Assembly (NCBI GenBank): GCA_001314705.1
Contig: LJSU01000014.1
Location: 1 to 64,000 of the forward strand
Length of the DNA: 64,000 nt
Direction: 5' to 3'
Source of the DNA: Rhodobacteraceae bacterium HLUCCO07
GTDB lineage: Bacteria; Pseudomonadota; Alphaproteobacteria; Rhodobacterales; Rhodobacteraceae
This document shows positions 1-64,000 of the stretch, piece by piece. A model generated the notes under the pieces. The model had not been told where the DNA came from. It worked only from the letters and a program-made list of their open reading frames with translations, and searched no databases. Numbering within the stretch: the first letter of the stretch is position 1; each line of letters starts with the position of its first letter. A program made the position numbers and the translations under genes.

Positions 1-250
1 TTTCCCCGAAACCGCGACCGCCCCCGCGCCGCGCCCCTGCACGGTTTCCGGCCGGCGGGATGCAGGAGACGGGGTGAGTGAGTATTTTTCCCAAGAAAGA
101 ACATGGAGCTGAAGCGCGGCCGTGGCCGTGCCTCTTTCCCGGAGAAAATACACAGGCACAGGTTTGCCGGATGCTGGACGGTGCGGAAAAGCGCCTCGCC
201 GCCGGGCGTGGCGAAACGCGTGGCGCAATCTCTCCTGGTGGATTGCGTCT
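1..250. other. Left-edge stretch without a recognisable gene
   Basis: No convincing coding sequence starts here. All three forward frames read from base 1 hit a stop within about 115 bases, so the 3' end of a rightward gene could be present, but no family is recognisable. The reverse-strand hydrolase gene ends at 251. The only structure I see is a pair of inverted sequence motifs between 80 and 153, listed separately. Confidence 0.5.
80..153. repeat. Imperfect inverted repeat of a GTATTTT..AAAG motif
   Basis: GTATTTTTCCCAAGAAAG (82-99) and the reverse complement of 134-151 (GTATTTTCTCCGGGAAAG) agree at 14 of 18 positions and face each other across about 34 bases. The left copy also resembles the dispersed intergenic motif seen at 9171, 32001, 32171 and 42071. 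It could be a REP-like pair or a bidirectional terminator. Function is inferred only. Confidence 0.5.
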
Positions 251-1132
251 CTACGCCTGCCTGCGGATGTGATCGCAGACCAGCGAGACGATTTGAGGCG
301 CGAGAAGCGGCGTGATGATGTGGCCCATGCCCTTGATCGCGTGAAATTCTGCGCCGGGGATGTGATCGGCGATTTCCCGCCCCAGCTCGACCGGGATCAG
401 GGTGTCGTCGACCCCGTGGATCACGAGGCAGGGGGTGGTCACCTCGCCGAGGCGGGGGCGGCGATCCGGGGCGGCGAGCGTGGCCAGAAGCTGGCGGTTG
501 ATGCCTTCGGGGTCGGCGCTGCGCGCCCAGGCGAGGCGGGCTTCGGCGCGGATGTCCTCTTCGGCCATGGGAAAGCCGGGCGAGCCGAACGAGGCGTGGC
601 CCGCGACCCAGTTGTCATGCGCCTCGTCGAGGGTTTCGGGGCGCGCGAGCAGCCGCGGCAGCATGTCGGCGATCCGCCCGCGCTCGAGCAGCGGGCGCGC
701 CGCGGTCATGACGATGGTGGCGCTCAACAGCCTGTCGCCGTGATCGAGGGCGAGGATCTGGGCGATCGCGCCGCCCATGGAAATGCCGAACACATGCGCC
801 TTGTCGATGCCGCGCGCGTCCATGATGCCGATCACGTCCCGGGCCATGTCGTCGAGCGTGTAGGCAGGGGGGATGCCGGTGCCCGACATCAGTTTTTTGG
901 TGATCTCGTCGGCATCGCAAGGCACGCCGGGGGCGGGGCAGCGTTGCGAGAGGCCGACATCGCGATTGTCGAAGGTGATCGTGCGCATGCCCGCGTTGAC
1001 GAAGCCCTGCACGAGGTTCTCGGGCCAGTGGACAAGCTGGGTCCCGAGGCCGCGGATCAGGATCATGGCAGGGGCGTCGGCGGGGCCGTGATCCTCGATC
1101 TCGAGGGTGATGTCGTTGGCGGTGATCTGCAT
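251..1132 (-). CDS. Alpha/beta-fold hydrolase
   Basis: This 293-residue protein has the alpha/beta-hydrolase layout: an oxyanion-hole region near residues 27-33 (RGLGTQ), the nucleophile elbow GISMGG with Ser118, an acid near VDDTLIP and a C-terminal catalytic His in GMGHIITP. It lacks a signal peptide, so it should be cytoplasmic. Members of this group act as esterases, epoxide hydrolases or C-C hydrolases, and the substrate cannot be told from sequence. Its start lies 17 bases after the stop of the TraB/GumN gene, so the two probably form one leftward operon. The family call is secure; the reaction is unknown. Confidence 0.85.
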   Translation of the reverse strand: MQITANDITLEIEDHGPADAPAMILIRGLGTQLVHWPENLVQGFVNAGMRTITFDNRDVGLSQRCPAPGVPCDADEITKKLMSGTGIPPAYTLDDMARDVIGIMDARGIDKAHVFGISMGGAIAQILALDHGDRLLSATIVMTAARPLLERGRIADMLPRLLARPETLDEAHDNWVAGHASFGSPGFPMAEEDIRAEARLAWARSADPEGINRQLLATLAAPDRRPRLGEVTTPCLVIHGVDDTLIPVELGREIADHIPGAEFHAIKGMGHIITPLLAPQIVSLVCDHIRRQA

Positions 1133-1149
1133 GGGGTCTCGATCCTTGG

Positions 1150-2139
1150 TCAGTCGAAAGGCAGGGGCGTGATCGTGTATCCGGCGCGTTCAAGCCGGCG
1201 CAGGAGGCCGCTCTCGCCCATGAGATGCGCGGCACCGACGGCGACAAAGGCGTTCTGGCCCGGGGTGTCGGCCGCATCGGCCAGCAGGGTTTCGGCCCAG
1301 TCATGGTTGCGCTCGGTCAGCAGGACGCGTTCGAAGAGGGCGAAATCCTCCTCGGCACCCGGCCCGCCATGATCAAGCGAGATCTTGCGCCCCAGTTCCC
1401 AGATGAGCGCGATCTCCTGGCGCAGGTAGGCATCGAGCAGGGTCGTGCCCATATCTTCGGGGTCGATCTCCATGTCGAGCGCGAGGCGGATCATGTCGAG
1501 TTGCGTGTCGGGAGGAAAGGCGTCGAAGATCCGCAGGGGCGTCATCGGATCTTCGATCGAACGGGTGGCGTGGCCTTCGTCATGCAGCGTCCGGGCAAGG
1601 CGACCGTCGATGCCTTTCGCGCCGGACTGCTGTTGCTTGAGGCCGCAGGGGCTGAGCCCCAGCATCATCGAGACGAAGACCGGCCGCATCTTGGCGGTCA
1701 TGAAGGCGGGAAAGCCGCGCGCGGCCATCTGTCGGCGCAATTCCTGCCATTCGTCTTCCTCGAGCCGATCGGGAAGTGTGGGGCCCTCGGCGATGAAGAT
1801 GACGCCGGGTTGCGTTGCGGCCCTGCGTTCGAAATCCTGCGCGTCGGGGGCGTTCATTTCGAAATAGGCAATGTCGGCGGCGCGGGCGCGCGGCAAAAGC
1901 GCGTCGAGATGGGCCTCGGTCCGCTCATGCGGCAGGTGATAGGTGCCGAAGATCGTGAAGCGGGTGTTGTCCTTCATCGCCTGCCAGAGCAGGCCGTGGC
2001 CATGGGGCGTTCGTTCGGCGCGGGCCTCGAGTGCGGCGCGCTCGGATTCGGGCATGGTGGTGAGCAGGTCGGTGCCGCCACAATCGAGTGCGAGCATGGG
2101 GCGGGCGAGCAGCAGGAGGGCAACGAGAAGGAATCGCAA
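1150..2139 (-). CDS. TraB/GumN family protein, exported
   Basis: A TraB/GumN family protein (clan of erythromycin-esterase/EreA-like and Tiki-type folds). A hydrophobic N-terminal segment (FLLVALLLLARPMLA) followed by a Cys-containing mature start suggests export. The family motif GTYHLP sits near the mature N terminus and a conserved MNAP segment follows. An open frame extends to 2268, but that extension is arginine- and proline-rich and unlike a signal peptide. A TTG at 2139, preceded by GGAG at a good distance, gives a clean signal peptide and 329 residues, so I chose it. It is probably co-transcribed with the downstream hydrolase. Biochemical function of the family is poorly known. Confidence 0.75.
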   Translation of the reverse strand: MRFLLVALLLLARPMLALDCGGTDLLTTMPESERAALEARAERTPHGHGLLWQAMKDNTRFTIFGTYHLPHERTEAHLDALLPRARAADIAYFEMNAPDAQDFERRAATQPGVIFIAEGPTLPDRLEEDEWQELRRQMAARGFPAFMTAKMRPVFVSMMLGLSPCGLKQQQSGAKGIDGRLARTLHDEGHATRSIEDPMTPLRIFDAFPPDTQLDMIRLALDMEIDPEDMGTTLLDAYLRQEIALIWELGRKISLDHGGPGAEEDFALFERVLLTERNHDWAETLLADAADTPGQNAFVAVGAAHLMGESGLLRRLERAGYTITPLPFD

Positions 2140-2360
2140 GGGTCGGGCTCCGCTCGGGCTGGTGGGATTCGGGGGCAGGGTAAAGCGTTTCCGGGTCCAA
2201 CGGAATCGAAACGCGCTGTCTCTGCTTTCGGTCGAACGCGGGTTTCGATGCGGGGGTGTGTGGGGCAAACCTCCAACGCTCGGGCGTGGTTGCGGGATGG
2301 TCCTGACCCCACGACCGGCGGGTGGTGCGCGAAAGGGACCAGTTTTCCCGAAACGCTCTC

Positions 2361-2390
2361 TTGACAGGCGCGGGGCGTGGCCTTAGCTAT
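2361..2390 (+). promoter_or_regulatory. groESL promoter
   Basis: TTGACA at 2361-2366 and a weak -10 (TAGCTA, 2384-2389) are 17 bases apart. This places the start of transcription at the edge of the CIRCE element, the arrangement expected for HrcA control. Confidence 0.7.
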
Positions 2391-2396
2391 GCGCCG

Positions 2397-2423
2397 TTAG
2401 CACTCGAACCCAGTGAGTGCTAA
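2397..2423. promoter_or_regulatory. CIRCE element (HrcA operator)
   Basis: TTAGCACTC, nine bases, then GAGTGCTAA: a perfect match to the CIRCE consensus recognised by the heat-shock repressor HrcA. It lies 65 bases upstream of groES. No hrcA gene is in the window. Confidence 0.97.
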
Positions 2424-2488
2424 TGCCCGCTCACGTGCTACGGGCGTGACGGGCTCGGGAGAAACGACTGTCTCAGAGGAGTCCAGAG

Positions 2489-2800
2489 ATGGCATTTAAA
2501 CCGCTTCATGACCGCGTGGTCGTGCGCCGCGTTGAAAGCGAAGAGAAAACCGCAGGCGGGCTGATCATCCCCGACAGCGCCAAGGAAAAGCCGGCGGAAG
2601 GTGAAGTCGTCGCAGTTGGCGCGGGCGCGCGCGACGATGACGGCGAGCGCATCGCCCTTGATGTCAAGGTCGGCGATCGCGTTCTGTTCGGCAAATGGTC
2701 GGGCACGGAAGTGACGATCGACGGCGAGGAGCTGTTGATCATGAAAGAGTCCGACATCATGGGGATCATGGACGGGTCCAAGGCGGCCAAGGCAGCCTGA
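2489..2800 (+). CDS. groES: Co-chaperonin GroES (Cpn10)
   Basis: GroES forms the heptameric lid of the GroEL folding chamber in the cytoplasm. The 103-residue product begins [12 protein letters not shown] and contains the [13 protein letters not shown] mobile-loop region and the family C-terminal [12 protein letters not shown] segment. A strong GAGGAG ribosome site precedes the ATG. It is the first gene of the groESL operon, followed 61 bases later by groEL, behind a CIRCE operator, so heat-inducible HrcA control is expected. Confidence 0.98.
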
Positions 2801-2816
2801 ATCCCGCGGATCGTGA

Positions 2817-4510
<1,694 letters not shown>

Positions 4511-4511
<1 letters not shown>

Positions 4512-4707
4512 TCACGATTCCCGCGGGAATTGTGATGCGACAGGCGCCCGGCCTCGGGGCCGGGCTGACGAGAGCCAAAAGGCGAATTCGCTTCAGCGAG
4601 TTCTGTCCGGGCGAAAGTGCAAAGGCGCCGTAGTGCGCCTTTGTCACGAGAGCCAGCTGCTTCGGCCTTGCCGATTTGGAAGGGGCTGCCCAAGGGCGGC
4701 CCCTTTT
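4511..4707 (+). ncRNA. Candidate structured RNA downstream of groEL
   Basis: Five hairpins follow one another: 4511-4536 (13-bp stem with one wobble), 4546-4565 (8-bp perfect GC stem with a TCGG tetraloop), 4584-4603 (9 bp, one wobble), 4621-4642 (8 bp perfect) and 4682-4703 (terminator stem followed by TTTT). The region is too structured to look like a plain spacer. It may be a long groEL 3' untranslated region or a separate small RNA. I recognise no Rfam family. The stretch otherwise holds no gene before the VOC start at 4813. Confidence 0.45.
4682..4707 (+). terminator. Rho-independent terminator after groEL
   Basis: GGGGCTGCCC (4682-4691) and GGGCGGCCCC (4694-4703) form a stem with one G-T pair, followed by TTTT. 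It should end the groESL transcript about 190 bases past the groEL stop. Confidence 0.85.
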
Positions 4708-4812
4708 CATTTGGGGGTTTGTCCTTGTGCAGCCGCGCGCGGGTGCCCTGCGCGGGAAGGGGGCGACAGCTGGGCCCGTCCGGTCTATCTTTTGTGCAAA
4801 GGAGGGCCAGCC

Positions 4813-5397
4813 ATGCGCAAGATACAGGTTCAGGGCGTGCATCACATCACGCTGACGGGTGCCGACCGGCAAACCAGCATCGATTTCTGGGAAGGGGTGC
4901 TGGGCATGCCCTTCATCTTCGATCAGCCCAATCTCGATGACCCGGACGAGGGGCATCTCTATTTCGATCCGGGCGACGGGCGGTTGATCACGATTTTCAC
5001 CAACGAAAAGCGCAGCCCCGACAGGCGGCGCACGCCGACCGAGCCGGGATGCGTGCACCACCTTGCCTTCAACATGAGCCACGCGGTGTTCAGCCAGGTG
5101 ATCGAGCGGCTGGAGGCGCGCGGGATCGGGCATTCGGGGGTCAAGGACCGGGGCTTCATGGATTCGATCTACTTCAAGGACCCGCTGGGCCTGTTGATCG
5201 AACTGGCCTGTTACCGGTTCGAGCCGCCGGTGGGCTGCACCCATGCCGACGTGATGATCGAGGCGCATCGCCTTCGCGTGGCGCGGGGTGACTACAACAT
5301 CCAGGAGGTGCACCTCGCCGATGCGATCGAGATGCTGGTCGAGCGGCGGCAGGGCTCGCTCTCGGAGAATCGTTCGGCGCGGAACCCATATGCATGA
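4813..5397 (+). CDS. VOC-family (glyoxalase/extradiol dioxygenase) protein
   Basis: This 194-residue protein belongs to the vicinal-oxygen-chelate superfamily. It opens with GVHHITLTG and has a second-module metal-ligand His in VHHLAFNMS and a Glu in the terminal GLLIELACYRF strand, the usual ligands of a single-domain VOC metalloenzyme. An AAAGGAGGG ribosome site precedes the ATG, which fixes the start within a longer open frame. Its stop overlaps the start of the EamA permease by four bases, so the two are translationally coupled. Possible roles are a glyoxalase, a ring-cleavage enzyme or a resistance protein; the substrate cannot be deduced. Confidence 0.85.
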   Translation: MRKIQVQGVHHITLTGADRQTSIDFWEGVLGMPFIFDQPNLDDPDEGHLYFDPGDGRLITIFTNEKRSPDRRRTPTEPGCVHHLAFNMSHAVFSQVIERLEARGIGHSGVKDRGFMDSIYFKDPLGLLIELACYRFEPPVGCTHADVMIEAHRLRVARGDYNIQEVHLADAIEMLVERRQGSLSENRSARNPYA

Positions 5398-6236
5398 GGG
5401 TTTTCCTGCTGACCGCGCTGACCATGGTGGCGTTCGCCGCCAATTCTGTGCTCAACCGGCTGGCACTTGACGCGGGCGAGGCGGGACCGGCGAGTTTCGC
5501 CGCGATCCGGCTGATCTCGGGGGCGGTGATGCTGGCGCTGCTGGTGGCGGCGCGGGGTGGCGGTGTGAAATGGCGCGTGGGTGCGGCCGGGCCTGCGGCG
5601 CTGGTGCTTTACGTTCTGGGGTTTTCGTTCGCCTATGTCAGCCTGCCCGCCGGGGTGGGCGCGCTGATCCTCTTTGGCGGGGTTCAGGTGACGATGTTCG
5701 CGGGCGCGCTGATCGGCGGTGACGTGGTGCCGATGCGGCGCTGGCTGGGCGCGGGGGTGAGTTTCGCGGGGCTGTGCTACCTGATGTGGCCCGCTGGCGG
5801 GGCGGCGCCCGATGTTCTGGGCGCGGGGTTGATGTTGGCGGCGGCGCTGGGCTGGGGGGTCTATTCGCTGATCGGGCGGGGGGTGCGCGATCCGCTGGCG
5901 GTGACGGCGGCGAGTTTCCTCTGGGCGGCGCCGGTTGCGATGCTGGTCTGGCTCATTCGGCCGGATGCGAGCAGCATGGCGGGGTTCTGGCTGGCCGTGG
6001 TGTCGGGGGCGGTGACCTCGGGGCTGGGCTATGCGCTCTGGTATCACGTTCTGCCGGGGCTGGGGGCGACGCGGGCGGCGGTGGCGCAGCTCACCGTGCC
6101 GGTGATCGCCATCGCGGGCGGGGCGCTGTTCTTGGGCGAAGCGTTGAGCCTGCGCGTGGTGGTGGCGTCGCTTCTGGTGCTGGGGGGCGTGGGAATCGCC
6201 AACTATGCACGGACCAGCCGTTCGAGCGGGTCATAG
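5394..6236 (+). CDS. EamA/DMT-family membrane transporter
   Basis: A 280-residue protein made almost entirely of hydrophobic segments, about ten predicted membrane helices in two EamA repeats. N-terminal FAANSVLNRLAL and the second-repeat GVYSLIGRG and GLGYALWYHVLPGLGATRAA segments are characteristic of drug/metabolite exporters of the EamA group. It overlaps the VOC gene by ATGA and its 3' end overlaps the convergent Nudix gene by 34 bases. Such proteins export amino acids, nucleosides or toxic metabolites; the cargo here is unknown. Confidence 0.9.
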   Translation: MRVFLLTALTMVAFAANSVLNRLALDAGEAGPASFAAIRLISGAVMLALLVAARGGGVKWRVGAAGPAALVLYVLGFSFAYVSLPAGVGALILFGGVQVTMFAGALIGGDVVPMRRWLGAGVSFAGLCYLMWPAGGAAPDVLGAGLMLAAALGWGVYSLIGRGVRDPLAVTAASFLWAAPVAMLVWLIRPDASSMAGFWLAVVSGAVTSGLGYALWYHVLPGLGATRAAVAQLTVPVIAIAGGALFLGEALSLRVVVASLLVLGGVGIANYARTSRSSGS

Positions 6237-6655
6237 GCGCAGGTGGCCGCGCCCCACGCGGCATCGGGCAGGGCGTCGGGTTTGAAGCGCAGCCCCGCCA
6301 TCTCGTCGCGGGCGACCCAGCGGCGGCGGTGGACGATGCCCTCTGGGTCGGTCCAGTCGTCGGTGATCGTGCCGCTGGTGAGGGTGCAACGGAAGAACAG
6401 CTCGACCTGGTGAAAGTCGGTGTCGGGGTTGTGGAACTCGTTGACAAGGGCGGGCGCTCCGACCGCGATGGTGAGGCCGGTTTCCTCGTGCACTTCGCGG
6501 GCGAGGTTGTCGGGCAGCGACATATGCGGGTCCGCGCCGCCGCCCGGCGCGCACCAAAGCGTGGAGGACGCACCCGGGTAGGCGTTGACCAGCAACAGCC
6601 GGTCATCGTGCAGCAAAAGCGCGCGGGTGGCGAGGCGGATGGGGCGTGTGCTCAT
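6203..6655 (-). CDS. Nudix hydrolase
   Basis: A 150-residue Nudix (NDP-X hydrolase) protein. The catalytic helix REVHEETG (residues 53-60) holds the metal-binding glutamates, preceded by the CAPGGG loop. The first Glu of the full Nudix signature (eight residues before the Arg) is replaced by Met45; this position is less critical than the REUXEE glutamates, so activity is still likely. The gene converges on and overlaps the transporter gene by 34 bases, and its start is 43 bases from the divergently transcribed lipase-like gene. Substrate unknown. Confidence 0.88.
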
Positions 6656-6698
6656 AACGCCCTTTCATAGGCTCGGGTTTCGGCCTATCTCAAGCCCC

Positions 6699-7418
6699 AT
6701 GCGGTGGCTATTCCTCATCTTGCTGACGTTTCCTGCCATGGCGCGGGCGGATTGTGTCGTGCTCCTGCACGGGCTGGCACGCAGCGAGGCGTCCTTCCTG
6801 GTGATGGAGGAGGTTCTCGAAGCCGAAGGCTATGACGTGGTCCGGCCGGGATATGCGTCGACCGAGGAAACGATCGTGTCCCTCGTGGTCAAGACCCTTC
6901 CCAAGGCGGTGGATGCCTGTGGCAAGGACAGGGTGCATTTCGTCACCCACTCGATGGGGGGCATCCTGGTGCGCGCATGGCTGGAGACCCATCATCCGCC
7001 CAACCTGGGGCGGGTGGTCATGCTGGCCCCGCCCAACCAGGGCTCGGAACTGGTGGACGCGCTGGGCGATATCGCGGTGTTCGACTGGATCAACGGGCCG
7101 GCGGGGATGCAGCTTGGCACCGGGTCCGAGGGCTTGCCCGCGCATCTGGGGCCGGTGGCGTTCGAGCTGGGCGTGATCGCGGGGAACCGGTCGCTGAGCC
7201 CGGTCTATTCGGTGATCCTGCCCGGGCCGGATGACGGCAAGGTCTCGGTCGCCTCGACACGGGTCGAGGGGATGGCCGATCACATCGTGCTGCCGGTCAC
7301 GCATACCTTCATGATGAATGCGCCGATGGTGATCGCGCAGGTGCTGCATTTCCTGGAGCACGGCCGGTTCGATCACGAAATGGAGGTCGGCGATCTCGTG
7401 CCGGAGACGCCCCGATGA
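6699..7418 (+). CDS. Exported lipase/esterase-like alpha/beta hydrolase
   Basis: The 239-residue protein starts with a signal peptide ([17 protein letters not shown]) and then [11 protein letters not shown], the oxyanion-hole motif of alpha/beta hydrolases. The nucleophile elbow THSMGG has Ser85, and a C-terminal VTHTFMM supplies a likely catalytic His. The open frame begins upstream at 6585, but only the ATG at 6699 gives a signal peptide. The protein should act in the periplasm on lipid-like or ester substrates. Its last four bases overlap the PhnM-like gene (ATGA), so the two are coupled. Confidence 0.85.
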
Positions 7419-8560
7419 GCCTGGCGCTGACGCTTGAAGGCGCGCAGGTATTGCGGCCCGGTGGCCCGGATGCGGCAGCTCTGGCCATTGCCGGGGGCGT
7501 GGTGACGGAGGCGCCGGCGGGGCGGGCGGTCGATCTTTCGGGATACATGGTCCTGCCAGGGATCGTGGACATTCACGGCGACGGGTTCGAGCGGCATGTC
7601 GCGCCGCGCCGGGGCGCGATGAAGGACATGGGCGGAGGCATCATGGCCTGTGCCGCGGAAATGGCCACGAGCGGGATCACGACCGGTATCCTGGCCCAGT
7701 TCTTCAGCTGGGAAGGGGGCCTGCGCGGGCCGGAATTTTCCCGCGCCATGCTCGAGGTGCTGGGCGATGTGCGGGGCCGGGCGGAGGTGGATTTGCGGGT
7801 GCAGTTGCGGCTTGAGACGCATCTGCTGGACCTTTACGCGGAATTCGAATCCCTGGTCGACGGGTTCGGCGTCGATTACGTGGTGTTCAACGATCACCTG
7901 CCGCATGACCGGCTGGCGGCGGGCAAACGGCCCGCGAGGCTGGCCGGGACCGCGCTCAAGTCGCGGCGCAGCCCCGAGGCGCTCTTGACGCTGATGCAGG
8001 AGATGCACGCACGGCGCGGAGAGGTGCCGGGCGCGGTGGGCGCGCTGGCCGCGCGGCTGGCGGCGCGGGGCGTACGGCTGGGCAGTCACGACGATCAAAG
8101 TGCGCGGGACCGGGCAGAATGGCGCGCGCGGGGCTGCCGGATCGCCGAGTTTCCCGAGACGCTGGAGGCGGCGGAGGCGGCGCGTGCCGGCGGTGACGGG
8201 ATCGTGCTGGGCGCGCCCAACGTGATGCGGGGCGGGTCGCACAAGGGCAATGCCTCGGCGCTCGACCTGATTGCGCTGGGGCTGTGCGATGCGCTGGCCT
8301 CGGATTACCATTACCCGTCGCTGTGGCGGGCGGCGCTCTTTCTCGAACGGGCCGGGGTTCTCGACCTCGCCGGGGCCTGGGCGCTGGTCTCGGAGGGGCC
8401 GGCGCGGCTTTTGGGTCTGGATGATCGCGGTACGCTTGAGCCGGGTCGGCGCGCGGATTTCGTGGTGCTTGAGCGGGGCTGCGATCGTCTGGTGGCGACG
8501 TTCGCGGGCGGGCGCGTGGCGTGGATGGCGGGCGGCGTGGCGGCGCGGTTCATGGGCTGA
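7415..8560 (+). CDS. PhnM-like amidohydrolase
   Basis: This 381-residue amidohydrolase resembles PhnM, the alpha-D-ribose 1-methylphosphonate 5-triphosphate diphosphatase of the C-P lyase pathway. Family features are the metal-binding strand [53 protein letters not shown] and [12 protein letters not shown]. No other phn gene is present in the window, so the gene is detached from a C-P lyase operon. It is coupled by a four-base overlap to a secreted hydrolase instead. The fold assignment is firm. Whether it hydrolyses the classical PhnM substrate is uncertain. Confidence 0.82.
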
Positions 8561-8624
8561 ACCGGCTTGACCCTCCAGTTGGGGAAGGGTGTTTGGGGTC
8601 CGGGTGAATATCGAAGGATGAACA

Positions 8625-9098
8625 ATGCGACTTGCGGGGCCTGGAATTGGGCTGATCTTGGCGGCGATGGCGGGATGGTGGCTCCTGGGCGCACCCGGTA
8701 TGGCGCCGAAAGGGTCGGGCGGATTGCCCGAGGAAATGGTCTCGGCCCGGGTGTCGGGCGTGGCGGATGGCGCGGCGATGGTGACGCCGGCGGTGCCCGA
8801 GACGATGAGCGATGACGCGCGGATGGGCGCGCGCGCCTTCGAGGCGAAATGCGTGGCCTGCCACGGCGAGAATGCCGCCGGGGTGATGGGGAGCGGACCG
8901 CCGCTCGTTCACAAGATCTACGAGCCGTCGCACCATGCCGATTATGCCTTCGAAGTGGCGGTGAAGAATGGGGTGAGGGCGCATCACTGGCAGTTCGGGG
9001 ACATGGCGCCCGTGGACGGGCTGACCGGTGCGGATATTCGCGCGATCACCGCCTATGTGCGCGAATTGCAGCGGGCGAACGGGATCGGTGTGAACTGA
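8625..9098 (+). CDS. Class I c-type cytochrome, exported or membrane-anchored
   Basis: A 157-residue protein with an N-terminal hydrophobic segment (residues 5-22) that is either a signal peptide or a membrane anchor, and one haem-binding motif CVACH (Cys76, Cys79, His80). A Met in QFGDMAPVDGL is the likely sixth haem ligand, and the C-terminal ITAYVRELQ helix is typical of small mono-haem cytochromes c. An AAGGA ribosome site precedes the ATG. It should carry electrons in the periplasm; the partner oxidase is not encoded nearby. Confidence 0.9.
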   Translation: MRLAGPGIGLILAAMAGWWLLGAPGMAPKGSGGLPEEMVSARVSGVADGAAMVTPAVPETMSDDARMGARAFEAKCVACHGENAAGVMGSGPPLVHKIYEPSHHADYAFEVAVKNGVRAHHWQFGDMAPVDGLTGADIRAITAYVRELQRANGIGVN

Positions 9099-9127
9099 GG
9101 CTGCTGTGCCTGTTGCGAGGTAGGAGC

Positions 9128-9171
9128 GGGGGCCAGCCCCCAAGGTGCAAAACGCGTTGCGTTTTGTCACC
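9128..9171. terminator. Two adjacent hairpins between convergent genes
   Basis: GGGGGC-CA-GCCCCC (about 9128-9141) is followed by GGTG-CAAAACGC / GCGTTTTG-CACC (9144-9171) with one bulged base. They lie between the cytochrome gene and the convergent hpa operon and probably help end transcription from both sides. No clear T tract follows in either direction. Confidence 0.5.
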
Positions 9172-9202
9172 CTCCCCCGGGATATTTCTGGCCAAATGAA
9201 AG
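9171..9202 (+). repeat. Dispersed intergenic repeat, copy A
   Basis: Contains GGGATATTTCTGGCCAAATG followed by AAAG. Related copies lie at 32001-32033, 32171-32193 (reverse strand) and 42071-42102 (reverse strand), always between genes. Confidence 0.6.
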
Positions 9203-9218
9203 CGGGGGGTGTGGGCGG

Positions 9219-10016
9219 TCAGTCGAAGCGGCAGGTGACATGGCCCCAGGGGCCGAAATCGGCGTCGATCCCGGTGCCGGGGGGGCATTCGAGCGGACGG
9301 ATGAAGCTGCCCGAGAGGATCACTTGACCGGGTTCGATGCTCTGGCCGTATTGCGTCATCCGTTCAGAGAGCCAGACGATCCCCATGACCGGATCGCCCA
9401 AGACGCCCGCGCCGAGGCCGGTTTCCTCGACCACGCCACCCGCGCTGACGATGGCGCCGGTGCGGCGGAGGTCTTCGCGGCTGGGGTCGAAGCGGTGGTC
9501 GCCGAGGATGATCCCGGCATTGGCTGCGTTGTCGGCGATGGTATCGAAGATGCGGCGCGGCTGGCCGGTGGTGGGGCAGCTGCGCTTGATCCGCGTGTCG
9601 AGGATCTCGATGGCGGGGGCCACGTGATCGGTGGCGGCGAGCACATCGTCGCGGGTGACGGCGCCCTTGAGCGGGGCCTTCATGACAAAGGCGATCTCGG
9701 CCTCGATGCGGGGCTGGATGAAGCGGCCCCGGGGGATTGTGGCGCCGTTGGCGAAGAGCATGTCGTCGAGCAGCACGCCGCTGTCGGGGGTGGTGATGCC
9801 CAACGCCTGTTGCATGGCGCGCGAGGTGAGGCCGATCTTCCAGCCGATGACGCGGCGCCCGGCGGCGATTTTTCGGGCGACCAGGGCGGCCTGGACGGCA
9901 TAGGCGTCGTCCATGGTGATCGTGGGATAGGCGGTGGAAAGCAGGCCGGTCTGCCGGCCCGTTTCCTCGGCTTCGAGGAGCGATTGGGCGGCCTCGTCGA
10001 TCTCGTCGGGGGTCAT
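9219..10016 (-). CDS. hpaH: 2-oxo-hept-4-ene-1,7-dioate hydratase
   Basis: HpaH hydrates 2-oxohept-4-ene-1,7-dioate in the homoprotocatechuate meta-cleavage pathway. The 265-residue protein belongs to the FAH-fold hydratase/decarboxylase group (relatives MhpD, XylJ). It shows RVIGWKIGLTS, IEAEIAFVM with metal-ligand glutamates, and ILSGSFIRPL. The open frame runs further upstream, but the ATG at 10016 overlaps the hpaG stop by four bases and is the natural start. It is the last gene of the leftward hpa operon. Confidence 0.9.
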   Translation of the reverse strand: MTPDEIDEAAQSLLEAEETGRQTGLLSTAYPTITMDDAYAVQAALVARKIAAGRRVIGWKIGLTSRAMQQALGITTPDSGVLLDDMLFANGATIPRGRFIQPRIEAEIAFVMKAPLKGAVTRDDVLAATDHVAPAIEILDTRIKRSCPTTGQPRRIFDTIADNAANAGIILGDHRFDPSREDLRRTGAIVSAGGVVEETGLGAGVLGDPVMGIVWLSERMTQYGQSIEPGQVILSGSFIRPLECPPGTGIDADFGPWGHVTCRFD

Positions 10017-10870
10017 GTCTCGTCCTTCACGCCGTTGGTCAGCGTGCCGATGCCTTCGGCGCTGATCCGGATCTCGTCGCCGGGCACGAGGAAACGGGGC
10101 GGGTCGAAGCGCGCGCCTGCACCCGTGGGGGTGCCGGTGACGATGATGTCGCCGGGCAAGAGCGTGGTGAAGGTCGAGATGTATTCGATCTGGCGGCGGA
10201 TCGGGAAGAGCATGCGCGAGGTGCGGTCGTCCTGCCGCAACTCGCCGTTCACATGGGTGGTGAGGCGGATGTCGTCGAGCTGGGCGGCATGGGTGAAGGG
10301 GACGAGCCACGGCCCCATCGCGCCCGAGCGGTCCCAGTTCTTGCCTTGCGTCACGTTGAATTTCGCGTGGCGCACCCAGTCGCGCAGCGTGCCTTCGTTG
10401 CAAAGGGTGATCGCGGCGATGTGGTCAAAGGCGTCGGCCTGCGGGATGCGGCGGCCGGGTTTGCCGATCACCACCGCGATTTCGCCCTCGTAGTCGAGCT
10501 GGTGGCTCTCGGGCGGGCGGATGAGGTTCTGCCCGTGGCCGGTGAAGCTTTGCGCGAAGCGGATGAAGAGCGACATGTTGGGCGGGGCGTCCTGCCCGTC
10601 CTTGTATTCGGCATTGCGGTCGGGGAAATTGACGCCGACGCAGATGATCTTGCCCGGGTCGGGGAGCGGGATGTCGTAGCTGAAGCTGCCGTTCTCGTGG
10701 GTGACGGCGCGGCCCTGTGCGGCGCGGGCCAGATCGTGCAGGGCGCCGGCGCGAATCACGTCGGTCAGGGTGGACCATTGCGGGAATTCGGGCGAGAGGG
10801 CGAGGAACCCTTCGTCGGTCACGATGCCGTAGAGCGGGCCTTCGTTGGTGGTTATGGTTGCAAAGCGCAT
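10013..10870 (-). CDS. hpaG: Homoprotocatechuate pathway isomerase/decarboxylase (FAH family)
   Basis: A 285-residue fumarylacetoacetate-hydrolase-fold enzyme, best read as HpaG. That enzyme decarboxylates 5-oxo-pent-3-ene-1,2,5-tricarboxylate and isomerises 2-hydroxyhepta-2,4-diene-1,7-dioate. Seen: ICVGVNFPDRNAEY, LDYEGEIAVVIGKPGR with metal-binding glutamates, and DIIVTGTPTGAG. E. coli HpaG is a double-length fusion; here there is a single domain, as in many other bacteria. The start at 10870 is four bases past the cupin stop, which supports tight operon linkage. Other FAH hydrolases share these motifs, so the precise step rests on context. Confidence 0.85.
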   Translation of the reverse strand: MRFATITTNEGPLYGIVTDEGFLALSPEFPQWSTLTDVIRAGALHDLARAAQGRAVTHENGSFSYDIPLPDPGKIICVGVNFPDRNAEYKDGQDAPPNMSLFIRFAQSFTGHGQNLIRPPESHQLDYEGEIAVVIGKPGRRIPQADAFDHIAAITLCNEGTLRDWVRHAKFNVTQGKNWDRSGAMGPWLVPFTHAAQLDDIRLTTHVNGELRQDDRTSRMLFPIRRQIEYISTFTTLLPGDIIVTGTPTGAGARFDPPRFLVPGDEIRISAEGIGTLTNGVKDET

Positions 10871-10874
10871 TGGG

Positions 10875-11186
10875 TCAGCCTTTGCGGTCCATGAGTTCGA
10901 CTTCGATGAAGGCGCAGGGGAAGTCATTGCCGCTGATCACTTCATGTTCGGTGCCCAGCGGCCGGTAATAGGGTTCGCCCGTGCGCAGTTCTGCAGTGGT
11001 GCGCTCGCCCCCTGGCAGCTTGATTTCGAGCGTGCCGTCGAATTGGGGGATGACGACGTAATCATGTTCGTGGCGGTGCCAGCCGGTGTTGTCGCCCTTT
11101 GCCGCAAAGCTCCAGCGGGTGACGCGGACGCGGTCGTTCTCGATCAGGATGTCGCCTTTGGCGGTGCCTTGGGTGGTGTCGCACAT
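10875..11186 (-). CDS. Small cupin protein in the hpa operon
   Basis: A 103-residue single-domain cupin. The first cupin motif GWHRHEHDYVVIP supplies two His ligands and the second motif ends with TEHEVISG. It sits between hpaD and hpaG with gaps of 18 and 4 bases, so it belongs to the homoprotocatechuate operon although it is not one of the classical hpa genes. It could be an accessory isomerase, a metal-dependent tautomerase or a stabilising factor. No function is established here. Confidence 0.8.
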   Translation of the reverse strand: MCDTTQGTAKGDILIENDRVRVTRWSFAAKGDNTGWHRHEHDYVVIPQFDGTLEIKLPGGERTTAELRTGEPYYRPLGTEHEVISGNDFPCAFIEVELMDRKG

Positions 11187-11204
11187 GGTGTGTCCTTTAC
11201 GGGG

Positions 11205-12185
11205 CTAGGGGGCGATGATGGGTTGGGCGTCGAGCTGGGCCGGGGTCGGTTCCCGGCCTTCGAAAAGCGAGCCTTCCTCGAACCACGAGCGCGGGGCCGG
11301 GGCACCCCAGAGGGTCTGGCGCTGGGGATCCTTGAGATCCCATTTGATCGGTTCGAGATCGGGATCGACCGTCTGGTAATCCGAGCAATAGATCTCGATC
11401 CGGTGGCCGTCGGGATCGCGGATATAGAGGAAGAAGGCATTGGAGATGCCATGCCGCCCGGGTCCGCGTTCGATATTGTCGACCCAGCCGGTGGTGGACA
11501 TGAGGTCCAGAAGGTCGATGATGTTGAGCGGCGTGGGCACCCAGAAGGCGGTGTGATGCAGGCGCGGGCCGAGACCGTTGGTGAAGGCGATGTCGTGCAC
11601 GCCGCCCTTGCGGTGGGTCCATGCGGCCCAGAGACGTCCAGAGGCTTCGTCCTCGGTATATTCTGTGACACGAAAGCCGAGATCGTTATAGAAGGCGACG
11701 CTTTCATCGACATTGGGCGAGAACACGTTGAAATGGTCAATCCGGAGCGGTTTGACGCCCTTGTAGAGGGCGTATTGCTGGTGAATGGGCGCCAGGCGGT
11801 CCATGCGCGCGTAGAATTCCAGCGGGATGCCGTGCGGGTCGCGGGTGCGGAAGGTGCGCGACTGGAAGGGCCGGTCGACCCATTCGACAGGCAGCGATCT
11901 TTCCTCGAAAAACCGCGCGGCCTTTTCCAGGTTGTCCTCGTCAAAGACCTTGAAGCCGAGGTCGCGGGCGCGCGGCGTATCGCCCCGGCGCAGGACGAGG
12001 CAATGGTGGCCGCGCTCCTCCATCGCGCGCAGGTAGATGGTGTCGCGATCCTCGTCGGTGACCTGAAGCCCGAGGGTGTCGACGTAGAAGGCGCGGGATT
12101 TCGCGAGGTCGCTCACCACCAGTTCGACATGGCTGAGCCGGACGATGTTGAACGCGGGATAGAGATTCGGGGCGGGGATGGGCAT
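11205..12185 (-). CDS. hpaD: Homoprotocatechuate 2,3-dioxygenase, type I extradiol
   Basis: This 326-residue enzyme cleaves 3,4-dihydroxyphenylacetate to 5-carboxymethyl-2-hydroxymuconate semialdehyde. It has two VOC modules. By alignment from memory with the Brevibacterium/Arthrobacter enzymes, the metal ligands are His151 (RIDHFNVFS), His211 (RLHHTAFWV) and Glu264 (HRIEIYCSDY), and the acid-base residue is His197 (GVHDIAF). It is thus unrelated to the type III (LigB-like) HpaD of E. coli. The start MPIPAPNL at 12185 follows hpaE by 28 bases; the longer upstream frame overlaps hpaE and was rejected. Confidence 0.92.
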   Translation of the reverse strand: MPIPAPNLYPAFNIVRLSHVELVVSDLAKSRAFYVDTLGLQVTDEDRDTIYLRAMEERGHHCLVLRRGDTPRARDLGFKVFDEDNLEKAARFFEERSLPVEWVDRPFQSRTFRTRDPHGIPLEFYARMDRLAPIHQQYALYKGVKPLRIDHFNVFSPNVDESVAFYNDLGFRVTEYTEDEASGRLWAAWTHRKGGVHDIAFTNGLGPRLHHTAFWVPTPLNIIDLLDLMSTTGWVDNIERGPGRHGISNAFFLYIRDPDGHRIEIYCSDYQTVDPDLEPIKWDLKDPQRQTLWGAPAPRSWFEEGSLFEGREPTPAQLDAQPIIAP

Positions 12186-12213
12186 GGCGGATTTGTCCTC
12201 TGCGCGGGTCGTC

Positions 12214-13725
12214 TCAGGCGCCCAGTTGCGGGATAAGGTGCTGGCCGGTGGCCAGCCCGATATGTTTCTGCTCCATGTAGAACTCGAACGACCAGTCGCC
12301 GCCGTCTCGCCCGATGCCCGACGCCTTGACCCCGCCGAAGGGGGTCGGCAGGTGGCGGACATTCTCGGAATTCACCCAGATCATGCCCGCTTCGAGCCGG
12401 TCGGTAAAGCGCAGGGCGCGGGTCAGATCGTTGGTCCAGACATAGCCGGTGAGGCCGTAGTCCACGGCATTGGCCATTTCCAGCGCCTCGTCCTCGGTAT
12501 CGAAGGTAATGGCCGTGAGGACGGGGCCGAAGATTTCCTCGTTGGCGATGCGCATGTCCTGTGTCGCGCCGGTAAAGAGCGTGGGGGCCACGAACCACCC
12601 GGTGTCACCGACGCGTTTGCCGCCGCAGGCGATCTCGGCGCCGTCCTGTGTCGCGATCTCGAAATAGGAGGTGACCTTGTCGAAATGGGTCTTGTGGATC
12701 AGCGGGCCGATCTCGGTTTCGGGGTCGAGCGGGTGGCCGACGCGGATGTTCTGCACCCGCGCCTTGAGCCTGGCGAGGAAATCGTCGGCGATGTTCGATT
12801 GCAGGAGAAGCCGCGAGGAGGAGGTGCAGCGTTCGCCGTTGAGCGAATAGATCATGAAGATCGCAGCGTCGAGAGCGCGGTCGAGATCGGCATCGTCGAA
12901 GACCACCACCGGGTTCTTGCCACCCAGTTCGAAATGCACGCGTTTGAGCGTGTCGGCCCCCTGTTTCATGATCATCGAGCCGGTTTTCGATTCGCCGACA
13001 AAGGCGATGGCCTTGATCTTGGGATGCTCGGTGAGGGCGCGACCCGCGTCTTCGCCGAACCCGTTGACGAGGTTCCACACACCGGGCGGCAGGCCGGCCT
13101 CTTCGGCGATTTCAACGAGGATGCGGGCGGTGATGGGCGAGAACTCGGCCGGTTTGTGAACGACCGTGCAGCCCGCCGCCAGCGCCGGCGCAATCTTCCA
13201 TGTCGAGAGCATGAAGGGCGTGTTCCAGGGCGTGATGACGCCGACGGGACCGATGGGCACACGGGTGGTCATGTTCATCAGCGTGGGGCTGGGCAGGCTT
13301 TGGCCGTCGCGGGCGGCGGGGGCGCGGTCGGCGAAGAAGCGGAAATTCTCGGCGCCGCGCAGGGCGGCCTTTTGCATGAAGCGCAGCGCCTGGCCGGTGT
13401 CGAGGCATTCGGCGAAGGCAATCTCCTCGGCGCGGGCCTCGATGGCGTCGGCGATGCGGTGGAGGATCTTCTTGCGCTCGGCCCCGGGGATGTCGCTCCA
13501 TGCCGGAAAGGCCGCGTGGGCGGCATTGGCGGCGGCGTCGATATCGGCGGCATCCGACCGGGCGACGGTACAGAGGAAGCCCTCGTCCACCGGTGAGTGA
13601 TTGTCGAAACTCGCGCCGCCGATGGCGGGTTGGTCGGCGCCGCCGATGCGGTTGAGCACGCCGGTGTCGCGAAACCGGGCGAGATGGCTTTCGGCCTTGG
13701 CGATGTTGGTCTTGAGATCGGACAT
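12214..13725 (-). CDS. hpaE: 5-carboxymethyl-2-hydroxymuconate semialdehyde dehydrogenase
   Basis: A 503-residue NAD-dependent aldehyde dehydrogenase that oxidises the ring-cleavage semialdehyde to 5-carboxymethyl-2-hydroxymuconate. It has the substrate/cofactor region VITPWNTPFMLSTWK, the catalytic Glu motif FELGGKNP and the catalytic Cys in NGERCTSSSR. It starts one base after the hpaF stop and is followed by hpaD. The context fixes the substrate; by sequence alone it is an HpaE/betaine-aldehyde-type dehydrogenase. Confidence 0.93.
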   Translation of the reverse strand: MSDLKTNIAKAESHLARFRDTGVLNRIGGADQPAIGGASFDNHSPVDEGFLCTVARSDAADIDAAANAAHAAFPAWSDIPGAERKKILHRIADAIEARAEEIAFAECLDTGQALRFMQKAALRGAENFRFFADRAPAARDGQSLPSPTLMNMTTRVPIGPVGVITPWNTPFMLSTWKIAPALAAGCTVVHKPAEFSPITARILVEIAEEAGLPPGVWNLVNGFGEDAGRALTEHPKIKAIAFVGESKTGSMIMKQGADTLKRVHFELGGKNPVVVFDDADLDRALDAAIFMIYSLNGERCTSSSRLLLQSNIADDFLARLKARVQNIRVGHPLDPETEIGPLIHKTHFDKVTSYFEIATQDGAEIACGGKRVGDTGWFVAPTLFTGATQDMRIANEEIFGPVLTAITFDTEDEALEMANAVDYGLTGYVWTNDLTRALRFTDRLEAGMIWVNSENVRHLPTPFGGVKASGIGRDGGDWSFEFYMEQKHIGLATGQHLIPQLGA

Positions 13726-13726
13726 G

Positions 13727-14128
13727 TCAGCCTTCTTGCGTTGTCTCGGGGGGCAGGTGGTCGCGGATGGTGCCGGCCTTGGGGCTGAGTTCGGGGTCGA
13801 TGTCGCGCGTCTCCATCGACAGGGCGATGGGATGCTGCGCGAGGGCGGGGGCCATGAAATCGGTCAGCGCGGCGAAGATGTGTTCGGTGGCGCGTTTGCG
13901 GGTGGCAAGGTCGCGCCCGCCGCGCAGGCGCACCGAGAGATCGAGAAAGCCGTGTTTCGGATCACCGTCGGCGATCGCGACATGATCGGCACGAAAGGCG
14001 CGCACGCGGATTCCGGCCATCGGGAAAACGCCTGTGTCGATGGTCGCGAGGCGCAGATGATCGCACAGCGCGTGCATGTCGATCATGCTGTCGAGATTGG
14101 CCGAGTACTCGATGCTCAAATGGGGCAT
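13727..14128 (-). CDS. hpaF: 5-carboxymethyl-2-hydroxymuconate delta-isomerase
   Basis: A 133-residue member of the tautomerase superfamily. Removal of the initiator Met exposes Pro as residue 1 (MPHLSIEYSANL), the catalytic base of this family. The enzyme ketonises 5-carboxymethyl-2-hydroxymuconate. It is the first gene of the leftward operon hpaF-E-D-cupin-G-H and lies directly behind a promoter with a palindromic operator. The upstream monooxygenase hpaBC, the aldolase hpaI and a regulator hpaR are not in the window. Confidence 0.92.
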   Translation of the reverse strand: MPHLSIEYSANLDSMIDMHALCDHLRLATIDTGVFPMAGIRVRAFRADHVAIADGDPKHGFLDLSVRLRGGRDLATRKRATEHIFAALTDFMAPALAQHPIALSMETRDIDPELSPKAGTIRDHLPPETTQEG

Positions 14129-14153
14129 GGTCGCTCTCTTGGATGAATTTAAT

Positions 14154-14187
14154 TTAACACGTTAACTAAAATCCTGTGATTTGTCAA
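14154..14187 (-). promoter_or_regulatory. hpa operon promoter with palindromic operator
   Basis: Read leftward, TTGACA (14187-14182) is followed after 17 bases by TAACGT (14164-14159). The -10 lies inside the palindrome TTAAC-AC-GTTAA (14154-14165). The surroundings are AT-rich compared with the rest of the window. This layout suits repression by a MarR-type HpaR protein, whose gene is not seen nearby. Confidence 0.6.
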
Positions 14188-14556
14188 GCAATCCAGCGCC
14201 TGTGGAAAAATCCGTTCAAGGTGGGTGACACCGCTCTGCGCCAATGCTAGCATCGCGCCAATTCCACCCGGAAGAGGTGGTGTGGAGGGTCGAGCAGAGA
14301 CCCCGGAGCCGGATATCAGACTGGATCGCGTGTGGCATGTGCCGGCGCGGGGCGTCGCTTTGTTGTGTGGCCTTGTTTGAAAACCGCAATATATGCGCGT
14401 TTCGGCAAGATCCCGCGGATTTGCCCCTCAAATCTTCGATATTTTGTGGGTGTGATGTGTTTTTTTCGTGACGATCGAGGCGCCAAAGGCTAAGAATGGG
14501 GTGGACAGGCAGAAAACCCGCCCAAGGCGGGATCAGACATCAGGCGGACAGTATTC
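14188..14556. other. Spacer between hpa operon and ftsZ
   Basis: About 370 bases without a credible gene; two overlapping open frames of 71 and 75 codons lack ribosome sites and recognisable content. The stretch becomes AT-richer near 14370-14470, with a run of T at 14459-14466, and ends with a small hairpin CCCGCC..GGCGGG (14517-14531) 25 bases before ftsZ. It presumably holds the ftsZ promoter. No ftsQ or ftsA remnant is recognisable. Confidence 0.5.
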
Positions 14557-16194
14557 ATGACATTGAACCTCACGATGCCCGGACAGGAAGAGTTGAAACC
14601 CCGTATCACGGTGTTTGGCGTTGGCGGTGCCGGTGGCAACGCGGTGAACAACATGATCGAGAAACATCTCGACGGTGTTGATTTCGTCGTCGCCAATACC
14701 GATGCCCAGGCACTTCAGCAGAGCCAGGCCCCCAACAAGATCCAGATGGGCGTCAAGGTGACCGAGGGCCTCGGCGCCGGCGCCAAGGCGTCGATCGGGG
14801 CGGCGGCGGCCGAGGAAAGCATCGAACAGATTGTCGATCACCTGGCCGGGGCGCATATGTGCTTCATCACCGCCGGCATGGGCGGCGGTACCGGCACCGG
14901 GGCCGCGCCGATCATCGCGCAGGCCGCGCGTGAGCTGGGGGTCCTGACCGTGGGGGTCGTGACCAAGCCGTTCCAGTTCGAGGGCGGCAAGCGCATGAAG
15001 CAGGCCGAGGACGGTGTCGAGGCGCTGCAAAAGATGGTCGATACGCTGATCATCATTCCCAACCAGAACCTGTTCCGCCTGGCCACCGAGAAAACCACCT
15101 TTGCCGAAGCCTTCAGCCTGGCTGACGATGTGCTCTACCAGGGAGTGAAGGGCGTGACCGACCTGATGGTCTGCCCGGGGCTGATCAACCTCGACTTTGC
15201 CGATGTGCGCGCCGTGATGGACGAGATGGGCAAGGCGATGATGGGCACCGGCGAGGCCACGGGCGAGGATCGCGCGACGCAAGCCGCCGAGAAGGCGATT
15301 GCCAACCCGCTTCTGGACGAGATCAGCCTCAAGGGCGCGCGCGGTGTCCTGATCAACATCACCGGCGGTCACGACCTGACGCTGTTCGAGCTGGACGAGG
15401 CGGCCAATTGCATTCGCGAGCAGGTCGATCCCGATGCCAACATCATCGTGGGTTCGACCCTCGACAGTTCGATGGAAGGAGCGATGCGGGTGAGCGTCGT
15501 TGCGACCGGTATCGACGCAAGCGAGGGTGCGCATGACTATCCGGTGCCGCGCCGGTCGCTGGCCGAACCGCTCAAGCAGTCGGTCGCGGCAGAGGACCTG
15601 GGCGGTGAAGAGCCGACCCAGATCGAACAGGTCGCCGCGCAGGTGGGCGAAGAACCCTCGCTGTTCGAAGACCTGGAAAATGCAGAGGTCGCAGCTGCGG
15701 AAGACCAGATGGAAGACATCTTCGGCGCCGAGGAAGAGCCCGGCTTTGCCGCCGAACCGGACGATCTTCCGCCGCCGGCCTATCGGCCGGAAGTGGCCCG
15801 GTTCGAGCCGCGGGCGGACGCTTTCGAAAACGACGCCGAGGACTTTGTCGCACCCAAGGCCCCCGCGCCCGGCACACCGAGCCCGGACGCCCTGGCCCGC
15901 TTGCAGGCCGCGGTGCAGCGCGCGCCGGGCAGCGCCGGCCGCAGGGACGACGCGGCCGAATCCGCGCCCGCGCGGCAGCCGGCCGAGTCGGCCGAGAAAT
16001 CGCGCTTCGGGATCAATTCGCTTATCAACCGGATGACCGGGCATGGCAGCGAGGGGCAGCAGGCCGCGCAACCACGCCAACAGCCGCAGGTGCAGGCCCA
16101 GCCGCGGGCACAGGCCCAGGCCCCCTCACCCGAGCAGGAGGCCGAACAGGAGCGCATCGAGATCCCGGCCTTTCTGCGTCGCCAAGCCAACTGA
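14557..16194 (+). CDS. ftsZ: Cell division protein FtsZ
   Basis: FtsZ is the tubulin-like GTPase that forms the Z ring. The 545-residue protein has the nucleotide motif [13 protein letters not shown] (residues 21-33), the tubulin signature [10 protein letters not shown] (109-118) and [11 protein letters not shown]. The core ends near residue 320. A long acidic/proline-rich disordered linker of about 200 residues follows, ending in the conserved peptide [11 protein letters not shown] that binds FtsA and other partners. Long linkers are typical of alphaproteobacteria. It heads ftsZ-lpxC-bamD-recN, but ftsQ and ftsA are not upstream. Confidence 0.98.
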
Positions 16195-16236
16195 GCGCGG
16201 CGAACGGGGCTTGACCTCATGTAATACGTGACTTGC

Positions 16237-16265
16237 AAAAGCCGCCCAAGGGGCGGCTTTTCTTT
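16237..16265 (+). terminator. Terminator after ftsZ
   Basis: AAAAGCCGCC (16237-16246) pairs with GGCGGCTTTT (16252-16261), and the T-rich end continues to 16265. This is a strong intrinsic terminator between ftsZ and lpxC. Confidence 0.92.
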
Positions 16266-16417
16266 TGAAATCAGGGCGTTGGGAGTCCATGGGCAACATG
16301 TCGCCTATGCCGGTCGCGGATGTTTCATACCGTTGCAAAGAGTGAGTTGAGCGGTAACACCCCTTCCTTTAACGTCCGGAAAGATTGCGGCAGCCGTTCG
16401 CGACATCGAGGATCATC

Positions 16418-17341
16418 GTGCAAACGACCATCAAATCATCCGTGAGTTTCAGTGGCGTGAGCCTGCACTCGGGCAGGCCCGCGCGCGTGACGATTCATCC
16501 GGCTTCGGCCGAGCATGGCATCTGGTTTCGCCGGACCGACATTCGTGTCGGTGATCCCCTTGTCCCGGCCCGCTGGGACGCGGTCAACCAGACACCGCTG
16601 TGCACGCGGATCGAGAATGCCCGGGGCGTGAGCGTTTCGACGATCGAACATATCATGGCGGCCCTTGTGGGATGCGGCGTGCATAACGCGCTGATCGAGG
16701 TCGACGGGCCTGAAGTGCCGATCATGGACGGCAGCGCGGCGATCTTCGTGCGGGCGATTCTGGCGCGTGGTATCGTGCGACTGAACGCGCCGGTGCGGGC
16801 GATCGAGGTTCTGAAACCCGTCGAGGTGCATGGCGCGGACGGGGCCTGGGCGCGACTCGCGCCCGGGCGCGGCCTGCGCATCGATTTCCGGATCGAGTTC
16901 GAGGACGGGGCGATCGGCGTGCAGCGCAAGGTGCTCAACATGGGCAACGGATCATTCGTGCGCGAACTCTGCGACAGCCGGACATTCTGTCGACAGGCCG
17001 ATGTCGATGCGATGCGCGCGCAGGGGCTTGCGCTTGGTGGCACGATGGAGAACGCCGTGGTCGTTGACGGCGACGAGGTTCTCAGCCCGGGTGGTTTGCG
17101 CCATGCCGACGAGGCCGTACGCCACAAGATGCTTGATGCGCTGGGCGATCTGGCATTGGCCGGTGCGCCGGTTCTGGGTTCCTATTCCGGCCACAAGGCG
17201 GGCCATGCGCTGACCAATGATCTTTTGCATGCGCTTTTCTCAACGCCCGGTGCGTTCCGCATGGTGGTTTGCGATGCCGAGACGGCGTCGCATTTGCCGG
17301 GCGTGGGCGCGCATCTGGGGGAAATCCCTGCCGTGGCCTGA
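16418..17341 (+). CDS. lpxC: UDP-3-O-acyl-N-acetylglucosamine deacetylase LpxC
   Basis: LpxC is the committed, zinc-dependent step of lipid A synthesis. The 307-residue product has the zinc-ligand motif STIEHIMAAL (His78), MDGSAAIF, RHKMLDALGDL with a second zinc His and Asp, and the catalytic-region GHKAGHALTND. The frame is open from a TTG at 16385, but the GTG at 16418 has GAGG six bases upstream and gives the usual short N terminus MQTTIKSSVSFSG. It sits between ftsZ and bamD, as in relatives. Confidence 0.97.
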   Translation: MQTTIKSSVSFSGVSLHSGRPARVTIHPASAEHGIWFRRTDIRVGDPLVPARWDAVNQTPLCTRIENARGVSVSTIEHIMAALVGCGVHNALIEVDGPEVPIMDGSAAIFVRAILARGIVRLNAPVRAIEVLKPVEVHGADGAWARLAPGRGLRIDFRIEFEDGAIGVQRKVLNMGNGSFVRELCDSRTFCRQADVDAMRAQGLALGGTMENAVVVDGDEVLSPGGLRHADEAVRHKMLDALGDLALAGAPVLGSYSGHKAGHALTNDLLHALFSTPGAFRMVVCDAETASHLPGVGAHLGEIPAVA

Positions 17342-17502
17342 GCCGCGGAATGTCGTCCCCACACAAGATTTTGTAATCCGAGCGAAAATGCGCGCAGCCC
17401 GAGGTGTCAAAGACGTTTTGCACCGGAATTTTCTGTGCTAGGAAGTCCGGGAACAGGGGGCAGACGGCCCGTGATCTGGATCGGACAAAGGTGAGAGCGG
17501 CG

Positions 17503-18354
17503 ATGACAGGCGGCAGATTCCGGGCGAGAGCGCTGGGCGCGGTTCTGGTTGTGGCGCTGGTTGGTGGTTGTGGTGACACCGCTGAGCAAGCGCGCCGCGG
17601 CGACATACCGATGGAGACATTCTCGGCCGAGCAGATCTTCGAACGAGGCGAGTTCGAGCTCGATCGCCGCCAACCGGAGCAGGCGGCATTCTATTTCGGT
17701 GAAGTCGAGCGGCTTTACCCCTATTCGGACTGGGCCAAGCGGTCGCTGATCATGCAGGCCTATGCCTATCACAAGGATCAGGATTACGAGAATTCGCGCT
17801 CGAGTGCCCAGCGTTACATCGATTTCTACCCGCTCGATGACGATGCGGCCTACGCGCAGTATCTTCTGGCGCTGAGCTATTACGACCAGATCGACGAGGT
17901 CGGCCGCGATCAGGGCTTGACATTCCAGGCGCTGGAGGCGCTGCGTGCGGTCATCGAACGCTATCCCGACAGCGAATACGCCCGGTCGGCGGTTCTCAAG
18001 TTCGACCTGGCCTTCGACCATCTGGCGGCCAAGGAAATGGAGATCGGGCGTTATTACCTGCGCCACGATCATCATACCGCAGCGATCAACCGCTTCCGCT
18101 CGGTCGTCGAGGATTTCCAGTCCACGTCGCACACCCCCGAGGCGTTGCATCGGCTGGTCGAGGCCTATCTGTCGCTGGGTCTGACCGACGAGGCGCAGAC
18201 GGCGGGGGCAATCCTGGGCCACAATTTCCGCGGCACGGAATGGTATGAGGACAGCTACAAGCTGTTGACCGGCGAGGGACTGGAGGCGCGGGCCATGGGG
18301 GACAACTGGTTGCGCCAGATCTATCGCCAGATGATCAAGGGCCAGTGGTTGTAG
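17503..18354 (+). CDS. bamD: Outer membrane assembly lipoprotein BamD
   Basis: BamD (ComL/YfiO) is the essential TPR lipoprotein of the beta-barrel assembly machine. The chosen ATG gives a signal peptide with lipobox LVGGC (Cys23) and a 283-residue precursor. Repeats such as AEQIFERGEFELDRRQPEQA, YPYSDWAKRS and YPDSEYARSA follow the BamD TPR pattern. An upstream extension to 17404 would spoil the lipoprotein signal. Position between lpxC and recN is conserved in relatives. Confidence 0.95.
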   Translation: MTGGRFRARALGAVLVVALVGGCGDTAEQARRGDIPMETFSAEQIFERGEFELDRRQPEQAAFYFGEVERLYPYSDWAKRSLIMQAYAYHKDQDYENSRSSAQRYIDFYPLDDDAAYAQYLLALSYYDQIDEVGRDQGLTFQALEALRAVIERYPDSEYARSAVLKFDLAFDHLAAKEMEIGRYYLRHDHHTAAINRFRSVVEDFQSTSHTPEALHRLVEAYLSLGLTDEAQTAGAILGHNFRGTEWYEDSYKLLTGEGLEARAMGDNWLRQIYRQMIKGQWL

Positions 18355-18394
18355 GCCATGGGGGATGGTGGGTTTCACCCACCCTTTGGGGTGA

Positions 18395-20044
18395 ATGCTG
18401 CGCACGCTTGAAATTCGTGACATGTTGATCATCGACCGGCTGGAGCTCGAGTTCCGGCCGGGTCTCAACGTGTTGACCGGCGAGACCGGGGCGGGCAAGT
18501 CGATCCTGCTCGACTCCCTGGGGTTCGTGCTCGGCTGGCGCGGGCGGGCGGAACTTGTCCGGGCAGGCGCAGAGCAGGGCGAGGTGACCGCCGTGTTCGA
18601 CCTGCCCGAGGGGCATCCGGCGCGCGAGGTTTTGACAGAGGCCGGATTGCCGGAAGGCGATGAGTTGATCCTGCGGCGGATCAACACGCCCGACGGGCGC
18701 AAGACAGCCTGGGTCAATGATCGGCGCACAAGCGGCGAAGTGCTGCGGCGGCTGTCGGAGGGCCTGGTCGAGTTGCATGGCCAGCATGACGACCGCGGGC
18801 TGCTCAATCCGCGCGGGCACCGGGCGCTTCTGGATCAATTCGCCGGGCTTGAAGGCGAGATCGGGGCGCTGCGCGGGTTATGGGCCGAGCGGGCGCGCGC
18901 CAGGAAGGCATTCGAGGCCGCGCAAGCCCGGGTCGCGGCGGTGCGCGCCGAGGAGGAGTTCTTGCGCCATGCGGTGGGTGAACTGGACACGCTTGATCCA
19001 CAACCGGGCGAGGACGAGGTGCTGGACCAGCAACGGCGGCGAATGCAGGCGGCCGAGAAGGTGGGCGAGGACATCGCGCGGGCGCTGGAGGCGCTTTCCG
19101 GTCAGGAGGGGTCAGAGGCCCGGGCAGGAGATGCGCTTCGGTGGCTCGAAGGGGTGGGCGGTGAGCTTGACGGGTTGCTTGATGCGCCGATCGAGGGCCT
19201 GGGCCGGGCCCTGAACGAGCTGGCCGAGGCAAGCGACGGAGTGCGCCGCGCGGTTGAGGCGTTGTCGTTCGACGCGCACGAGCTGGAACGCTGCGAAGAG
19301 CGACTCTTTGCGATTCGGGCCCTTGCGCGCAAGCATGGGGTACAGCCGGACGAACTGGGCGACTTCGCCGAGGGCCTGCGCGGCCAGTTGGCCGAACTCG
19401 AGCAGGGCGACGCCGATCTTGCGGAGTTGGCGCGCGTGGCCGAGGCCGCCGCGGCGGCCTATGACGTGGCTGCCGAGCGGTTGAGTGCGCAGCGGCGGGC
19501 CGCGGCGGGAAAGCTGGATGCGGCGGTGATGGGCGAGCTTGGCCCGCTCAAGATGGAGCGGGCGGTATTCACCACCGGGATCGACGAGGCCGAGCCGGGG
19601 CCGGAGGGCGTGGACGCGGTGAGTTTCACCGTGGCGACCAACCCCGGTGCGCCCGCGGGTCCATTGGCCAGGATCGCTTCCGGCGGGGAGTTGTCGCGGT
19701 TCCTGCTGGCGCTCAAGGTCTCGCTGGCGCAGGGCGAAACCGTGGCCACGATGATCTTTGACGAGATCGACCGCGGGGTCGGCGGTGCGACCGCGGATGC
19801 GGTGGGGCGGCGCCTGGCCGAGTTGGCCGAGGGCGCGCAGGTTCTGGTCGTGACCCATTCGCCGCAAGTTGCGGCCAAGGCGAGCCATCACTGGCGCGTG
19901 GAGAAGCACGTCGAGGCAGGCGAAACGCGCTCGACCGTCGTGCCATTGGCCGATGGAGATCGCGTCGATGAGATCGCGCGGATGCTGTCGGGCGACCGGA
20001 TCACCGAGGCGGCGCGGGCAGCGGCGACCCAGTTGATCGGCTGA
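18395..20044 (+). CDS. recN: DNA repair ATPase RecN
   Basis: RecN is an SMC-like ATPase acting in double-strand-break repair. The 549-residue protein begins MLRTLEIRDMLIIDRLELEF and has the Walker A motif GETGAGKS (residues 29-36), a central coiled-coil region rich in Arg, Glu and Ala, the ABC signature ASGGELSRFLLALK, Walker B MIFDEIDRGVGG and the RecN-type VLVVTHSPQVAA. It follows bamD by 40 bases. No LexA-type box was searched for in detail. Confidence 0.97.
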   Translation: MLRTLEIRDMLIIDRLELEFRPGLNVLTGETGAGKSILLDSLGFVLGWRGRAELVRAGAEQGEVTAVFDLPEGHPAREVLTEAGLPEGDELILRRINTPDGRKTAWVNDRRTSGEVLRRLSEGLVELHGQHDDRGLLNPRGHRALLDQFAGLEGEIGALRGLWAERARARKAFEAAQARVAAVRAEEEFLRHAVGELDTLDPQPGEDEVLDQQRRRMQAAEKVGEDIARALEALSGQEGSEARAGDALRWLEGVGGELDGLLDAPIEGLGRALNELAEASDGVRRAVEALSFDAHELERCEERLFAIRALARKHGVQPDELGDFAEGLRGQLAELEQGDADLAELARVAEAAAAAYDVAAERLSAQRRAAAGKLDAAVMGELGPLKMERAVFTTGIDEAEPGPEGVDAVSFTVATNPGAPAGPLARIASGGELSRFLLALKVSLAQGETVATMIFDEIDRGVGGATADAVGRRLAELAEGAQVLVVTHSPQVAAKASHHWRVEKHVEAGETRSTVVPLADGDRVDEIARMLSGDRITEAARAAATQLIG

Positions 20045-20083
20045 GCGAGGGGAAGGCCCTGCACAGAGGACGCCACGGGGCGA

Positions 20084-21460
20084 TCAATTGCGCGGTGGCA
20101 CCATCTTTCCCGGGTTGAGCAGGTTGTTGGGGTCAAGCGCCTGCTTGATCGCTCCCATGACCTGCCAGCCCTGGCCGTGCTCGGATGACATATAGGGCAA
20201 CTTGCCCACGCCGATTCCATGTTCGCCGGTCATCGTCCCGCCCATGGCCAGCGCGCGTTCGACCATGCGATTCGAGGCGGCCTTGACCTTTGCGAGCGCG
20301 GCCTTGTCCTCGGCGTCGAACATGATGACCGAGTGGAAATTACCGTCGCCCACATGGCCGAGAATGGGCCCGTAAAGCCCCGAGGCGGCAAGATCGGCAG
20401 CGGTTTCGTTGATGGCATCGGCCAGCCGCGAGATCGGCACGCACACGTCCGTGACAAGGCCCTTCCAGCCCGGCCGCGCGTTATAGATCGCGTAGGCGCC
20501 GTTGTGGCGCATGGTCCAGAGCGCATTGCGTTCTTCGGGCCGTGTCGCCCAGTCGAACCCGTGGCCATTGTGATCGGCGATGATTGCGCCGAACCCTTCG
20601 GCCATTTCGGCCACGCCGCTTTCAGAGCCGTGGAATTCGACCATGAGATGCGGGCATTCGGGCATGGTGGCCCCGGCATAGGCGTTGAAAGCCTTGACCG
20701 TCTCGGCATCGAGAAGTTCGATCCGGGCCATGGAGAGGCCCATCTGGATCGTGTCGATGACGGCGCGCACCGCGTCATCCACGCTGTCGAAGGCGCAGAT
20801 CGCGGCAGTGATCGCCTCGGGCTGGCCATGCAGCTTGAGCGTAAGTTCGGTGATCAGACCCAAGGTGCCTTCGGACCCGACGAAGAGCCCGGTCAGGTCA
20901 TATCCCGCGGAAGTCTTGCGCGCGCGTGTGCCGGTACGGATCACCCGCCCGTCGGCCAGCACGACCTCGAGCCCCAGCACATTGTCGCGCATGGTGCCAT
21001 AGCGCACGGCGGTGGTGCCGCTGGCCCTTGTCGAGGCCATGCCCCCGAGCGAGGCATTGGCGCCGGGATCGACCGGAAAGAACAGCCCCGTGGCGCGGAG
21101 CTCTTCGTTGAGGGCCTCGCGTGTCACGCCCGGCTGCACAGCCGCGTCCATGTCGCCCTGATGCACCGACAGGACCTTGTTCATTCGGGCAAAATCGACC
21201 ACCACACCGCCGGAAAAGGCCATTGCCTGCCCTTCGAGCGAGGTGCCTGTCCCCCAGCCGGTGACCGGCACGGCGTGGGCGGCGCAGATCTTCATCACCT
21301 GCGATACTTCTTGCGTGCTTTCAGGATAGGCCACCGCGTCGGGGGGCGTCATGGAAAAATAGGTCTCGGACCGGCCGTGCAGGTCGAGATCGGACTTGGA
21401 GCGGCTGAGCCGTTGGCCTAGTAATGTGGATAACTCGGCAAGAGCGTCTTGGATCGGCAT
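20084..21460 (-). CDS. FAD-binding oxidase, D-lactate dehydrogenase/GlcD type
   Basis: A 458-residue flavoprotein of the VAO/PCMH family. The FAD-binding part shows VPVTGWGTGTSLEGQ, GANASLGGMASTRASGTTAV and LFVGSEGTLGLITE; the C-terminal FAD-oxidase part shows LGHVGDGNFHSVIM, MTGEHGIGVGKLPYM and DPNNLLNPGKMV. This matches cytochrome-linked D-lactate dehydrogenases (LDHD, Dld2) and GlcD-like 2-hydroxyacid dehydrogenases. The ATG at 21460 follows a GGGGGA box; the longer frame was rejected. It converges with recN 39 bases away. D-lactate is the best guess for substrate. Confidence 0.88.
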   Translation of the reverse strand: MPIQDALAELSTLLGQRLSRSKSDLDLHGRSETYFSMTPPDAVAYPESTQEVSQVMKICAAHAVPVTGWGTGTSLEGQAMAFSGGVVVDFARMNKVLSVHQGDMDAAVQPGVTREALNEELRATGLFFPVDPGANASLGGMASTRASGTTAVRYGTMRDNVLGLEVVLADGRVIRTGTRARKTSAGYDLTGLFVGSEGTLGLITELTLKLHGQPEAITAAICAFDSVDDAVRAVIDTIQMGLSMARIELLDAETVKAFNAYAGATMPECPHLMVEFHGSESGVAEMAEGFGAIIADHNGHGFDWATRPEERNALWTMRHNGAYAIYNARPGWKGLVTDVCVPISRLADAINETAADLAASGLYGPILGHVGDGNFHSVIMFDAEDKAALAKVKAASNRMVERALAMGGTMTGEHGIGVGKLPYMSSEHGQGWQVMGAIKQALDPNNLLNPGKMVPPRN

Positions 21461-21561
21461 GTTTTCCCCCGAAGAGCGATTGGCCGGGATCGTAAGGTAT
21501 GCCGCTGGCATGGGAAAGGGGCGACCCGACGGATTTGTCTAAAATTGCCCGCAATTGAGAT

Positions 21562-23253
21562 GTGATGAGCCGGCCTGAAGGATCCTATCTTGAAAGCAAA
21601 CGCGCCGAGGTTGTGCGCGAATTGCGCCGCGCGCTCGGCTATTTGCGCGAAAGAGGGCCGAGCCAGTTCCAGTTCTGGCTGTTGGCGCTGGTCATCGGTG
21701 TCGGGGCCGGTTTCGCCGCGCTGTTGTTCCGGCTTGGGGTCGAGGCGTTGCAGCGCTGGGCTTACGGCACCGATAACGTGAACCGGCTGCATTCCTTTGC
21801 CGAGACGTTGCCATGGATCTGGGTTCTGATCATTCCGACGCTGGGCGGTCTCGCGGTGGGGTTGATCCTGCATTTCTTTACCGATGACGGTCGTGTGCGC
21901 ACGGTGCCCGATGTCATCGAAGGGGCTGCGCTCTACGATGGGCGGGTCGAGGCGCGGGCCGGAATCGCATCGGCCCTTGCGTCGCTGATCACGCTGGGCA
22001 CGGGCGGCTCGACCGGGCGCGAGGGGCCTGTGGTGCATCTCGCCAGCCTGATCTCGAGCTGGGTGAGTGAGCGGATCCATGCAAGTGGCATGACCGGGCG
22101 CGACCTGATGGGATGCGCGGTGGCGGCGGCCGTGTCGGCCAGTTTCAATGCGCCGATCGCCGGGGCGCTTTTCGCGCTTGAAGTGGTGCTGCGGCATTTT
22201 GCGGTCCATGCCTTTGCCCCCATCGTGATCGCCAGCGCGGCAGGCACGGTCATAAACCGGCTGGCCTTTGGCGACGTGACCGAGTTCACCCTGCCTGGCA
22301 CTTCGGCGCTGGAGTTCTACATCGAATTGCCGGCCTTTCTCATCCTGGGTCTGGTTTGCGGGATCGTCGCAGCGGTCATGATGCGCGCGATTTTCATGGC
22401 CGATGACATGGCAAGTCACACACAGGCCCGGATCGGATTGCCGCGCTGGCTGCGCCCGGCGGTGACCGGGCTCATGCTGGGCGTGATCGCGATCTGGTTC
22501 CCGCATATCATCGGCGTCGGATACGAGACCACGAGCGCGGCTTTGACCGGCAAACTCGTCCTGCACGAGGCGGTGGTGTTCTGCGTGCTCAAGGTGGTGG
22601 CCGTCGCCATTACCATGGCCGGGCGCATGGGCGGCGGTGTCTTTTCGCCCTCGCTCATGGTGGGGGCGCTCACCGGGCTGGCCTTTGGCCTGATCGCGAC
22701 CTCGGTCTTTCCCGAAGTGTCCGGTGCGCACACGCTCTATGCGCTGGCGGGGATGGGCGCGGTGGCGGCGGCCGTGCTGGGGGCGCCGATCTCGACCACG
22801 CTGATCGTTTTCGAGATGACCGGCGACTGGCAGACCGGGCTGGCCGTCATGGTTGCGGTCAGCATGTCGACAGCACTGAGTTCACGGCTGGTGGACCGGT
22901 CGTTTTTCCTGACACAGCTCGAACGGCGCGGGGTGCACCTTGCCGCCGGTCCGCAGGCCTATCTGCTGGCGATGTTCCGGGTGGCGAGCCTGATGAAGCC
23001 ACTGGGCGAGCGTGAATGCCCCGAAGAGAGCGAGCTTTGGGAGATGGTCGAAGCCGGTGTCTATCTCGATACGAACGCCACGCTGGAGAACGCAATGCCG
23101 GTTTTCGAGCAGTCCGGTGCGGCGTTCCTTCCGGTGCTGAGCCTGACCGGCGCGGACAATCGCCCCGAGCTTTGGGGCGCGCTCTGGCATGTCGATGCGC
23201 TCAAATCCTATAACCGTGCGCTGGTCGCGACGGCGGAGGAAGAGCATTCCTGA
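21562..23253 (+). CDS. ClC-family chloride channel/antiporter
   Basis: A roughly 562-residue polytopic protein of the ClC family. Selectivity-filter segments are recognisable: GTGGSTGREGPVVHL (with the gating Glu of GREGP), GGGVFSPSLMVGALTG and LGAPISTTLIVFEMTGDW. A C-terminal cytosolic tail of about 100 residues looks like a degenerate CBS region. The start is GTG at 21562 or the adjacent ATG at 21565. The first filter motif deviates from the GSGIP seen in Cl-/H+ exchangers, so ion preference (Cl-, F- or other) is open. Confidence 0.92.
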   Translation: MMSRPEGSYLESKRAEVVRELRRALGYLRERGPSQFQFWLLALVIGVGAGFAALLFRLGVEALQRWAYGTDNVNRLHSFAETLPWIWVLIIPTLGGLAVGLILHFFTDDGRVRTVPDVIEGAALYDGRVEARAGIASALASLITLGTGGSTGREGPVVHLASLISSWVSERIHASGMTGRDLMGCAVAAAVSASFNAPIAGALFALEVVLRHFAVHAFAPIVIASAAGTVINRLAFGDVTEFTLPGTSALEFYIELPAFLILGLVCGIVAAVMMRAIFMADDMASHTQARIGLPRWLRPAVTGLMLGVIAIWFPHIIGVGYETTSAALTGKLVLHEAVVFCVLKVVAVAITMAGRMGGGVFSPSLMVGALTGLAFGLIATSVFPEVSGAHTLYALAGMGAVAAAVLGAPISTTLIVFEMTGDWQTGLAVMVAVSMSTALSSRLVDRSFFLTQLERRGVHLAAGPQAYLLAMFRVASLMKPLGERECPEESELWEMVEAGVYLDTNATLENAMPVFEQSGAAFLPVLSLTGADNRPELWGALWHVDALKSYNRALVATAEEEHS

Positions 23254-23270
23254 GCGCGCGCAGGGTCGGA

Positions 23271-23615
23271 TCAGACCCGTTCCACCGCCACCATGTCGCT
23301 GGGGTAGAAGGCGAGGTGATCCTTGATCCGGGCCACGTCGTCTTGCGGGTCTTCATAGGACCACACGGCGTTTTCAAGCGTGGTGGACTTGGTCACTATC
23401 GAGAAATAGCGGGCCTTGCCTTTCCACGGGCAGGTGGTTGCGTGATCGCTTTCGTCGAGAAAGGCCATGGCGATGTCTTCGCGTGGGAAATAGATCACCG
23501 GGGGCATGTCGCCCTCGACCAGTTCCAGCGCGTTCTTCGACTCGCCCAGAACGGCGCCGCCCGCGCGCACGACCCATGTGCCGGGCGCGTGCGTGATCGT
23601 GATTTTCGGTGCCAT
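23271..23615 (-). CDS. DUF427 family protein
   Basis: A 114-residue DUF427 protein. Visible family features are YFPREDIAMAFL, the conserved CPWKGKARYFS segment and AVWSYEDP. The start at 23615 is preceded by GGAGG; the frame continues six codons upstream without a better ribosome site. Function of the family is unknown. It converges on the ClC gene with only 17 bases between stops and follows the aminopeptidase gene on the other side. Confidence 0.88.
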   Translation of the reverse strand: MAPKITITHAPGTWVVRAGGAVLGESKNALELVEGDMPPVIYFPREDIAMAFLDESDHATTCPWKGKARYFSIVTKSTTLENAVWSYEDPQDDVARIKDHLAFYPSDMVAVERV

Positions 23616-23675
23616 CTTCCTTGTCCTCCCCAAGTTTTCCGGTCCAGTCTGATGCGGCAGTGTTGCGCTGATATG

Positions 23676-25478
23676 TCAGAGCGGCTCGGTCGCGCCTTCC
23701 AACCATAGTCGAGCGGCCTCCGAAACCCGAGGGCCGATTTTGTCGCGGCAGGCGGCGTGGTAGCGGTTGAGCCAGTCGATTTCCCCGGCGTCCATCATCG
23801 CGGGCAGGATCAGGCGGCGGTCGATCGGCACCCATGTGAGGGTTTCAAAGTCGAACATGTCGCGGTCATCCCCGCCTTGAACCGCCTCGGCCTCATGCAC
23901 CACGATCAGGTTTTCGAGCCGGATGCCGAATGCACCTTCGCGGTAATAGCCGGGTTCATTCGACAGGATCATGCCGGGATCGAGCGGCACATGGCTGATC
24001 CGGGCAAGGCGCTGCGGGCCTTCGTGAACGCAAAGATAGACGCCGACGCCATGGCCGGTGCCGTGGTTGAAGTCCTGCCCGGCCAGCCAGAGCGGATAGC
24101 GGGCCAGCGCGTCGAGGTCGCGCCCGGCGAGTCCCTTGGGAAAACGCGCCCGGGAAATGGCGATCATGCCCTTGAGAACGCGGGTGAAACAGCGCCGTTC
24201 CTCGTCGCCCACCCGGCCGACGGGCAGGGTGCGGGTGATGTCTGTTGTGCCGTCGATATATTGCCCGCCGCTGTCGACCACGATCAGGTGCCCGTCGTCG
24301 AGTCGCGTGTTCGAGGTTTCGGTCACACGATAATGCATCACCGCGCCATTGGGGCCGGTGCCCGCGATGGTGTCGAAACTGATGTCGATCAGCGCGTTGG
24401 TGGCCCGGCGGAAGCCTTCGAGTGCGGTGACAACGTCGATCTCGGTGATCGTGCCGGGTGGCTGCGCGTCGAACCAGGTGAGGAATTCGACCATCGCGGC
24501 GGCGTCACGCAAATGCGCCTCGCTTGTGGCGGCAATCTCGGCGTGGCTTTTGCGGGCCTTGGGCAGGATACAGGGATCCTGGCCCCGGTCATGGGCAACG
24601 CCGGCGTCATCGAGTTCCTGCACCACGAGGACCGGGGCGGTCTTGGGGTCGACACGGACCATGCCGGTCAGCGAATGCAGCGCCGGGGCAAAGGCCGAGG
24701 GTGGGCGGATGGTGACCTGCGCGCCGAGATGGGCGCGCACTGTGTCATCGAGCTTGGCCGGATCGACAAACAACGTGAGACGCGCATCATCCCGCAGGAT
24801 GGCAAAGGCATGCGGCACCGGGTTTCGCGGAATGTCCGAACCGCGGATATTCAGGAGCCAGGCAATGGAATCCGCCAGCGTGATCACCGCGGCGGATTGC
24901 CCGGCATCGCGAAGCGTCTCGGCCAGCCGGGCACGCTTGGCGTCATGCGTCTCGCCGGCGAGATCGGCGGGATAGGGCGTGATGCGGCCCACGGGCGGCG
25001 CGGGCTGGTCGGACCATATAATGTCGACGAGATTGCCATGCGGGGTCAGGGCAATGCCCTTGGGCGCGAGTTTCTGCTCGAGTGTCGCGATCTCGTCGGG
25101 GGTGTGAAGCCAGGGGTCATAGGCCACGGTACCCCCCTTGGGCAGCTCGGCCACGAGCCAATCGCCAAGCTGGGTCTCGGGCCAAGGGACCGGGGTGAAA
25201 TGATCGAGATCGACCTGTCGCTTGACCTGGGTGCGATAGCGCCCGTCGATGAACACCCCGGCCTTGTGCGGCAGCACTGCGCAGAACCCGGCCGATCCGG
25301 TGAAGCCCGTCAGCCACGCCAGCCGGGCGTCACGCTCGGCCACGTATTCGCCCTGATGTGCGTCGGCGCGCGGCACCAGAAAGCCGCTCAGCCCCTCGCT
25401 GCGCATGACTGCGCGCAGCGTGGCCAGCCGTTCGGGGCCCTGGGATGGGTCCGCGCTGTCCTGGAAACTTTGAAACAT
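23676..25478 (-). CDS. pepP: Xaa-Pro aminopeptidase (M24B)
   Basis: A 600-residue cytosolic aminopeptidase P of the long, three-domain type found in eukaryotes and alphaproteobacteria. The pita-bread catalytic domain shows VVDSGGQYIDGTTDITRT (two metal Asp), HGTGHGVGVYLCVHEGP (metal and substrate His), LSNEPGYYREG (Glu) and IRLENLIVV (Glu). All five metal ligands are present, unlike in the M24 protein at 42146. The ATG at 25478 has AGGGGAG upstream; the frame is open further but without signal. It removes N-terminal residues preceding proline. Confidence 0.95.
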   Translation of the reverse strand: MFQSFQDSADPSQGPERLATLRAVMRSEGLSGFLVPRADAHQGEYVAERDARLAWLTGFTGSAGFCAVLPHKAGVFIDGRYRTQVKRQVDLDHFTPVPWPETQLGDWLVAELPKGGTVAYDPWLHTPDEIATLEQKLAPKGIALTPHGNLVDIIWSDQPAPPVGRITPYPADLAGETHDAKRARLAETLRDAGQSAAVITLADSIAWLLNIRGSDIPRNPVPHAFAILRDDARLTLFVDPAKLDDTVRAHLGAQVTIRPPSAFAPALHSLTGMVRVDPKTAPVLVVQELDDAGVAHDRGQDPCILPKARKSHAEIAATSEAHLRDAAAMVEFLTWFDAQPPGTITEIDVVTALEGFRRATNALIDISFDTIAGTGPNGAVMHYRVTETSNTRLDDGHLIVVDSGGQYIDGTTDITRTLPVGRVGDEERRCFTRVLKGMIAISRARFPKGLAGRDLDALARYPLWLAGQDFNHGTGHGVGVYLCVHEGPQRLARISHVPLDPGMILSNEPGYYREGAFGIRLENLIVVHEAEAVQGGDDRDMFDFETLTWVPIDRRLILPAMMDAGEIDWLNRYHAACRDKIGPRVSEAARLWLEGATEPL

Positions 25479-25673
25479 GCAACTCCCCTGTGGTTTGGCC
25501 GTATCGAACAGGGAAATGCGCCCATGCGCAACAGGCAATGGCGCGATATCCGATGGCGTGGTGTCGGTCGCACGTGCATTCTGGCACGAGCGCGCCGCTG
25601 GCAAGACGATTCCCCTGCGAAGAATCGGGGATGGGCCACTTGGGGTGGCAGGATCGACCTGGTGCGGGACGGT

Positions 25674-27548
25674 CTAGCTGGCTTTCTTGATGCCGAGGAA
25701 TCGCGCCCGCGCCCGCGCGTCGGTGTCGAAGAGTGCGGCAAGCTGTTCGGTCATGGCCCCGGCCAATTGTTCGACATCGGTGATCGTTACCGCGCGGTCG
25801 TAATAGCGGGTCACGTCATGGCCGATGCCGATGGCCAGAAGCTCGACGATCTTTTTCCTCTCGATCATCGCGATCACGTCGCGCAGGTGCTTTTCGAGGT
25901 AGTTGGCCGGGTTGACCGAGAGGGTCGAATCGTCCACTGGCGCGCCGTCGGAGATCACCATCAGGATGCGCCGCGCCTCGGGGCGCATCAGCATCCGGCG
26001 ATGCGCCCATTCCAGCGCCTCGCCGTCGATGTTTTCCTTCAGAAGCCCTTCTTTCATCATCAGCCCGAGATTGGGCCGGACCCGGCGCCACGGCGCATCC
26101 GCGCCCTTGTAAATGATGTGGCGCAGGTCGTTGAGGCGGCCGGGCTGGGCCGGGCGGCCTTCGCCCAGCCATCTCTCGCGGCTCTGGCCACCCTTCCATG
26201 CGCGGGTTGTGAAGCCCAGAATTTCGACCTTGACGTCGCAACGCTCGAGCGTGCGGGCAAGCACATCGGCACAAATCGCGGCGATCGAGATCGGGCGGCC
26301 GCGCATCGAACCGGAATTGTCCAGAAGCAGCGTGACCACCGTGTCGCGGAACTCGGTATCCTTCTCGACCTTGAAGGAAAGCGGCGTCGTGGGGTTCGCG
26401 ACCACACGCGCAAGACGTCCCGCATCGAGGATACCCTCTTCGCGGTCGAACTCCCACGAGCGGTTCTGCTGGGCCTGCAAGCGGCGCTGGAGCTTGTTGG
26501 CAAGCCGCCCCACCGCGCCCTTGAGCGAATCCAGCTGCTGATCGAGATAGGAGCGGAGCCGCTCGAGCTCGGCCGGCTCGGCAAGATCCTCGGCGGCGAT
26601 TTCCTCGTCGAAATTGGTCTCGTAGGCGCGGTAATCGGGGTCGGCATCCGAGAGCGGTGGCGGCGGCGGCGGGTCGAGCGGGGCCTCGCCGTCGGGCATT
26701 TCGGCTTCGTCGCCCATCTCGTCCTCGGCCATCTCGTCCATCGAGACCTGTGCCTCGGAGGCGTCCTGCTGATCGTCCTGGGTCTGGTCCGGGTCTGCCT
26801 CGCCGGACTGGTCCTCGCTCTCTTCCTGGCCTGCGTCCTCGGGGTTTTCCTCTTCCTGGGCCTCGTCGTCCTGATCGTCCTCGTCGTCATCGGGTGCGTC
26901 GGGATCGTCGCCCAACTGGTCGCCATAGCCCAGGTCTGTGATGACCTGCCGCGCGAAGCGGGCAAACTCGGCCTGATCGGAGAGTTTTTCATGGAGGTTT
27001 TCGAGCGTGCCGCCGGCCTGTTCCTCGATGAAGCCCTGCCAGAGCCTCATGATGTTGTCGGCCCCGGGGGGCAGGTCGCGGCCGGTGGCAAGGTGGCGGG
27101 TGAGATATCCCGCGGCGGCAGCCAGCGGCGCGTCGGCGCTGTCGGTGATCTGCTCATAGCCACGGCGGCGGGCCTCGTCGGCGATCTTGGCGTCGATATT
27201 GCCCGAGGTGCCGGGCATTTCGCGCGCGCCCATCGCCTCGCAGCGGGCGGTTTCCATCGCCTCGTAGATGTCGCGGGCCATGTCGCCGGGGGGGGCAAAT
27301 TTGGCATGGGTGGCGTCGTCGTGAAACTTGTGCCGGAGCGCCAGCGCATCGGCCGTGCCGCGGGCGAGCAGCACCTCGTCGCGGGTCATCCGGCGCGAAA
27401 CCTGTGGCAGGCGCATCGCATCGCCCGAAATCCCCGCGGGATCGACCGAATAGGAGACCGCGAGATCGGGATCGTCGGCCATGACCTTGGTGGCCTCGGC
27501 CAGGGCCTTCTTGAAGGGATCGGCGGGGTTGTCGGTGGGCTTGCTCAT
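25674..27548 (-). CDS. cobT: Aerobic cobaltochelatase subunit CobT
   Basis: CobT, with CobS and CobN, inserts cobalt into hydrogenobyrinic acid a,c-diamide. The 624-residue protein has an N-terminal helical part, a very acidic Asp/Glu/Gln low-complexity stretch around residues 213-295, and a C-terminal von Willebrand A domain with the MIDAS motif DNSGSM. It lies 85 bases downstream of cobS, with a small hairpin (27575-27590) in the gap. A huge open frame on the opposite strand here is a composition artefact. Control by a B12 riboswitch is not visible. Confidence 0.96.
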
Positions 27549-27633
27549 CGTGGTGTCCTCGGCAGGGCGCTCATCGGCCCTTGAGGGCCGTGTCGCGCAG
27601 CCCGCAGGTCAGGGCGGGATGAGCGGCTCTGCG

Positions 27634-28620
27634 TCATCCCAGGCTCACGCTCGCCGCGCTTTCGGGCAGTTCCTCGTCAAAGCAGCGCTGGTAGAACTCG
27701 GCCACGGTCTGGCGTTCGAGCTCGTCGCATTTGTTGAGGAAGGTCACGCGGAAGGCATAGCCCACGTTGCGGAAGATCTCGGCGTTCTGGGCCCATGTGA
27801 TGACCGTGCGGGGGCTCATCAGGGTCGACAGGTCGCCATTCATAAAGGCGGTGCGCGTGAGGTCGGCGATGGTGACCATCTGGCTGACGATACGGCGGCC
27901 CTTCTCGGTGTTGTAATGCGGGTTCTTGGCCAGAACGATTGCGGTTTCGGCGTCGTGGGAAAGGTAGTTCAGCGTGGCGACGAGGCTCCAGCGGTCCATC
28001 TGCGCCTGGTTGATCTGCTGCACCCCGTGATAAAGCCCGGTGGTGTCGCCCAGCCCCACGGTGTTGGCGGTGGCAAAGAGGCGGAAATACTTGTGCGGGG
28101 TCAAGATCTCGTTCTGGTCGAGCAGGGTGAGCTTGCCGTCGGTTTCCAGGACCCGCTGGATCACGAACATGACGTCGGCGCGGCCCGCGTCGTATTCGTC
28201 GAACACGATGGCGGTGGGGTTGCGCAGCGCCCAGGGCAGGATGCCCTCCTGGAACTCGGTGACCTGCTTGCCGTCCTTGAGCTTGATCGCGTCCTTGCCG
28301 ATGAGGTCGATCCGGCTGATATGGCTGTCGAGATTGACGCGCACGCAGGGCCAGTTGAGATGCGCGGCCACCTGCTCGATATGGGTGGATTTGCCGGTGC
28401 CGTGATAACCCTGGATCATCACCCGGCGATTGTGCGAAAAGCCGGCGAGGATGGCCAGCGTGGTGTCGGGGTCGAACTTGTAGGTCGAATCGATATCCGG
28501 CACCCGCTCGGAACGGTCGGAAAAGCCCTTGACCATCATGTCCGTATCAATGCCAAAGACCTCGCGGACCGAGATTTCCTCGGTGGGTTTCGCGTTGATG
28601 TCGATCGATCCGTCCGCCAT
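27634..28620 (-). CDS. cobS: Aerobic cobaltochelatase subunit CobS
   Basis: CobS is the AAA+ ATPase ring of the aerobic cobaltochelatase. The 328-residue product has Walker [10 protein letters not shown] (residues 71-79), Walker [12 protein letters not shown], and sensor region [10 protein letters not shown]. The start [10 protein letters not shown] at 28620 has an AGAGGA box; the frame stays open for another 150 codons upstream, but that part is shadow. cobS and cobT are next to a J-domain gene and bolA, as in other Rhodobacterales. Confidence 0.97.
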
Positions 28621-28791
28621 GTTCTGTCGTCCTCTGAGCCCGGCCAAAATGCCAACCCGCACGTGGTGCAATAATTCGCGCCCAAGGGCAAGGGGCGGAG
28701 CAGTCTGACGCGGGGGCGCGAGGCGCACAAGTTGAAATAATTCCCGGGGTGGCGGTGTGCCGGGTGACGATCGGGCGGCGCCGCGCGATGC

Positions 28792-28810
28792 ACTTCGCTT
28801 CACGCGAAGT
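28792..28810. repeat. Inverted repeat upstream of msrB
   Basis: ACTTCGC (28792-28798) and GCGAAGT (28804-28810) are perfect arms around TTCAC. A second outer pair CCGCGC (28781-28786) / GCGCGG (28812-28817) could extend the stem. It lies 66 bases before msrB and could be an operator or an RNA hairpin. Confidence 0.45.
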
Positions 28811-28876
28811 TGCGCGGCACGTGATTGCATGGGCACGGCATGTCGCGCAGAACAGGGGCCGGAAAAGGAGTTTCTC

Positions 28877-29347
28877 ATGCAACGACGGAATTTTTTCCAA
28901 CTCGCATTGGCCGCGCCGGCGGCGATGGTGGCGGGCTTTGCCCCCGGATCGGCGCGCGCCTTCGAAGTGACGCGGACCGACCGCGAATGGCGCGAGATGC
29001 TGAGCCCGCTGGAATACAAGGTGATGCGCAAGGAAGGCACCGAACGGGCCTTTTCCTCGCCGCTCGACAAGGAATATGGCGACGGCACCTATCATTGCCG
29101 GGGCTGTGACCGGCCGCTTTATTCAAGCGAGCACAAATACGACAGCGGCACCGGCTGGCCCAGTTTCTGGCAGGCGAAAAGCGGCGCCATCGGCACCAAA
29201 CCGGACCGGACCCTTTTTGGCAGCCATACCGAATGCCACTGCGCACGTTGCGGCAGTCACCTGGGCCATATCTTCGATGACGGGCCGAAACCCACGGGCA
29301 AGCGGCATTGCATCAAAGGTGTGAGCCTGGTCTTTCGGGCTGCGTGA
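28877..29347 (+). CDS. msrB: Peptide-methionine (R)-S-oxide reductase, Tat-exported
   Basis: MsrB reduces methionine-R-sulfoxide in proteins. The 156-residue precursor starts with a Tat signal ([14 protein letters not shown], twin Arg3-Arg4), so the enzyme should act in the periplasm. The mature domain has zinc cysteines in YHCRGC (Cys74, Cys77) and CARC (Cys122, Cys125), the substrate motif GTGWPSFW, and catalytic Cys145 in [19 protein letters not shown] precedes the ATG. An inverted repeat lies upstream. Periplasmic MsrB copies usually serve oxidative-damage repair of exported proteins. Confidence 0.95.
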
Positions 29348-29435
29348 GAGGATGCGCCCGAAAGGTTACGAAATGTGAACGCCAACGAACGGCGCCGCGC
29401 CCGGGCGAGTAGGCGCATTGCGCGGGCCGTGATCT

Positions 29436-30062
29436 TCACTTGAAATTGCGGCTGTCCTTGACCTGTTCCCAGGCCCACATCACCTCTTGCAGCTGTTCCT
29501 CCTGCGAGCGGTCGCCACCGTTCATGTCCGGGTGCAGGACCTTGATGAGGGCCTTGTACGCCTTGCGCACCTCGGTTTTCGTGGCACTGTCCTTGACTTC
29601 GAGGATCTCGATCGCGCGGCGTTCGGTGGGCGGCAGGCGCCGGCCCGTGGACTTGCCGCGCTTGCCGGGATTCTGCGTGGCATTGGCACCAAGGACCTGG
29701 TGCGGATCCTCGATTCCGAGCCGGGCCCAGGCGCGGGCCTCGGGGTCGCGGAAGCTCCGGGTCTGACGATCCCAGACCTTGTCCTTGGTCGCCTGGGCGT
29801 TCATCTCGGCCTCGGTCGTGCCGTCGAAGAAGTTCCACTTGAGATTGTATTCGCGCACATGCTCCTTGCAGAACCAGTAGTAGTCATCGAGCACGTCCGG
29901 CGCCTTGGGCGCGCGGAACTTGCCCGGCTCGTTGCATCCTTCGTGATCGCAGATCCGGGTTGATGTCTCGGACGCACCGGACATGCCGCGCCGCCCGCGC
30001 GGATTCTTCTTCTTGGCCGACGAAACGGAAATATCGAAACCGAAGGGGTCGGGTTTTCGCAT
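29436..30062 (-). CDS. J-domain (DnaJ-like) protein
   Basis: A 208-residue protein with a C-terminal J domain (about residues 150-205) containing the HPD tripeptide at 177-179 in KVLHPDMNGGDR. The N-terminal half has a Cys cluster (Cys38, Cys43, Cys65), possibly a small metal site. It lacks the Gly/Phe and zinc-finger regions of true DnaJ. It probably stimulates Hsp70 for a special client. The gene is divergent from bolA, with cobS/cobT beyond msrB; this neighbourhood is common in Rhodobacterales. Confidence 0.9.
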   Translation of the reverse strand: MRKPDPFGFDISVSSAKKKNPRGRRGMSGASETSTRICDHEGCNEPGKFRAPKAPDVLDDYYWFCKEHVREYNLKWNFFDGTTEAEMNAQATKDKVWDRQTRSFRDPEARAWARLGIEDPHQVLGANATQNPGKRGKSTGRRLPPTERRAIEILEVKDSATKTEVRKAYKALIKVLHPDMNGGDRSQEEQLQEVMWAWEQVKDSRNFK

Positions 30063-30139
30063 GATTGAGGCACCTTTTCGACTCGGACCCGGGAGTTTAC
30101 CCTTCTGGGCGAAAACCGAAAGAGGGCAGGAGAGAAAAA

Positions 30140-30394
30140 TTGTCGAAAGAAGCGGAGATCCGTGCCGCGATCGAGGCGGCGTTCAACATAGAAGAGCTGG
30201 AAATCGTTAATCAATCTTCGCTTCACGCGGGCCATGCGGGCGATGACGGCTCGGGCGAGAGCCATTTTGCGCTACGTCTGCGTGCCGCCGAACTGGCCGG
30301 GCTGGACCGGGTCGCGCGTCACCGGGCGGTGCATCATGCGCTCGGGCCGGACCTCGTGGCCTCGATCCATGCGCTTTCGCTGGACCTGGGATAG
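30140..30394 (+). CDS. bolA: BolA family protein
   Basis: An 84-residue BolA-like protein, from a family that works with monothiol glutaredoxins in iron-sulfur cluster and iron regulation. Seen: EELEIVNQSSLHAGH with the invariant His region, ESHFALRL, and the C-terminal RVARHRAVHHALGPDL helix. I chose a TTG start at 30140 because AGGAGAG sits just upstream and the product then begins at the usual place; the upstream frame lacks family content. It is divergent from the J-domain gene. Confidence 0.9.
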   Translation: MSKEAEIRAAIEAAFNIEELEIVNQSSLHAGHAGDDGSGESHFALRLRAAELAGLDRVARHRAVHHALGPDLVASIHALSLDLG

Positions 30395-30397
30395 GGG

Positions 30398-30796
30398 TCA
30401 GCTGCGTTCGGTGTCGCCGGAGGGGGCGTCGGGCGCGGTGTCGCTGTCGTCGGGTGCCGGGCTGGTGATGTCGTCGTCGGGATCGTCGTCGGGCGGTTCG
30501 GTCGTGTCTGCCGATTCTGGCGCCTCGGCGTGAACGCTTTCTTGCGCTTGCGTGCGCTGGGTGTCGTGCGGGCGGCGAAACACCAGCAGGTCGCGAAAGA
30601 CGGTCTGCGTGGAGGTCAGGCCCTGGCGTTCGTCCACGGGCAGGGTTTCGACGCGCTGAAACTCCCAGCCATCCGCGGCGTGCTCGTTTATAACTTCTTG
30701 CAATACATGGGCAAACCGGGCTTCCGGGGTCTTGAGGCGCCGGATCTTGCGCGCCTTGCGCGGGGCCGGGACGACCTTGTAATCGTAACCTGTCAT
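30398..30796 (-). CDS. DUF4177 family protein
   Basis: A 132-residue protein. Residues 1-75 match the DUF4177 pattern: YDYKVVPAPRK, LQEVINEHAADGWEFQRVETLP and a final LLVFRRP strand. The C-terminal 50 residues are acidic, Pro/Asp/Ser-rich and probably disordered. The stop lies three bases from the convergent bolA stop. Function unknown. Confidence 0.8.
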   Translation of the reverse strand: MTGYDYKVVPAPRKARKIRRLKTPEARFAHVLQEVINEHAADGWEFQRVETLPVDERQGLTSTQTVFRDLLVFRRPHDTQRTQAQESVHAEAPESADTTEPPDDDPDDDITSPAPDDSDTAPDAPSGDTERS

Positions 30797-30806
30797 CGGG
30801 TGCTGT

Positions 30807-30886
30807 CCATGGTGTCGCGTCCGCCTTTCCTAGCAGGCCGGCGCAGGGGATTCCAGCGCGGGTTACTCCATGGTGTCACGACCGCC
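30807..30886. repeat. Pair of 19-base direct repeats
   Basis: CCATGGTGTCGCGTCCGCC (30807-30825) and CCATGGTGTCACGACCGCC (30868-30886) match at 17 of 19 positions and start 61 bases apart, upstream of the DUF4177 gene. They could be duplicated regulator sites or a small tandem duplication. Confidence 0.6.
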
Positions 30887-31012
30887 CCGCCGGGTTAACA
30901 CGAATCTTCGGCGAGGAATCGGGGGGTGACATCCGTGCACCGACCGGCTGCCCGCCGGCTGCCGGGTCGTGCTCTGCGAATGGTCGGGGCCAGGGGTAAA
31001 CCCGGCGCGCGG

Positions 31013-31492
31013 TCACTTGCGGCGAATGCCGATGGCGCGGCCGACGGAGGCGGGACGCGGCAGGTCGCGGTGGCGGGCCATGAGCGCACCGACATTGGCC
31101 AGGATGTCGGGTGGCATCGGGGCGACGCGGGGGCCGGACGTATCGATATGCAGGGTCAGACCTTCGGCGCTGGCCGAGACCCAGCCGTCCGAGTGGATGA
31201 GTTCCTGGTAGAAATGGAACCGCTTTTCGTCATGGTCGAGCAGTTGGAAACTCGCGCGCACCATGTCGCCCTCGTGAATCTCGCGCAGGTAACGGACATG
31301 GGATTCGGCGGCATAGGTGGTGAAGCCCCGTTCGGTCCGGTATTCGGGGCCGAATCCCAGCTCTTCCCAGATCTGGTCGACGCCCCGGTCGAAGAGCACG
31401 TGGTAGAAGGCGAGGTTGAGATGGCCGTTATAGTCGATCCAGTCCGGTTCGACCCGCATCGGCGTCGAGATGAAGGGGGTGTTTTCGGTCAT
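31013..31492 (-). CDS. Hotdog-fold acyl-CoA thioesterase
   Basis: A 159-residue thioesterase of the 4HBT hotdog family. The motif DWIDYNGHLNLAFYHVLFDRG carries the catalytic Asp/Asn region, and the second half RYLREIHEGDMVRASFQLL is typical. Related proteins include carnitinyl- or betainyl-CoA thioesterases of proteobacteria, but the substrate is unproven. The start MTENTPFI at 31492 lies five bases past the HemJ-like stop, so the genes are co-transcribed. Confidence 0.85.
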   Translation of the reverse strand: MTENTPFISTPMRVEPDWIDYNGHLNLAFYHVLFDRGVDQIWEELGFGPEYRTERGFTTYAAESHVRYLREIHEGDMVRASFQLLDHDEKRFHFYQELIHSDGWVSASAEGLTLHIDTSGPRVAPMPPDILANVGALMARHRDLPRPASVGRAIGIRRK

Positions 31493-31497
31493 GTGTC

Positions 31498-31929
31498 TCA
31501 GAACGGTTTGACCACCACGACCCAGAGAATGGCGATGGTGGCGATGACGGAGATTTCGTTGAAGATGCGCAGGAAGAAGTCGCTTTCGCGAAATTCGCCG
31601 CGCCGGGCGCGAATCACGAGGCGCCCGGTCCAGGCGTAATGCACGGCCAGAAGGGCCACGAGCGCGGTCTTGAGATGGGTCCAGGGGGCGAAACCCCAGA
31701 CCGACCAGGCCAGCCATAGCCCGGTGATCACGCCGATCACCGCCAGCCCTGCGGAGAAGCGGTAAAGCCGCACGGTCAGATCGCCGGTCGGGCCGAATTC
31801 GCCCAGCCTCGCGTACTCACGCTTCCAGTAGATCAGCGCACGCGGCACGGCAAAGACGGATGTCATCCAGCCCATGACGCAAAGCAGGTGTATGATCTTG
31901 ACCCAGTCCATGCGCGATGGATGGCCCAT
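31498..31929 (-). CDS. HemJ-like (CopD/UPF0093) membrane protein
   Basis: A small protein of 137-143 residues with four predicted membrane helices. MDWVKIIHLLCVMGWM (conserved helix-1 His), the HLKTALVALLAVHY segment and the ending FNEISVIATIA...VVVVKPF follow the HemJ family, the haem-dependent protoporphyrinogen IX oxidase of many alphaproteobacteria. Start may be 31929 or, closer to the family norm, the ATG at 31911; neither has a strong ribosome box. It could be the sole HemJ or a paralogue of unknown role, since the helix-2 region is divergent. Confidence 0.75.
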   Translation of the reverse strand: MGHPSRMDWVKIIHLLCVMGWMTSVFAVPRALIYWKREYARLGEFGPTGDLTVRLYRFSAGLAVIGVITGLWLAWSVWGFAPWTHLKTALVALLAVHYAWTGRLVIRARRGEFRESDFFLRIFNEISVIATIAILWVVVVKPF

Positions 31930-32000
31930 TGCGCCGCCGGGTGCAAGAGTGCAGCCGCGCCTTGCCGCGTCATCCTGCGCGCGGCCCGGGATGCCGGATG

Positions 32001-32033
32001 CCTCCGGCGGGGATATTTGGGGCCAAATGAAGG
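32001..32033 (+). repeat. Dispersed intergenic repeat, copy B
   Basis: CCTCCGGCGG then GGATATTTGGGGCCAAATGA. It shares the GGATATTT..GGCCAAATGAA core with copy A and the CCTCCGGCGG lead with copy D. Confidence 0.65.
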
Positions 32034-32170
32034 AACGGGGACAGATAAGGAAACGGAATCTTAACCTTGCCCTGTCAGCTTGGCTTTACGGTACAGGCGG
32101 GGACGCCGATGACCGTGCCAAGTGAAGGCCCCTCGCTACATGGCGGGGGGCTGACTTTTGCGCGGCCATG

Positions 32171-32193
32171 TCTTCATTTGGCGTCAAATATCC
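32171..32193 (-). repeat. Dispersed intergenic repeat, copy C
   Basis: On the reverse strand this reads GGATATTTGACGCCAAATGA followed by AGA. It faces copy B across about 140 bases and is bordered by a GGGGGT..ACCCCC hairpin, like the hairpins next to copy A. Confidence 0.6.
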
Positions 32194-32244
32194 TGGGGGT
32201 CTGGGGGTGAAACCCCCAGCGGCTGGGCAAGTGCCGCCGTCCGG

Positions 32245-33756
32245 TCAGAGCCCGAGCCGGTCCTGCACCAGCGCGTTCACCGCCTTGGGGTTGGCCTTGC
32301 CGCCGGTGGCCTTCATCACCTGGCCCACGAACCAGCCGGCGAGTTTCGGGTTCACCTTGGCCTTTTCGACCTGCGCGGGGTTGGCGGCGATGATCTCGTC
32401 GAGCGCGGCCTCGATCGCGCCGGTGTCGGTGACCTGCTTCATGCCGCGCTCTTCGACGATCTGCGCCGGGTCGCCCCCTTCGGTATAGACGATCTCGAAG
32501 AGGTCCTTGGCGATCTTGCCCGAGATCACGTCCGCGGCGATCAGGTCGATGATCCCGCCAAGCTGCGCGGGGCTGACCGGGCTTTGGGTGATGTCGTGAT
32601 CCTCTTTCTTGAGGCGGCCGAAGAGTTCGTTGATGATCCAGTTGGCGGCGAGCTTGCCATCGCGGCCCCTGGCCACCTCTTCGAAGAAGCCGGCGGCATC
32701 GGTTTCGGCGGTCAGCACGCTCGCGTCATATTCGGTGAGGCCGTAATCGGCCATGAACCGCGCCTTCTTCTCGTCGGGCAGTTCGGGCAGGTTTGCCGCG
32801 ATCTCGTCGACCCAGGACTGCTCGATTTCGAGCGGCAGCAGGTCGGGGCAGGGGAAATAGCGATAGTCATGCGCCTCTTCCTTGGAGCGCATCGAGCGGG
32901 TTTCGCCCTTCTCGGGATCGTAGAGGCGGGTTTCCTGCACCACCTCGCCGCCTTCCTCGATGATGCGGATCTGGCGGCGGGCCTCGAAGTCGATGGCTTG
33001 CTGGATGAAGCGCATGGAGTTCATGTTCTTGATCTCGCAGCGGGTGCCGAGATGCGAGAAATCCTGGGTCTCCTGGTATTTCTCGTACTGGCCCGGGCGG
33101 CAGACCGAGACGTTGACGTCGGCGCGCAGGTTGCCGTTCTGCATGTTGCCGTCGCAGGTGCCGAGATAGCGCAGGATCTGGCGCAGTTTCACCACATAGG
33201 CGGCGGCCTCTTCGGGGCCGCGGATGTCGGGGCGCGAGACGATCTCCATGAGCGCGACGCCGGTGCGGTTGAGATCGACGAAGGACATGGTCGGGTCCAT
33301 GTCGTGGATGCTTTTGCCCGCGTCCTGTTCGATATGGATGCGCTCGATGCGCACCTTTCGCGCGATGCCGGGGGCCATGTCGACGAGAATCTCGCCCTCG
33401 CCCACGATCGGCTCGTAAAGCTGGGAAATCTGGTAGCCCTGCGGCAGGTCGGGGTAGAAATAGTTCTTGCGGTCGAAGGCCGATTTGAGGTGGATCTTCG
33501 CCTTGAGGCCAAGCCCGGTGCGCACCGCCTGTTCGACGCAGAATTCGTTGATCACCGGCAACATGCCGGGCATGGCCGCATCGACGAAGGCGACGTTGGA
33601 ATTGGGCTCGGCGCCGAACTGGGTGGAGGCGCCCGAGAAGAGCTTGGCCCTTGACGCCACCTGTGCGTGCACCTCCATCCCGATCACCAGTTCCCAATCG
33701 TGTTTCGCGCCCGCGATCACTTTGGGCTTGGGGGGTTCATGGGTGAGATCGAGCAT
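32245..33756 (-). CDS. gatB: Asp-tRNA(Asn)/Glu-tRNA(Gln) amidotransferase subunit B
   Basis: GatB is the kinase/tRNA-binding subunit of the GatCAB complex that amidates misacylated Glu-tRNA(Gln) and Asp-tRNA(Asn). The 503-residue protein has [41 protein letters not shown] and the C-terminal YqeY-like tail [13 protein letters not shown]. The ATG at 33756 has GGAG upstream; the longer frame is shadow. gatA and gatC are not adjacent. Confidence 0.97.
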
Positions 33757-33914
33757 CGGTCCGGCTCCTTGCTGGCAATGGCTGTCTTCTAGGGCAGGGG
33801 CGGGGTCTGGGCAAGGGGGCGCAGGGGTCCGCGCCGCGGCCAGGTCAGGATTCCCTGACTGTCGCGGGCGCGGGGAGATGTGATGCAATCGACCCATATC
33901 GGGAGGATTTCCGC

Positions 33915-34091
33915 ATGGCATTTCATCACAAGATCATTTTCGCGGCGCTGGCGATCACGGCGGTTGGCGCAGGGGCCGGAATCATCACGGCCGAAGAGTC
34001 CGCCCCGGTGCTGACCGACCCGGGCTGGTGGCTGGCCCAGGGCGAGGCGCTGATCGGGGTGGACCGGAACGGCTGGTGCCGGTGCATGTAA
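33915..34091 (+). CDS. Small exported or membrane protein, 58 residues
   Basis: An ATG at 33915 with GGGAGGA just upstream opens a 58-codon frame ending in TAA at 34091. The product begins [20 protein letters not shown], a hydrophobic segment that could be a signal peptide or single membrane helix. It ends with an Asp-Pro-Gly-Trp-Trp region and a terminal NGWCRCM with two Cys. I recognise no family. The good ribosome site and amphipathic layout argue that it is a real gene, oriented away from gatB and convergent with the unknown gene ending at 34114. Confidence 0.6.
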
Positions 34092-34113
34092 GGCGCCAAG
34101 CCCCGCGCGGCGT

Positions 34114-35403
34114 CTATTGCGGCGGGTAGAGCCGCAACCCGTGGCGTGAAAAGGCGACCGTGGTTCCGGCCAGCAATTCGTCGGCGAAATGGCGCGCGAT
34201 GGTCATGCGCGCGGTCATCGTGCCGCGGCGCAGAAGCGCCGAGCGCATCGGCAGTTGGGCGCTACGCGCGTCGGAAAGGCCCGGGCCGATGCTGGCCTCG
34301 GCCCAGACAAGCGGGTGCAGTTCGAACAGGTATTCGGCAAGGATCCAGTCGAGCGCCGCATGGATCGCGAGGCGGGTTTCGCGCAACGGGGGCGGAGCGT
34401 CCGACGGGGTCCGGTTCGGGTCCATCGTGATCGCCGCATATGCCGCGAGCATGTTGGCGATGTGCTGATCGGGGCGGTTGGCGAGGATGTCGCGCATCCC
34501 GTCGAGAAAGAAATCGAGATCGAGGGCGCGCGCGGCACCCGGATCGACCGCGAGCGCGTCCATGTAGACCCAGGCATAGGCGCCGTTGCCCCAGATCGTG
34601 CCGCTGCGCGCGGCTGTGCGCCGCGCCTCGAGTTCGAGCGCATCGTAGGAACCGAACCAGCGCGGCAGGAGGTGATTGCCAAGGGCGCGCATCGGGCGGG
34701 GATTGCCGGGGTTGAGGTCGATCAGGCGTTCGTAATCATCGGCAAGGCGCTTTCCCGGGTCGGGATCGCCGCTCAGCAGGGTGCAACGTGCCGCGGCCAG
34801 CAGCGGCGACTCGGGCTGCTGGTCGAAGAACGGTTCGAGAATCCGCGCCGCACGCTCGAAATGCGTCGCGAAGAGCTGTTGATTGCGGTCGGGGATTTCA
34901 TGCGGCCAGCCGGTGCCGCGCCAGGCCCAGCCGATATCGGCATGGGCGAGGGCCACCGTCGCGGCGACCGCGTGATCCCGGGGAAACTCGGCCAGCATCT
35001 GTTCGAGCGCCTCGATTCCCGCGACCGACGGGTTGGCGCCGTCGGCCAGCGCCTCTTCGGTGGCGTGGACCACATCGGCGCGGGCGCCATAGCTGAGCAA
35101 CTCGGCATGGGGCATGGCGCAGGGCGTGGCATCGCGCGCGGCATCGGCGGCGCGGATTTCATCGGACAGATCCTCCCAGCGTTCCTGGCGGGCCAGGAAT
35201 TGTCCGCGGTCCTGCATCGCGGCGCGGGCACGCTCTTCGTTCGGGGTATCGGCGGCAGGCAGGATAAGCTGTCGTTCAAGCCGGTCGGCCAGTGCGCGGT
35301 CGCGTGCCTTGGTGTTGCTGGCCGCAAGACGGCGCAACGGTGTCGGGCGCAGGCCGTTCAACGCGCGTGTCAATGTGACGGAGAATCCCGCAGCTCGTTT
35401 CAT
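34114..35403 (-). CDS. Uncharacterised protein, 429 residues
   Basis: No family recognised. The protein is cytosolic-looking (no signal peptide or membrane segment), mostly alpha-helical with TPR-like stretches (for example GIEALEQMLAEFPRDHAVAA and YERLIDLNPGNPRPMRALG), and rich in Ala, Arg and Trp. The ATG at 35403 follows GGGAGGGGAC, a strong ribosome site; the frame continues 66 codons upstream without one. The N terminus MKRAAGFSVTLTRALNGL is basic and could be weakly membrane-associating. A transglycosylase gene is divergent from it. Confidence 0.75.
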   Translation of the reverse strand: MKRAAGFSVTLTRALNGLRPTPLRRLAASNTKARDRALADRLERQLILPAADTPNEERARAAMQDRGQFLARQERWEDLSDEIRAADAARDATPCAMPHAELLSYGARADVVHATEEALADGANPSVAGIEALEQMLAEFPRDHAVAATVALAHADIGWAWRGTGWPHEIPDRNQQLFATHFERAARILEPFFDQQPESPLLAAARCTLLSGDPDPGKRLADDYERLIDLNPGNPRPMRALGNHLLPRWFGSYDALELEARRTAARSGTIWGNGAYAWVYMDALAVDPGAARALDLDFFLDGMRDILANRPDQHIANMLAAYAAITMDPNRTPSDAPPPLRETRLAIHAALDWILAEYLFELHPLVWAEASIGPGLSDARSAQLPMRSALLRRGTMTARMTIARHFADELLAGTTVAFSRHGLRLYPPQ

Positions 35404-35659
35404 GTCCCCTCCCGGTGATTGATCTGAAGCCAACATCGTGCCGCTTTCGGGCCGAATCCGGGCAGAGGCGCGGTGTTTTGCGGGAAATGCGGCGGCAAAT
35501 TGCCGGGCGATTTCCGGGGCGGGAACAATGCCCGTTTTCCGCATCGCATTGTCGATGTCCGCCGGCGAAGCGCCGCCCATTGCGCCTGCCGCGGTCGCCA
35601 CGCGGCTTGCCCCTTGCGGCGATATGGGGTTTCATCGGCTCATGATCCGGGGGACCGAA

Positions 35660-36436
35660 ATGGCACGGCGTGTCGCGCTGGCCGCACTGGCCTGTGCGGG
35701 CCTGGCCGGGCAGGGTTGGGCCGAAGCCCCGTCGCCGCACGACCCGCTGGCGGCTGCAAAGCGGATCGACCGGGATCTTCAGCTGACGGCGATGGATGGA
35801 GAGACGGCCACGGCCCCCGCGGATGATCCCGTGCAGGTCCGCCCGCGGTTGCGCCCCGCGGCGGTGCCCCATGCGCGCTGGTCACACCGGGCCGAGGCGC
35901 CGCTCTGGACCCGGGCGGCCCTGTCGGCGCTGGGCGATCATGCCGCGCCGCTGGTCAGGATGGTGCCCGATGATATCGAGACATGGTGCCCGGCCTATCC
36001 GCAGGCCGACGCGCGGACGCGGGCGGCGTTCTGGGTGGGGTTCGTTTCGGCGCTGACCCGGCATGAAAGCACCTATCGGCCCGACGCGGTGGGCGGCGGC
36101 GGGCGCTGGTATGGACTCATGCAGATCCTGCCGGCGACGGCGCGCGGCTATGGCTGTCGGGCGCGCAGCGGTGCGGCGTTGAAGAACGGGGCCGACAACC
36201 TGAGCTGTGCACTGCGGATCATGGCGCGAACCGTGCCGCGCGACGGGGTGATCCATGGCCATTCGGAGCGATCGGGACGCGCGTGGCGCGGGGTTTCGGC
36301 GGATTGGGGGCCGATGCGCTCGGGTGCCAAGCGGGCGGACATCGCGTCATGGCTGCGCGCGCAGAGCTATTGCCAGCCCCTTTCACATCTGCGGCCGAAG
36401 CCGCGCCCCGAGGGGTTGGCTGCCCCGGTGGAGTGA
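35660..36436 (+). CDS. Exported lytic transglycosylase (SLT domain)
   Basis: The 258-residue precursor has a signal peptide (MARRVALAALACAGLAGQGWA) and a C-terminal soluble-lytic-transglycosylase domain. The catalytic Glu is Glu136 in ALTRHESTYRP, followed by YGLMQILPATARGYGC. Two Cys pairs may form disulfides. Start choice: the ATG at 35660 has GGGGGA at correct spacing, while the ATG at 35642 would lengthen the signal. It cleaves peptidoglycan glycan strands in the periplasm. Confidence 0.88.
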   Translation: MARRVALAALACAGLAGQGWAEAPSPHDPLAAAKRIDRDLQLTAMDGETATAPADDPVQVRPRLRPAAVPHARWSHRAEAPLWTRAALSALGDHAAPLVRMVPDDIETWCPAYPQADARTRAAFWVGFVSALTRHESTYRPDAVGGGGRWYGLMQILPATARGYGCRARSGAALKNGADNLSCALRIMARTVPRDGVIHGHSERSGRAWRGVSADWGPMRSGAKRADIASWLRAQSYCQPLSHLRPKPRPEGLAAPVE

Positions 36437-36472
36437 GAACCGGGTGCGGCGCGAATGGCGCTGGATGCGAAT

Positions 36473-37348
36473 TCAGAGCATCATGCGCCGGGGCTCCGCG
36501 ATGAACCGGGCGTAGCGGGCCAGGAACCGTGCTGCGTCGGCGCCGTTGATCACGCGGTGATCATAGGACAGGTCAAGCGGCACCATCGGCACCGGGCGCG
36601 GGCTGTCGCCCTCCCACACGGTGACTGTCTCGGTCCGGGTGATGCCGAGAATCGCGAGCTCGGGCGGGTTGACGATGGGGGTGAAGGCCGTGCCGCCGAT
36701 GCCGCCCAGGTTGCTGATCGTCATCGAGGCGCCACCCATCTCGTCCGGGGCGATCTTGCGCGCCTGCGCGCGATCGGCAAGCTCGGCGATTTCGGCGGAC
36801 AGGTCCCACAGCCCCTTGCGGTCGGCATCGCGGATGACCGGCACCATCAGCCCATGGGGCGTGTCCACGGCGATGCCGACATGGACATAATCCTTCAGGA
36901 TCAGGGTTTTCCCGTCCGGTGAAAGGGATGCGTTGAACCGGGGGTCGGCGCGCAGGCAGCGCGCCAGGGCCATCACATGGAAGGCCAGCGCCGTCAGCTT
37001 GATCCCGCGCGCCCGGGCCTCGGATCGCCATGCCGTGCGCAAGCCTTCGATCACGGTGAGATCGGCGCGGTCGTGATGCGTGACCTGCGGGATCAGCGCG
37101 TTGGCGGCGCCGAGATTGCGCGCGGCCACCTGGGCGAACCTGCTCATGGGTTCCTCGTGGACCGGGCCATGGGCCGCGTGATCCACGTCCCACAAACCGG
37201 TGTCGCCGGCCGCCGCGGGGGCAGCGGAGGCGTGCAGATCTTCCGGCCCCAACGTGGTGCGCCCCAATTCCTGCGCGCGGGCATCGAGATCGACGCCCTG
37301 TTCCAGCGCCATGCGCCGCGTGCTGGGGCTTGCGATGATGTCCGACAT
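36473..37348 (-). CDS. Stand-alone E2 acyltransferase (no lipoyl domain)
   Basis: A 291-residue 2-oxo-acid dehydrogenase E2-type protein. It begins with a peripheral-subunit-binding region (ASPSTRRMALEQGVDLDARA) and continues with the catalytic acyltransferase domain, ending in SYDHRVINGADAARFL with the active-site His. The Asn in HRVING replaces the common Asp, as in Azotobacter-type E2p, and need not impair activity. There is no lipoyl domain: that function is on a separate protein encoded two genes upstream. It is the last gene of the module-1 operon, 10 bases after the aldehyde dehydrogenase stop. Confidence 0.88.
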   Translation of the reverse strand: MSDIIASPSTRRMALEQGVDLDARAQELGRTTLGPEDLHASAAPAAAGDTGLWDVDHAAHGPVHEEPMSRFAQVAARNLGAANALIPQVTHHDRADLTVIEGLRTAWRSEARARGIKLTALAFHVMALARCLRADPRFNASLSPDGKTLILKDYVHVGIAVDTPHGLMVPVIRDADRKGLWDLSAEIAELADRAQARKIAPDEMGGASMTISNLGGIGGTAFTPIVNPPELAILGITRTETVTVWEGDSPRPVPMVPLDLSYDHRVINGADAARFLARYARFIAEPRRMML

Positions 37349-37358
37349 GATGCCCCCT

Positions 37359-38781
37359 TTACCAACTGGCCGAGATATATTGCGTTTCCATGAATTCGAG
37401 CATCCCCTCGTGGCCGCCCTCGCGGCCGAGGCCGGATTGCTTGGTGCCGCCAAAGGGCGCGGCAGGATCGCTGACCAGCCCGCGGTTCAACCCCACCATC
37501 CCGTAATCGAGCCGTTCGCAGACCTGCATCCCGCGCTTGAAATCGCCCGAGAACACGTAGGCGACAAGACCGTATTCGGTGGCATTGGCGCGGGCGATCA
37601 CGTCCTGCTGATCGGTGAAGGTCTGGATCGCGGCGACCGGGCCGAAGATCTCGTCATGCACGCAATCGGCCGTCTCCGGCACGTTCGACAGGACCGTGGG
37701 CGGGTAGAAGTAGCCGACACCCTCGGGCAAGGTGCCGCCGCATTCCACCCTGGCCCCCTTGGCCACGGCGTCGGCCACGAAGGCGGCCACCTTGTCGCGC
37801 GTATCGGCGTTGACCAGCGGGCCGACATCGACCGATGGGTCGGTGCCGTCGCCGACCTTCAGCGCGCCCATGCGTTCGGCAAGGCGCTTGGCGAAGTCCT
37901 CGGCGATGTCTTTGTGCACGTAGATACGGTTGGCCGCCGTGCAGGCTTCGCCGAGGTTGCGCATCTTGGCCAGCATCGTGCCTTCGATCGCCTCGTCCAT
38001 ATCGGCATCCTCGAACACGAGGACGGGCGCGTTGCCGCCCAGTTCCATCGCCGGTTTGAGCACTTGATCGGCGGCCCCCTTCAGCAGCGTGCGGCCGACG
38101 CCCGTCGCCGGTGAAGCTCACCACGCGCACGCGGGGGTCATGCAGCATGTGATCGACGAGTGCGCCGGTGCGTTTCGATGGCAGCACGTTCACGAGCCCG
38201 GGCGGCACGCCCGCCTCTTCCAGAAGCGGCATCAGGGCCAGCATGGTGAGCGGCGTTTCCGAGGCGGGTTTGATGATGACGCCGCAACCTGCCGCCAATG
38301 CGGGCGCGATCTTGCGCGTGCCCATCGCTGCCGGATAATTCCACGGGGTGATCAGCACGGCCAGCCCGGCGGGCTTGTGCTGCACGATGATCCGCGCGCC
38401 GCTGGAGGGCGCATGGGTGATCATCCCGTCGGCGCGCACCGCTTCCTCCGCGAACCAGCGGAAGAATTCGGCGGCATATGTGGCCTCGCCCCGCGCATCC
38501 CCGCCGGCCTTGCCGTTCTCCAGCGTGATGAGATGGGCGAAATGATCGAGCCGCACGGTCATCAATTCCCACGCCTTTCGCAACACCTCGGACCGTTCAC
38601 GCGGCGTGCGCGCGGCCCAGTCGGCCATGGCGGCCTCGGCCGCGTCAAGCGCGGCATCGGCGTCGGCGATATCGGCAGAGGCGACCGAGGCCAGCACCTC
38701 TTCGGTGGCGGGGTTGATCACGTCGAACCGTTCGGCCGTCTCGTGCCACGCGCCGTTGATGTAAAGATCGGTATGGTCCAT
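37359..38781 (-). pseudogene. NAD-dependent aldehyde dehydrogenase, frameshifted
   Basis: A gene for a roughly 474-residue aldehyde dehydrogenase of the succinate-semialdehyde/betaine-aldehyde type. The N-terminal part (start 38781 behind GGAGG) reads through VITPWNYPAAMGTRK to DPRVRVVSFTG. The reading frame then shifts near 38100-38107. The downstream part resumes in another frame with GVGRTLLKGAADQVLKPA, MELGGNAPV, the catalytic Cys in LGEACTAANR and the normal C terminus. Compared with the usual FTGSTGVGR, two bases seem to be missing. All catalytic residues survive on either side, so this is a recent mutation or a sequencing error. Confidence 0.85.
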
Positions 38782-38797
38782 GTCGGCCTCCGGGGGG

Positions 38798-40066
38798 TCA
38801 GAGCAGGTGGCGGAGCGGCTGCTCCACGCGGCCTGCAAAATCGCTCAAAAGGGTGATGGCGGTTTGCGCGTCGAGTTGCGCGGGGCCGCATTCCAGCGTC
38901 ACGCTCAGCCCGGTCCCGCCGGTCATGAGAGTCAGGACGGGGCTGGCCTCGGCGCCCACCGCAAGGCTGCGGATCGCCGTGCCGCGAAGGTCGCGCAGGA
39001 TCAGGTCCGGCGCGTCCTCGGTCTCGCCGACCGCCGAAAGTGCCCGGCCCGCCGGAACCGCGAAATGTCGCGCCTGTCCGAACCGCTCGACCGCGACGAT
39101 ACAGGGGGGTGACAGACTGGCCCCGGCCAGACCGGCCAGAAGCGCATCGGCATCCGTCAACCCATGAGCCTCGGCGGCCCAGTCGGCAAAGGCGGCAAGG
39201 CCGTCGGTGCCGATCTCGGCGGTCAGCATGCGGGTCGTTGCCGTCGCGACCTCGGAAGCGGGCGTTGCAGCCGGCAGCGCCCGCAGCGTTTCGAGGTCAC
39301 GCACATGATAGGGCTGTGGATGACCGGCCTCGACCAGTTTCGCAAGGTCGAGCCCCTGTTCCAGCGCCAGCCGTCGCGCCTTGGGCGAGGCGAGGATGCG
39401 CCCGCCGCTGGCCCGCTGTGCGGGTTTGGCGGGTTCGGGTCTTGTGTCGGGTTCGGGTTCCGCCTCGGCCTCTGGCCTGGCTGTAGGGGCCGGTGGGGCG
39501 GACGCCACCGACCGGGCCACGGGGTTCGCGGGGGCCTCGGCGCTGATGATCGCCACCGGCTCGCCCACCGGCACCTCTTCGCCCGCCTCCGCCAATGTCG
39601 CGGCGAGGTAGCCGTCGCGCCCGGCCTCGACCTCCATCGTGCTCTTGTCCGTTTCGACCTCGAAGAGCATGTCACCGGCGGCCACGGCATCGCCCGGCGC
39701 CTTTTGCCAGCTGACCAGCACGCCGCTGTCCTGTGCCATGCCAAGCTGCGGCATGGTGACGGAGTGACCCTCGGGCAGGTCGTCGGCAGGGCGCGCATCG
39801 CCGGCGGGGGCGGGTTTCTCCTCCTCGGCGCTGTTGCTGATCCGCGCGATCACCGCACCGACCGGCACGTCATCGCCCGCATCCGCCACGACGCAGGTCA
39901 GGAACCCGCTGGCCTGTGCCTCGACCTCCATCGTGGCCTTGTCGGTCTCGACCTCGAACAGCAGGTCGCCCTTGACCACCGCGTCGCCCGGCGCCTTGAG
40001 CCAGGACACGATCTTGCCCGCATCCTGTGCCATGCCCAGCTGGGGCATCGTCACGTCATGCGGCAT
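38798..40066 (-). CDS. Two-lipoyl-domain scaffold with degenerate E2 domain
   Basis: A 422-residue protein with two lipoyl domains (residues 1-77 and 101-175; lipoyl lysines Lys43 and Lys141, each in ETDK). A Pro/Ala/Glu linker follows, then a peripheral-subunit-binding domain (ILASPKARRLALEQGLDLA, 224-242) and a shortened acyltransferase-like domain to the end. In the position of the active-site HxxxDG, the protein reads LECGPAQLDA, so the catalytic His is absent. It probably serves as a lipoyl carrier or structural core, with acyl transfer done by the separate E2 at 36473. Its start overlaps the E1-beta stop by 11 bases. Confidence 0.88.
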   Translation of the reverse strand: MPHDVTMPQLGMAQDAGKIVSWLKAPGDAVVKGDLLFEVETDKATMEVEAQASGFLTCVVADAGDDVPVGAVIARISNSAEEEKPAPAGDARPADDLPEGHSVTMPQLGMAQDSGVLVSWQKAPGDAVAAGDMLFEVETDKSTMEVEAGRDGYLAATLAEAGEEVPVGEPVAIISAEAPANPVARSVASAPPAPTARPEAEAEPEPDTRPEPAKPAQRASGGRILASPKARRLALEQGLDLAKLVEAGHPQPYHVRDLETLRALPAATPASEVATATTRMLTAEIGTDGLAAFADWAAEAHGLTDADALLAGLAGASLSPPCIVAVERFGQARHFAVPAGRALSAVGETEDAPDLILRDLRGTAIRSLAVGAEASPVLTLMTGGTGLSVTLECGPAQLDAQTAITLLSDFAGRVEQPLRHLL

Positions 40067-41051
40067 GAATCATCTCCCCCGCGCAGAGCTTGCGCGCGTT
40101 TTCAACCACGCCTTCCGGGGTCGGCACGGTGATGTCCTCGAGTGCCGGTGAAAACGGTACCGGCACATCCATCGCCCCCATGCGCAGCACCGGCGCATCG
40201 AGGTGATAGAACGCCTTTTCATTGAGGCGGCTGGCGATCTCGGCGGTCACGCCATAGCTCTGGTGGCCCTCGTCGATGACGATCGCGCGGCTGGTCTTCC
40301 TCACGCTTTCCAGGAGCGCCGCCTCGTCGAGCGGCACGATGGTGCGCGGGTCGATCACCTCGGCGCCGATGCCCTCACGGCCCAGCATCTCGGCGGCGGT
40401 CTCGGCGACCTGCACCATCGACGACGTGGCGATCAGCGTGATGTCCGAGCCCGCGCGCTTGATATGCGCCTCGCCGAAGGGGATGAGGTATTCCTCTTCC
40501 GGCACCGGGGCCTTGTCCTGGTACATCAGCTTGTCTTCGAAGATCACCACCGGGTTGTTGTCGCGGATGGCGGTTTTCATCAGGCCCTTGGCCTCGTAGG
40601 CCGATGAGGGCATCGCCACCTTGAGCCCCGGGATATGGGCGACCAGCGCCTGCAGGGATTGCGAATGCTGCGCCGCCGAGCGCCGGGTCGCCCCCATGTT
40701 TGTGCGCAACACCATCGGCACGGTCAGCTTGCCACCCGACATGTAATGCTGCTTGGCCGCCTGGTTGCATAGCTGATCCATCACGAGGTAGATGAAATCG
40801 CCGAACATCAGGTCCACGATGGGGCGCGCGCCGGTCATCGCAGCGCCCACGGCCATGCCGACGAACCCCGGTTCGGAAATGGGGGTGTCGAGCACCCGCT
40901 CGGTGCCGAATTCCTCGACCAGGCCCGACAGCACCTTGAACGGCGTGCCCGCCTCGGCCACGTCCTCGCCCATCAGGAAAACGGTCGGATCACGGCGCAT
41001 TTCCTCGGCAATCGCCTCGTTCACGGCCTGCGACAGGGTAATCTCGCGCAT
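40056..41051 (-). CDS. 2-oxo-acid/acetoin dehydrogenase E1 beta subunit
   Basis: A 331-residue transketolase-like E1 beta subunit (relatives AcoB, PdhB, BkdB). Typical segments are LSQAVNEAIAEEMRRDP, FLMGEDVAEAGTPFKV, DTPISEPGFVGMAVGAAMTG and VPMVLRTNMGATRRSAAQHSQ. MREITLSQ at 41051 follows a GAGGAGAGAAG ribosome box and is 11 bases after the E1 alpha stop. With E1 alpha it forms the thiamine-diphosphate site that decarboxylates or cleaves the substrate. Clustering with an acetaldehyde-type dehydrogenase suggests acetoin-like chemistry, but pyruvate- or branched-chain-like substrates cannot be excluded. Confidence 0.92.
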   Translation of the reverse strand: MREITLSQAVNEAIAEEMRRDPTVFLMGEDVAEAGTPFKVLSGLVEEFGTERVLDTPISEPGFVGMAVGAAMTGARPIVDLMFGDFIYLVMDQLCNQAAKQHYMSGGKLTVPMVLRTNMGATRRSAAQHSQSLQALVAHIPGLKVAMPSSAYEAKGLMKTAIRDNNPVVIFEDKLMYQDKAPVPEEEYLIPFGEAHIKRAGSDITLIATSSMVQVAETAAEMLGREGIGAEVIDPRTIVPLDEAALLESVRKTSRAIVIDEGHQSYGVTAEIASRLNEKAFYHLDAPVLRMGAMDVPVPFSPALEDITVPTPEGVVENARKLCAGEMIHAA

Positions 41052-41062
41052 CTTCTCTCTCC

Positions 41063-42040
41063 TCAGTCCGCGTAAACATGCATGTCCACTTCGGACACAT
41101 CGGGATAGGCAGCGGCCTCGGCATAGGCGACGGCCTCGCGCGCATCGGTCTCGATCTCGGCATTCATCGCCTCGATCTCCGCCTCGCTGGCGATGCCTTC
41201 GGCCACCAGCCACGACCGGAACCGCACGATCGGATCACGGTTTTCCTTCCAGTCCTTTTCCTCGTCCTTGGAGCGGTAGTATTCGCGGTTGATGTCGCCC
41301 ACATGGTGCCCGTGATAGCGATAGGTCATCAGCTCGATGAAAAACGGCCCCTCGCCCTTGCGCGCCCGCGTCACAAGCTTTTGCGTCAGCTCGTTGACCG
41401 CCAGCACGTCCTGCCCGTCGACCTGGTGCGCCTCGATTCCGAAGGCTTCGGCCCGCGCGGTGATCGAACCCGCGGCGATCTCCTCGGTCCTGGTGTATTC
41501 GGAATAGCCGTTGTTCTCGCAGGCATAGATGACCGGCAGATTCCATAGCGCGGCCATGTTCATGACCTCGTACCAAAGCCCCTGCGCCGTCGCCCCGTCG
41601 CCAAAGAAACATACAGTCACATCGTCGCTGCCCTGCAGTTTCGCCCTGAGCGCCGAGCCGGTGGCAATGCCCATCGACCCACCCACGATGGCATTGGCGC
41701 CAAGGTTGCCGTGGCTTTGATCGGCGATATGCATCGAGCCGCCCTTGCCGCGGCAATAGCCCTCTTCCTTGCCCAGAAGCTCGCAGAACATCTCGCGAAA
41801 CTCCGCCCCCTTGGCCACGCAATGGCCATGGCCGCGATGGGTCGAGGTGATGCGGTCATCGTCGGTCAGTGCCTCGCAGATGCCCACCGCGACGGCCTCC
41901 TCGCCGGAATACATGTGCGTGAGGCCCGGCATCTTGGCCGAGAGGTAAAGCTGGTTGGCGTTGTCCTCGAAGGTGCGGATGCGCACCATCTGGGCATACA
42001 TGCGAAGGTAGTCTTCGGTATTGGTCTTGGCCTTTGCCAT
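41063..42040 (-). CDS. 2-oxo-acid/acetoin dehydrogenase E1 alpha subunit
   Basis: A 325-residue E1 alpha subunit (relatives AcoA, PdhA). The thiamine-diphosphate motif begins with FFGDGATAQG and closes with ENNGYSEYTR. STHRGHGHCVAKGAEF and GKGGSMHIAD are also characteristic. It pairs with the E1 beta gene directly downstream. A copy of the dispersed repeat lies in the 105-base gap to the M24 gene upstream, which is unusual inside an operon and may allow partial termination or mRNA processing. Confidence 0.93.
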   Translation of the reverse strand: MAKAKTNTEDYLRMYAQMVRIRTFEDNANQLYLSAKMPGLTHMYSGEEAVAVGICEALTDDDRITSTHRGHGHCVAKGAEFREMFCELLGKEEGYCRGKGGSMHIADQSHGNLGANAIVGGSMGIATGSALRAKLQGSDDVTVCFFGDGATAQGLWYEVMNMAALWNLPVIYACENNGYSEYTRTEEIAAGSITARAEAFGIEAHQVDGQDVLAVNELTQKLVTRARKGEGPFFIELMTYRYHGHHVGDINREYYRSKDEEKDWKENRDPIVRFRSWLVAEGIASEAEIEAMNAEIETDAREAVAYAEAAAYPDVSEVDMHVYAD

Positions 42041-42070
42041 GGCGCGGTCCTTTCAGGGCAGGCGCCCCAG

Positions 42071-42102
42071 TTTCATCTTGCCTGAAATACTCCCGCCGGA
42101 GG
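42071..42102 (-). repeat. Dispersed intergenic repeat, copy D
   Basis: On the reverse strand: CCTCCGGCGG, then GAGTATTTCAGGCAAGATGA. It lies between the M24 and E1 alpha genes of one operon. Confidence 0.6.
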
Positions 42103-42145
42103 CGCCGCCGCCCCCTCGGGCGGCGGCACGCCCCGACAGGGGCGT

Positions 42146-43456
42146 TCAATAGCGGTTGGCGATCGGCAGGTCCTCGGCCGGGAAGAGGCTGATCACCTCG
42201 CAACCAGTATCGGTGACGACGACCTCTTCCTCGATCCGCGCGGCCGAATAGCCGTCGGCCGCCGGGCAATAGGTTTCCAGCGCAAAGACCATGCCGGTCT
42301 GGATTTCCATCGGGTGGTCGAGCGATACGGCGCGGCTGATGATGGGCCGCTCATGCAGCGCCAGCCCAAGCCCGTGCCCGAATTGCAGGCCGAAGGCCGC
42401 GTCCTCGGAGGGAAAGCCGAATTCCTCGGCCTTTGGCCAGACGGCGGCGACCTTGTCCGTGCTCACGCCCGGCTTGATCATCGCGATCGACGCGTTGATC
42501 CATTCGCGCGCCTTTACATAGGCGTCGTTCTGCGCGGGTGTCGCGCGGCCGATGTTGAAGGTCCGGTAATAGCAGGTGCGATAGCCCTGGTAGCTTTGCA
42601 GGATATCGAAGAACGCTTGATCCCCGGGGCGGAAGTAGCGATCGGTGAAATTGTGCGGATGCGGGTTGCACCGCTCGCCCGAGATCGCGTTGATCGCCTC
42701 AACGTCGTCGCTGCCCATCTCGTAGAGCATCTTGTTGGACAGCGCGACGATGTCGTTCTCGCGGATGCCGGGTTTCAGCTCCTCGTAGATCATGTGATAG
42801 ACGCCATCGACCATGCTGGCCGCCTGGGTCAGAAGCTGGATCTCGTCCCAGTTCTTGATCTCGCGCGCCGCCAGCATGATCTGCTGGCCGTCCACGACCT
42901 TGATCCCCTCTTCCTGCAAGGCGTGGAACATCGCGGTTTCGGCATAATCCACGCCCACCGGCATGTCGGCCATGCCGGCCTCCCTGATCAGCTGGGCGAT
43001 CTGCCTGGCGTATTTGCGCATCAGCCCGAATTCGGGCGGGATCGTGCCGCGCATCCCCACGACGCCGGCCAGGCAGTGATCGGGCTCCAGCCAGTCGGAG
43101 TATTTCTGGTGATGGACGGCGGCCGAGCCGAAATCCCAGACATAGGGCGAATCGTCCCCGGTCAGCAGGCAGAAGCGGCACATCTTGTCGCGTTCCCACT
43201 CGCCGATCTTGGTGGCGCTGACATAGCGGATGTTGTTGACGTCGAAGAGCAGAAGCGTGCCCGCGCCGGAGGCCTGAAGGGCCTGTCGGGTCCGCGCCAG
43301 CCGATAGCGGCGCAGCCGGTCGTGGTCGATGCGGCGCTCGAAATCGACCGAGGTGTGGCCCCAGGCCGGCAGGCGCCCTTCCCAGCGCCAGTTGGGTTCG
43401 AGATCCTGCGGCGTCAGCAGGTTCGGCATCAGGGCCGAGGCAGGACGGTCAGACAT
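42146..43456 (-). CDS. M24-fold (creatinase/aminopeptidase P-like) enzyme with altered metal site
   Basis: A 436-residue pita-bread-fold protein related to aminopeptidase P, creatinase and DMSP lyase DddP. Candidate ligands are Asp284 (AFFDILQ), His361 (FGHGLGLALHERP), Glu394 (ALETY) and Glu409 (RIEEEVVV). The second Asp of the canonical D-x10-D pair is Cys295 (YRTCYYRTF), so the standard two-metal peptidase site is incomplete. It lies between the SDR and E1 alpha genes, so a role in processing the operon's substrate, for example C-N, C-S or C-O cleavage, is more likely than peptide digestion. Substrate unknown. Confidence 0.8.
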   Translation of the reverse strand: MSDRPASALMPNLLTPQDLEPNWRWEGRLPAWGHTSVDFERRIDHDRLRRYRLARTRQALQASGAGTLLLFDVNNIRYVSATKIGEWERDKMCRFCLLTGDDSPYVWDFGSAAVHHQKYSDWLEPDHCLAGVVGMRGTIPPEFGLMRKYARQIAQLIREAGMADMPVGVDYAETAMFHALQEEGIKVVDGQQIMLAAREIKNWDEIQLLTQAASMVDGVYHMIYEELKPGIRENDIVALSNKMLYEMGSDDVEAINAISGERCNPHPHNFTDRYFRPGDQAFFDILQSYQGYRTCYYRTFNIGRATPAQNDAYVKAREWINASIAMIKPGVSTDKVAAVWPKAEEFGFPSEDAAFGLQFGHGLGLALHERPIISRAVSLDHPMEIQTGMVFALETYCPAADGYSAARIEEEVVVTDTGCEVISLFPAEDLPIANRY

Positions 43457-43513
43457 GGAAAACTCCTTGCGGGGATGTTGCCCCGTCTTTCTGGGATGGT
43501 TCGGGAAGCGGGG

Positions 43514-44323
43514 TTACTGGATGCACCAGCCGCCATCGACGTGGATCATCTGGCCGGTCATGTAGTCGCTGTCATTCGAGGCCAGGAAAGACGCGGTGCC
43601 GGTGATGTCGTCGGGATAGGACACGCGCTTGATCTGCAACGCGTCGCGCACGATGTCGTCATAGGCCTGGCCCTCGCGTTCCTTGAACCCGATATCGACG
43701 AGATCCTTGTCAAGCTGTTCCCAGAGCGGGGTGACGACCACACCCGGTGCATAACCGTTGACGGTGATGTTGTGCTCGGCAAGGCCGATGGCCCCGCAAT
43801 GCGTGAGCGCCAGGCAGCCGTATTTCGAGGTGCAATAGACGGTGACATCCACCAGCGGCTTGCGCGACGCGATGCTGCCCACGTTGATCAGCTTGTAGGG
43901 ATGACCTTCCATCGGGCCCTGGGCGATCATCTGGCGCGCAGTTTCCTGCATCCCCAGCCACATCGCCTTGGTGTTGACGTTCATGATCATGTCCCAGTTG
44001 TCTTCGTCGATATCCATGAAGAACCGGGGCTTGTTCAGGCCGGCATTGAAGAGGCCGACATTGATGGACCCGAAGGCCTCGACCGTGGCGGCGACGGCGC
44101 TCGCGTTGTCCTCGCGCTTGGTGACATCCATGCTTACCGCGATGGCCTTGCCGTTTCCGGCGGCGTTGATGCGCTCGGCGACACCCTGTGCCTCGTCCAG
44201 TGACAGATCGCCCAGACAGACATTCGCGCCCTGCGCGGCAAAGCTCTCGGCGTTGGCGGCGCCCATGCCGCGGGCCGCGCCGGTGATCAGGATGTTCTTG
44301 CCCTTGAGGCGGTTGGGGTCCAT
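43514..44323 (-). CDS. Short-chain dehydrogenase/reductase
   Basis: A 269-residue SDR-family NAD(P) oxidoreductase. The nucleotide motif TGAARGMG, the NAG segment (LFNAGLNKP), the catalytic Ser region VGSIASRK and YCTSKYG (catalytic Tyr and Lys) are all present, as is the C-terminal MTGQMIHVDGGW. The start MDPNRLKG at 44323 follows AGGGAGGAAACC and lies 10 bases after the regulator stop. It probably oxidises an alcohol group of the imported compound before E1/E2 cleavage. Confidence 0.92.
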   Translation of the reverse strand: MDPNRLKGKNILITGAARGMGAANAESFAAQGANVCLGDLSLDEAQGVAERINAAGNGKAIAVSMDVTKREDNASAVAATVEAFGSINVGLFNAGLNKPRFFMDIDEDNWDMIMNVNTKAMWLGMQETARQMIAQGPMEGHPYKLINVGSIASRKPLVDVTVYCTSKYGCLALTHCGAIGLAEHNITVNGYAPGVVVTPLWEQLDKDLVDIGFKEREGQAYDDIVRDALQIKRVSYPDDITGTASFLASNDSDYMTGQMIHVDGGWCIQ

Positions 44324-44333
44324 GGTTTCCTCC

Positions 44334-46160
44334 CTAAGTGACCGTGGTTCGCAGAATGGTTTCGGCCTGGCCCTGGATCCGGGCCAGCGCGTCGCGCGGG
44401 GTGACGATCCCGCGCAGCATGTCGTGCAGCTCATGGCCGCACAGGCTGATGATCTCCGAGATTTGCGGGATCGGCGGGCGTGGCCAGAATTGCAGCTCGT
44501 CCCGCCACGACATCTGGTCGACCAGTTCGAAGATCGGCGACAGGCGCCGTACTTCGGGGTCGGCCCCCACCGAATAGCGCGGTGCGGTGCGGCTTCCGTT
44601 CTGGGCATAGAGCTTCTGCGCGCCGGGCGACGTGAAGGCGACAAGCGCCTCGACCGCCTCGTCGATGCGTTCCTCGGGCAGGTTGGCGGGGATCGACAGG
44701 ACATATCCCCCCACCGGCGCGATGGGACGGCCCTCGGGCCCGTGCGGATGTGGCAGGTAGCCGGTGTTGCCATGCGCGGGGCAACTTTCGTCGAGCTCGA
44801 AATAGGGGGCCAGCAGGGTATAGCCATAGGCCATCGCGACCCGCCCGGCGCCATAGGGGCGCACGCGCTCGTACCACGACATCGACAGGATGTCGGGCGG
44901 CGAGAATTGCAGCAATTGCAAGAGGTACTCCGCCGCGGCGAGGGCGCGATCGGTGTTCAGCATCGGCCGGAGGCTGCGCCCGGCAAGCGTGTCGGCATCA
45001 TAGCCGCCGGCGATTTCGGGAAGGTCGATGATCGGCTGGCCGAAGGCGGCGCAGGTCATCATGAAGGTGTGGCCCAGCGCCGTGCCGCGCGCCGCGTTCC
45101 ACGCCACGCCATACCGGTCATGCGCCGGATCGTGGAAATGCCGCGCGGCGGCGATCACGTCATCGGTGGTCACCGGTGGCTCCAACCCCTCGTCGGCGAA
45201 CCAGTCCTTGCGATAGAACATCAGCTCCGGCGTTGTCTGGCTCGGCACGCCGTAGGGCTGCCCGCCCCAATGGGCCGCGCGCCACCCGGCCGTGTGAAAA
45301 TCGCTCGGATCGAGGCGTTCGACATCCATCACTTCCGACAGGGGCCGGATGAAGCCCTTCTCGGCGAATTCCCCGATCCAGGGCAGGTCGACGGCGATCA
45401 GATCATAGCGGCTCTTGCCGCGCTCGGCGTTGCGCGACGCCTCTTCGTGCAGGCGGTCGATCGAGAAGGCCCTTTGATGAATGTCGGTGCCGACCATCTG
45501 TTCGAACTGCCGCTTGAGCCCCTCCATGACCATGAAGGTCGGATCGCCATGCACGAGGATGCGCAGACCGCCGGGCAGCTTGAGCGGCTGGGGCAGCGCA
45601 CCGGGCGGCGCGATGGCGGCGCGGCCGGGTTGATACGAGCCGCCGAAGTAATAGTCGGTGCTTTCGGTGGTTTGGCCGGCCTCGTCGAATGAATTCCGCA
45701 CCAGGCGATCGACCCGGTCGGACAACTGGCTGAAACTCTGAAGCAATCCCGGGCTGGGATGCAGCGAATATGTCTTGCCGGTGCGGGTGCGCGGCCGCCG
45801 TTCGATCAAGCCGGCGCGCTCGATCTCGGCCAGTTTCCGGGTCGCGGTCGCATAGGGCACGCCCGAGGCCGACACCAGCGACGAGGGCGAGACGATCCGC
45901 CCTTCGGAGTGGCTGAGCATCAGGTGAAGGATCATGTTGAGATGCGGGTTCGGCGTGCTCGGCTCGATCGCGGTGTCGAGTTCCATCGACAGCCCCATCA
46001 GGAACCGCACCACGCGTTCGAGCTCGGGGCTGACTTTCACCACCGACGCGGGCACGGCCCCGGCCGGAGCCGAATATCCGGATTGAATATTTCTGACTGT
46101 GCCCTGTTGCATGGCGCCTGGTTTTCCGGATGCGTTCCCGCGTCCTCGCCTCCCGTTCAT
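44334..46160 (-). CDS. Regulator: winged HTH fused to a family-1 solute-binding domain
   Basis: A 608-residue protein without signal peptide. Residues about 46-145 form a MarR/IclR-like winged helix (helix-turn-helix around VSPSSLVSASGVPYATATRKL, then AEIERAGLIERRP and a wing). After a linker, residues about 198-600 look like a complete family-1 extracellular solute-binding protein: LRILVHGDPTFMVMEGLKRQF, YDLIAVDLPWIGEFAEKGFI, PYGVPSQTTPELMFYRKDWF, VGGYVLSIPANLP. A periplasmic-type ligand receptor has thus been turned into the sensor of a cytoplasmic transcription factor. I chose ATG 46160, which has GGAGG upstream, over 46175. It heads the catabolic operon and is divergent from the ABC transporter. 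Confidence 0.85.
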   Translation of the reverse strand: MNGRRGRGNASGKPGAMQQGTVRNIQSGYSAPAGAVPASVVKVSPELERVVRFLMGLSMELDTAIEPSTPNPHLNMILHLMLSHSEGRIVSPSSLVSASGVPYATATRKLAEIERAGLIERRPRTRTGKTYSLHPSPGLLQSFSQLSDRVDRLVRNSFDEAGQTTESTDYYFGGSYQPGRAAIAPPGALPQPLKLPGGLRILVHGDPTFMVMEGLKRQFEQMVGTDIHQRAFSIDRLHEEASRNAERGKSRYDLIAVDLPWIGEFAEKGFIRPLSEVMDVERLDPSDFHTAGWRAAHWGGQPYGVPSQTTPELMFYRKDWFADEGLEPPVTTDDVIAAARHFHDPAHDRYGVAWNAARGTALGHTFMMTCAAFGQPIIDLPEIAGGYDADTLAGRSLRPMLNTDRALAAAEYLLQLLQFSPPDILSMSWYERVRPYGAGRVAMAYGYTLLAPYFELDESCPAHGNTGYLPHPHGPEGRPIAPVGGYVLSIPANLPEERIDEAVEALVAFTSPGAQKLYAQNGSRTAPRYSVGADPEVRRLSPIFELVDQMSWRDELQFWPRPPIPQISEIISLCGHELHDMLRGIVTPRDALARIQGQAETILRTTVT

Positions 46161-46195
46161 GTCGTCATCCTCCATCCGTATTGAGTTTGATATCC

Positions 46196-46247
46196 ATTTC
46201 GTATGGCGAAATTATCCGAAAAGGATACAAGTAAGTCCAATATGGAC
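46196..46247. promoter_or_regulatory. Three palindromes in the divergent control region
   Basis: Between the regulator gene and the ABC operon lie ATTTCG-TATGG-CGAAAT (46196-46212), TATCC-GAAAA-GGATA (46213-46227) and GTCCA-ATA-TGGAC (46235-46247) in locally AT-richer DNA. They are candidate operators for the fusion regulator and possibly for the XRE-cupin protein. The first shares ATTTCGTA with the control region at 51778-51814. Confidence 0.55.
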
Positions 46248-46369
46248 AAGTTTGCCGATGTCTGGCGACCGGAAACGCGCGACGCTGCTTTCAGATTGCT
46301 CGGGGCGCGAACCCGCGGCCTGGAGGAAGCCGGCAATCAAGACCGAATGCTTTACGGGAGGACCCAGTA

Positions 46370-47320
46370 ATGAACATGACGACAAGAATGGCCCTGGTCT
46401 GCACCACCGCCCTGCTGGGCGGTGCGGCCGCCGCGGAAACGATGACCATCGGAATCACGCAAAACAACGTGGGCGTCGACAGCTATCAGACGACCTATGA
46501 AAAGGCGTTCATCGCCGCGGCGGAAGCCAATCCAGACGTCGAGGCCGTCGTGCTCGACGCCGGCGGTGATGTCGCCCGGCAGATCGCCCAGATGGAGGAC
46601 CTGATCCAGCGGGACGTGGATGCCATCATCATCTGGCCGACCAATGGCGAGGCCGTCATCCCGGCCGTGCGCAAGGCGCATCAGGCCAACATCCCCGTTG
46701 TCGTGACCAACTCGAACATCGCCGAGCAGGGGTTTGATTTCGTTGCGTCCTTCTCGGGGCCCGACAACATCACCCAGGGCTCGCGCGCGGCCGAGATCAT
46801 GTGCGACAGGTTCACCGACATGGGCGTCGAGGGCGAGGCCCGCGTGGTGCAGATTTCCGGCCAGCCGGGCTATACCACGGCCATCGAGCGCGCCAAGGGC
46901 TTCGAGGACCGCCTTCCAGAGGTCTGCCCCGATGTGACCCTGGTCGAAACCCAGCCCGGAGACTGGAGCCGCGAGAAGTCGCAGCAGGTCATGGAGGCGT
47001 TCCTCGTCAAGTACGACGACATCGACGGGGTTTACGCGGGCGATGACAACATGGGTGTCGGCGCGCTCAACGCGGCCAAGGACGCGGATCGCGACGGCAT
47101 CGTCTTCGTTGGTGCCACCAACTTCGCGGTGGGCTACGAGGCAATGGCGGATGGCGATTACTGGGGGTCGATCTACCAGTCGCCCGTCGATGACGCCGAG
47201 GCCGCGCTGCAGACCGCGATCGACATCCTCAATGGCGAGGATCTGCCTTTCCTGAACTATTTCGACACGCCGAAGATCACCCAGGAGAACATGGACGAGT
47301 TCGAAAAGCCGGTTTTCTGA
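46370..47320 (+). CDS. Sugar ABC transporter periplasmic binding protein (RbsB-like)
   Basis: A 316-residue periplasmic binding protein of the ribose/galactose type (Peripla_BP_4). The signal peptide is MNMTTRMALVCTTALLGGAAAA. The mature part has IGITQNNVGVDSYQTTYEKA, the DGGDVARQIAQMEDLIQRDVDAIII-type region (here GGDVARQIAQMEDL), and VYAGDDNMGVGAL. A GGGAGG box precedes the ATG. It begins the rightward operon binding protein, two permeases, ATPase and is divergent from the fusion regulator. The ligand may be a sugar, a polyol or a related compound. Confidence 0.92.
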   Translation: MNMTTRMALVCTTALLGGAAAAETMTIGITQNNVGVDSYQTTYEKAFIAAAEANPDVEAVVLDAGGDVARQIAQMEDLIQRDVDAIIIWPTNGEAVIPAVRKAHQANIPVVVTNSNIAEQGFDFVASFSGPDNITQGSRAAEIMCDRFTDMGVEGEARVVQISGQPGYTTAIERAKGFEDRLPEVCPDVTLVETQPGDWSREKSQQVMEAFLVKYDDIDGVYAGDDNMGVGALNAAKDADRDGIVFVGATNFAVGYEAMADGDYWGSIYQSPVDDAEAALQTAIDILNGEDLPFLNYFDTPKITQENMDEFEKPVF

Positions 47321-47334
47321 TTTATCTCCCGGGT

Positions 47335-47365
47335 CACGCGGCGCGGGTTCTGCCCGCGCCGCGTG
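47335..47365 (+). terminator. Strong hairpin between binding protein and permease genes
   Basis: CACGCGGCGCGGG (47335-47347) and CCCGCGCCGCGTG (47353-47365) form a perfect 13-bp stem with a TTCTG loop and no long T tract. Such structures after binding-protein genes usually stabilise the upstream mRNA and attenuate the downstream permeases. The 259-base gap holds no gene. Confidence 0.8.
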
Positions 47366-47578
47366 TTCTGATCCCCGACACGACACCTGGCCCGGCGCGA
47401 CACGCGGGCTGACATGCTGGCGCGACCGGACCGGTCGCACCGCGTGGCAGGGACATTCACATCCGCGTGAATGACCCGGAGCAAGGTCGGGGAGCGATTA
47501 AAACTGGCCAGACCGACCTGCGCGGCTCAAGTATGGTGTCGGTGCAGCGGCCCGGGCCGCCATCGGGGAGGGGAAACC

Positions 47579-48553
47579 ATGGCACAATTCAACAAGTCGG
47601 ACATTGGCGCGCTTCTTGCGAAACAGGGTATCCTGATCGCCTTCGCGGTCTTCATGATCGGTTTTACGTTGGCCAATCCGCGTTTTATCGAACTCGACAA
47701 CGTCTCCGGTGTCATCCGCTCTTCGGCCATCCTGGGCGTGATGGCGCTCGGCGTGACCTTCGTGGTGATCGGGGGCAACCTCGATCTCTCGGTCGGGTCG
47801 ATGATGTCGTTTTCCACGATCGTGGTGCTCGACCTGCACGACAAGCTTGGCCCGGGGCTGGCCATCGTGGCGATGTTCGCCCTGACCCTCGCACTGGGGG
47901 CCTTCATCGGGTTCCTGGTGGGGTATCTCAAGCTCAATTCTCTGATCGTCACGCTGGGGATGCTGTCGGCCATCCACGGCCTTACGCTGACGTGGTCGGG
48001 CGGCAAGAACATGGATATTGCCGACAAGTCGGGCACCTGGTTCGCGTTCTTCGGGCAGGCGCGTGTGATGGGCGTCCCGGTGCCGATCCTGATCTTTGCC
48101 CTGCTGGCCGTGCTGCTGAGCCTGCTGCTGGCGAAAACGCCGTTCGGGCGCAAGGTCTATGCCGTGGGCGGCAACGGCCAGGCGGCGACCTTCTCGGGCA
48201 TCCCGCGCGCGCGGGTGGTGTTCATGACCTATCTCCTGTCGGCATTCTGCGTCGCGACGGCGGGCCTTTTGCAGGCCAGCCGCAGCATGGGCAGTCAGAA
48301 CACGGTCGGCCAGGGGATGGAGCTCGAGGTTCTGGCCGCGGTCATTCTCGGCGGTGCGTCGCTCCTCGGCGGATCGGGGACGGTGGTCAAGACGGTGATC
48401 GGTGTGCTGATCCTCGGCTTCATCCAGAGTGGCCTTCTGCTGGTGGGTCTCGACTTCTATGTCCAGTACATCGTGACATGGATCATCATCATCCTCGCCG
48501 TCTGGCTGGATGTCGCAGCCAAGCGGGGCCGCCTGTGGTCCCCGATCGCCTGA
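47579..48553 (+). CDS. Sugar ABC transporter permease (RbsC-like), first
   Basis: A 324-residue polytopic permease of the CUT2 family. The conserved GVTFVVIGGNLDLSVGSM segment and the late EVLAAVILGGASLLGGSGT loop are signatures of RbsC/XylH-type permeases. The start MAQFNKSD at 47579 follows GGGGAGGGG. It probably forms a heterodimer with the next gene product, since both are full-length and distinct. Confidence 0.93.
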   Translation: MAQFNKSDIGALLAKQGILIAFAVFMIGFTLANPRFIELDNVSGVIRSSAILGVMALGVTFVVIGGNLDLSVGSMMSFSTIVVLDLHDKLGPGLAIVAMFALTLALGAFIGFLVGYLKLNSLIVTLGMLSAIHGLTLTWSGGKNMDIADKSGTWFAFFGQARVMGVPVPILIFALLAVLLSLLLAKTPFGRKVYAVGGNGQAATFSGIPRARVVFMTYLLSAFCVATAGLLQASRSMGSQNTVGQGMELEVLAAVILGGASLLGGSGTVVKTVIGVLILGFIQSGLLLVGLDFYVQYIVTWIIIILAVWLDVAAKRGRLWSPIA

Positions 48554-48566
48554 GGGAGCATCGGTC

Positions 48567-49568
48567 ATGGCAACACTGAACCGCAAGGACTATATCAAGC
48601 GCAGCGCGATCTGGGGCTTCATCGTGGTCGAACTGGCGTTCTTTGCCATCGTCGGCGACGTGATGTCGGTCTCTGACAGGACCTTCCTCAGTCTGGACAA
48701 CATGCTGTTGCTGCTCAAGCAATCCGCGCCGATCGGGATCATCGCGCTGGGCATGACGATCATCATGATCAACGGCAATATCGACCTGAGCGTGGGCGCG
48801 ACATTCGCATTGGCCGCCATCGTCCTGCTCGACAGCCTGACCTGGCCGTTCATGCAGGCGCTGGGCGACTGGGCCATTCCACTGGCCTGGGGATTCGCGT
48901 TGATGACCGGTGTCGTGCTGGGGGCGATCAACGGGTTGATCGTGTGGAAAACCGGCGTCGATGCGTTCATCGTCACCCTGGCCTCGATGCTGGGCTTTCG
49001 CGGGCTGGTCTTCATGTATAACGGGGAACAGCCGACGAGCCATCTGAACTGGACCCTCGTCGATTTCGCCGAGGCGCAATTCCTGGGGCTGCACACGGCG
49101 ACATGGTTCCTGCTCGGGGTGGCGCTGATCCTGTGGCTGGTGATGACCAAGACCGTGCATGGCCGCAATGCCTATGCCATCGGCAACAACCGCGAGGCCG
49201 CGATCAACGCGGGCATCCGCGTCGGTCCGCATTTCATGCTGAATTTCATGCTGATCGGCTTTCTCGCCGCGCTGTCGGCGGTGATCTTCTATTCCGAAAG
49301 CGGCTCGGTCAATCCCAATGACGGGATGCTTTACGAGCTCTGGGCCATCACCGCCGTCGTTCTGGGCGGAACCAAGCTTGCGGGCGGATACGGCTCGATC
49401 ATCTCGACCCTCGGCGGGGTCATCGCGATCCAGCTCTTGCGCAAGGGGCTGGGCCATATCGGCGCCGATACGCAGACCGTGAACCTGGTGATCGGCCTGA
49501 TCCTGATCGGGGTGCTGTTTCTCGACCGCCAGTTGAACCGCCAGGGCAAGGAGGAGTTGAAGATATGA
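48567..49568 (+). CDS. Sugar ABC transporter permease (RbsC-like), second
   Basis: A 333-residue CUT2-family permease, paralogous to the preceding one: IIALGMTIIMINGNIDLSVG, then ITAVVLGGTKLAGGYGS. The ATG at 48567 is preceded by TGAGGGAG, 13 bases after the first permease stop. Its stop overlaps the ATPase start by four bases. Confidence 0.92.
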   Translation: MATLNRKDYIKRSAIWGFIVVELAFFAIVGDVMSVSDRTFLSLDNMLLLLKQSAPIGIIALGMTIIMINGNIDLSVGATFALAAIVLLDSLTWPFMQALGDWAIPLAWGFALMTGVVLGAINGLIVWKTGVDAFIVTLASMLGFRGLVFMYNGEQPTSHLNWTLVDFAEAQFLGLHTATWFLLGVALILWLVMTKTVHGRNAYAIGNNREAAINAGIRVGPHFMLNFMLIGFLAALSAVIFYSESGSVNPNDGMLYELWAITAVVLGGTKLAGGYGSIISTLGGVIAIQLLRKGLGHIGADTQTVNLVIGLILIGVLFLDRQLNRQGKEELKI

Positions 49569-51076
49569 CCGAACAGACACCCGTTCTGCGCCTTGAGGGC
49601 ATCGTCAAGACGTTCCCGGGCGTGCGTGCCCTCGACGATGTCTCCTTCAGCGTCATGCCCGGCGAGGTCCATGCGCTGATGGGGGAAAACGGCGCCGGGA
49701 AATCCACCCTGATGAAGGTGCTGGGTGGCATTCATGCCCCCGATTCAGGGCAGATATTCATCGGCGAGGAACCCGTCGTGATGACCTCGCCCATGCAGGC
49801 AAAGGCCAGCGGCGTGGTGTTCATCCACCAGGAACTCAGCCTTGCGGACGAACTCAGCGTGGCCGAGAACATCTTTCTGGGTGAACTGCCGCTCAAGGGG
49901 TTTGGCCGCGTCGATTGGAAGAAGCTCCATGCCGATACCGATGCGATCCTCAAAACGCTCAATGTCGGTTTCGATTCAACCAAGCGCGTGGGCGATCTGT
50001 CCATCGCCAATCAGCAGATGGTCGAGATCGGCCGCGCCCTGACCGTGAACCCCCGCGCGGTGATCTTCGACGAGCCGACCGCGTCGCTGACCGATGCGGA
50101 AAAGGTGGTGCTTTTCGACGTGATCGCGGATCTTCAATCGCGGGGTGTGGGCATCGTCTATATCTCGCACCGGATGGAAGAGATCTTCAGGATCACCGAC
50201 AGGATCAGCGTTCTGCGCGATGGCCAGTATCGCGGCACGCTCACAACGGCCGAGACGGACGAGGAAGAGGTCACGCAGCTCATGATCGGCCGCAAGCTGG
50301 ACCTTTCGCGCAACGAAAGCCATCACGAAATGGGGGATGTCGCGCTCGAAGTGCGCGGGCTCAGCTGCGGCGCGCTTTACCAGGATGTGAACTTTTCCGT
50401 GCGACGTGGCGAGGTGCTGGGCTTCTATGGCCTCGTCGGTGCCGGTCGTACCGAGATTGCCGAGACGATCTTTGGCTTGCGCACCCCCTCGGCCGGGCAG
50501 ATCCTGCTCGACAGTCAGGAGGTGCACATCTCCTCGCCGATCGACGCGCTGCGTCATGGCATTTCGCTCGTGCCCGAGAACCGCAAGTCGCAGGGTCTGG
50601 TGCTGGGCATGAATTGCCGCGACAACATGACCCTTCCGCAGGTCGATGACCTGACCGCCGGCCCCTTTGTGAGCGACGGCGCCGAGATCGCGATCTTCGA
50701 TCAGTATCGTGACAAGCTCGACATCCGCACCCCTGGCTGGCGCCAGATCGTGGGCAATCTCTCGGGCGGCAACCAGCAGAAGATCGTCATCGGCAAATGG
50801 CTTTCGATGCGCCCCGAGGTGCTGATCGTGGACGAGCCGACACGCGGCATCGACGTGGGGTCCAAGTCGGAGATTCACAACCTGATCCGCGATCTGGCAG
50901 CACAGGGCTATGCGGTCATCGTCATCAGCTCTGAAATGCCCGAGGTGCTGCACGTTTCCGACCGGATCGTGGCGATGTACTCGGGCAGGGTGATGCGCGA
51001 ATTCACCTCCGAAGAAGTGACCGAGGACAACCTGATCCAGGCGATCTCGGGCATCGCGGCCGAGAAGGTGGCGTGA
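49565..51076 (+). CDS. Sugar ABC transporter ATPase (RbsA-like, two domains)
   Basis: A 503-residue double ATPase of the CUT2 type. Domain 1 has Walker A GENGAGKST, the signature LSIANQQMVEIGRAL and Walker B AVIFDEPTASL. Domain 2 has the degenerate P-loop GLVGAGRTE and an intact LSGGNQQKIVIGKWL with VLIVDEPTRGIDVG. This asymmetry is normal for RbsA. It completes the transporter operon; the convergent XRE-cupin gene ends 24 bases beyond its stop. Confidence 0.95.
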   Translation: MTEQTPVLRLEGIVKTFPGVRALDDVSFSVMPGEVHALMGENGAGKSTLMKVLGGIHAPDSGQIFIGEEPVVMTSPMQAKASGVVFIHQELSLADELSVAENIFLGELPLKGFGRVDWKKLHADTDAILKTLNVGFDSTKRVGDLSIANQQMVEIGRALTVNPRAVIFDEPTASLTDAEKVVLFDVIADLQSRGVGIVYISHRMEEIFRITDRISVLRDGQYRGTLTTAETDEEEVTQLMIGRKLDLSRNESHHEMGDVALEVRGLSCGALYQDVNFSVRRGEVLGFYGLVGAGRTEIAETIFGLRTPSAGQILLDSQEVHISSPIDALRHGISLVPENRKSQGLVLGMNCRDNMTLPQVDDLTAGPFVSDGAEIAIFDQYRDKLDIRTPGWRQIVGNLSGGNQQKIVIGKWLSMRPEVLIVDEPTRGIDVGSKSEIHNLIRDLAAQGYAVIVISSEMPEVLHVSDRIVAMYSGRVMREFTSEEVTEDNLIQAISGIAAEKVA

Positions 51077-51100
51077 CGGGCAAGGCGCCCGGGGCGCCTG

Positions 51101-51715
51101 TCATCCGGGCGGCGAAGGCTCGTTCTCGGCGTTCTTTTCCAGGCGCTGGGCTTCGGTGCAGATGCAAAACACCTCGGCATCCCGCTCTCCGGCGCTGACA
51201 TAGGCATGGCCCATCGTGCTGTCGAGGTAGATGCCTTCGCCGCGTTTGAGCGTGACGGGCGCATAGAATTCCGAATGCACCACGATCTCGCCATCCATCA
51301 CGATCAGGAATTCTTCGCCGTCATGCCGTTCGAGCGGGCCGAATTCCTTGAGCGATGACGCCTTGATGCGCGCATGAATCGGGACCATCCGCTTGTTGGT
51401 CAGTTCCGCGCAGAGGTACCTGTACACGTAATTGCTGGTGTCGATCACGATACCCTCGCCCTCGCGCGACGGCGCAAAGCGGCTGTTGGGCGATGCGCCC
51501 TGGCTTTCGTCATCCCCGATCAACTGCCCGATTGTCAGATCCAGCCCTTCGGCGAGTCGCAGCACCTTGTCGAGGGTTGGCGAGAGCGTCCCGTTTTCGA
51601 TCTTCGAGATGGTGGAAACCGCGACGCCGGACAGCGAGGCAAGGCCGCTCAGCGTGAGCTGTCGGGCTTTGCGCAAATGTCTTAGCCGTGCCCCCATATC
51701 CTGGGCTGTGGTCAT
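51101..51715 (-). CDS. XRE-family regulator with C-terminal cupin domain
   Basis: A 204-residue transcription factor: an N-terminal helix-turn-helix of the XRE/Cro type (GARLRHLRKARQLTLSGLAS, then VSTISKIENGTLSPTLDKVL) and a C-terminal cupin (RHDGEEFLIVMDGEIVVHSE, then KRGEGIYLDSTMGHAYVS). XRE-cupin regulators sense small ligands of nearby catabolic pathways, such as amino acids, polyamines or amides. GGAGGA precedes its ATG. It is divergent from the FAD oxidoreductase/TRAP operon, its likely target. Confidence 0.92.
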   Translation of the reverse strand: MTTAQDMGARLRHLRKARQLTLSGLASLSGVAVSTISKIENGTLSPTLDKVLRLAEGLDLTIGQLIGDDESQGASPNSRFAPSREGEGIVIDTSNYVYRYLCAELTNKRMVPIHARIKASSLKEFGPLERHDGEEFLIVMDGEIVVHSEFYAPVTLKRGEGIYLDSTMGHAYVSAGERDAEVFCICTEAQRLEKNAENEPSPPG

Positions 51716-51777
51716 GGGCGTTCGATCCTCCTTTTGGTGCAGGAAGAGCTTATCAGCCCCCCATGAAAATGGAAATA

Positions 51778-51814
51778 TTTTCGTATACGATAAAAAATTA
51801 TTGCGTTACGAAAT
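51778..51814. promoter_or_regulatory. Palindromic operator region for the TRAP/FAD operon
   Basis: The perfect palindrome TCGTATACGA (51781-51790), flanked by TTT and TAAAA, lies in the divergent spacer. A second partial site TTGCGTTACGAAAT (51801-51814) follows. Both contain a TTTCGTA half-site like the one at 46196-46203. They are likely XRE-cupin targets. Confidence 0.6.
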
Positions 51815-51865
51815 TTCTTAGGTAGCGTTGCCGTCACGGACACGATGCGGAAGGAAATGAACCTG

Positions 51866-53008
51866 ATGTCAGAGCGCGCCATTTCAGCAGATGTCATCGT
51901 CATCGGCGCGGGCATGGCCGGCGCTTCGGTCGCTGCGGGACTGGCGCGGACGATGAAGGTCGTTCTGGCCGAGATGGAGGCGCAGCCCGGCTACCACACC
52001 ACCGGACGATCGGCGGCCGTGTTCGCCCCGAGCTACGGGCCCGACGGTGTGCGCGCCCTGACGCGGGCCTCTCGCGCCTTCTTCGACGCGGTGCCGGAGG
52101 GGTTCGCGGATGTGCCGCTGTTGACCCCGCGCCAGATCCTCATGATCGCGAGGGAGGACCAGACGGAATCGCTTGACGCGCTCATCGACAGGATGTCCGG
52201 GGAGGCCCGGGTGGTGCGGCTGGGCAAGGCGGCGCTCAGGGAACATCAGCCGCTGCTGAGAGCAGGCTACGCCGCGGCCGGGATGCTCGACACGGGAGGC
52301 CAGGATATCGACGTCGCTGCACTTCACCAGGGTTTTTTGCGCCTGCTCAAGGCGCGTGGCGGCAAGTTGCTGACCAATGCCGCGGTGCAGGAATTGACCC
52401 GTGACGCCGACGGCTGGCAGGTGCAGACGCAAGCCGACACGCTCTCGGCGCCGCTGGTGGTCAATGCCGGCGGGGCGTGGGCCGGTGCGATCGGTCGCCT
52501 TGCCGGGGCGGAAGAAATCGGCCTGGTGCTGAAGCGCCGAACCGCGATGATGGTGGCCGAGCCGGACGGGTTCACCCGCCGCGATGCGCCCATCACCATC
52601 GACGTCCAGGAAGAATTCTACCTCAAGCCCGATTCCGGGCGCTTGCTGATCTCACCGGCGGACGAGACGCCGACCGACCCGTGCGACGCACAGCCCGAAG
52701 AGATCGACGTGGCGGTCTGTGCCGACCGGATCATGACAGCCTTCGACCTCGATATCCGGCGGATCGAGAGCAAATGGGCGGGGCTGCGCAGCTTCGTCGC
52801 CGACAAGGAGCCGGTGATCGGCTTTTCCCGGGTCGTTCCCGGTTTCTTCTGGATGGCCGGGCAGGGGGGCTATGGCATCCAGTCGGCCCCGGCGGCGGCG
52901 GATCTTGCGACCGCATTGGTGCAAGGCAAGCCCGTTCCGGGGCATATTGCCGATCAGGGCCTTGATCCTGCGTGCGTTGCGCCCGACCGCATGGCGTGTG
53001 CGGCATGA
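51866..53008 (+). CDS. FAD-dependent oxidoreductase (DAO family)
   Basis: A 380-residue flavoprotein of the D-amino-acid-oxidase/glycine-oxidase fold. The FAD motif is VIVIGAGMAGASVAAGL near the N terminus, with TTGRSAAVFAPSYG, VVNAGGAWAGAIGRLAG and a C-terminal VIGFSRVVPGFFWMAGQGG. In-frame ATGs exist at 51845 and 51857, but 51866 has GGAAGGAA nine bases upstream. Members oxidise amino or N-methyl amino acids or hydroxy acids. Its stop overlaps dctM by ATGA, and the context with amidohydrolases suggests a D-amino acid or imino acid substrate. Confidence 0.88.
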   Translation: MSERAISADVIVIGAGMAGASVAAGLARTMKVVLAEMEAQPGYHTTGRSAAVFAPSYGPDGVRALTRASRAFFDAVPEGFADVPLLTPRQILMIAREDQTESLDALIDRMSGEARVVRLGKAALREHQPLLRAGYAAAGMLDTGGQDIDVAALHQGFLRLLKARGGKLLTNAAVQELTRDADGWQVQTQADTLSAPLVVNAGGAWAGAIGRLAGAEEIGLVLKRRTAMMVAEPDGFTRRDAPITIDVQEEFYLKPDSGRLLISPADETPTDPCDAQPEEIDVAVCADRIMTAFDLDIRRIESKWAGLRSFVADKEPVIGFSRVVPGFFWMAGQGGYGIQSAPAAADLATALVQGKPVPGHIADQGLDPACVAPDRMACAA

Positions 53009-54288
53009 TCTGGGTGATTCCCGTCATTGCGGTTGCGCTGCTGGCCTCTGGGCTGGCGCTTGCGTATGTGATCGGCGGTGCGGCCGTTCTGACCTTCGTG
53101 CTGACCGACAACACGCGCTATCTGGCCGTGCTGCCGCAAAAGGTGTTTTCGCAGATCAGCATCTTCTCGCTGCTGGCGATGCCGCTTTTCATACTGGCCG
53201 GCGAGCTCATGAACAGGGGGGGCGTGACCAAATCGCTCATCGACCTGTCAATGGCGCTCATCGGGCGCCTGCGCGGTGGGCTGGGGCACGTGAACATCAT
53301 GACCTCGGTGTTCTTTGCCGGCATATCGGGATCCGCGGTCGCCGACGCGGCCGCCCTGTCGAACACGATGGTTCCCGCGATGCGCGAGCGCGGTTACACG
53401 GCCTAGTATGCCGGGGCCATCACGGCGGCGTCCTCGATCATCGGCCCGATCGTGCCGCCCTCGATCATCCTGATCTTCTATGGCGCGCTGATGCAGACAT
53501 CGGTCGCGGCGCTTTTCGTGGCCGGTATCCTGCCGGGTCTGTTGTTGGCGCTCGCGCTTTTCATGGTCAACGGCTGGTTCGCGTGGCGCGAGGATCATCC
53601 GCGGATCGAAAAGGGCGAGGCACCGCCGCTTTTGCCGGCGATTCTTGTCGCGCTGCCCGCGCTCGCCCTGCCGATCATCATCGTCGGAGGGATCGTCCTG
53701 GGCTGGATGACGCCGACCGAAGCCGCTGCCGTCGCGGTCATTGCCGCGGGGGGCGCCGCGTTCTTCTATTCTCCGCTCACGCGTGACGACATCTGGGAAA
53801 GCTTCTCCCGGACGGCGGTTCTGACCGGGTCGATCTTCATGATCCTGTGCGCGGTCGCGGCGTTCGGCCATCTTGCCGCGCTTGAGCGGATTCCGCAGGC
53901 GATTGCCGGGTTGGTCGATGGCCTGGGCCTCGGTCCGGTCGGGTTCCTGATCGCCATGAACCTGCTTTTCATCATCGCGGGTATGATCATGGATGTGCCC
54001 GTTGCCCTTGCGCTTCTCGTGCCGCTGCTGGCGCCGGTTGCCCTGGCCAACGGGGCGGACCCGATTCATCTGGGCATCGTGATCTGCTTCAACCTGTGTA
54101 TCGGACTGGTGTCCCCGCCGCTGGGGGGGTGCCTGCTGATCGTGTCGACGGTCACGGGGGTCAACTACTGGAAACTGGCCAGGGCGATCGCCCCTTTCAT
54201 CTTCGCGGAAATCATCGTGTTGGGGATACTGGTCTTTGTCCCCGAGATCAGCCTCTGGCTGCCCCGGACGCTGGAGCTTTGGAAATGA
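53005..54288 (+). pseudogene. dctM: TRAP transporter large permease, interrupted by an amber codon
   Basis: The 428-codon reading frame encodes a complete TRAP large membrane subunit except for a TAG at 53404-53406. Before it: MIWVIPVIAVALLASGLALA, FSLLAMPLFILAGELMNRGG and TMVPAMRERGYTA. After it, in the same frame: YAGAITAASSIIGPIVPPS, and the normal C-terminal half to TLELWK. One base change would restore a sense codon. The 5' end overlaps the FAD gene and dctP follows. It is a recent nonsense mutation, a sequencing error or an unusual read-through case. Confidence 0.88.
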
Positions 54289-54321
54289 TGCGACAACCAA
54301 TCAAAAGGGAAGGAAACTGAA

Positions 54322-55293
54322 ATGAAACTCACCGGAATTCTGACCGCCTCCGCGGTTGCGGCGGCGCTTGCGCTGCCGGCGACGGCCGAGGTGAAGATCG
54401 CACTCGACAGCCCGCCGGACCTTGAAAAATCCGGCACCTATGTCTGGGCGCACACTTTTGCCGAGCACCTCAAGGCCAACGGCATGGACGCGGTGGAATA
54501 CGAGCGTAACGCGCTGGGCGAAGAGGCCGAACGGCTCGACCAGGTCAGCCAGGGGCTGCTCGAAGTGTCGATGTCGGACGCGAAATCCGCCGGAACGCTG
54601 GACGGGACGATCTTTGGCGCGTCGATGCCGTATTTCTTCAAGGACCTCGAAGAGCTTGACCGCGCATTGGACGAGGGCGGGATGCTCGAGCGGATCAACG
54701 CCGGCACAACCCCCGAGGGCGTGCGTGTGCTGGACGTGGTGATGACCGGCACGGCGTCGGGCATCTTCACCACCGAAGTTCCGATCCGCACCTTCGAGGA
54801 CATGCAAGGCGTGCGTATGCGGGCACTTGATTCGTCGCAGATCAACACGTTCGAGCAATGGGGATCGAAAGGCACAATCGTGTCCTGGTCCGAGGTGCCC
54901 AACGCGTTGCAGACCGGTGTAGCCGGGGGCTATATCAACCCTGCCTTCGTGCCGCTGACATATGGCCACACGGCCTTCATCAACTATTTCACCAACGCCC
55001 GGATGAGCCAGTCGGTGCGCGTCGCGATCGCGTCCGAGGACTGGTACCAGGCACTGACGGACGAGGAACGCGAGATCGTTCACGCGGCCGTGGACAAGGC
55101 ACATGACGCCAACCGTGCGCTCATTGCCGACGATTCCGCCATTTTGGAGCAATTGGAGGAAGCCGGCATCGAGGTGATCGAGCTGTCGCCGGAAGAGCGG
55201 GCCAAGTTCCGCGACGCCAGCCAGCCGATCTATGAGACGACGGACATGCCCGAAGGCGCGCTGGAGGCCTGGAAAGCGGCGATCGGAAACTGA
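54322..55293 (+). CDS. dctP: TRAP transporter solute-binding protein
   Basis: A 323-residue DctP-type periplasmic binding protein. Signal peptide: MKLTGILTASAVAAALALPATA. Mature features are YVWAHTFAEHLKANGMDAVE, a long ligand-binding helix region with RTFEDMQGVRMRAL (the substrate-carboxylate-binding Arg strand) and WSEVPNALQTGVAGG. It captures an organic acid, perhaps an acyl-amino acid, in the periplasm. GGGAAGG precedes the start. Gene order M-P-Q differs from the usual P-Q-M. Confidence 0.93.
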   Translation: MKLTGILTASAVAAALALPATAEVKIALDSPPDLEKSGTYVWAHTFAEHLKANGMDAVEYERNALGEEAERLDQVSQGLLEVSMSDAKSAGTLDGTIFGASMPYFFKDLEELDRALDEGGMLERINAGTTPEGVRVLDVVMTGTASGIFTTEVPIRTFEDMQGVRMRALDSSQINTFEQWGSKGTIVSWSEVPNALQTGVAGGYINPAFVPLTYGHTAFINYFTNARMSQSVRVAIASEDWYQALTDEEREIVHAAVDKAHDANRALIADDSAILEQLEEAGIEVIELSPEERAKFRDASQPIYETTDMPEGALEAWKAAIGN

Positions 55294-55296
55294 CCG

Positions 55297-55821
55297 ATGC
55301 GGGCGATTTCCGACAAGATCAACCGGCTTTCCTGGGGACTCAACCGGGTGGCGCTGGTGGGCGCGGCGCTTGCTGTCGCGCTCATGCTGGCCGCTGCCGG
55401 CTGGCAGGTGATCGCCCGCTACCTGCTCAACCAACCGCCCACCTGGACCGAGGAGCTTGCACGGTTTTCCATGGTCTGGGGCGGCCTTCTGGGCGCGTCC
55501 TGCGCGTATCGCTTTCAGCGCGATCCCAACCTGTTCCCGAATGCCATGCAGGCCCGCGGTGTTCGGGGGCTGGTCTTTACACTGGTGCGATCCTTCGGGG
55601 TGTTGTGTTTTGCCCTGCCGATCCTGTGGTTCAGTTTTCTTGGACCGGGCAACAACCCCGCACGCGGATACCTCGCGCGGTTGGCCGGTCGGCAGACCGA
55701 GACGATGGACCTGCCGATGGTGGTGTTCGGCATCGCGATCCCGCTGGCCTTCGCGCTGATCCTCATCCACGTCCTGGCGGATATCGTGACCGCGCTTTCA
55801 AATGTCGGGAATGACGAATGA
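55297..55821 (+). CDS. dctQ: TRAP transporter small permease
   Basis: A 174-residue membrane protein with four predicted helices, of the DctQ family: LMLAAAGWQVIARYLLNQPPTWTEELARF is characteristic (shown here in part as RYLLNQPPTWTEELARF). It starts three bases after dctP, and its last four bases overlap the M81 gene. It bridges the binding protein and the large permease. Confidence 0.92.
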   Translation: MRAISDKINRLSWGLNRVALVGAALAVALMLAAAGWQVIARYLLNQPPTWTEELARFSMVWGGLLGASCAYRFQRDPNLFPNAMQARGVRGLVFTLVRSFGVLCFALPILWFSFLGPGNNPARGYLARLAGRQTETMDLPMVVFGIAIPLAFALILIHVLADIVTALSNVGNDE

Positions 55822-57284
55822 AACTCTTCATGGCCTCGCTCGCAACGGAAACCAATTCCTTTTCGCCCATCCCGACAGGGTGGAGCGGGTTCAAGGAACA
55901 TCTCTACTCCAAGACCGCCTCGCGGGGCGAAGCAGGGTTGTACGCGGCGGCGTTGGCACGCTGGCGCACGATGGCCGAGGCGCGGGGCTGGGAGGTCGTC
56001 GAGGGGCTTTGCACCTTTGCGCAGCCGGCCGGCCCCACGGTGCGCGCGGTCTATGAGGCGATGCGCGACGACATTCTTGCCGATCTGCGCGCGGCGATGC
56101 CGGTCGACGTGGTCCTGATGTCGATGCACGGTGCGATGATCGCGCAGGGTTATGACGATTGCGAAGGCGACATGATGGCCCGCATCCGCGAGATCGTGGG
56201 GCCGCAGGTCAAGATCGGGCTGGAGCTCGACCCGCATTGCCACCTGACGGAACTGATGCTCGAAAAGGCGACCGCGATCATCTGCTACAAGGAATATCCG
56301 CATATCGACGTGGTGGAGCGGGCCGAAGAGCTTTTTGCCATTTGCGCCGACGCGGCCGAGGGGCGGACCGATCCGGTGATGCGCGATTACGACTGCCGGA
56401 TGATGGCGATGTATCACACGCCGTTCGAGCCGGTGCGCAGCTACGTGGATCGCATGTCGGCGATGGAGGGGCAGGGGGGGATCCTGTCGATCTCGCTGGC
56501 GCACGGGTTTCCGTGGGGGGACAATCCGCGTTGCGGCGCCCGCACGCTGGTGATCACCGATGGCGACGCCGCGCTGGCCGCGCGTCGTGCCGAGGAACTG
56601 GGGAAAGAGCTTTGGGAGATGCGCAACGATCTGCGCCGGTTTCCCAGCCTCGATGACGGTCTGGACCGTGCGATTGCCCTCAACGCGGCGCCCATCGTGC
56701 TGGCCGATTTCGCCGACAACGCGGGCGGCGGTGCGCCGTCGGATTCGACTTTTGTGTTGCGCGCGGCGCTGGACCGGGGGCTGAAGGATATCGCGATCGG
56801 AACCTTCTGGGATCCGGTGCTTGTGAGCATGTGCATCGACGCGGGCTTGGGCGCCGAGATGGCTGTGCGCGTGGGCGGCAAGATCGGGCCGATGTCGGGT
56901 GATCCCGTTGACCTCGTGGTGACGGTGCGTGGCATCGCGCGGGACGCGGTGCAGCATCTGGGCCGGGCCGCGATGAAGATGGGCGATTGCGTCTGGCTTG
57001 AGGCCGACGGTGTTCACATCGTGGTCAACACGCAGCGGACCCAGACATTCCACCCCGAGGCGTTCGAGAACCTCGGGATCGACCTGTCGAAGATGAAATA
57101 CGTGGTCGTGAAATCCTCGCAGCATTTCTATGACGGGTTCGCCCCCATTGCCGCCGAGGTCATCCACCTGGCCACCCCGGGCGCGATCACCCCGGATTTC
57201 AGCATCATTCCCTTTACCAAACGGGACGCCAATTACTGGCCCAAGACGGAAGACCCCTTTGCCGGCGAAAGGGTGGACCAATGA
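55818..57284 (+). CDS. M81 family metallohydrolase (MlrC-like)
   Basis: A 488-residue protein of the M81/MlrC family, related to the microcystin-degrading metallopeptidase MlrC. Conserved features are MASLATETNSFSPIPTGW, MSMHGAMIAQGYDD, the metal site LELDPHCHLTE, ICYKEYPHIDVVER and ADFADNAGGGAPSDSTF. It lacks a signal peptide and is cytosolic. It overlaps dctQ and the next amidohydrolase gene by four bases each. It most likely hydrolyses an amide or peptide-like compound imported by the TRAP system. Confidence 0.9.
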   Translation: MKLFMASLATETNSFSPIPTGWSGFKEHLYSKTASRGEAGLYAAALARWRTMAEARGWEVVEGLCTFAQPAGPTVRAVYEAMRDDILADLRAAMPVDVVLMSMHGAMIAQGYDDCEGDMMARIREIVGPQVKIGLELDPHCHLTELMLEKATAIICYKEYPHIDVVERAEELFAICADAAEGRTDPVMRDYDCRMMAMYHTPFEPVRSYVDRMSAMEGQGGILSISLAHGFPWGDNPRCGARTLVITDGDAALAARRAEELGKELWEMRNDLRRFPSLDDGLDRAIALNAAPIVLADFADNAGGGAPSDSTFVLRAALDRGLKDIAIGTFWDPVLVSMCIDAGLGAEMAVRVGGKIGPMSGDPVDLVVTVRGIARDAVQHLGRAAMKMGDCVWLEADGVHIVVNTQRTQTFHPEAFENLGIDLSKMKYVVVKSSQHFYDGFAPIAAEVIHLATPGAITPDFSIIPFTKRDANYWPKTEDPFAGERVDQ

Positions 57285-58783
57285 CCGAAGCATATGACAT
57301 CATCCTGCGAAACGGGCGCGTGATGGACCCTGAAACCGGCTTTGACGCGGTCTGTGACCTGGCCGTTTCGGGGGGCGAGATTTCCCGGATCGGAATGATC
57401 GACGGCACGGCCACGCGCGAGATCGACGCCACCGGGCTGATTGTCGCGCCGGGCTTTCTGGATCTGCACGCACATGGCCAATCGGTCGCCGCTGACCGGA
57501 TGCAGGCCTTTGACGGCGTCACCACGACGCTGGAGCTGGAGGTCGGCGCCATGCCGGTCGCCGGATGGTATGACAGGCAGGCCAGGGTTCCGCGCGCGCT
57601 GCATTACGGCACGGCCGCGGCATGGATTTTCGGGCGCAAGGCGGCCTTCGGCGCGATTGAGCTTGACGCGGACGTGCATCCGATCGACCAGATGGGCGCC
57701 GGGTCGGAAGACATGCGCTGGTCGACCGAGGCCGCCGATGCCGTGCAGACACGCCAGATCGTCGCCCATGTGCAACAGGGACTCGACGAGGGCGCAATCG
57801 GCATCGGTCTGCCCAATGGCTATGCCCCCGGTGCGGGGGTCAAGGAGATGGCAGAGATCTGCGATCTGGCCTATGAATACGGCACGCCGACTTTCACCCA
57901 TATCGCCTATCTCAGCAATATCGACCCGCAAAGCTCGGTTGACAGCTATGTTCGGCTGATCGGCCTGGCCGGCGCGACCGGGGCGCATATGCATATCTGC
58001 CACCTCAATTCGACATCGTTGATGGATATCGAACGCGTGGTCGAACTCGTCGCGAAGGCCCAGGAACAGGGCCTTCCGGTCACGACCGAGGCCTATCCTT
58101 ATGGCACAGGCGCGACCGTGGTCAGCGCGGGGTTCTTCATGGATCCGGATTTCACCAAGCGCACCGGCAGCGATTATTCCAATATCGAACTGGTCCACAA
58201 TCACCACCGGTTCACCGGCCGCGAGGACATGCGCGCGGCACGCGAGGCTTCGCCGACCGACCTGGTGATGTGGCATTTCCTCGACGTGAACGCGAATGAC
58301 GAGCACCGGCGCCTGCTGGATCTGTCGGTTACCTATCCGGGTGGGTCCATCGCGTCGGATGCGATGCCCTGGATCAACGAGGATGGCAGCATCTACGAGG
58401 GGCTCGAATGGCCGCTGCCCGATGCGCTTTCGGCGCATCCGCGCTCTTCGGGGACGTTCACGCGGTTCCTGCGCGAACATGTGCGCGAGCGTGCGACGAT
58501 GCCCCTGATGGATGCATTGGCCAAATGCACGATCCTGCCCGGCAGGGTGATCGAGGACTGTGTGCCGCAGATTGCGAAAAAGGTGCGCCTGCAGGAGGGC
58601 TGCGATGCGGATATCGTGGCATTCGACCTGGAGACCCTGACCGACAAGGCCGAGTTCACCGCGATGAACAGACCCTCAGAAGGGGTGCGGCATCTGCTGG
58701 TGGGCGGTGAATTCGTCATCTCGGACGGCATGTTGAACACGGATGCGGCACCGGGGCGCCCGATCCGGCGCACAATGAATTGA
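57281..58783 (+). CDS. D-aminoacylase-like amidohydrolase
   Basis: A 500-residue amidohydrolase-superfamily enzyme near N-acyl-D-amino-acid deacylases. Residues His63 and His65 in LDLHAHGQS are the first metal ligands; later motifs are GVTTTLELEVGAM, AIGIGLPNGYAPG, THIAYLS, HICHLNSTS, IASDAMPW and RPSEGVRHLLVGG. It is coupled to the M81 gene by ATGA, so both hydrolases probably act on the same import product. Alternatives are a D-glutamate deacylase or a dihydropyrimidinase-like enzyme. Confidence 0.88.
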   Translation: MTEAYDIILRNGRVMDPETGFDAVCDLAVSGGEISRIGMIDGTATREIDATGLIVAPGFLDLHAHGQSVAADRMQAFDGVTTTLELEVGAMPVAGWYDRQARVPRALHYGTAAAWIFGRKAAFGAIELDADVHPIDQMGAGSEDMRWSTEAADAVQTRQIVAHVQQGLDEGAIGIGLPNGYAPGAGVKEMAEICDLAYEYGTPTFTHIAYLSNIDPQSSVDSYVRLIGLAGATGAHMHICHLNSTSLMDIERVVELVAKAQEQGLPVTTEAYPYGTGATVVSAGFFMDPDFTKRTGSDYSNIELVHNHHRFTGREDMRAAREASPTDLVMWHFLDVNANDEHRRLLDLSVTYPGGSIASDAMPWINEDGSIYEGLEWPLPDALSAHPRSSGTFTRFLREHVRERATMPLMDALAKCTILPGRVIEDCVPQIAKKVRLQEGCDADIVAFDLETLTDKAEFTAMNRPSEGVRHLLVGGEFVISDGMLNTDAAPGRPIRRTMN

Positions 58784-59694
58784 GTGTTCCGGTCCTTCTC
58801 GTCACGGGGTTCCTGGGCGCGGGAAAGACCACGTTCATAAACCGGATGCTGCAGGGCGAGCACGGGCTTCGGATCGCGGCGATCGTCAACGATTTCGGGT
58901 CCATCAACATCGACGCGGCCTTGCTCGACGCCTCGGCCGAAGGGGTGATCGGGCTCAGGAACGGCTGTATCTGTTGCTCGTTGCAGGGCGATCTGATGCG
59001 AACGCTGAAACAGGTCATGGCCCGCGCGCCGAAACCCGAACTGATCGTGATCGAAGCCAGCGGCGTGGCCGATCCGGCCGGTATCGTGCAGTCCCTGATG
59101 GACCCCGTCATCTGGTCGCAGGCACGGCTCGAGACTGTGATCGGGATCGTGGATGCACCCGACGCGCTCCGGAGAAAGGACGACCCGCTTTGGCAAGCCC
59201 AGTTGCGCGGATCGGACATCCTTTTCCTGTCGAAGACCGCCGACTCCACGCCGCAAGACGTGACCGCGCTGCGGGCCGCGTTGAGCGTTCAGGGCAAGAA
59301 GCACATCTTCGACATGGAGGCGCCGATTCCGCTGTCCGCACTGTTCATCGAGGCCGGCGGCGAGCGCGACAACCTCACCGCACGCCCGCACGACGACAGC
59401 CGGTTCCTCCATCTGGAATGGGAATGTGACGGTCCGCTGGAGTTGCACGCCTTCCAGGAAACCATGTCACGGCTTGCCCACACGCTCTTGCGCGGCAAGG
59501 GGTTCGTCAGCTTCAGGGGCAGGACCGGCCGTATGCTTTTCCAGCTTGTCGGCACCCGTGCCGCCCTGTCGCCCGAACTCTCGGACGGGGAGGAGGGTTG
59601 CAAACTCGTACTGATCGGCGAACGCGGCGAGTTCGATCCCGATGCGGCGCTGCGTGCCCTTGACGCACTCCGGACACGCGACGCCCGGCAGTAA
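58780..59694 (+). CDS. COG0523 (CobW-type) GTPase, putative metallochaperone
   Basis: A 304-residue G3E-family GTPase. P-loop GFLGAGKTTFIN (Gly10-Thr17) and the metal-binding NGCICCSL (Cys63, Cys65, Cys66) identify COG0523; the usual NKxD reads SKTAD. A CobW C-terminal domain follows. It starts with TTG, overlapping the TGA of the amidohydrolase gene, so it is translationally coupled. The position right after two metallohydrolases points to a metal-delivery role for them rather than cobalamin synthesis. It is the last gene of the operon. Confidence 0.9.
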   Translation: MSVPVLLVTGFLGAGKTTFINRMLQGEHGLRIAAIVNDFGSINIDAALLDASAEGVIGLRNGCICCSLQGDLMRTLKQVMARAPKPELIVIEASGVADPAGIVQSLMDPVIWSQARLETVIGIVDAPDALRRKDDPLWQAQLRGSDILFLSKTADSTPQDVTALRAALSVQGKKHIFDMEAPIPLSALFIEAGGERDNLTARPHDDSRFLHLEWECDGPLELHAFQETMSRLAHTLLRGKGFVSFRGRTGRMLFQLVGTRAALSPELSDGEEGCKLVLIGERGEFDPDAALRALDALRTRDARQ

Positions 59695-59803
59695 TCGACA
59701 TTCGCGCCTCGCGCTTGGCTTTCGCGCCGCGGCAGGCACCGGGTGCGAGCAGGGCGTTTTTCGTCCCTGTTCGGGTACTGCGTCGCGTCTTCAGATTTCC
59801 TGC

Positions 59804-59832
59804 TTGACTCTGAATGAACGGCCATTCATTAA
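59804..59832 (+). promoter_or_regulatory. Promoter with TetR-type palindrome
   Basis: TTGACT (59804-59809) precedes the near-perfect palindrome AATGAACGG/CCATTCATT (59813-59830, one mismatched pair), which covers the presumed -10. AATGA..TCATT palindromes are typical of TetR/AcrR operators. The aminotransferase gene starts 34 bases later. No TetR gene is in the window, so it may lie past the right edge. Confidence 0.65.
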
Positions 59833-59864
59833 GTTGAGCCAAATGGTAGCAGCAGGATTTGACC

Positions 59865-61256
59865 ATGCGTAATCGTGACTTTGCCGCGACTCTTTCCTGG
59901 GATCAGGAGAACTTCGTCCATCCCTGGGAGGATATGGAAGGGCTTGGCGCCGGGGAGCGGAGCTTTGTCGAAAGCGCCGATGGTGTGCGCGTTACGACCG
60001 AGAACGCAGAGCGGTTGATAGACGGGCCGGGTGGCATGTGGTGCGTGCAACTGGGGTACGGAAATTCCGAGCTTGCCGAGGCGATGGCCCGGCAGGCCCG
60101 CGAGATGGCCTATTTCTCGCCGTTTACCGCGTCGAATTCCGTCAGCGCCCAACTTGCCCACGAGATCGCTTTGCGCACGCCGGGCGACCTCAACCGGGTG
60201 TTCTTTACCACCGGCGGGTCCACCGCCGTGGATACCGCGTTGCGCTTCGTTCAGTTTCGCAACAATCTGCTGGGCAAACCCGACAAGAAGATCGTGATCT
60301 CGCGCGAGAAAGCTTATCACGGGTCCACCTATCTTGCCGCAAGTGTCAGCGGCAAGGAACGGGACAAGAACTGGTTCGATCAGGCGGACGAGTTGACCCA
60401 TTTCCTGCCCGACGTGAACCCCTACAGGCGCCCGGCCGGCACGACTGTCGAAGAGTTCCTGGACGCCAAGGTCGCGGATCTTGAGAACGCCATACTGGAA
60501 ATCGGGGCGGACCGGGTCGCCGCCTTCATCGCCGAACCGATTCTGGCCTCTGGCGGGGTGGTGGTGCCACCCGAAGGATACCACCGGCGCTGCCGCGACA
60601 TCTGCCGCCGGCACGATGTTCTCTATATCTGCGACGAGGTGGTGACCGGCTTCGGGCGTCTCGGCCATTGGTTCGCATCGGAAACCGTGTTCGATATCGT
60701 GCCGGACATCATCACCTGCGCCAAGGGGCTGACATCAGGCTATGCGCCGATGGGCGCCTGCATCATCTCCGATCGCCTGATGCAGGACATCTCCGGGAAT
60801 GCGTCGCGCGGCGCCACGTTCTCCAACGGATACACCTATTCCGGTCACCCCGTCAGCGCCGCCGTCGCCTTGAAGAACATCGAGATCATGGAGCGCGACG
60901 GGGTCCTCGACCATGTGCGCCGCATTTCACCGCTGTTCCAGGAGCGGCTCTCGGATCTGTCGGGGCTGCCCATGGTCAGCGATACCCGCGGAATGGGCCT
61001 CGTGGGCTGCGTGGAGTGCAACGTGGATGGCATGGATGGCGAGGATGCCCTGCAACTCGACACCGAGATCGGCGCGCGTATCGATGCGCATTGCCAGAAG
61101 CTGGGCCTGTTGCTGCGCCCGATCATCAACATGTGCGTGTTTTCACCGCCGCTCATCATCGCGGAGGATGATGTCAACCTGATGTTCGACATCCTCGGCG
61201 AGGGTATTCGCCGTGCGGCGGACGATGTCGCGCGGCAACGCAGGCGCGGGGCATGA
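59865..61256 (+). CDS. Class III pyridoxal-phosphate aminotransferase
   Basis: A 463-residue omega-type aminotransferase. Features: FTTGGSTAVDTALRFVQ (cofactor phosphate site), AYHGSTYLAASVSG, ICDEVVTGFGRLG with Asp257, and the cofactor Lys287 in DIITCAKGLTSGYAPMG. A TTG six bases upstream is in frame, but the ATG at 59865 has AGCAGGA at good spacing. Followed by an ABC transporter of the polyamine type, it probably removes an amino group from an imported amine such as a polyamine, taurine-like or aromatic amine. Confidence 0.93.
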   Translation: MRNRDFAATLSWDQENFVHPWEDMEGLGAGERSFVESADGVRVTTENAERLIDGPGGMWCVQLGYGNSELAEAMARQAREMAYFSPFTASNSVSAQLAHEIALRTPGDLNRVFFTTGGSTAVDTALRFVQFRNNLLGKPDKKIVISREKAYHGSTYLAASVSGKERDKNWFDQADELTHFLPDVNPYRRPAGTTVEEFLDAKVADLENAILEIGADRVAAFIAEPILASGGVVVPPEGYHRRCRDICRRHDVLYICDEVVTGFGRLGHWFASETVFDIVPDIITCAKGLTSGYAPMGACIISDRLMQDISGNASRGATFSNGYTYSGHPVSAAVALKNIEIMERDGVLDHVRRISPLFQERLSDLSGLPMVSDTRGMGLVGCVECNVDGMDGEDALQLDTEIGARIDAHCQKLGLLLRPIINMCVFSPPLIIAEDDVNLMFDILGEGIRRAADDVARQRRRGA

Positions 61257-61299
61257 GCGACATGCCGTGTGATCCTTTGTCCAATGGAAGGGGGATAGT

Positions 61300-62154
61300 G
61301 TGACGCTCGAAAGCGACCGAAGCGGTGTTTTCCTCGCCATGCCGGCCACGGTCTATGTCGGGCTGCTTGTCGCGGCGCCTCTCGGTGTTCTGGTCATGTA
61401 CAGCTTCTGGACACAGACCTATGTCGACATCGACCGAACGTTCACCTGGGAAAACTACCGCGCCGCGTTCAGCGATCCCCTGGTTCGCCAGCTGCTGGTG
61501 CGCTCGGTCTGGATGGCGGGCCTGGTCACGCTGCTGACCGTGCTGCTGGCCTATCCGATCGCGTATTTTGTCGCCTTTCGCGCCAGGCGCAAGATGTTGT
61601 GGCTCTTGCTGATCACTATTCCGTTCTGGATAAGTTACCTGCTGCGCGTGTTTGCGTGGAAACTGATCCTCGGGTTCAACGGATTGCTCAACAGCGGCCT
61701 CGCCAGCCTTGGGCTGATAAACGAGCCGCTCGACTTCCTGCTCTACAATGAACTTGCGGTCATCATCACCCTGGCACATGCTTGGGCGCCCTTCGCGATT
61801 CTTCCCATTTACGTGTCGCTTCAGAAGATCGACAGGAGCCTGCTCGAAGCGGCCACCGATCTGGGGTGCGGGAAACTCGGACGTTTCTTGAGGGTGACGC
61901 TGCCCCTGACGGTTCCGGGCATCATTGCCTCCTGCCTGATCATCTTCATCCCGACAGTCGGCGATTACGTGACCCCGGCATTGGTGGGCGGCTCGGACGG
62001 CAAGATGGTTGCCAACCTGATCCAGGTCTATTTCGGTTCCGCCAACAACTGGCCGCTGGGCGCGACGCTGTCGCTGATGACGATGGTTTCCGTGGGGGCC
62101 GTGGCCATTAGCTTCGTGGCGCTCGTGCGGGGCGCCGGAAAGGCAATTCGATGA
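61300..62154 (+). CDS. Polyamine-type ABC transporter permease (PotB-like)
   Basis: A 284-residue permease with six predicted membrane helices. The inner-membrane coupling loop DRSLLEAATDLGCGKLGRFL is of the EAA type and precedes VTLPLTVPGIIAS; this arrangement is typical of PotB/PotH. It begins with GTG at 61300 behind AAGGGGG. Its stop overlaps the next permease by four bases. Confidence 0.93.
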   Translation: MTLESDRSGVFLAMPATVYVGLLVAAPLGVLVMYSFWTQTYVDIDRTFTWENYRAAFSDPLVRQLLVRSVWMAGLVTLLTVLLAYPIAYFVAFRARRKMLWLLLITIPFWISYLLRVFAWKLILGFNGLLNSGLASLGLINEPLDFLLYNELAVIITLAHAWAPFAILPIYVSLQKIDRSLLEAATDLGCGKLGRFLRVTLPLTVPGIIASCLIIFIPTVGDYVTPALVGGSDGKMVANLIQVYFGSANNWPLGATLSLMTMVSVGAVAISFVALVRGAGKAIR

Positions 62155-62960
62155 CACGTCTTGCAAGATTCGCCCCCGGCCTGAGGGCCTATGCGGTCAT
62201 TTACCTGTTGTTTCTTTACCTGCCCGTCCTGTTGATTCCGCTGTTCTCGTTCAGCGAAGGCACGGTTGTGGCCTTCCCGATCTCGGGCTTCACCTTCAAG
62301 TGGTACGGGCAACTCGCAACACAGGACACCCTGCTGCAATCGCTGGTCAACAGTGCCATCGTGGGGGCGGGGACGGCGGTGCTCAGCACGTCGCTGGGAT
62401 TGTTCGCCGCGCGGGCCTATATTCGGCACGATTTCCCCGGGCGCAGGGCTTCCGAAGGTCTGGTGATGCTGCCGCTGGTGACCCCGGTGATCATCGTCGC
62501 TTCGGCGATGCTGGCGCTGTTCCTGCTGATCGGGCTGCGGCCGTCGCTGTTGACAGTCATACTTGGCCATACATTCCTGACGGTTCCCTTTGCCGTTTCC
62601 ATCCTCAAATCGGCCTTCGAGGAATTCGATCCATCGCTGGAAGAGGCCGCCTATGACCTGGGGGAATCCGTCTGGGGCACGTTCCGGCGGGTGACCCTGC
62701 CGATCGTGGCGCCGGGTATCGTTTCGAGCCTGCTGGTCACCTTCACGGTATCCTTCGACGAATTCGTCCTGGCGTTCTTTCTGTCGGGCGATCAGCCAAC
62801 GCTGCCGGTCTATATCTGGAGCCAGATCCGCTTTCCCGCGAAACTGCCCAACACGCTGGCGCTTGGCTCGCTGCTGCTGGGGTTTTCCGTGCTGCTGCTG
62901 ATCGCCGCCGAGTTCTTCCGCCGCAAATCGAGAAACGCGATCGCCAAGGTGAAAGGGTGA
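62151..62960 (+). CDS. Polyamine-type ABC transporter permease (PotC-like)
   Basis: A 269-residue permease of the PotC/PotI type: FPISGFTFKWYGQL near the N terminus, and the EAA loop FDPSLEEAAYDLGESVW before VTLPIVAPGIVSSLL. It overlaps the PotB-like gene by ATGA and is followed seven bases later by the ATPase gene. Together they form the membrane channel for an amine or amino-acid-like solute. Confidence 0.93.
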   Translation: MTRLARFAPGLRAYAVIYLLFLYLPVLLIPLFSFSEGTVVAFPISGFTFKWYGQLATQDTLLQSLVNSAIVGAGTAVLSTSLGLFAARAYIRHDFPGRRASEGLVMLPLVTPVIIVASAMLALFLLIGLRPSLLTVILGHTFLTVPFAVSILKSAFEEFDPSLEEAAYDLGESVWGTFRRVTLPIVAPGIVSSLLVTFTVSFDEFVLAFFLSGDQPTLPVYIWSQIRFPAKLPNTLALGSLLLGFSVLLLIAAEFFRRKSRNAIAKVKG

Positions 62961-62967
62961 CACCGAC

Positions 62968-64000
62968 ATGACCGGAAACACGATCATTGAACTCATCGAC
63001 GTCGAGAAACACTTTCGCTCGTTCGTCGCGCTTTCGAATTTCAGTCTCGATCTGAAAGAAGGCGAGTTCTTCTCGTTGGTCGGACCGTCAGGATGCGGCA
63101 AGACGACCGCCCTGCGCATCATCGCAGGGTTCCAGGAGCCGACCTCGGGCGTGATCCGGATCGGTGGGCAGGACATGCGTGCGATCCCGGCCAACCGGCG
63201 CCCGACCAACATGGTGTTTCAAAGCTATGCAATCTTTCCGCACCTGAATGTCGCCGACAACGTGGGCTTTGGCCTGGCCAAGTCGGGCCTGTCCCGCGCG
63301 GAGCGCAAACAGCGGATCGGCGAGGCGCTCGAGATGGTTGCCCTCGACGGGCTGCAGCGCCGCAATGCGCATGAACTGTCCGGCGGGCAACGCCAGCGCG
63401 TTGCCCTCGCCCGGGCGCTCGTCATGCGACCCAAGGTGCTTTTGCTCGATGAGCCGCTTTCGGCCCTCGACAAGAACATGCGCGAGTCGATGCAGTTCGA
63501 ATTGCGCCGGCTACAGCAATCCATCGGTATCACGTTCGTGATGGTCACGCATGACCAGTACGAAGCGATGACGATGTCGGACAGGATCGGTGTGATGTTC
63601 GATGGCCGCCTCGAACAGGTTGACGCGCCCTCCGCTCTCTATGCCTTTCCGGCCAATCCCAAGGTCGCCTCTTTCATTGGTGGCATGAATTTCCTGCCCG
63701 CCACGCTTCTGAATGAACGAAACGCAACGCTTTCGATCGAGATCGCCGGACTTGGATCGCTCGATATCGGGATGAACCCGGGAGTGACACGCCATGAGCG
63801 CGATCTGCTTGTCGGCCTTCGTCCCGAGCAACTCTACATCGGACGCGACGCGCCGACCGATTACGATGTCACGGCACAAGGCACCGTGACCGACATCGCC
63901 TTCTACGGCGAGAGCGTGCGCTATCACGTCCAGATCAATGGCGTGCCGGAGCCTGTCTCGGTTTCCGTTCCCAACTATTTCCACACGGTCGACTTCAAGC
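62968..64000 (+). CDS. Polyamine-type ABC transporter ATPase (PotA-like), partial
   Basis: The gene starts with ATG at 62968 and runs off the right edge, with at least 344 codons visible and no stop. Walker A is GPSGCGKTTALRI, the signature ELSGGQRQRVALARAL, Walker B VLLLDEPLSALD, and the switch His lies in VMVTHDQYEAM. A TOBE domain follows (LLVGLRPEQLYIGRD). This order fits PotA/FbpC-type ATPases. The matching solute-binding protein is not in the window and probably lies beyond the edge. Confidence 0.94.
   Translation, partial: MTGNTIIELIDVEKHFRSFVALSNFSLDLKEGEFFSLVGPSGCGKTTALRIIAGFQEPTSGVIRIGGQDMRAIPANRRPTNMVFQSYAIFPHLNVADNVGFGLAKSGLSRAERKQRIGEALEMVALDGLQRRNAHELSGGQRQRVALARALVMRPKVLLLDEPLSALDKNMRESMQFELRRLQQSIGITFVMVTHDQYEAMTMSDRIGVMFDGRLEQVDAPSALYAFPANPKVASFIGGMNFLPATLLNERNATLSIEIAGLGSLDIGMNPGVTRHERDLLVGLRPEQLYIGRDAPTDYDVTAQGTVTDIAFYGESVRYHVQINGVPEPVSVSVPNYFHTVDFK

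Follow-up and report, generated by a model that had tools for sequence, protein, structure and literature searches.

By combining domain, fold and alignment searches with motif counts in related loci, we identified in the window (the whole 64,000-nucleotide stretch of Rhodobacteraceae bacterium HLUCCO07 DNA analysed here) a minus-strand gene (44337..46160) that encodes a single polypeptide in which a disordered linker connects a predicted winged helix-turn-helix to a complete family-1 solute-binding domain. This protein is probably a cytosolic one-component regulator, which would bind paired palindromes located between its own gene and the divergent gene of a transporter. Its role as a regulator is well supported by the palindrome pair beside the gene, the divergent synteny and the fold. 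It is also plausible that the protein operates as a cytosolic receptor for the substrate of the transporter or for a product thereof.

The probable regulator and its two parts

The open frame is unbroken from 44334 to 46175 (minus strand) and codes for 613 amino acids when counted from the upstream ATG at 46175. The ATG at 46160, which yields 608 amino acids, is the better start, since it is preceded 8 nucleotides ahead by GGAGG (46169-46173) and 608 amino acids is the length of many relatives. When the window was compared with eight relatives, all three codon positions varied about equally in the first 45 codons, and the changes in the head and the binding domain occurred mostly at third codon positions; therefore, the N-terminal tail is unconstrained, and selection acts on both domains at the protein level. 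A frameshift or a chance joining of two genes is ruled out, because the fusion is intact in all 80 of the best-matching named loci (63-91% identity), where it faces an RbsB-type transporter gene as in the window. These 80 loci are the closest relatives, being the best 80 of 572 confirmed stretches.

The sequence-only reading had described an in-frame fusion of a helix-turn-helix to a family-1 solute-binding protein, devoid of signal peptide and facing a transporter that uses a different, RbsB-type binding protein. These three points were borne out. The solute-binding domain (44337..45566, minus strand; residues 204-613) matched SBP_bac_1 (PF01547) with 79.8 bits versus a curated cut-off of 26, and the same model was matched by 12 of 12 aligned family members at E up to 0.01. 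The N terminus of the regulator has no hydrophobic segment, and no signal peptide or lipoprotein leader was seen in its hydropathy, which is below that of the RbsB genes with overlapping ranges. The facing gene (46370..47320, plus strand) encodes an RbsB-type binding protein matching Peripla_BP_4. No solved protein with both parts occurred among the 50 matches listed in each of two structure-match listings, an absence that carries no evidential weight; Arad_9887 of Agrobacterium radiobacter (PDB 5iai), a solute-binding protein that is an exported transporter component, has no DNA-binding head, unlike the regulator.

The head (45687..46028, minus strand; residues 50-163 in the 613-residue numbering) is predicted to be a MarR/IclR-like winged helix-turn-helix. 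Its Foldseek matches were modest, with HpaR, HcaR and MepR among the best (we take HpaR and MepR to be members of the MarR family), and the predicted head has the MarR-type winged helix-turn-helix fold in common with these three regulators. The profile searches were divided between the two parts of the protein: SBP_bac_1 was above its cut-off, but MarR_2 (20.3 bits versus 27) and MarR (16.8 bits versus 24.6) were below theirs, and HTH_IclR, listed for 23 of 49 relatives' proteins (mostly from Paraburkholderia and relatives), was absent from the list of the window protein. A profile of the head gave no match to PDB sequences at E up to 0.01. The possibility of a plain MarR protein was rejected, as the MarR cut-offs were missed and a 410-residue solute-binding domain follows the head. 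MarR regulators are stand-alone proteins of ~140 residues with the effector pocket inside the same domain; in the regulator, unlike in MarR proteins, a separate receptor of ~400 residues is attached to the head. A plain IclR protein was likewise rejected, since no IclR effector-binding domain was listed at E up to 1 and the C-terminal part corresponds to SBP_bac_1.

LysR and LacI proteins are regulators with periplasmic-binding-protein-like effector domains, and Btr of Bacillus subtilis joins a cytosolic binding-protein domain, which binds siderophores, to an AraC DNA-binding head. The heads and effector domains of LysR and LacI differ from those of the regulator, as do the head and the binding-protein family of Btr; neither HTH_1 nor LysR_substrate was listed for the regulator at E up to 1, and no LacI head was listed in the domain search. 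SgrR and DsvR are similar in size to the regulator and have SgrR_N as a head. Neither SgrR_N nor SBP_bac_5 was listed for the regulator at E up to 1 (HMMER filters drop most matches above ~0.1), so the regulator is like SgrR in its layout and is not a member by sequence. In SgrR of Escherichia coli and DsvR of Vibrio cholerae, a helix-turn-helix occupies the N terminus and an SBP_bac_5 domain the C terminus, and SgrR represses itself (PMC13060122); the LysR effector domain goes with PBP II (PMC5882156). SgrR and DsvR share with the regulator the layout of an N-terminal helix-turn-helix and a C-terminal ABC-type solute-binding domain in one protein, the latter domain being full in the regulator, with no export leader seen. 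Their binding domain is SBP_bac_5, whereas that of the regulator is SBP_bac_1, and SgrR acts through a small RNA, whereas the regulator gene faces its likely target, the transporter operon. The sequence-only reading had regarded the architecture as not standard, which holds in part: no described family with this domain pair was found in the open-licence papers searched, but the layout has a precedent in SgrR and DsvR (PMC13060122). Regulators built on a solute-binding protein are thus already known, though from different domain families.

The likely operator and the leader RNA

What is new here is the likely operator RTCCRNNNYGGAY and its geometry. Two palindromes, TATCCGAAAAGGATA and GTCCAATATGGAC, were first seen in the window alone, and they share the core TCC-N5-GGA. 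This core is present in 91 of 104 intergenic regions, with 180 sites versus ~10 in base shuffles, and spacings of 2-4 and 6-8 instead of N5 gave 13-25 sites. The 104 regions (101 of them distinct) come from 118 stretches with the gene, 14 of which were dropped (13 reversed and one without RbsB match). The consensus reads TATCCAwwwTGGATA, and the commonest copy-to-copy spacing is exactly 21 bp. In the 250 bp next to the rbsB start, RTCCRNNNYGGAY occurs exactly in 64 of the 80 best-matching loci (the exact form being missing from the other 16) and with one mismatch in 14 more. These numbers involve some circularity, since the loci in which the pattern was counted had also served to refine it. 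For comparison, among 1787 other 250-bp stretches from these loci, 1.5% contain it exactly and 13.8% with one mismatch. The base shuffles, the other spacings and the control stretches rule out chance palindromes.

The window contains a likely operator copy that matches RTCCRNNNYGGAY exactly (copy 1, GTCCAATATGGAC, 46235..46247), a second one with one mismatch at 21 bp from it (copy 2, ATCCGAAAAGGAT, 46214..46226) and, 22 bp from copy 2, a possible degenerate third copy with one mismatch (46192..46204). When searched in 244 whole genomes of the order, which partly overlap the species of the motif-defining loci, the tandem pair was found at 15 places in 13 genomes (reversed control, 1 place). 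Eleven of these 15 places lie 70-185 bp from a regulator match, the others being G237:C6, one place in G001 and two in G027. A relaxed second pair occurs elsewhere in the window's own genome (C17:83420). Among the more distant members, the core site was found beside those at 41-49% identity in L006, L142 and L147, and an imperfect site beside those at 42-45% identity in L149 and beside the second regulator copies of L141 and L150. No site was found near the gene in L007, L008, L010, L011, L143-L146, L151, L152 and L154-L156, nor near the first regulator copies of L141 and L150. These comparisons make it likely that the palindrome pair is the operator of the regulator.

In some loci of L043-L122, a further operator copy is located ~137-150 bp past another, close to where the regulator gene begins; DNA looping, or translation that starts farther downstream, could account for it.

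The transporter gene is preceded by a conserved leader RNA (46283..46369, plus strand), consisting of an outer stem GATTGC/GCAATC (46294-46299 with 46333-46338) together with two inner helices, the second of which carries GGAGG in its loop. Among the 38 leaders chosen for alignment, two-sided, pair-preserving changes occur at 10 of 14 pairs, a level that was reached by 1 of 500 shuffles. The alignment left out L062, L067, L071, L072, L076, L077, L081 and L083, and used only L086, L087 and L090 of the leaders after L084. Rfam gave no match to the leader at E up to 1. The leader model has one match in the window's own genome. Of 57 sources (56 loci plus the window), 15 have a match, in each case ahead of this transporter gene, and 42 have none; 7 of the 15 were part of the model. 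The leader is a possible riboswitch or other cis-acting RNA.

Promoter geometry and proposed mode of action

A sigma-70-type promoter of the regulator (TGGACT-17-GATAAT; 46211..46239, minus strand) is predicted from its consensus match only, and it overlaps both operator copies, which suggests self-repression. On the transporter side, a site with at most one mismatch lies within 140 bp of the leader stem in 37 of 38 tested leaders, one leader having none. In each of these 37, the stem is separated from a copy by 53-56 or 74-77 bp, with a varying intervening sequence. If transcription begins just ahead of the stem, the copies would be situated near -50 and -70 on one helix face, which suggests an activator. 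Of the 81 leaders (one from the window and 80 from the loci), the 38 tested for this spacing were picked because their leader RNA is alike, and kinship may explain part of its constancy. From sequence geometry, these data suggest that the regulator represses itself and activates the transporter. We propose that each 13-15-bp palindrome would be read by a dimer of heads, with two dimers sitting side by side on one DNA face. The binding domain would close on the imported compound, or on a product of it, thereby altering the grip of the heads on the DNA. At its own promoter, overlapped by the sites, the regulator would act as a repressor, and the transporter operon would be activated from ~50 and ~70 bp upstream of a start situated just before the leader RNA.

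The main rival to activation combined with self-repression is the repression of both genes, in which the regulator would block the transporter and its own promoter until the imported compound releases it, following a MarR/LacI logic. MarR-like heads usually repress, and a promoter-like consensus match on the plus strand (46187-46215) would put both sites just downstream of it; however, this promoter would generate a leader of ~150 nucleotides, and the fixed 53-56 or 74-77 bp spacing to the leader RNA is more activator-like, so that we hold repression of both genes to be somewhat unlikely. It is less probable still, and in our view rather improbable, that the palindromes belong to another transcription factor, the regulator binding elsewhere or serving as a co-sensor. 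Such an arrangement would fit the several distant members that have the protein and no site, but it sits poorly with the location of 11 of the 15 tandem pairs next to a regulator gene, with the presence of the site beside members down to ~41% identity (L142), and with five plasmid records in which no other regulator gene is directly adjacent.

The relatives are named in databases as "extracellular solute-binding protein" (many of them) or "multiple sugar transport system substrate-binding protein". Together with the strong SBP_bac_1 match, these names would suit an ordinary ABC transporter binding protein with an incidental N-terminal extension. We find this very hard to reconcile with the lack of a hydrophobic leader, the predicted winged helix-turn-helix, the likely operators beside the gene and the fact that the transporter already has its own RbsB-type binding protein. 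A likely cytosolic regulator with a putative operator of its own is the reading we retain.

Distribution, meaning and gene neighbourhood

In the order, the protein has a match in 40 of 244 genomes and 31 of 100 genera at E up to 1e-60 (some genomes having two or three). By alignment search at E up to 1e-50, matches were found in 9 of 385 genomes of the class (one, G671, only without the head) and in 7 of 398 genomes of the phylum (one, G347, only without the head). These genome counts are lower bounds, as only three to five candidates were scored per genome. Further matches, in plasmid records, come from Rhizobium, Shinella, Agrobacterium, Skermanella, Aminobacter and Paraburkholderia. Of 80 such records, 34 cover 80% or more of the query, and in those listed (60 of the 80) that cover at most 66%, the match starts after residue 185, without the head. 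A database search returned 1556 matches, the best 120 of which were listed, a number we do not take as the family size since plain solute-binding proteins fit its length limits. L129, L138 and L140 were rejected as regulators and counted as plain binding proteins, their match being headless and starting near model position 157-166.

In a 32-row tree, the 22 regulators fall on one side of one branch, with a support of 62/62 and long branches, by which a single origin of the fusion is neither shown nor excluded. The transporters' own binding proteins of L007 and L142 branch apart from the regulators, also on long branches; the regulator was probably not copied from a neighbouring family-1 transporter protein.

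Together, these proteins constitute a real, conserved and often misnamed family of likely regulators in alphaproteobacteria and Paraburkholderia. A group of proteins often named as transporter parts is probably a family of transcription factors, and the corrected name would change the reading of operons in roseobacters, rhizobia, Paraburkholderia and some alphaproteobacteria with small genomes. The operator offers a ready binding test and a way to map regulons. As the receptor part has solved relatives, screening could reveal the ligand, and the family could be used for biosensors of sugars or polyols. With SgrR and Btr, the regulator would add to the cases in which a transporter receptor has become a sensor in the cytosol. 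A more daring scenario, which we regard as doubtful in its entirety, is that a whole family-1 solute-binding protein moved from the periplasm to the cytosol as the sensor of an unrecognised regulator family found across alphaproteobacteria and Paraburkholderia, that the clamshell closing on the imported compound would switch tandem MarR-like dimers on 21-bp-phased sites, and that the transporter transcript thereby switched on would start with a new three-helix leader RNA, through which this compound would exert further control.

In the window, the RbsB-type gene is followed by further components of its transporter (47573..51076, plus strand), namely two RbsC-type permeases and an RbsA-type ATPase. 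On the minus strand, an SDR dehydrogenase gene (43514..44323) lies directly downstream of the regulator, and beyond it are a M24-family protein and the TPP-dependent dehydrogenase E1 alpha and beta (40059..43456). This organization is conserved. All 80 best-matching named loci have the divergent RbsB-type gene at most 600 bp away, the RbsA-type ATPase beyond it and the SDR gene directly downstream of the regulator; where enough sequence was available, 70 of 71 loci have the M24 gene next, and 64 of 68 have E1 alpha and beta. Three AT-rich 1.4-Mb genomes (GC 0.35-0.37) have members at 31% identity, with SDR, M24 and one or both E1 genes near. In L151, a Peripla_BP_4 gene in the opposite direction starts ~120 bp from the regulator, and L152 and L154 have, at the same place, an open frame of the same length (frame only). 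Other branches adjoin inositol-dehydrogenase-like genes, ring-cleavage genes or a MalEFG-type transporter. From these conserved neighbours, the regulator seems to be tied to the uptake and oxidation of sugar-like or polyol-like compounds. The M24 gene was rejected as DddP (118 bits versus a cut-off of 600).

Several minor observations concern the surroundings of the gene. L008, L010, L011, L145 and L146 form one branch, the members of which adjoin YciI; some of these loci also have Gfo/Idh/MocA, intradiol dioxygenase and maleylacetate reductase genes nearby, a hint that the pathway may pass through a hydroxyquinol-type ring. In many relatives, an SDR gene separates the RbsB-type gene from the first permease; at this place (47320-47573, plus strand) the window has none, nor do a few near relatives. 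A succinate-semialdehyde-dehydrogenase-like gene (37362-38781, minus strand) matches a relative in two pieces that lie in different frames and meet near 38107, this split being either a frameshift in the strain or an assembly error. Past the ABC transporter, an XRE-cupin regulator (minus strand), an FAD oxidoreductase and a TRAP transporter permease (51104-54288) probably form a separate catabolic unit.
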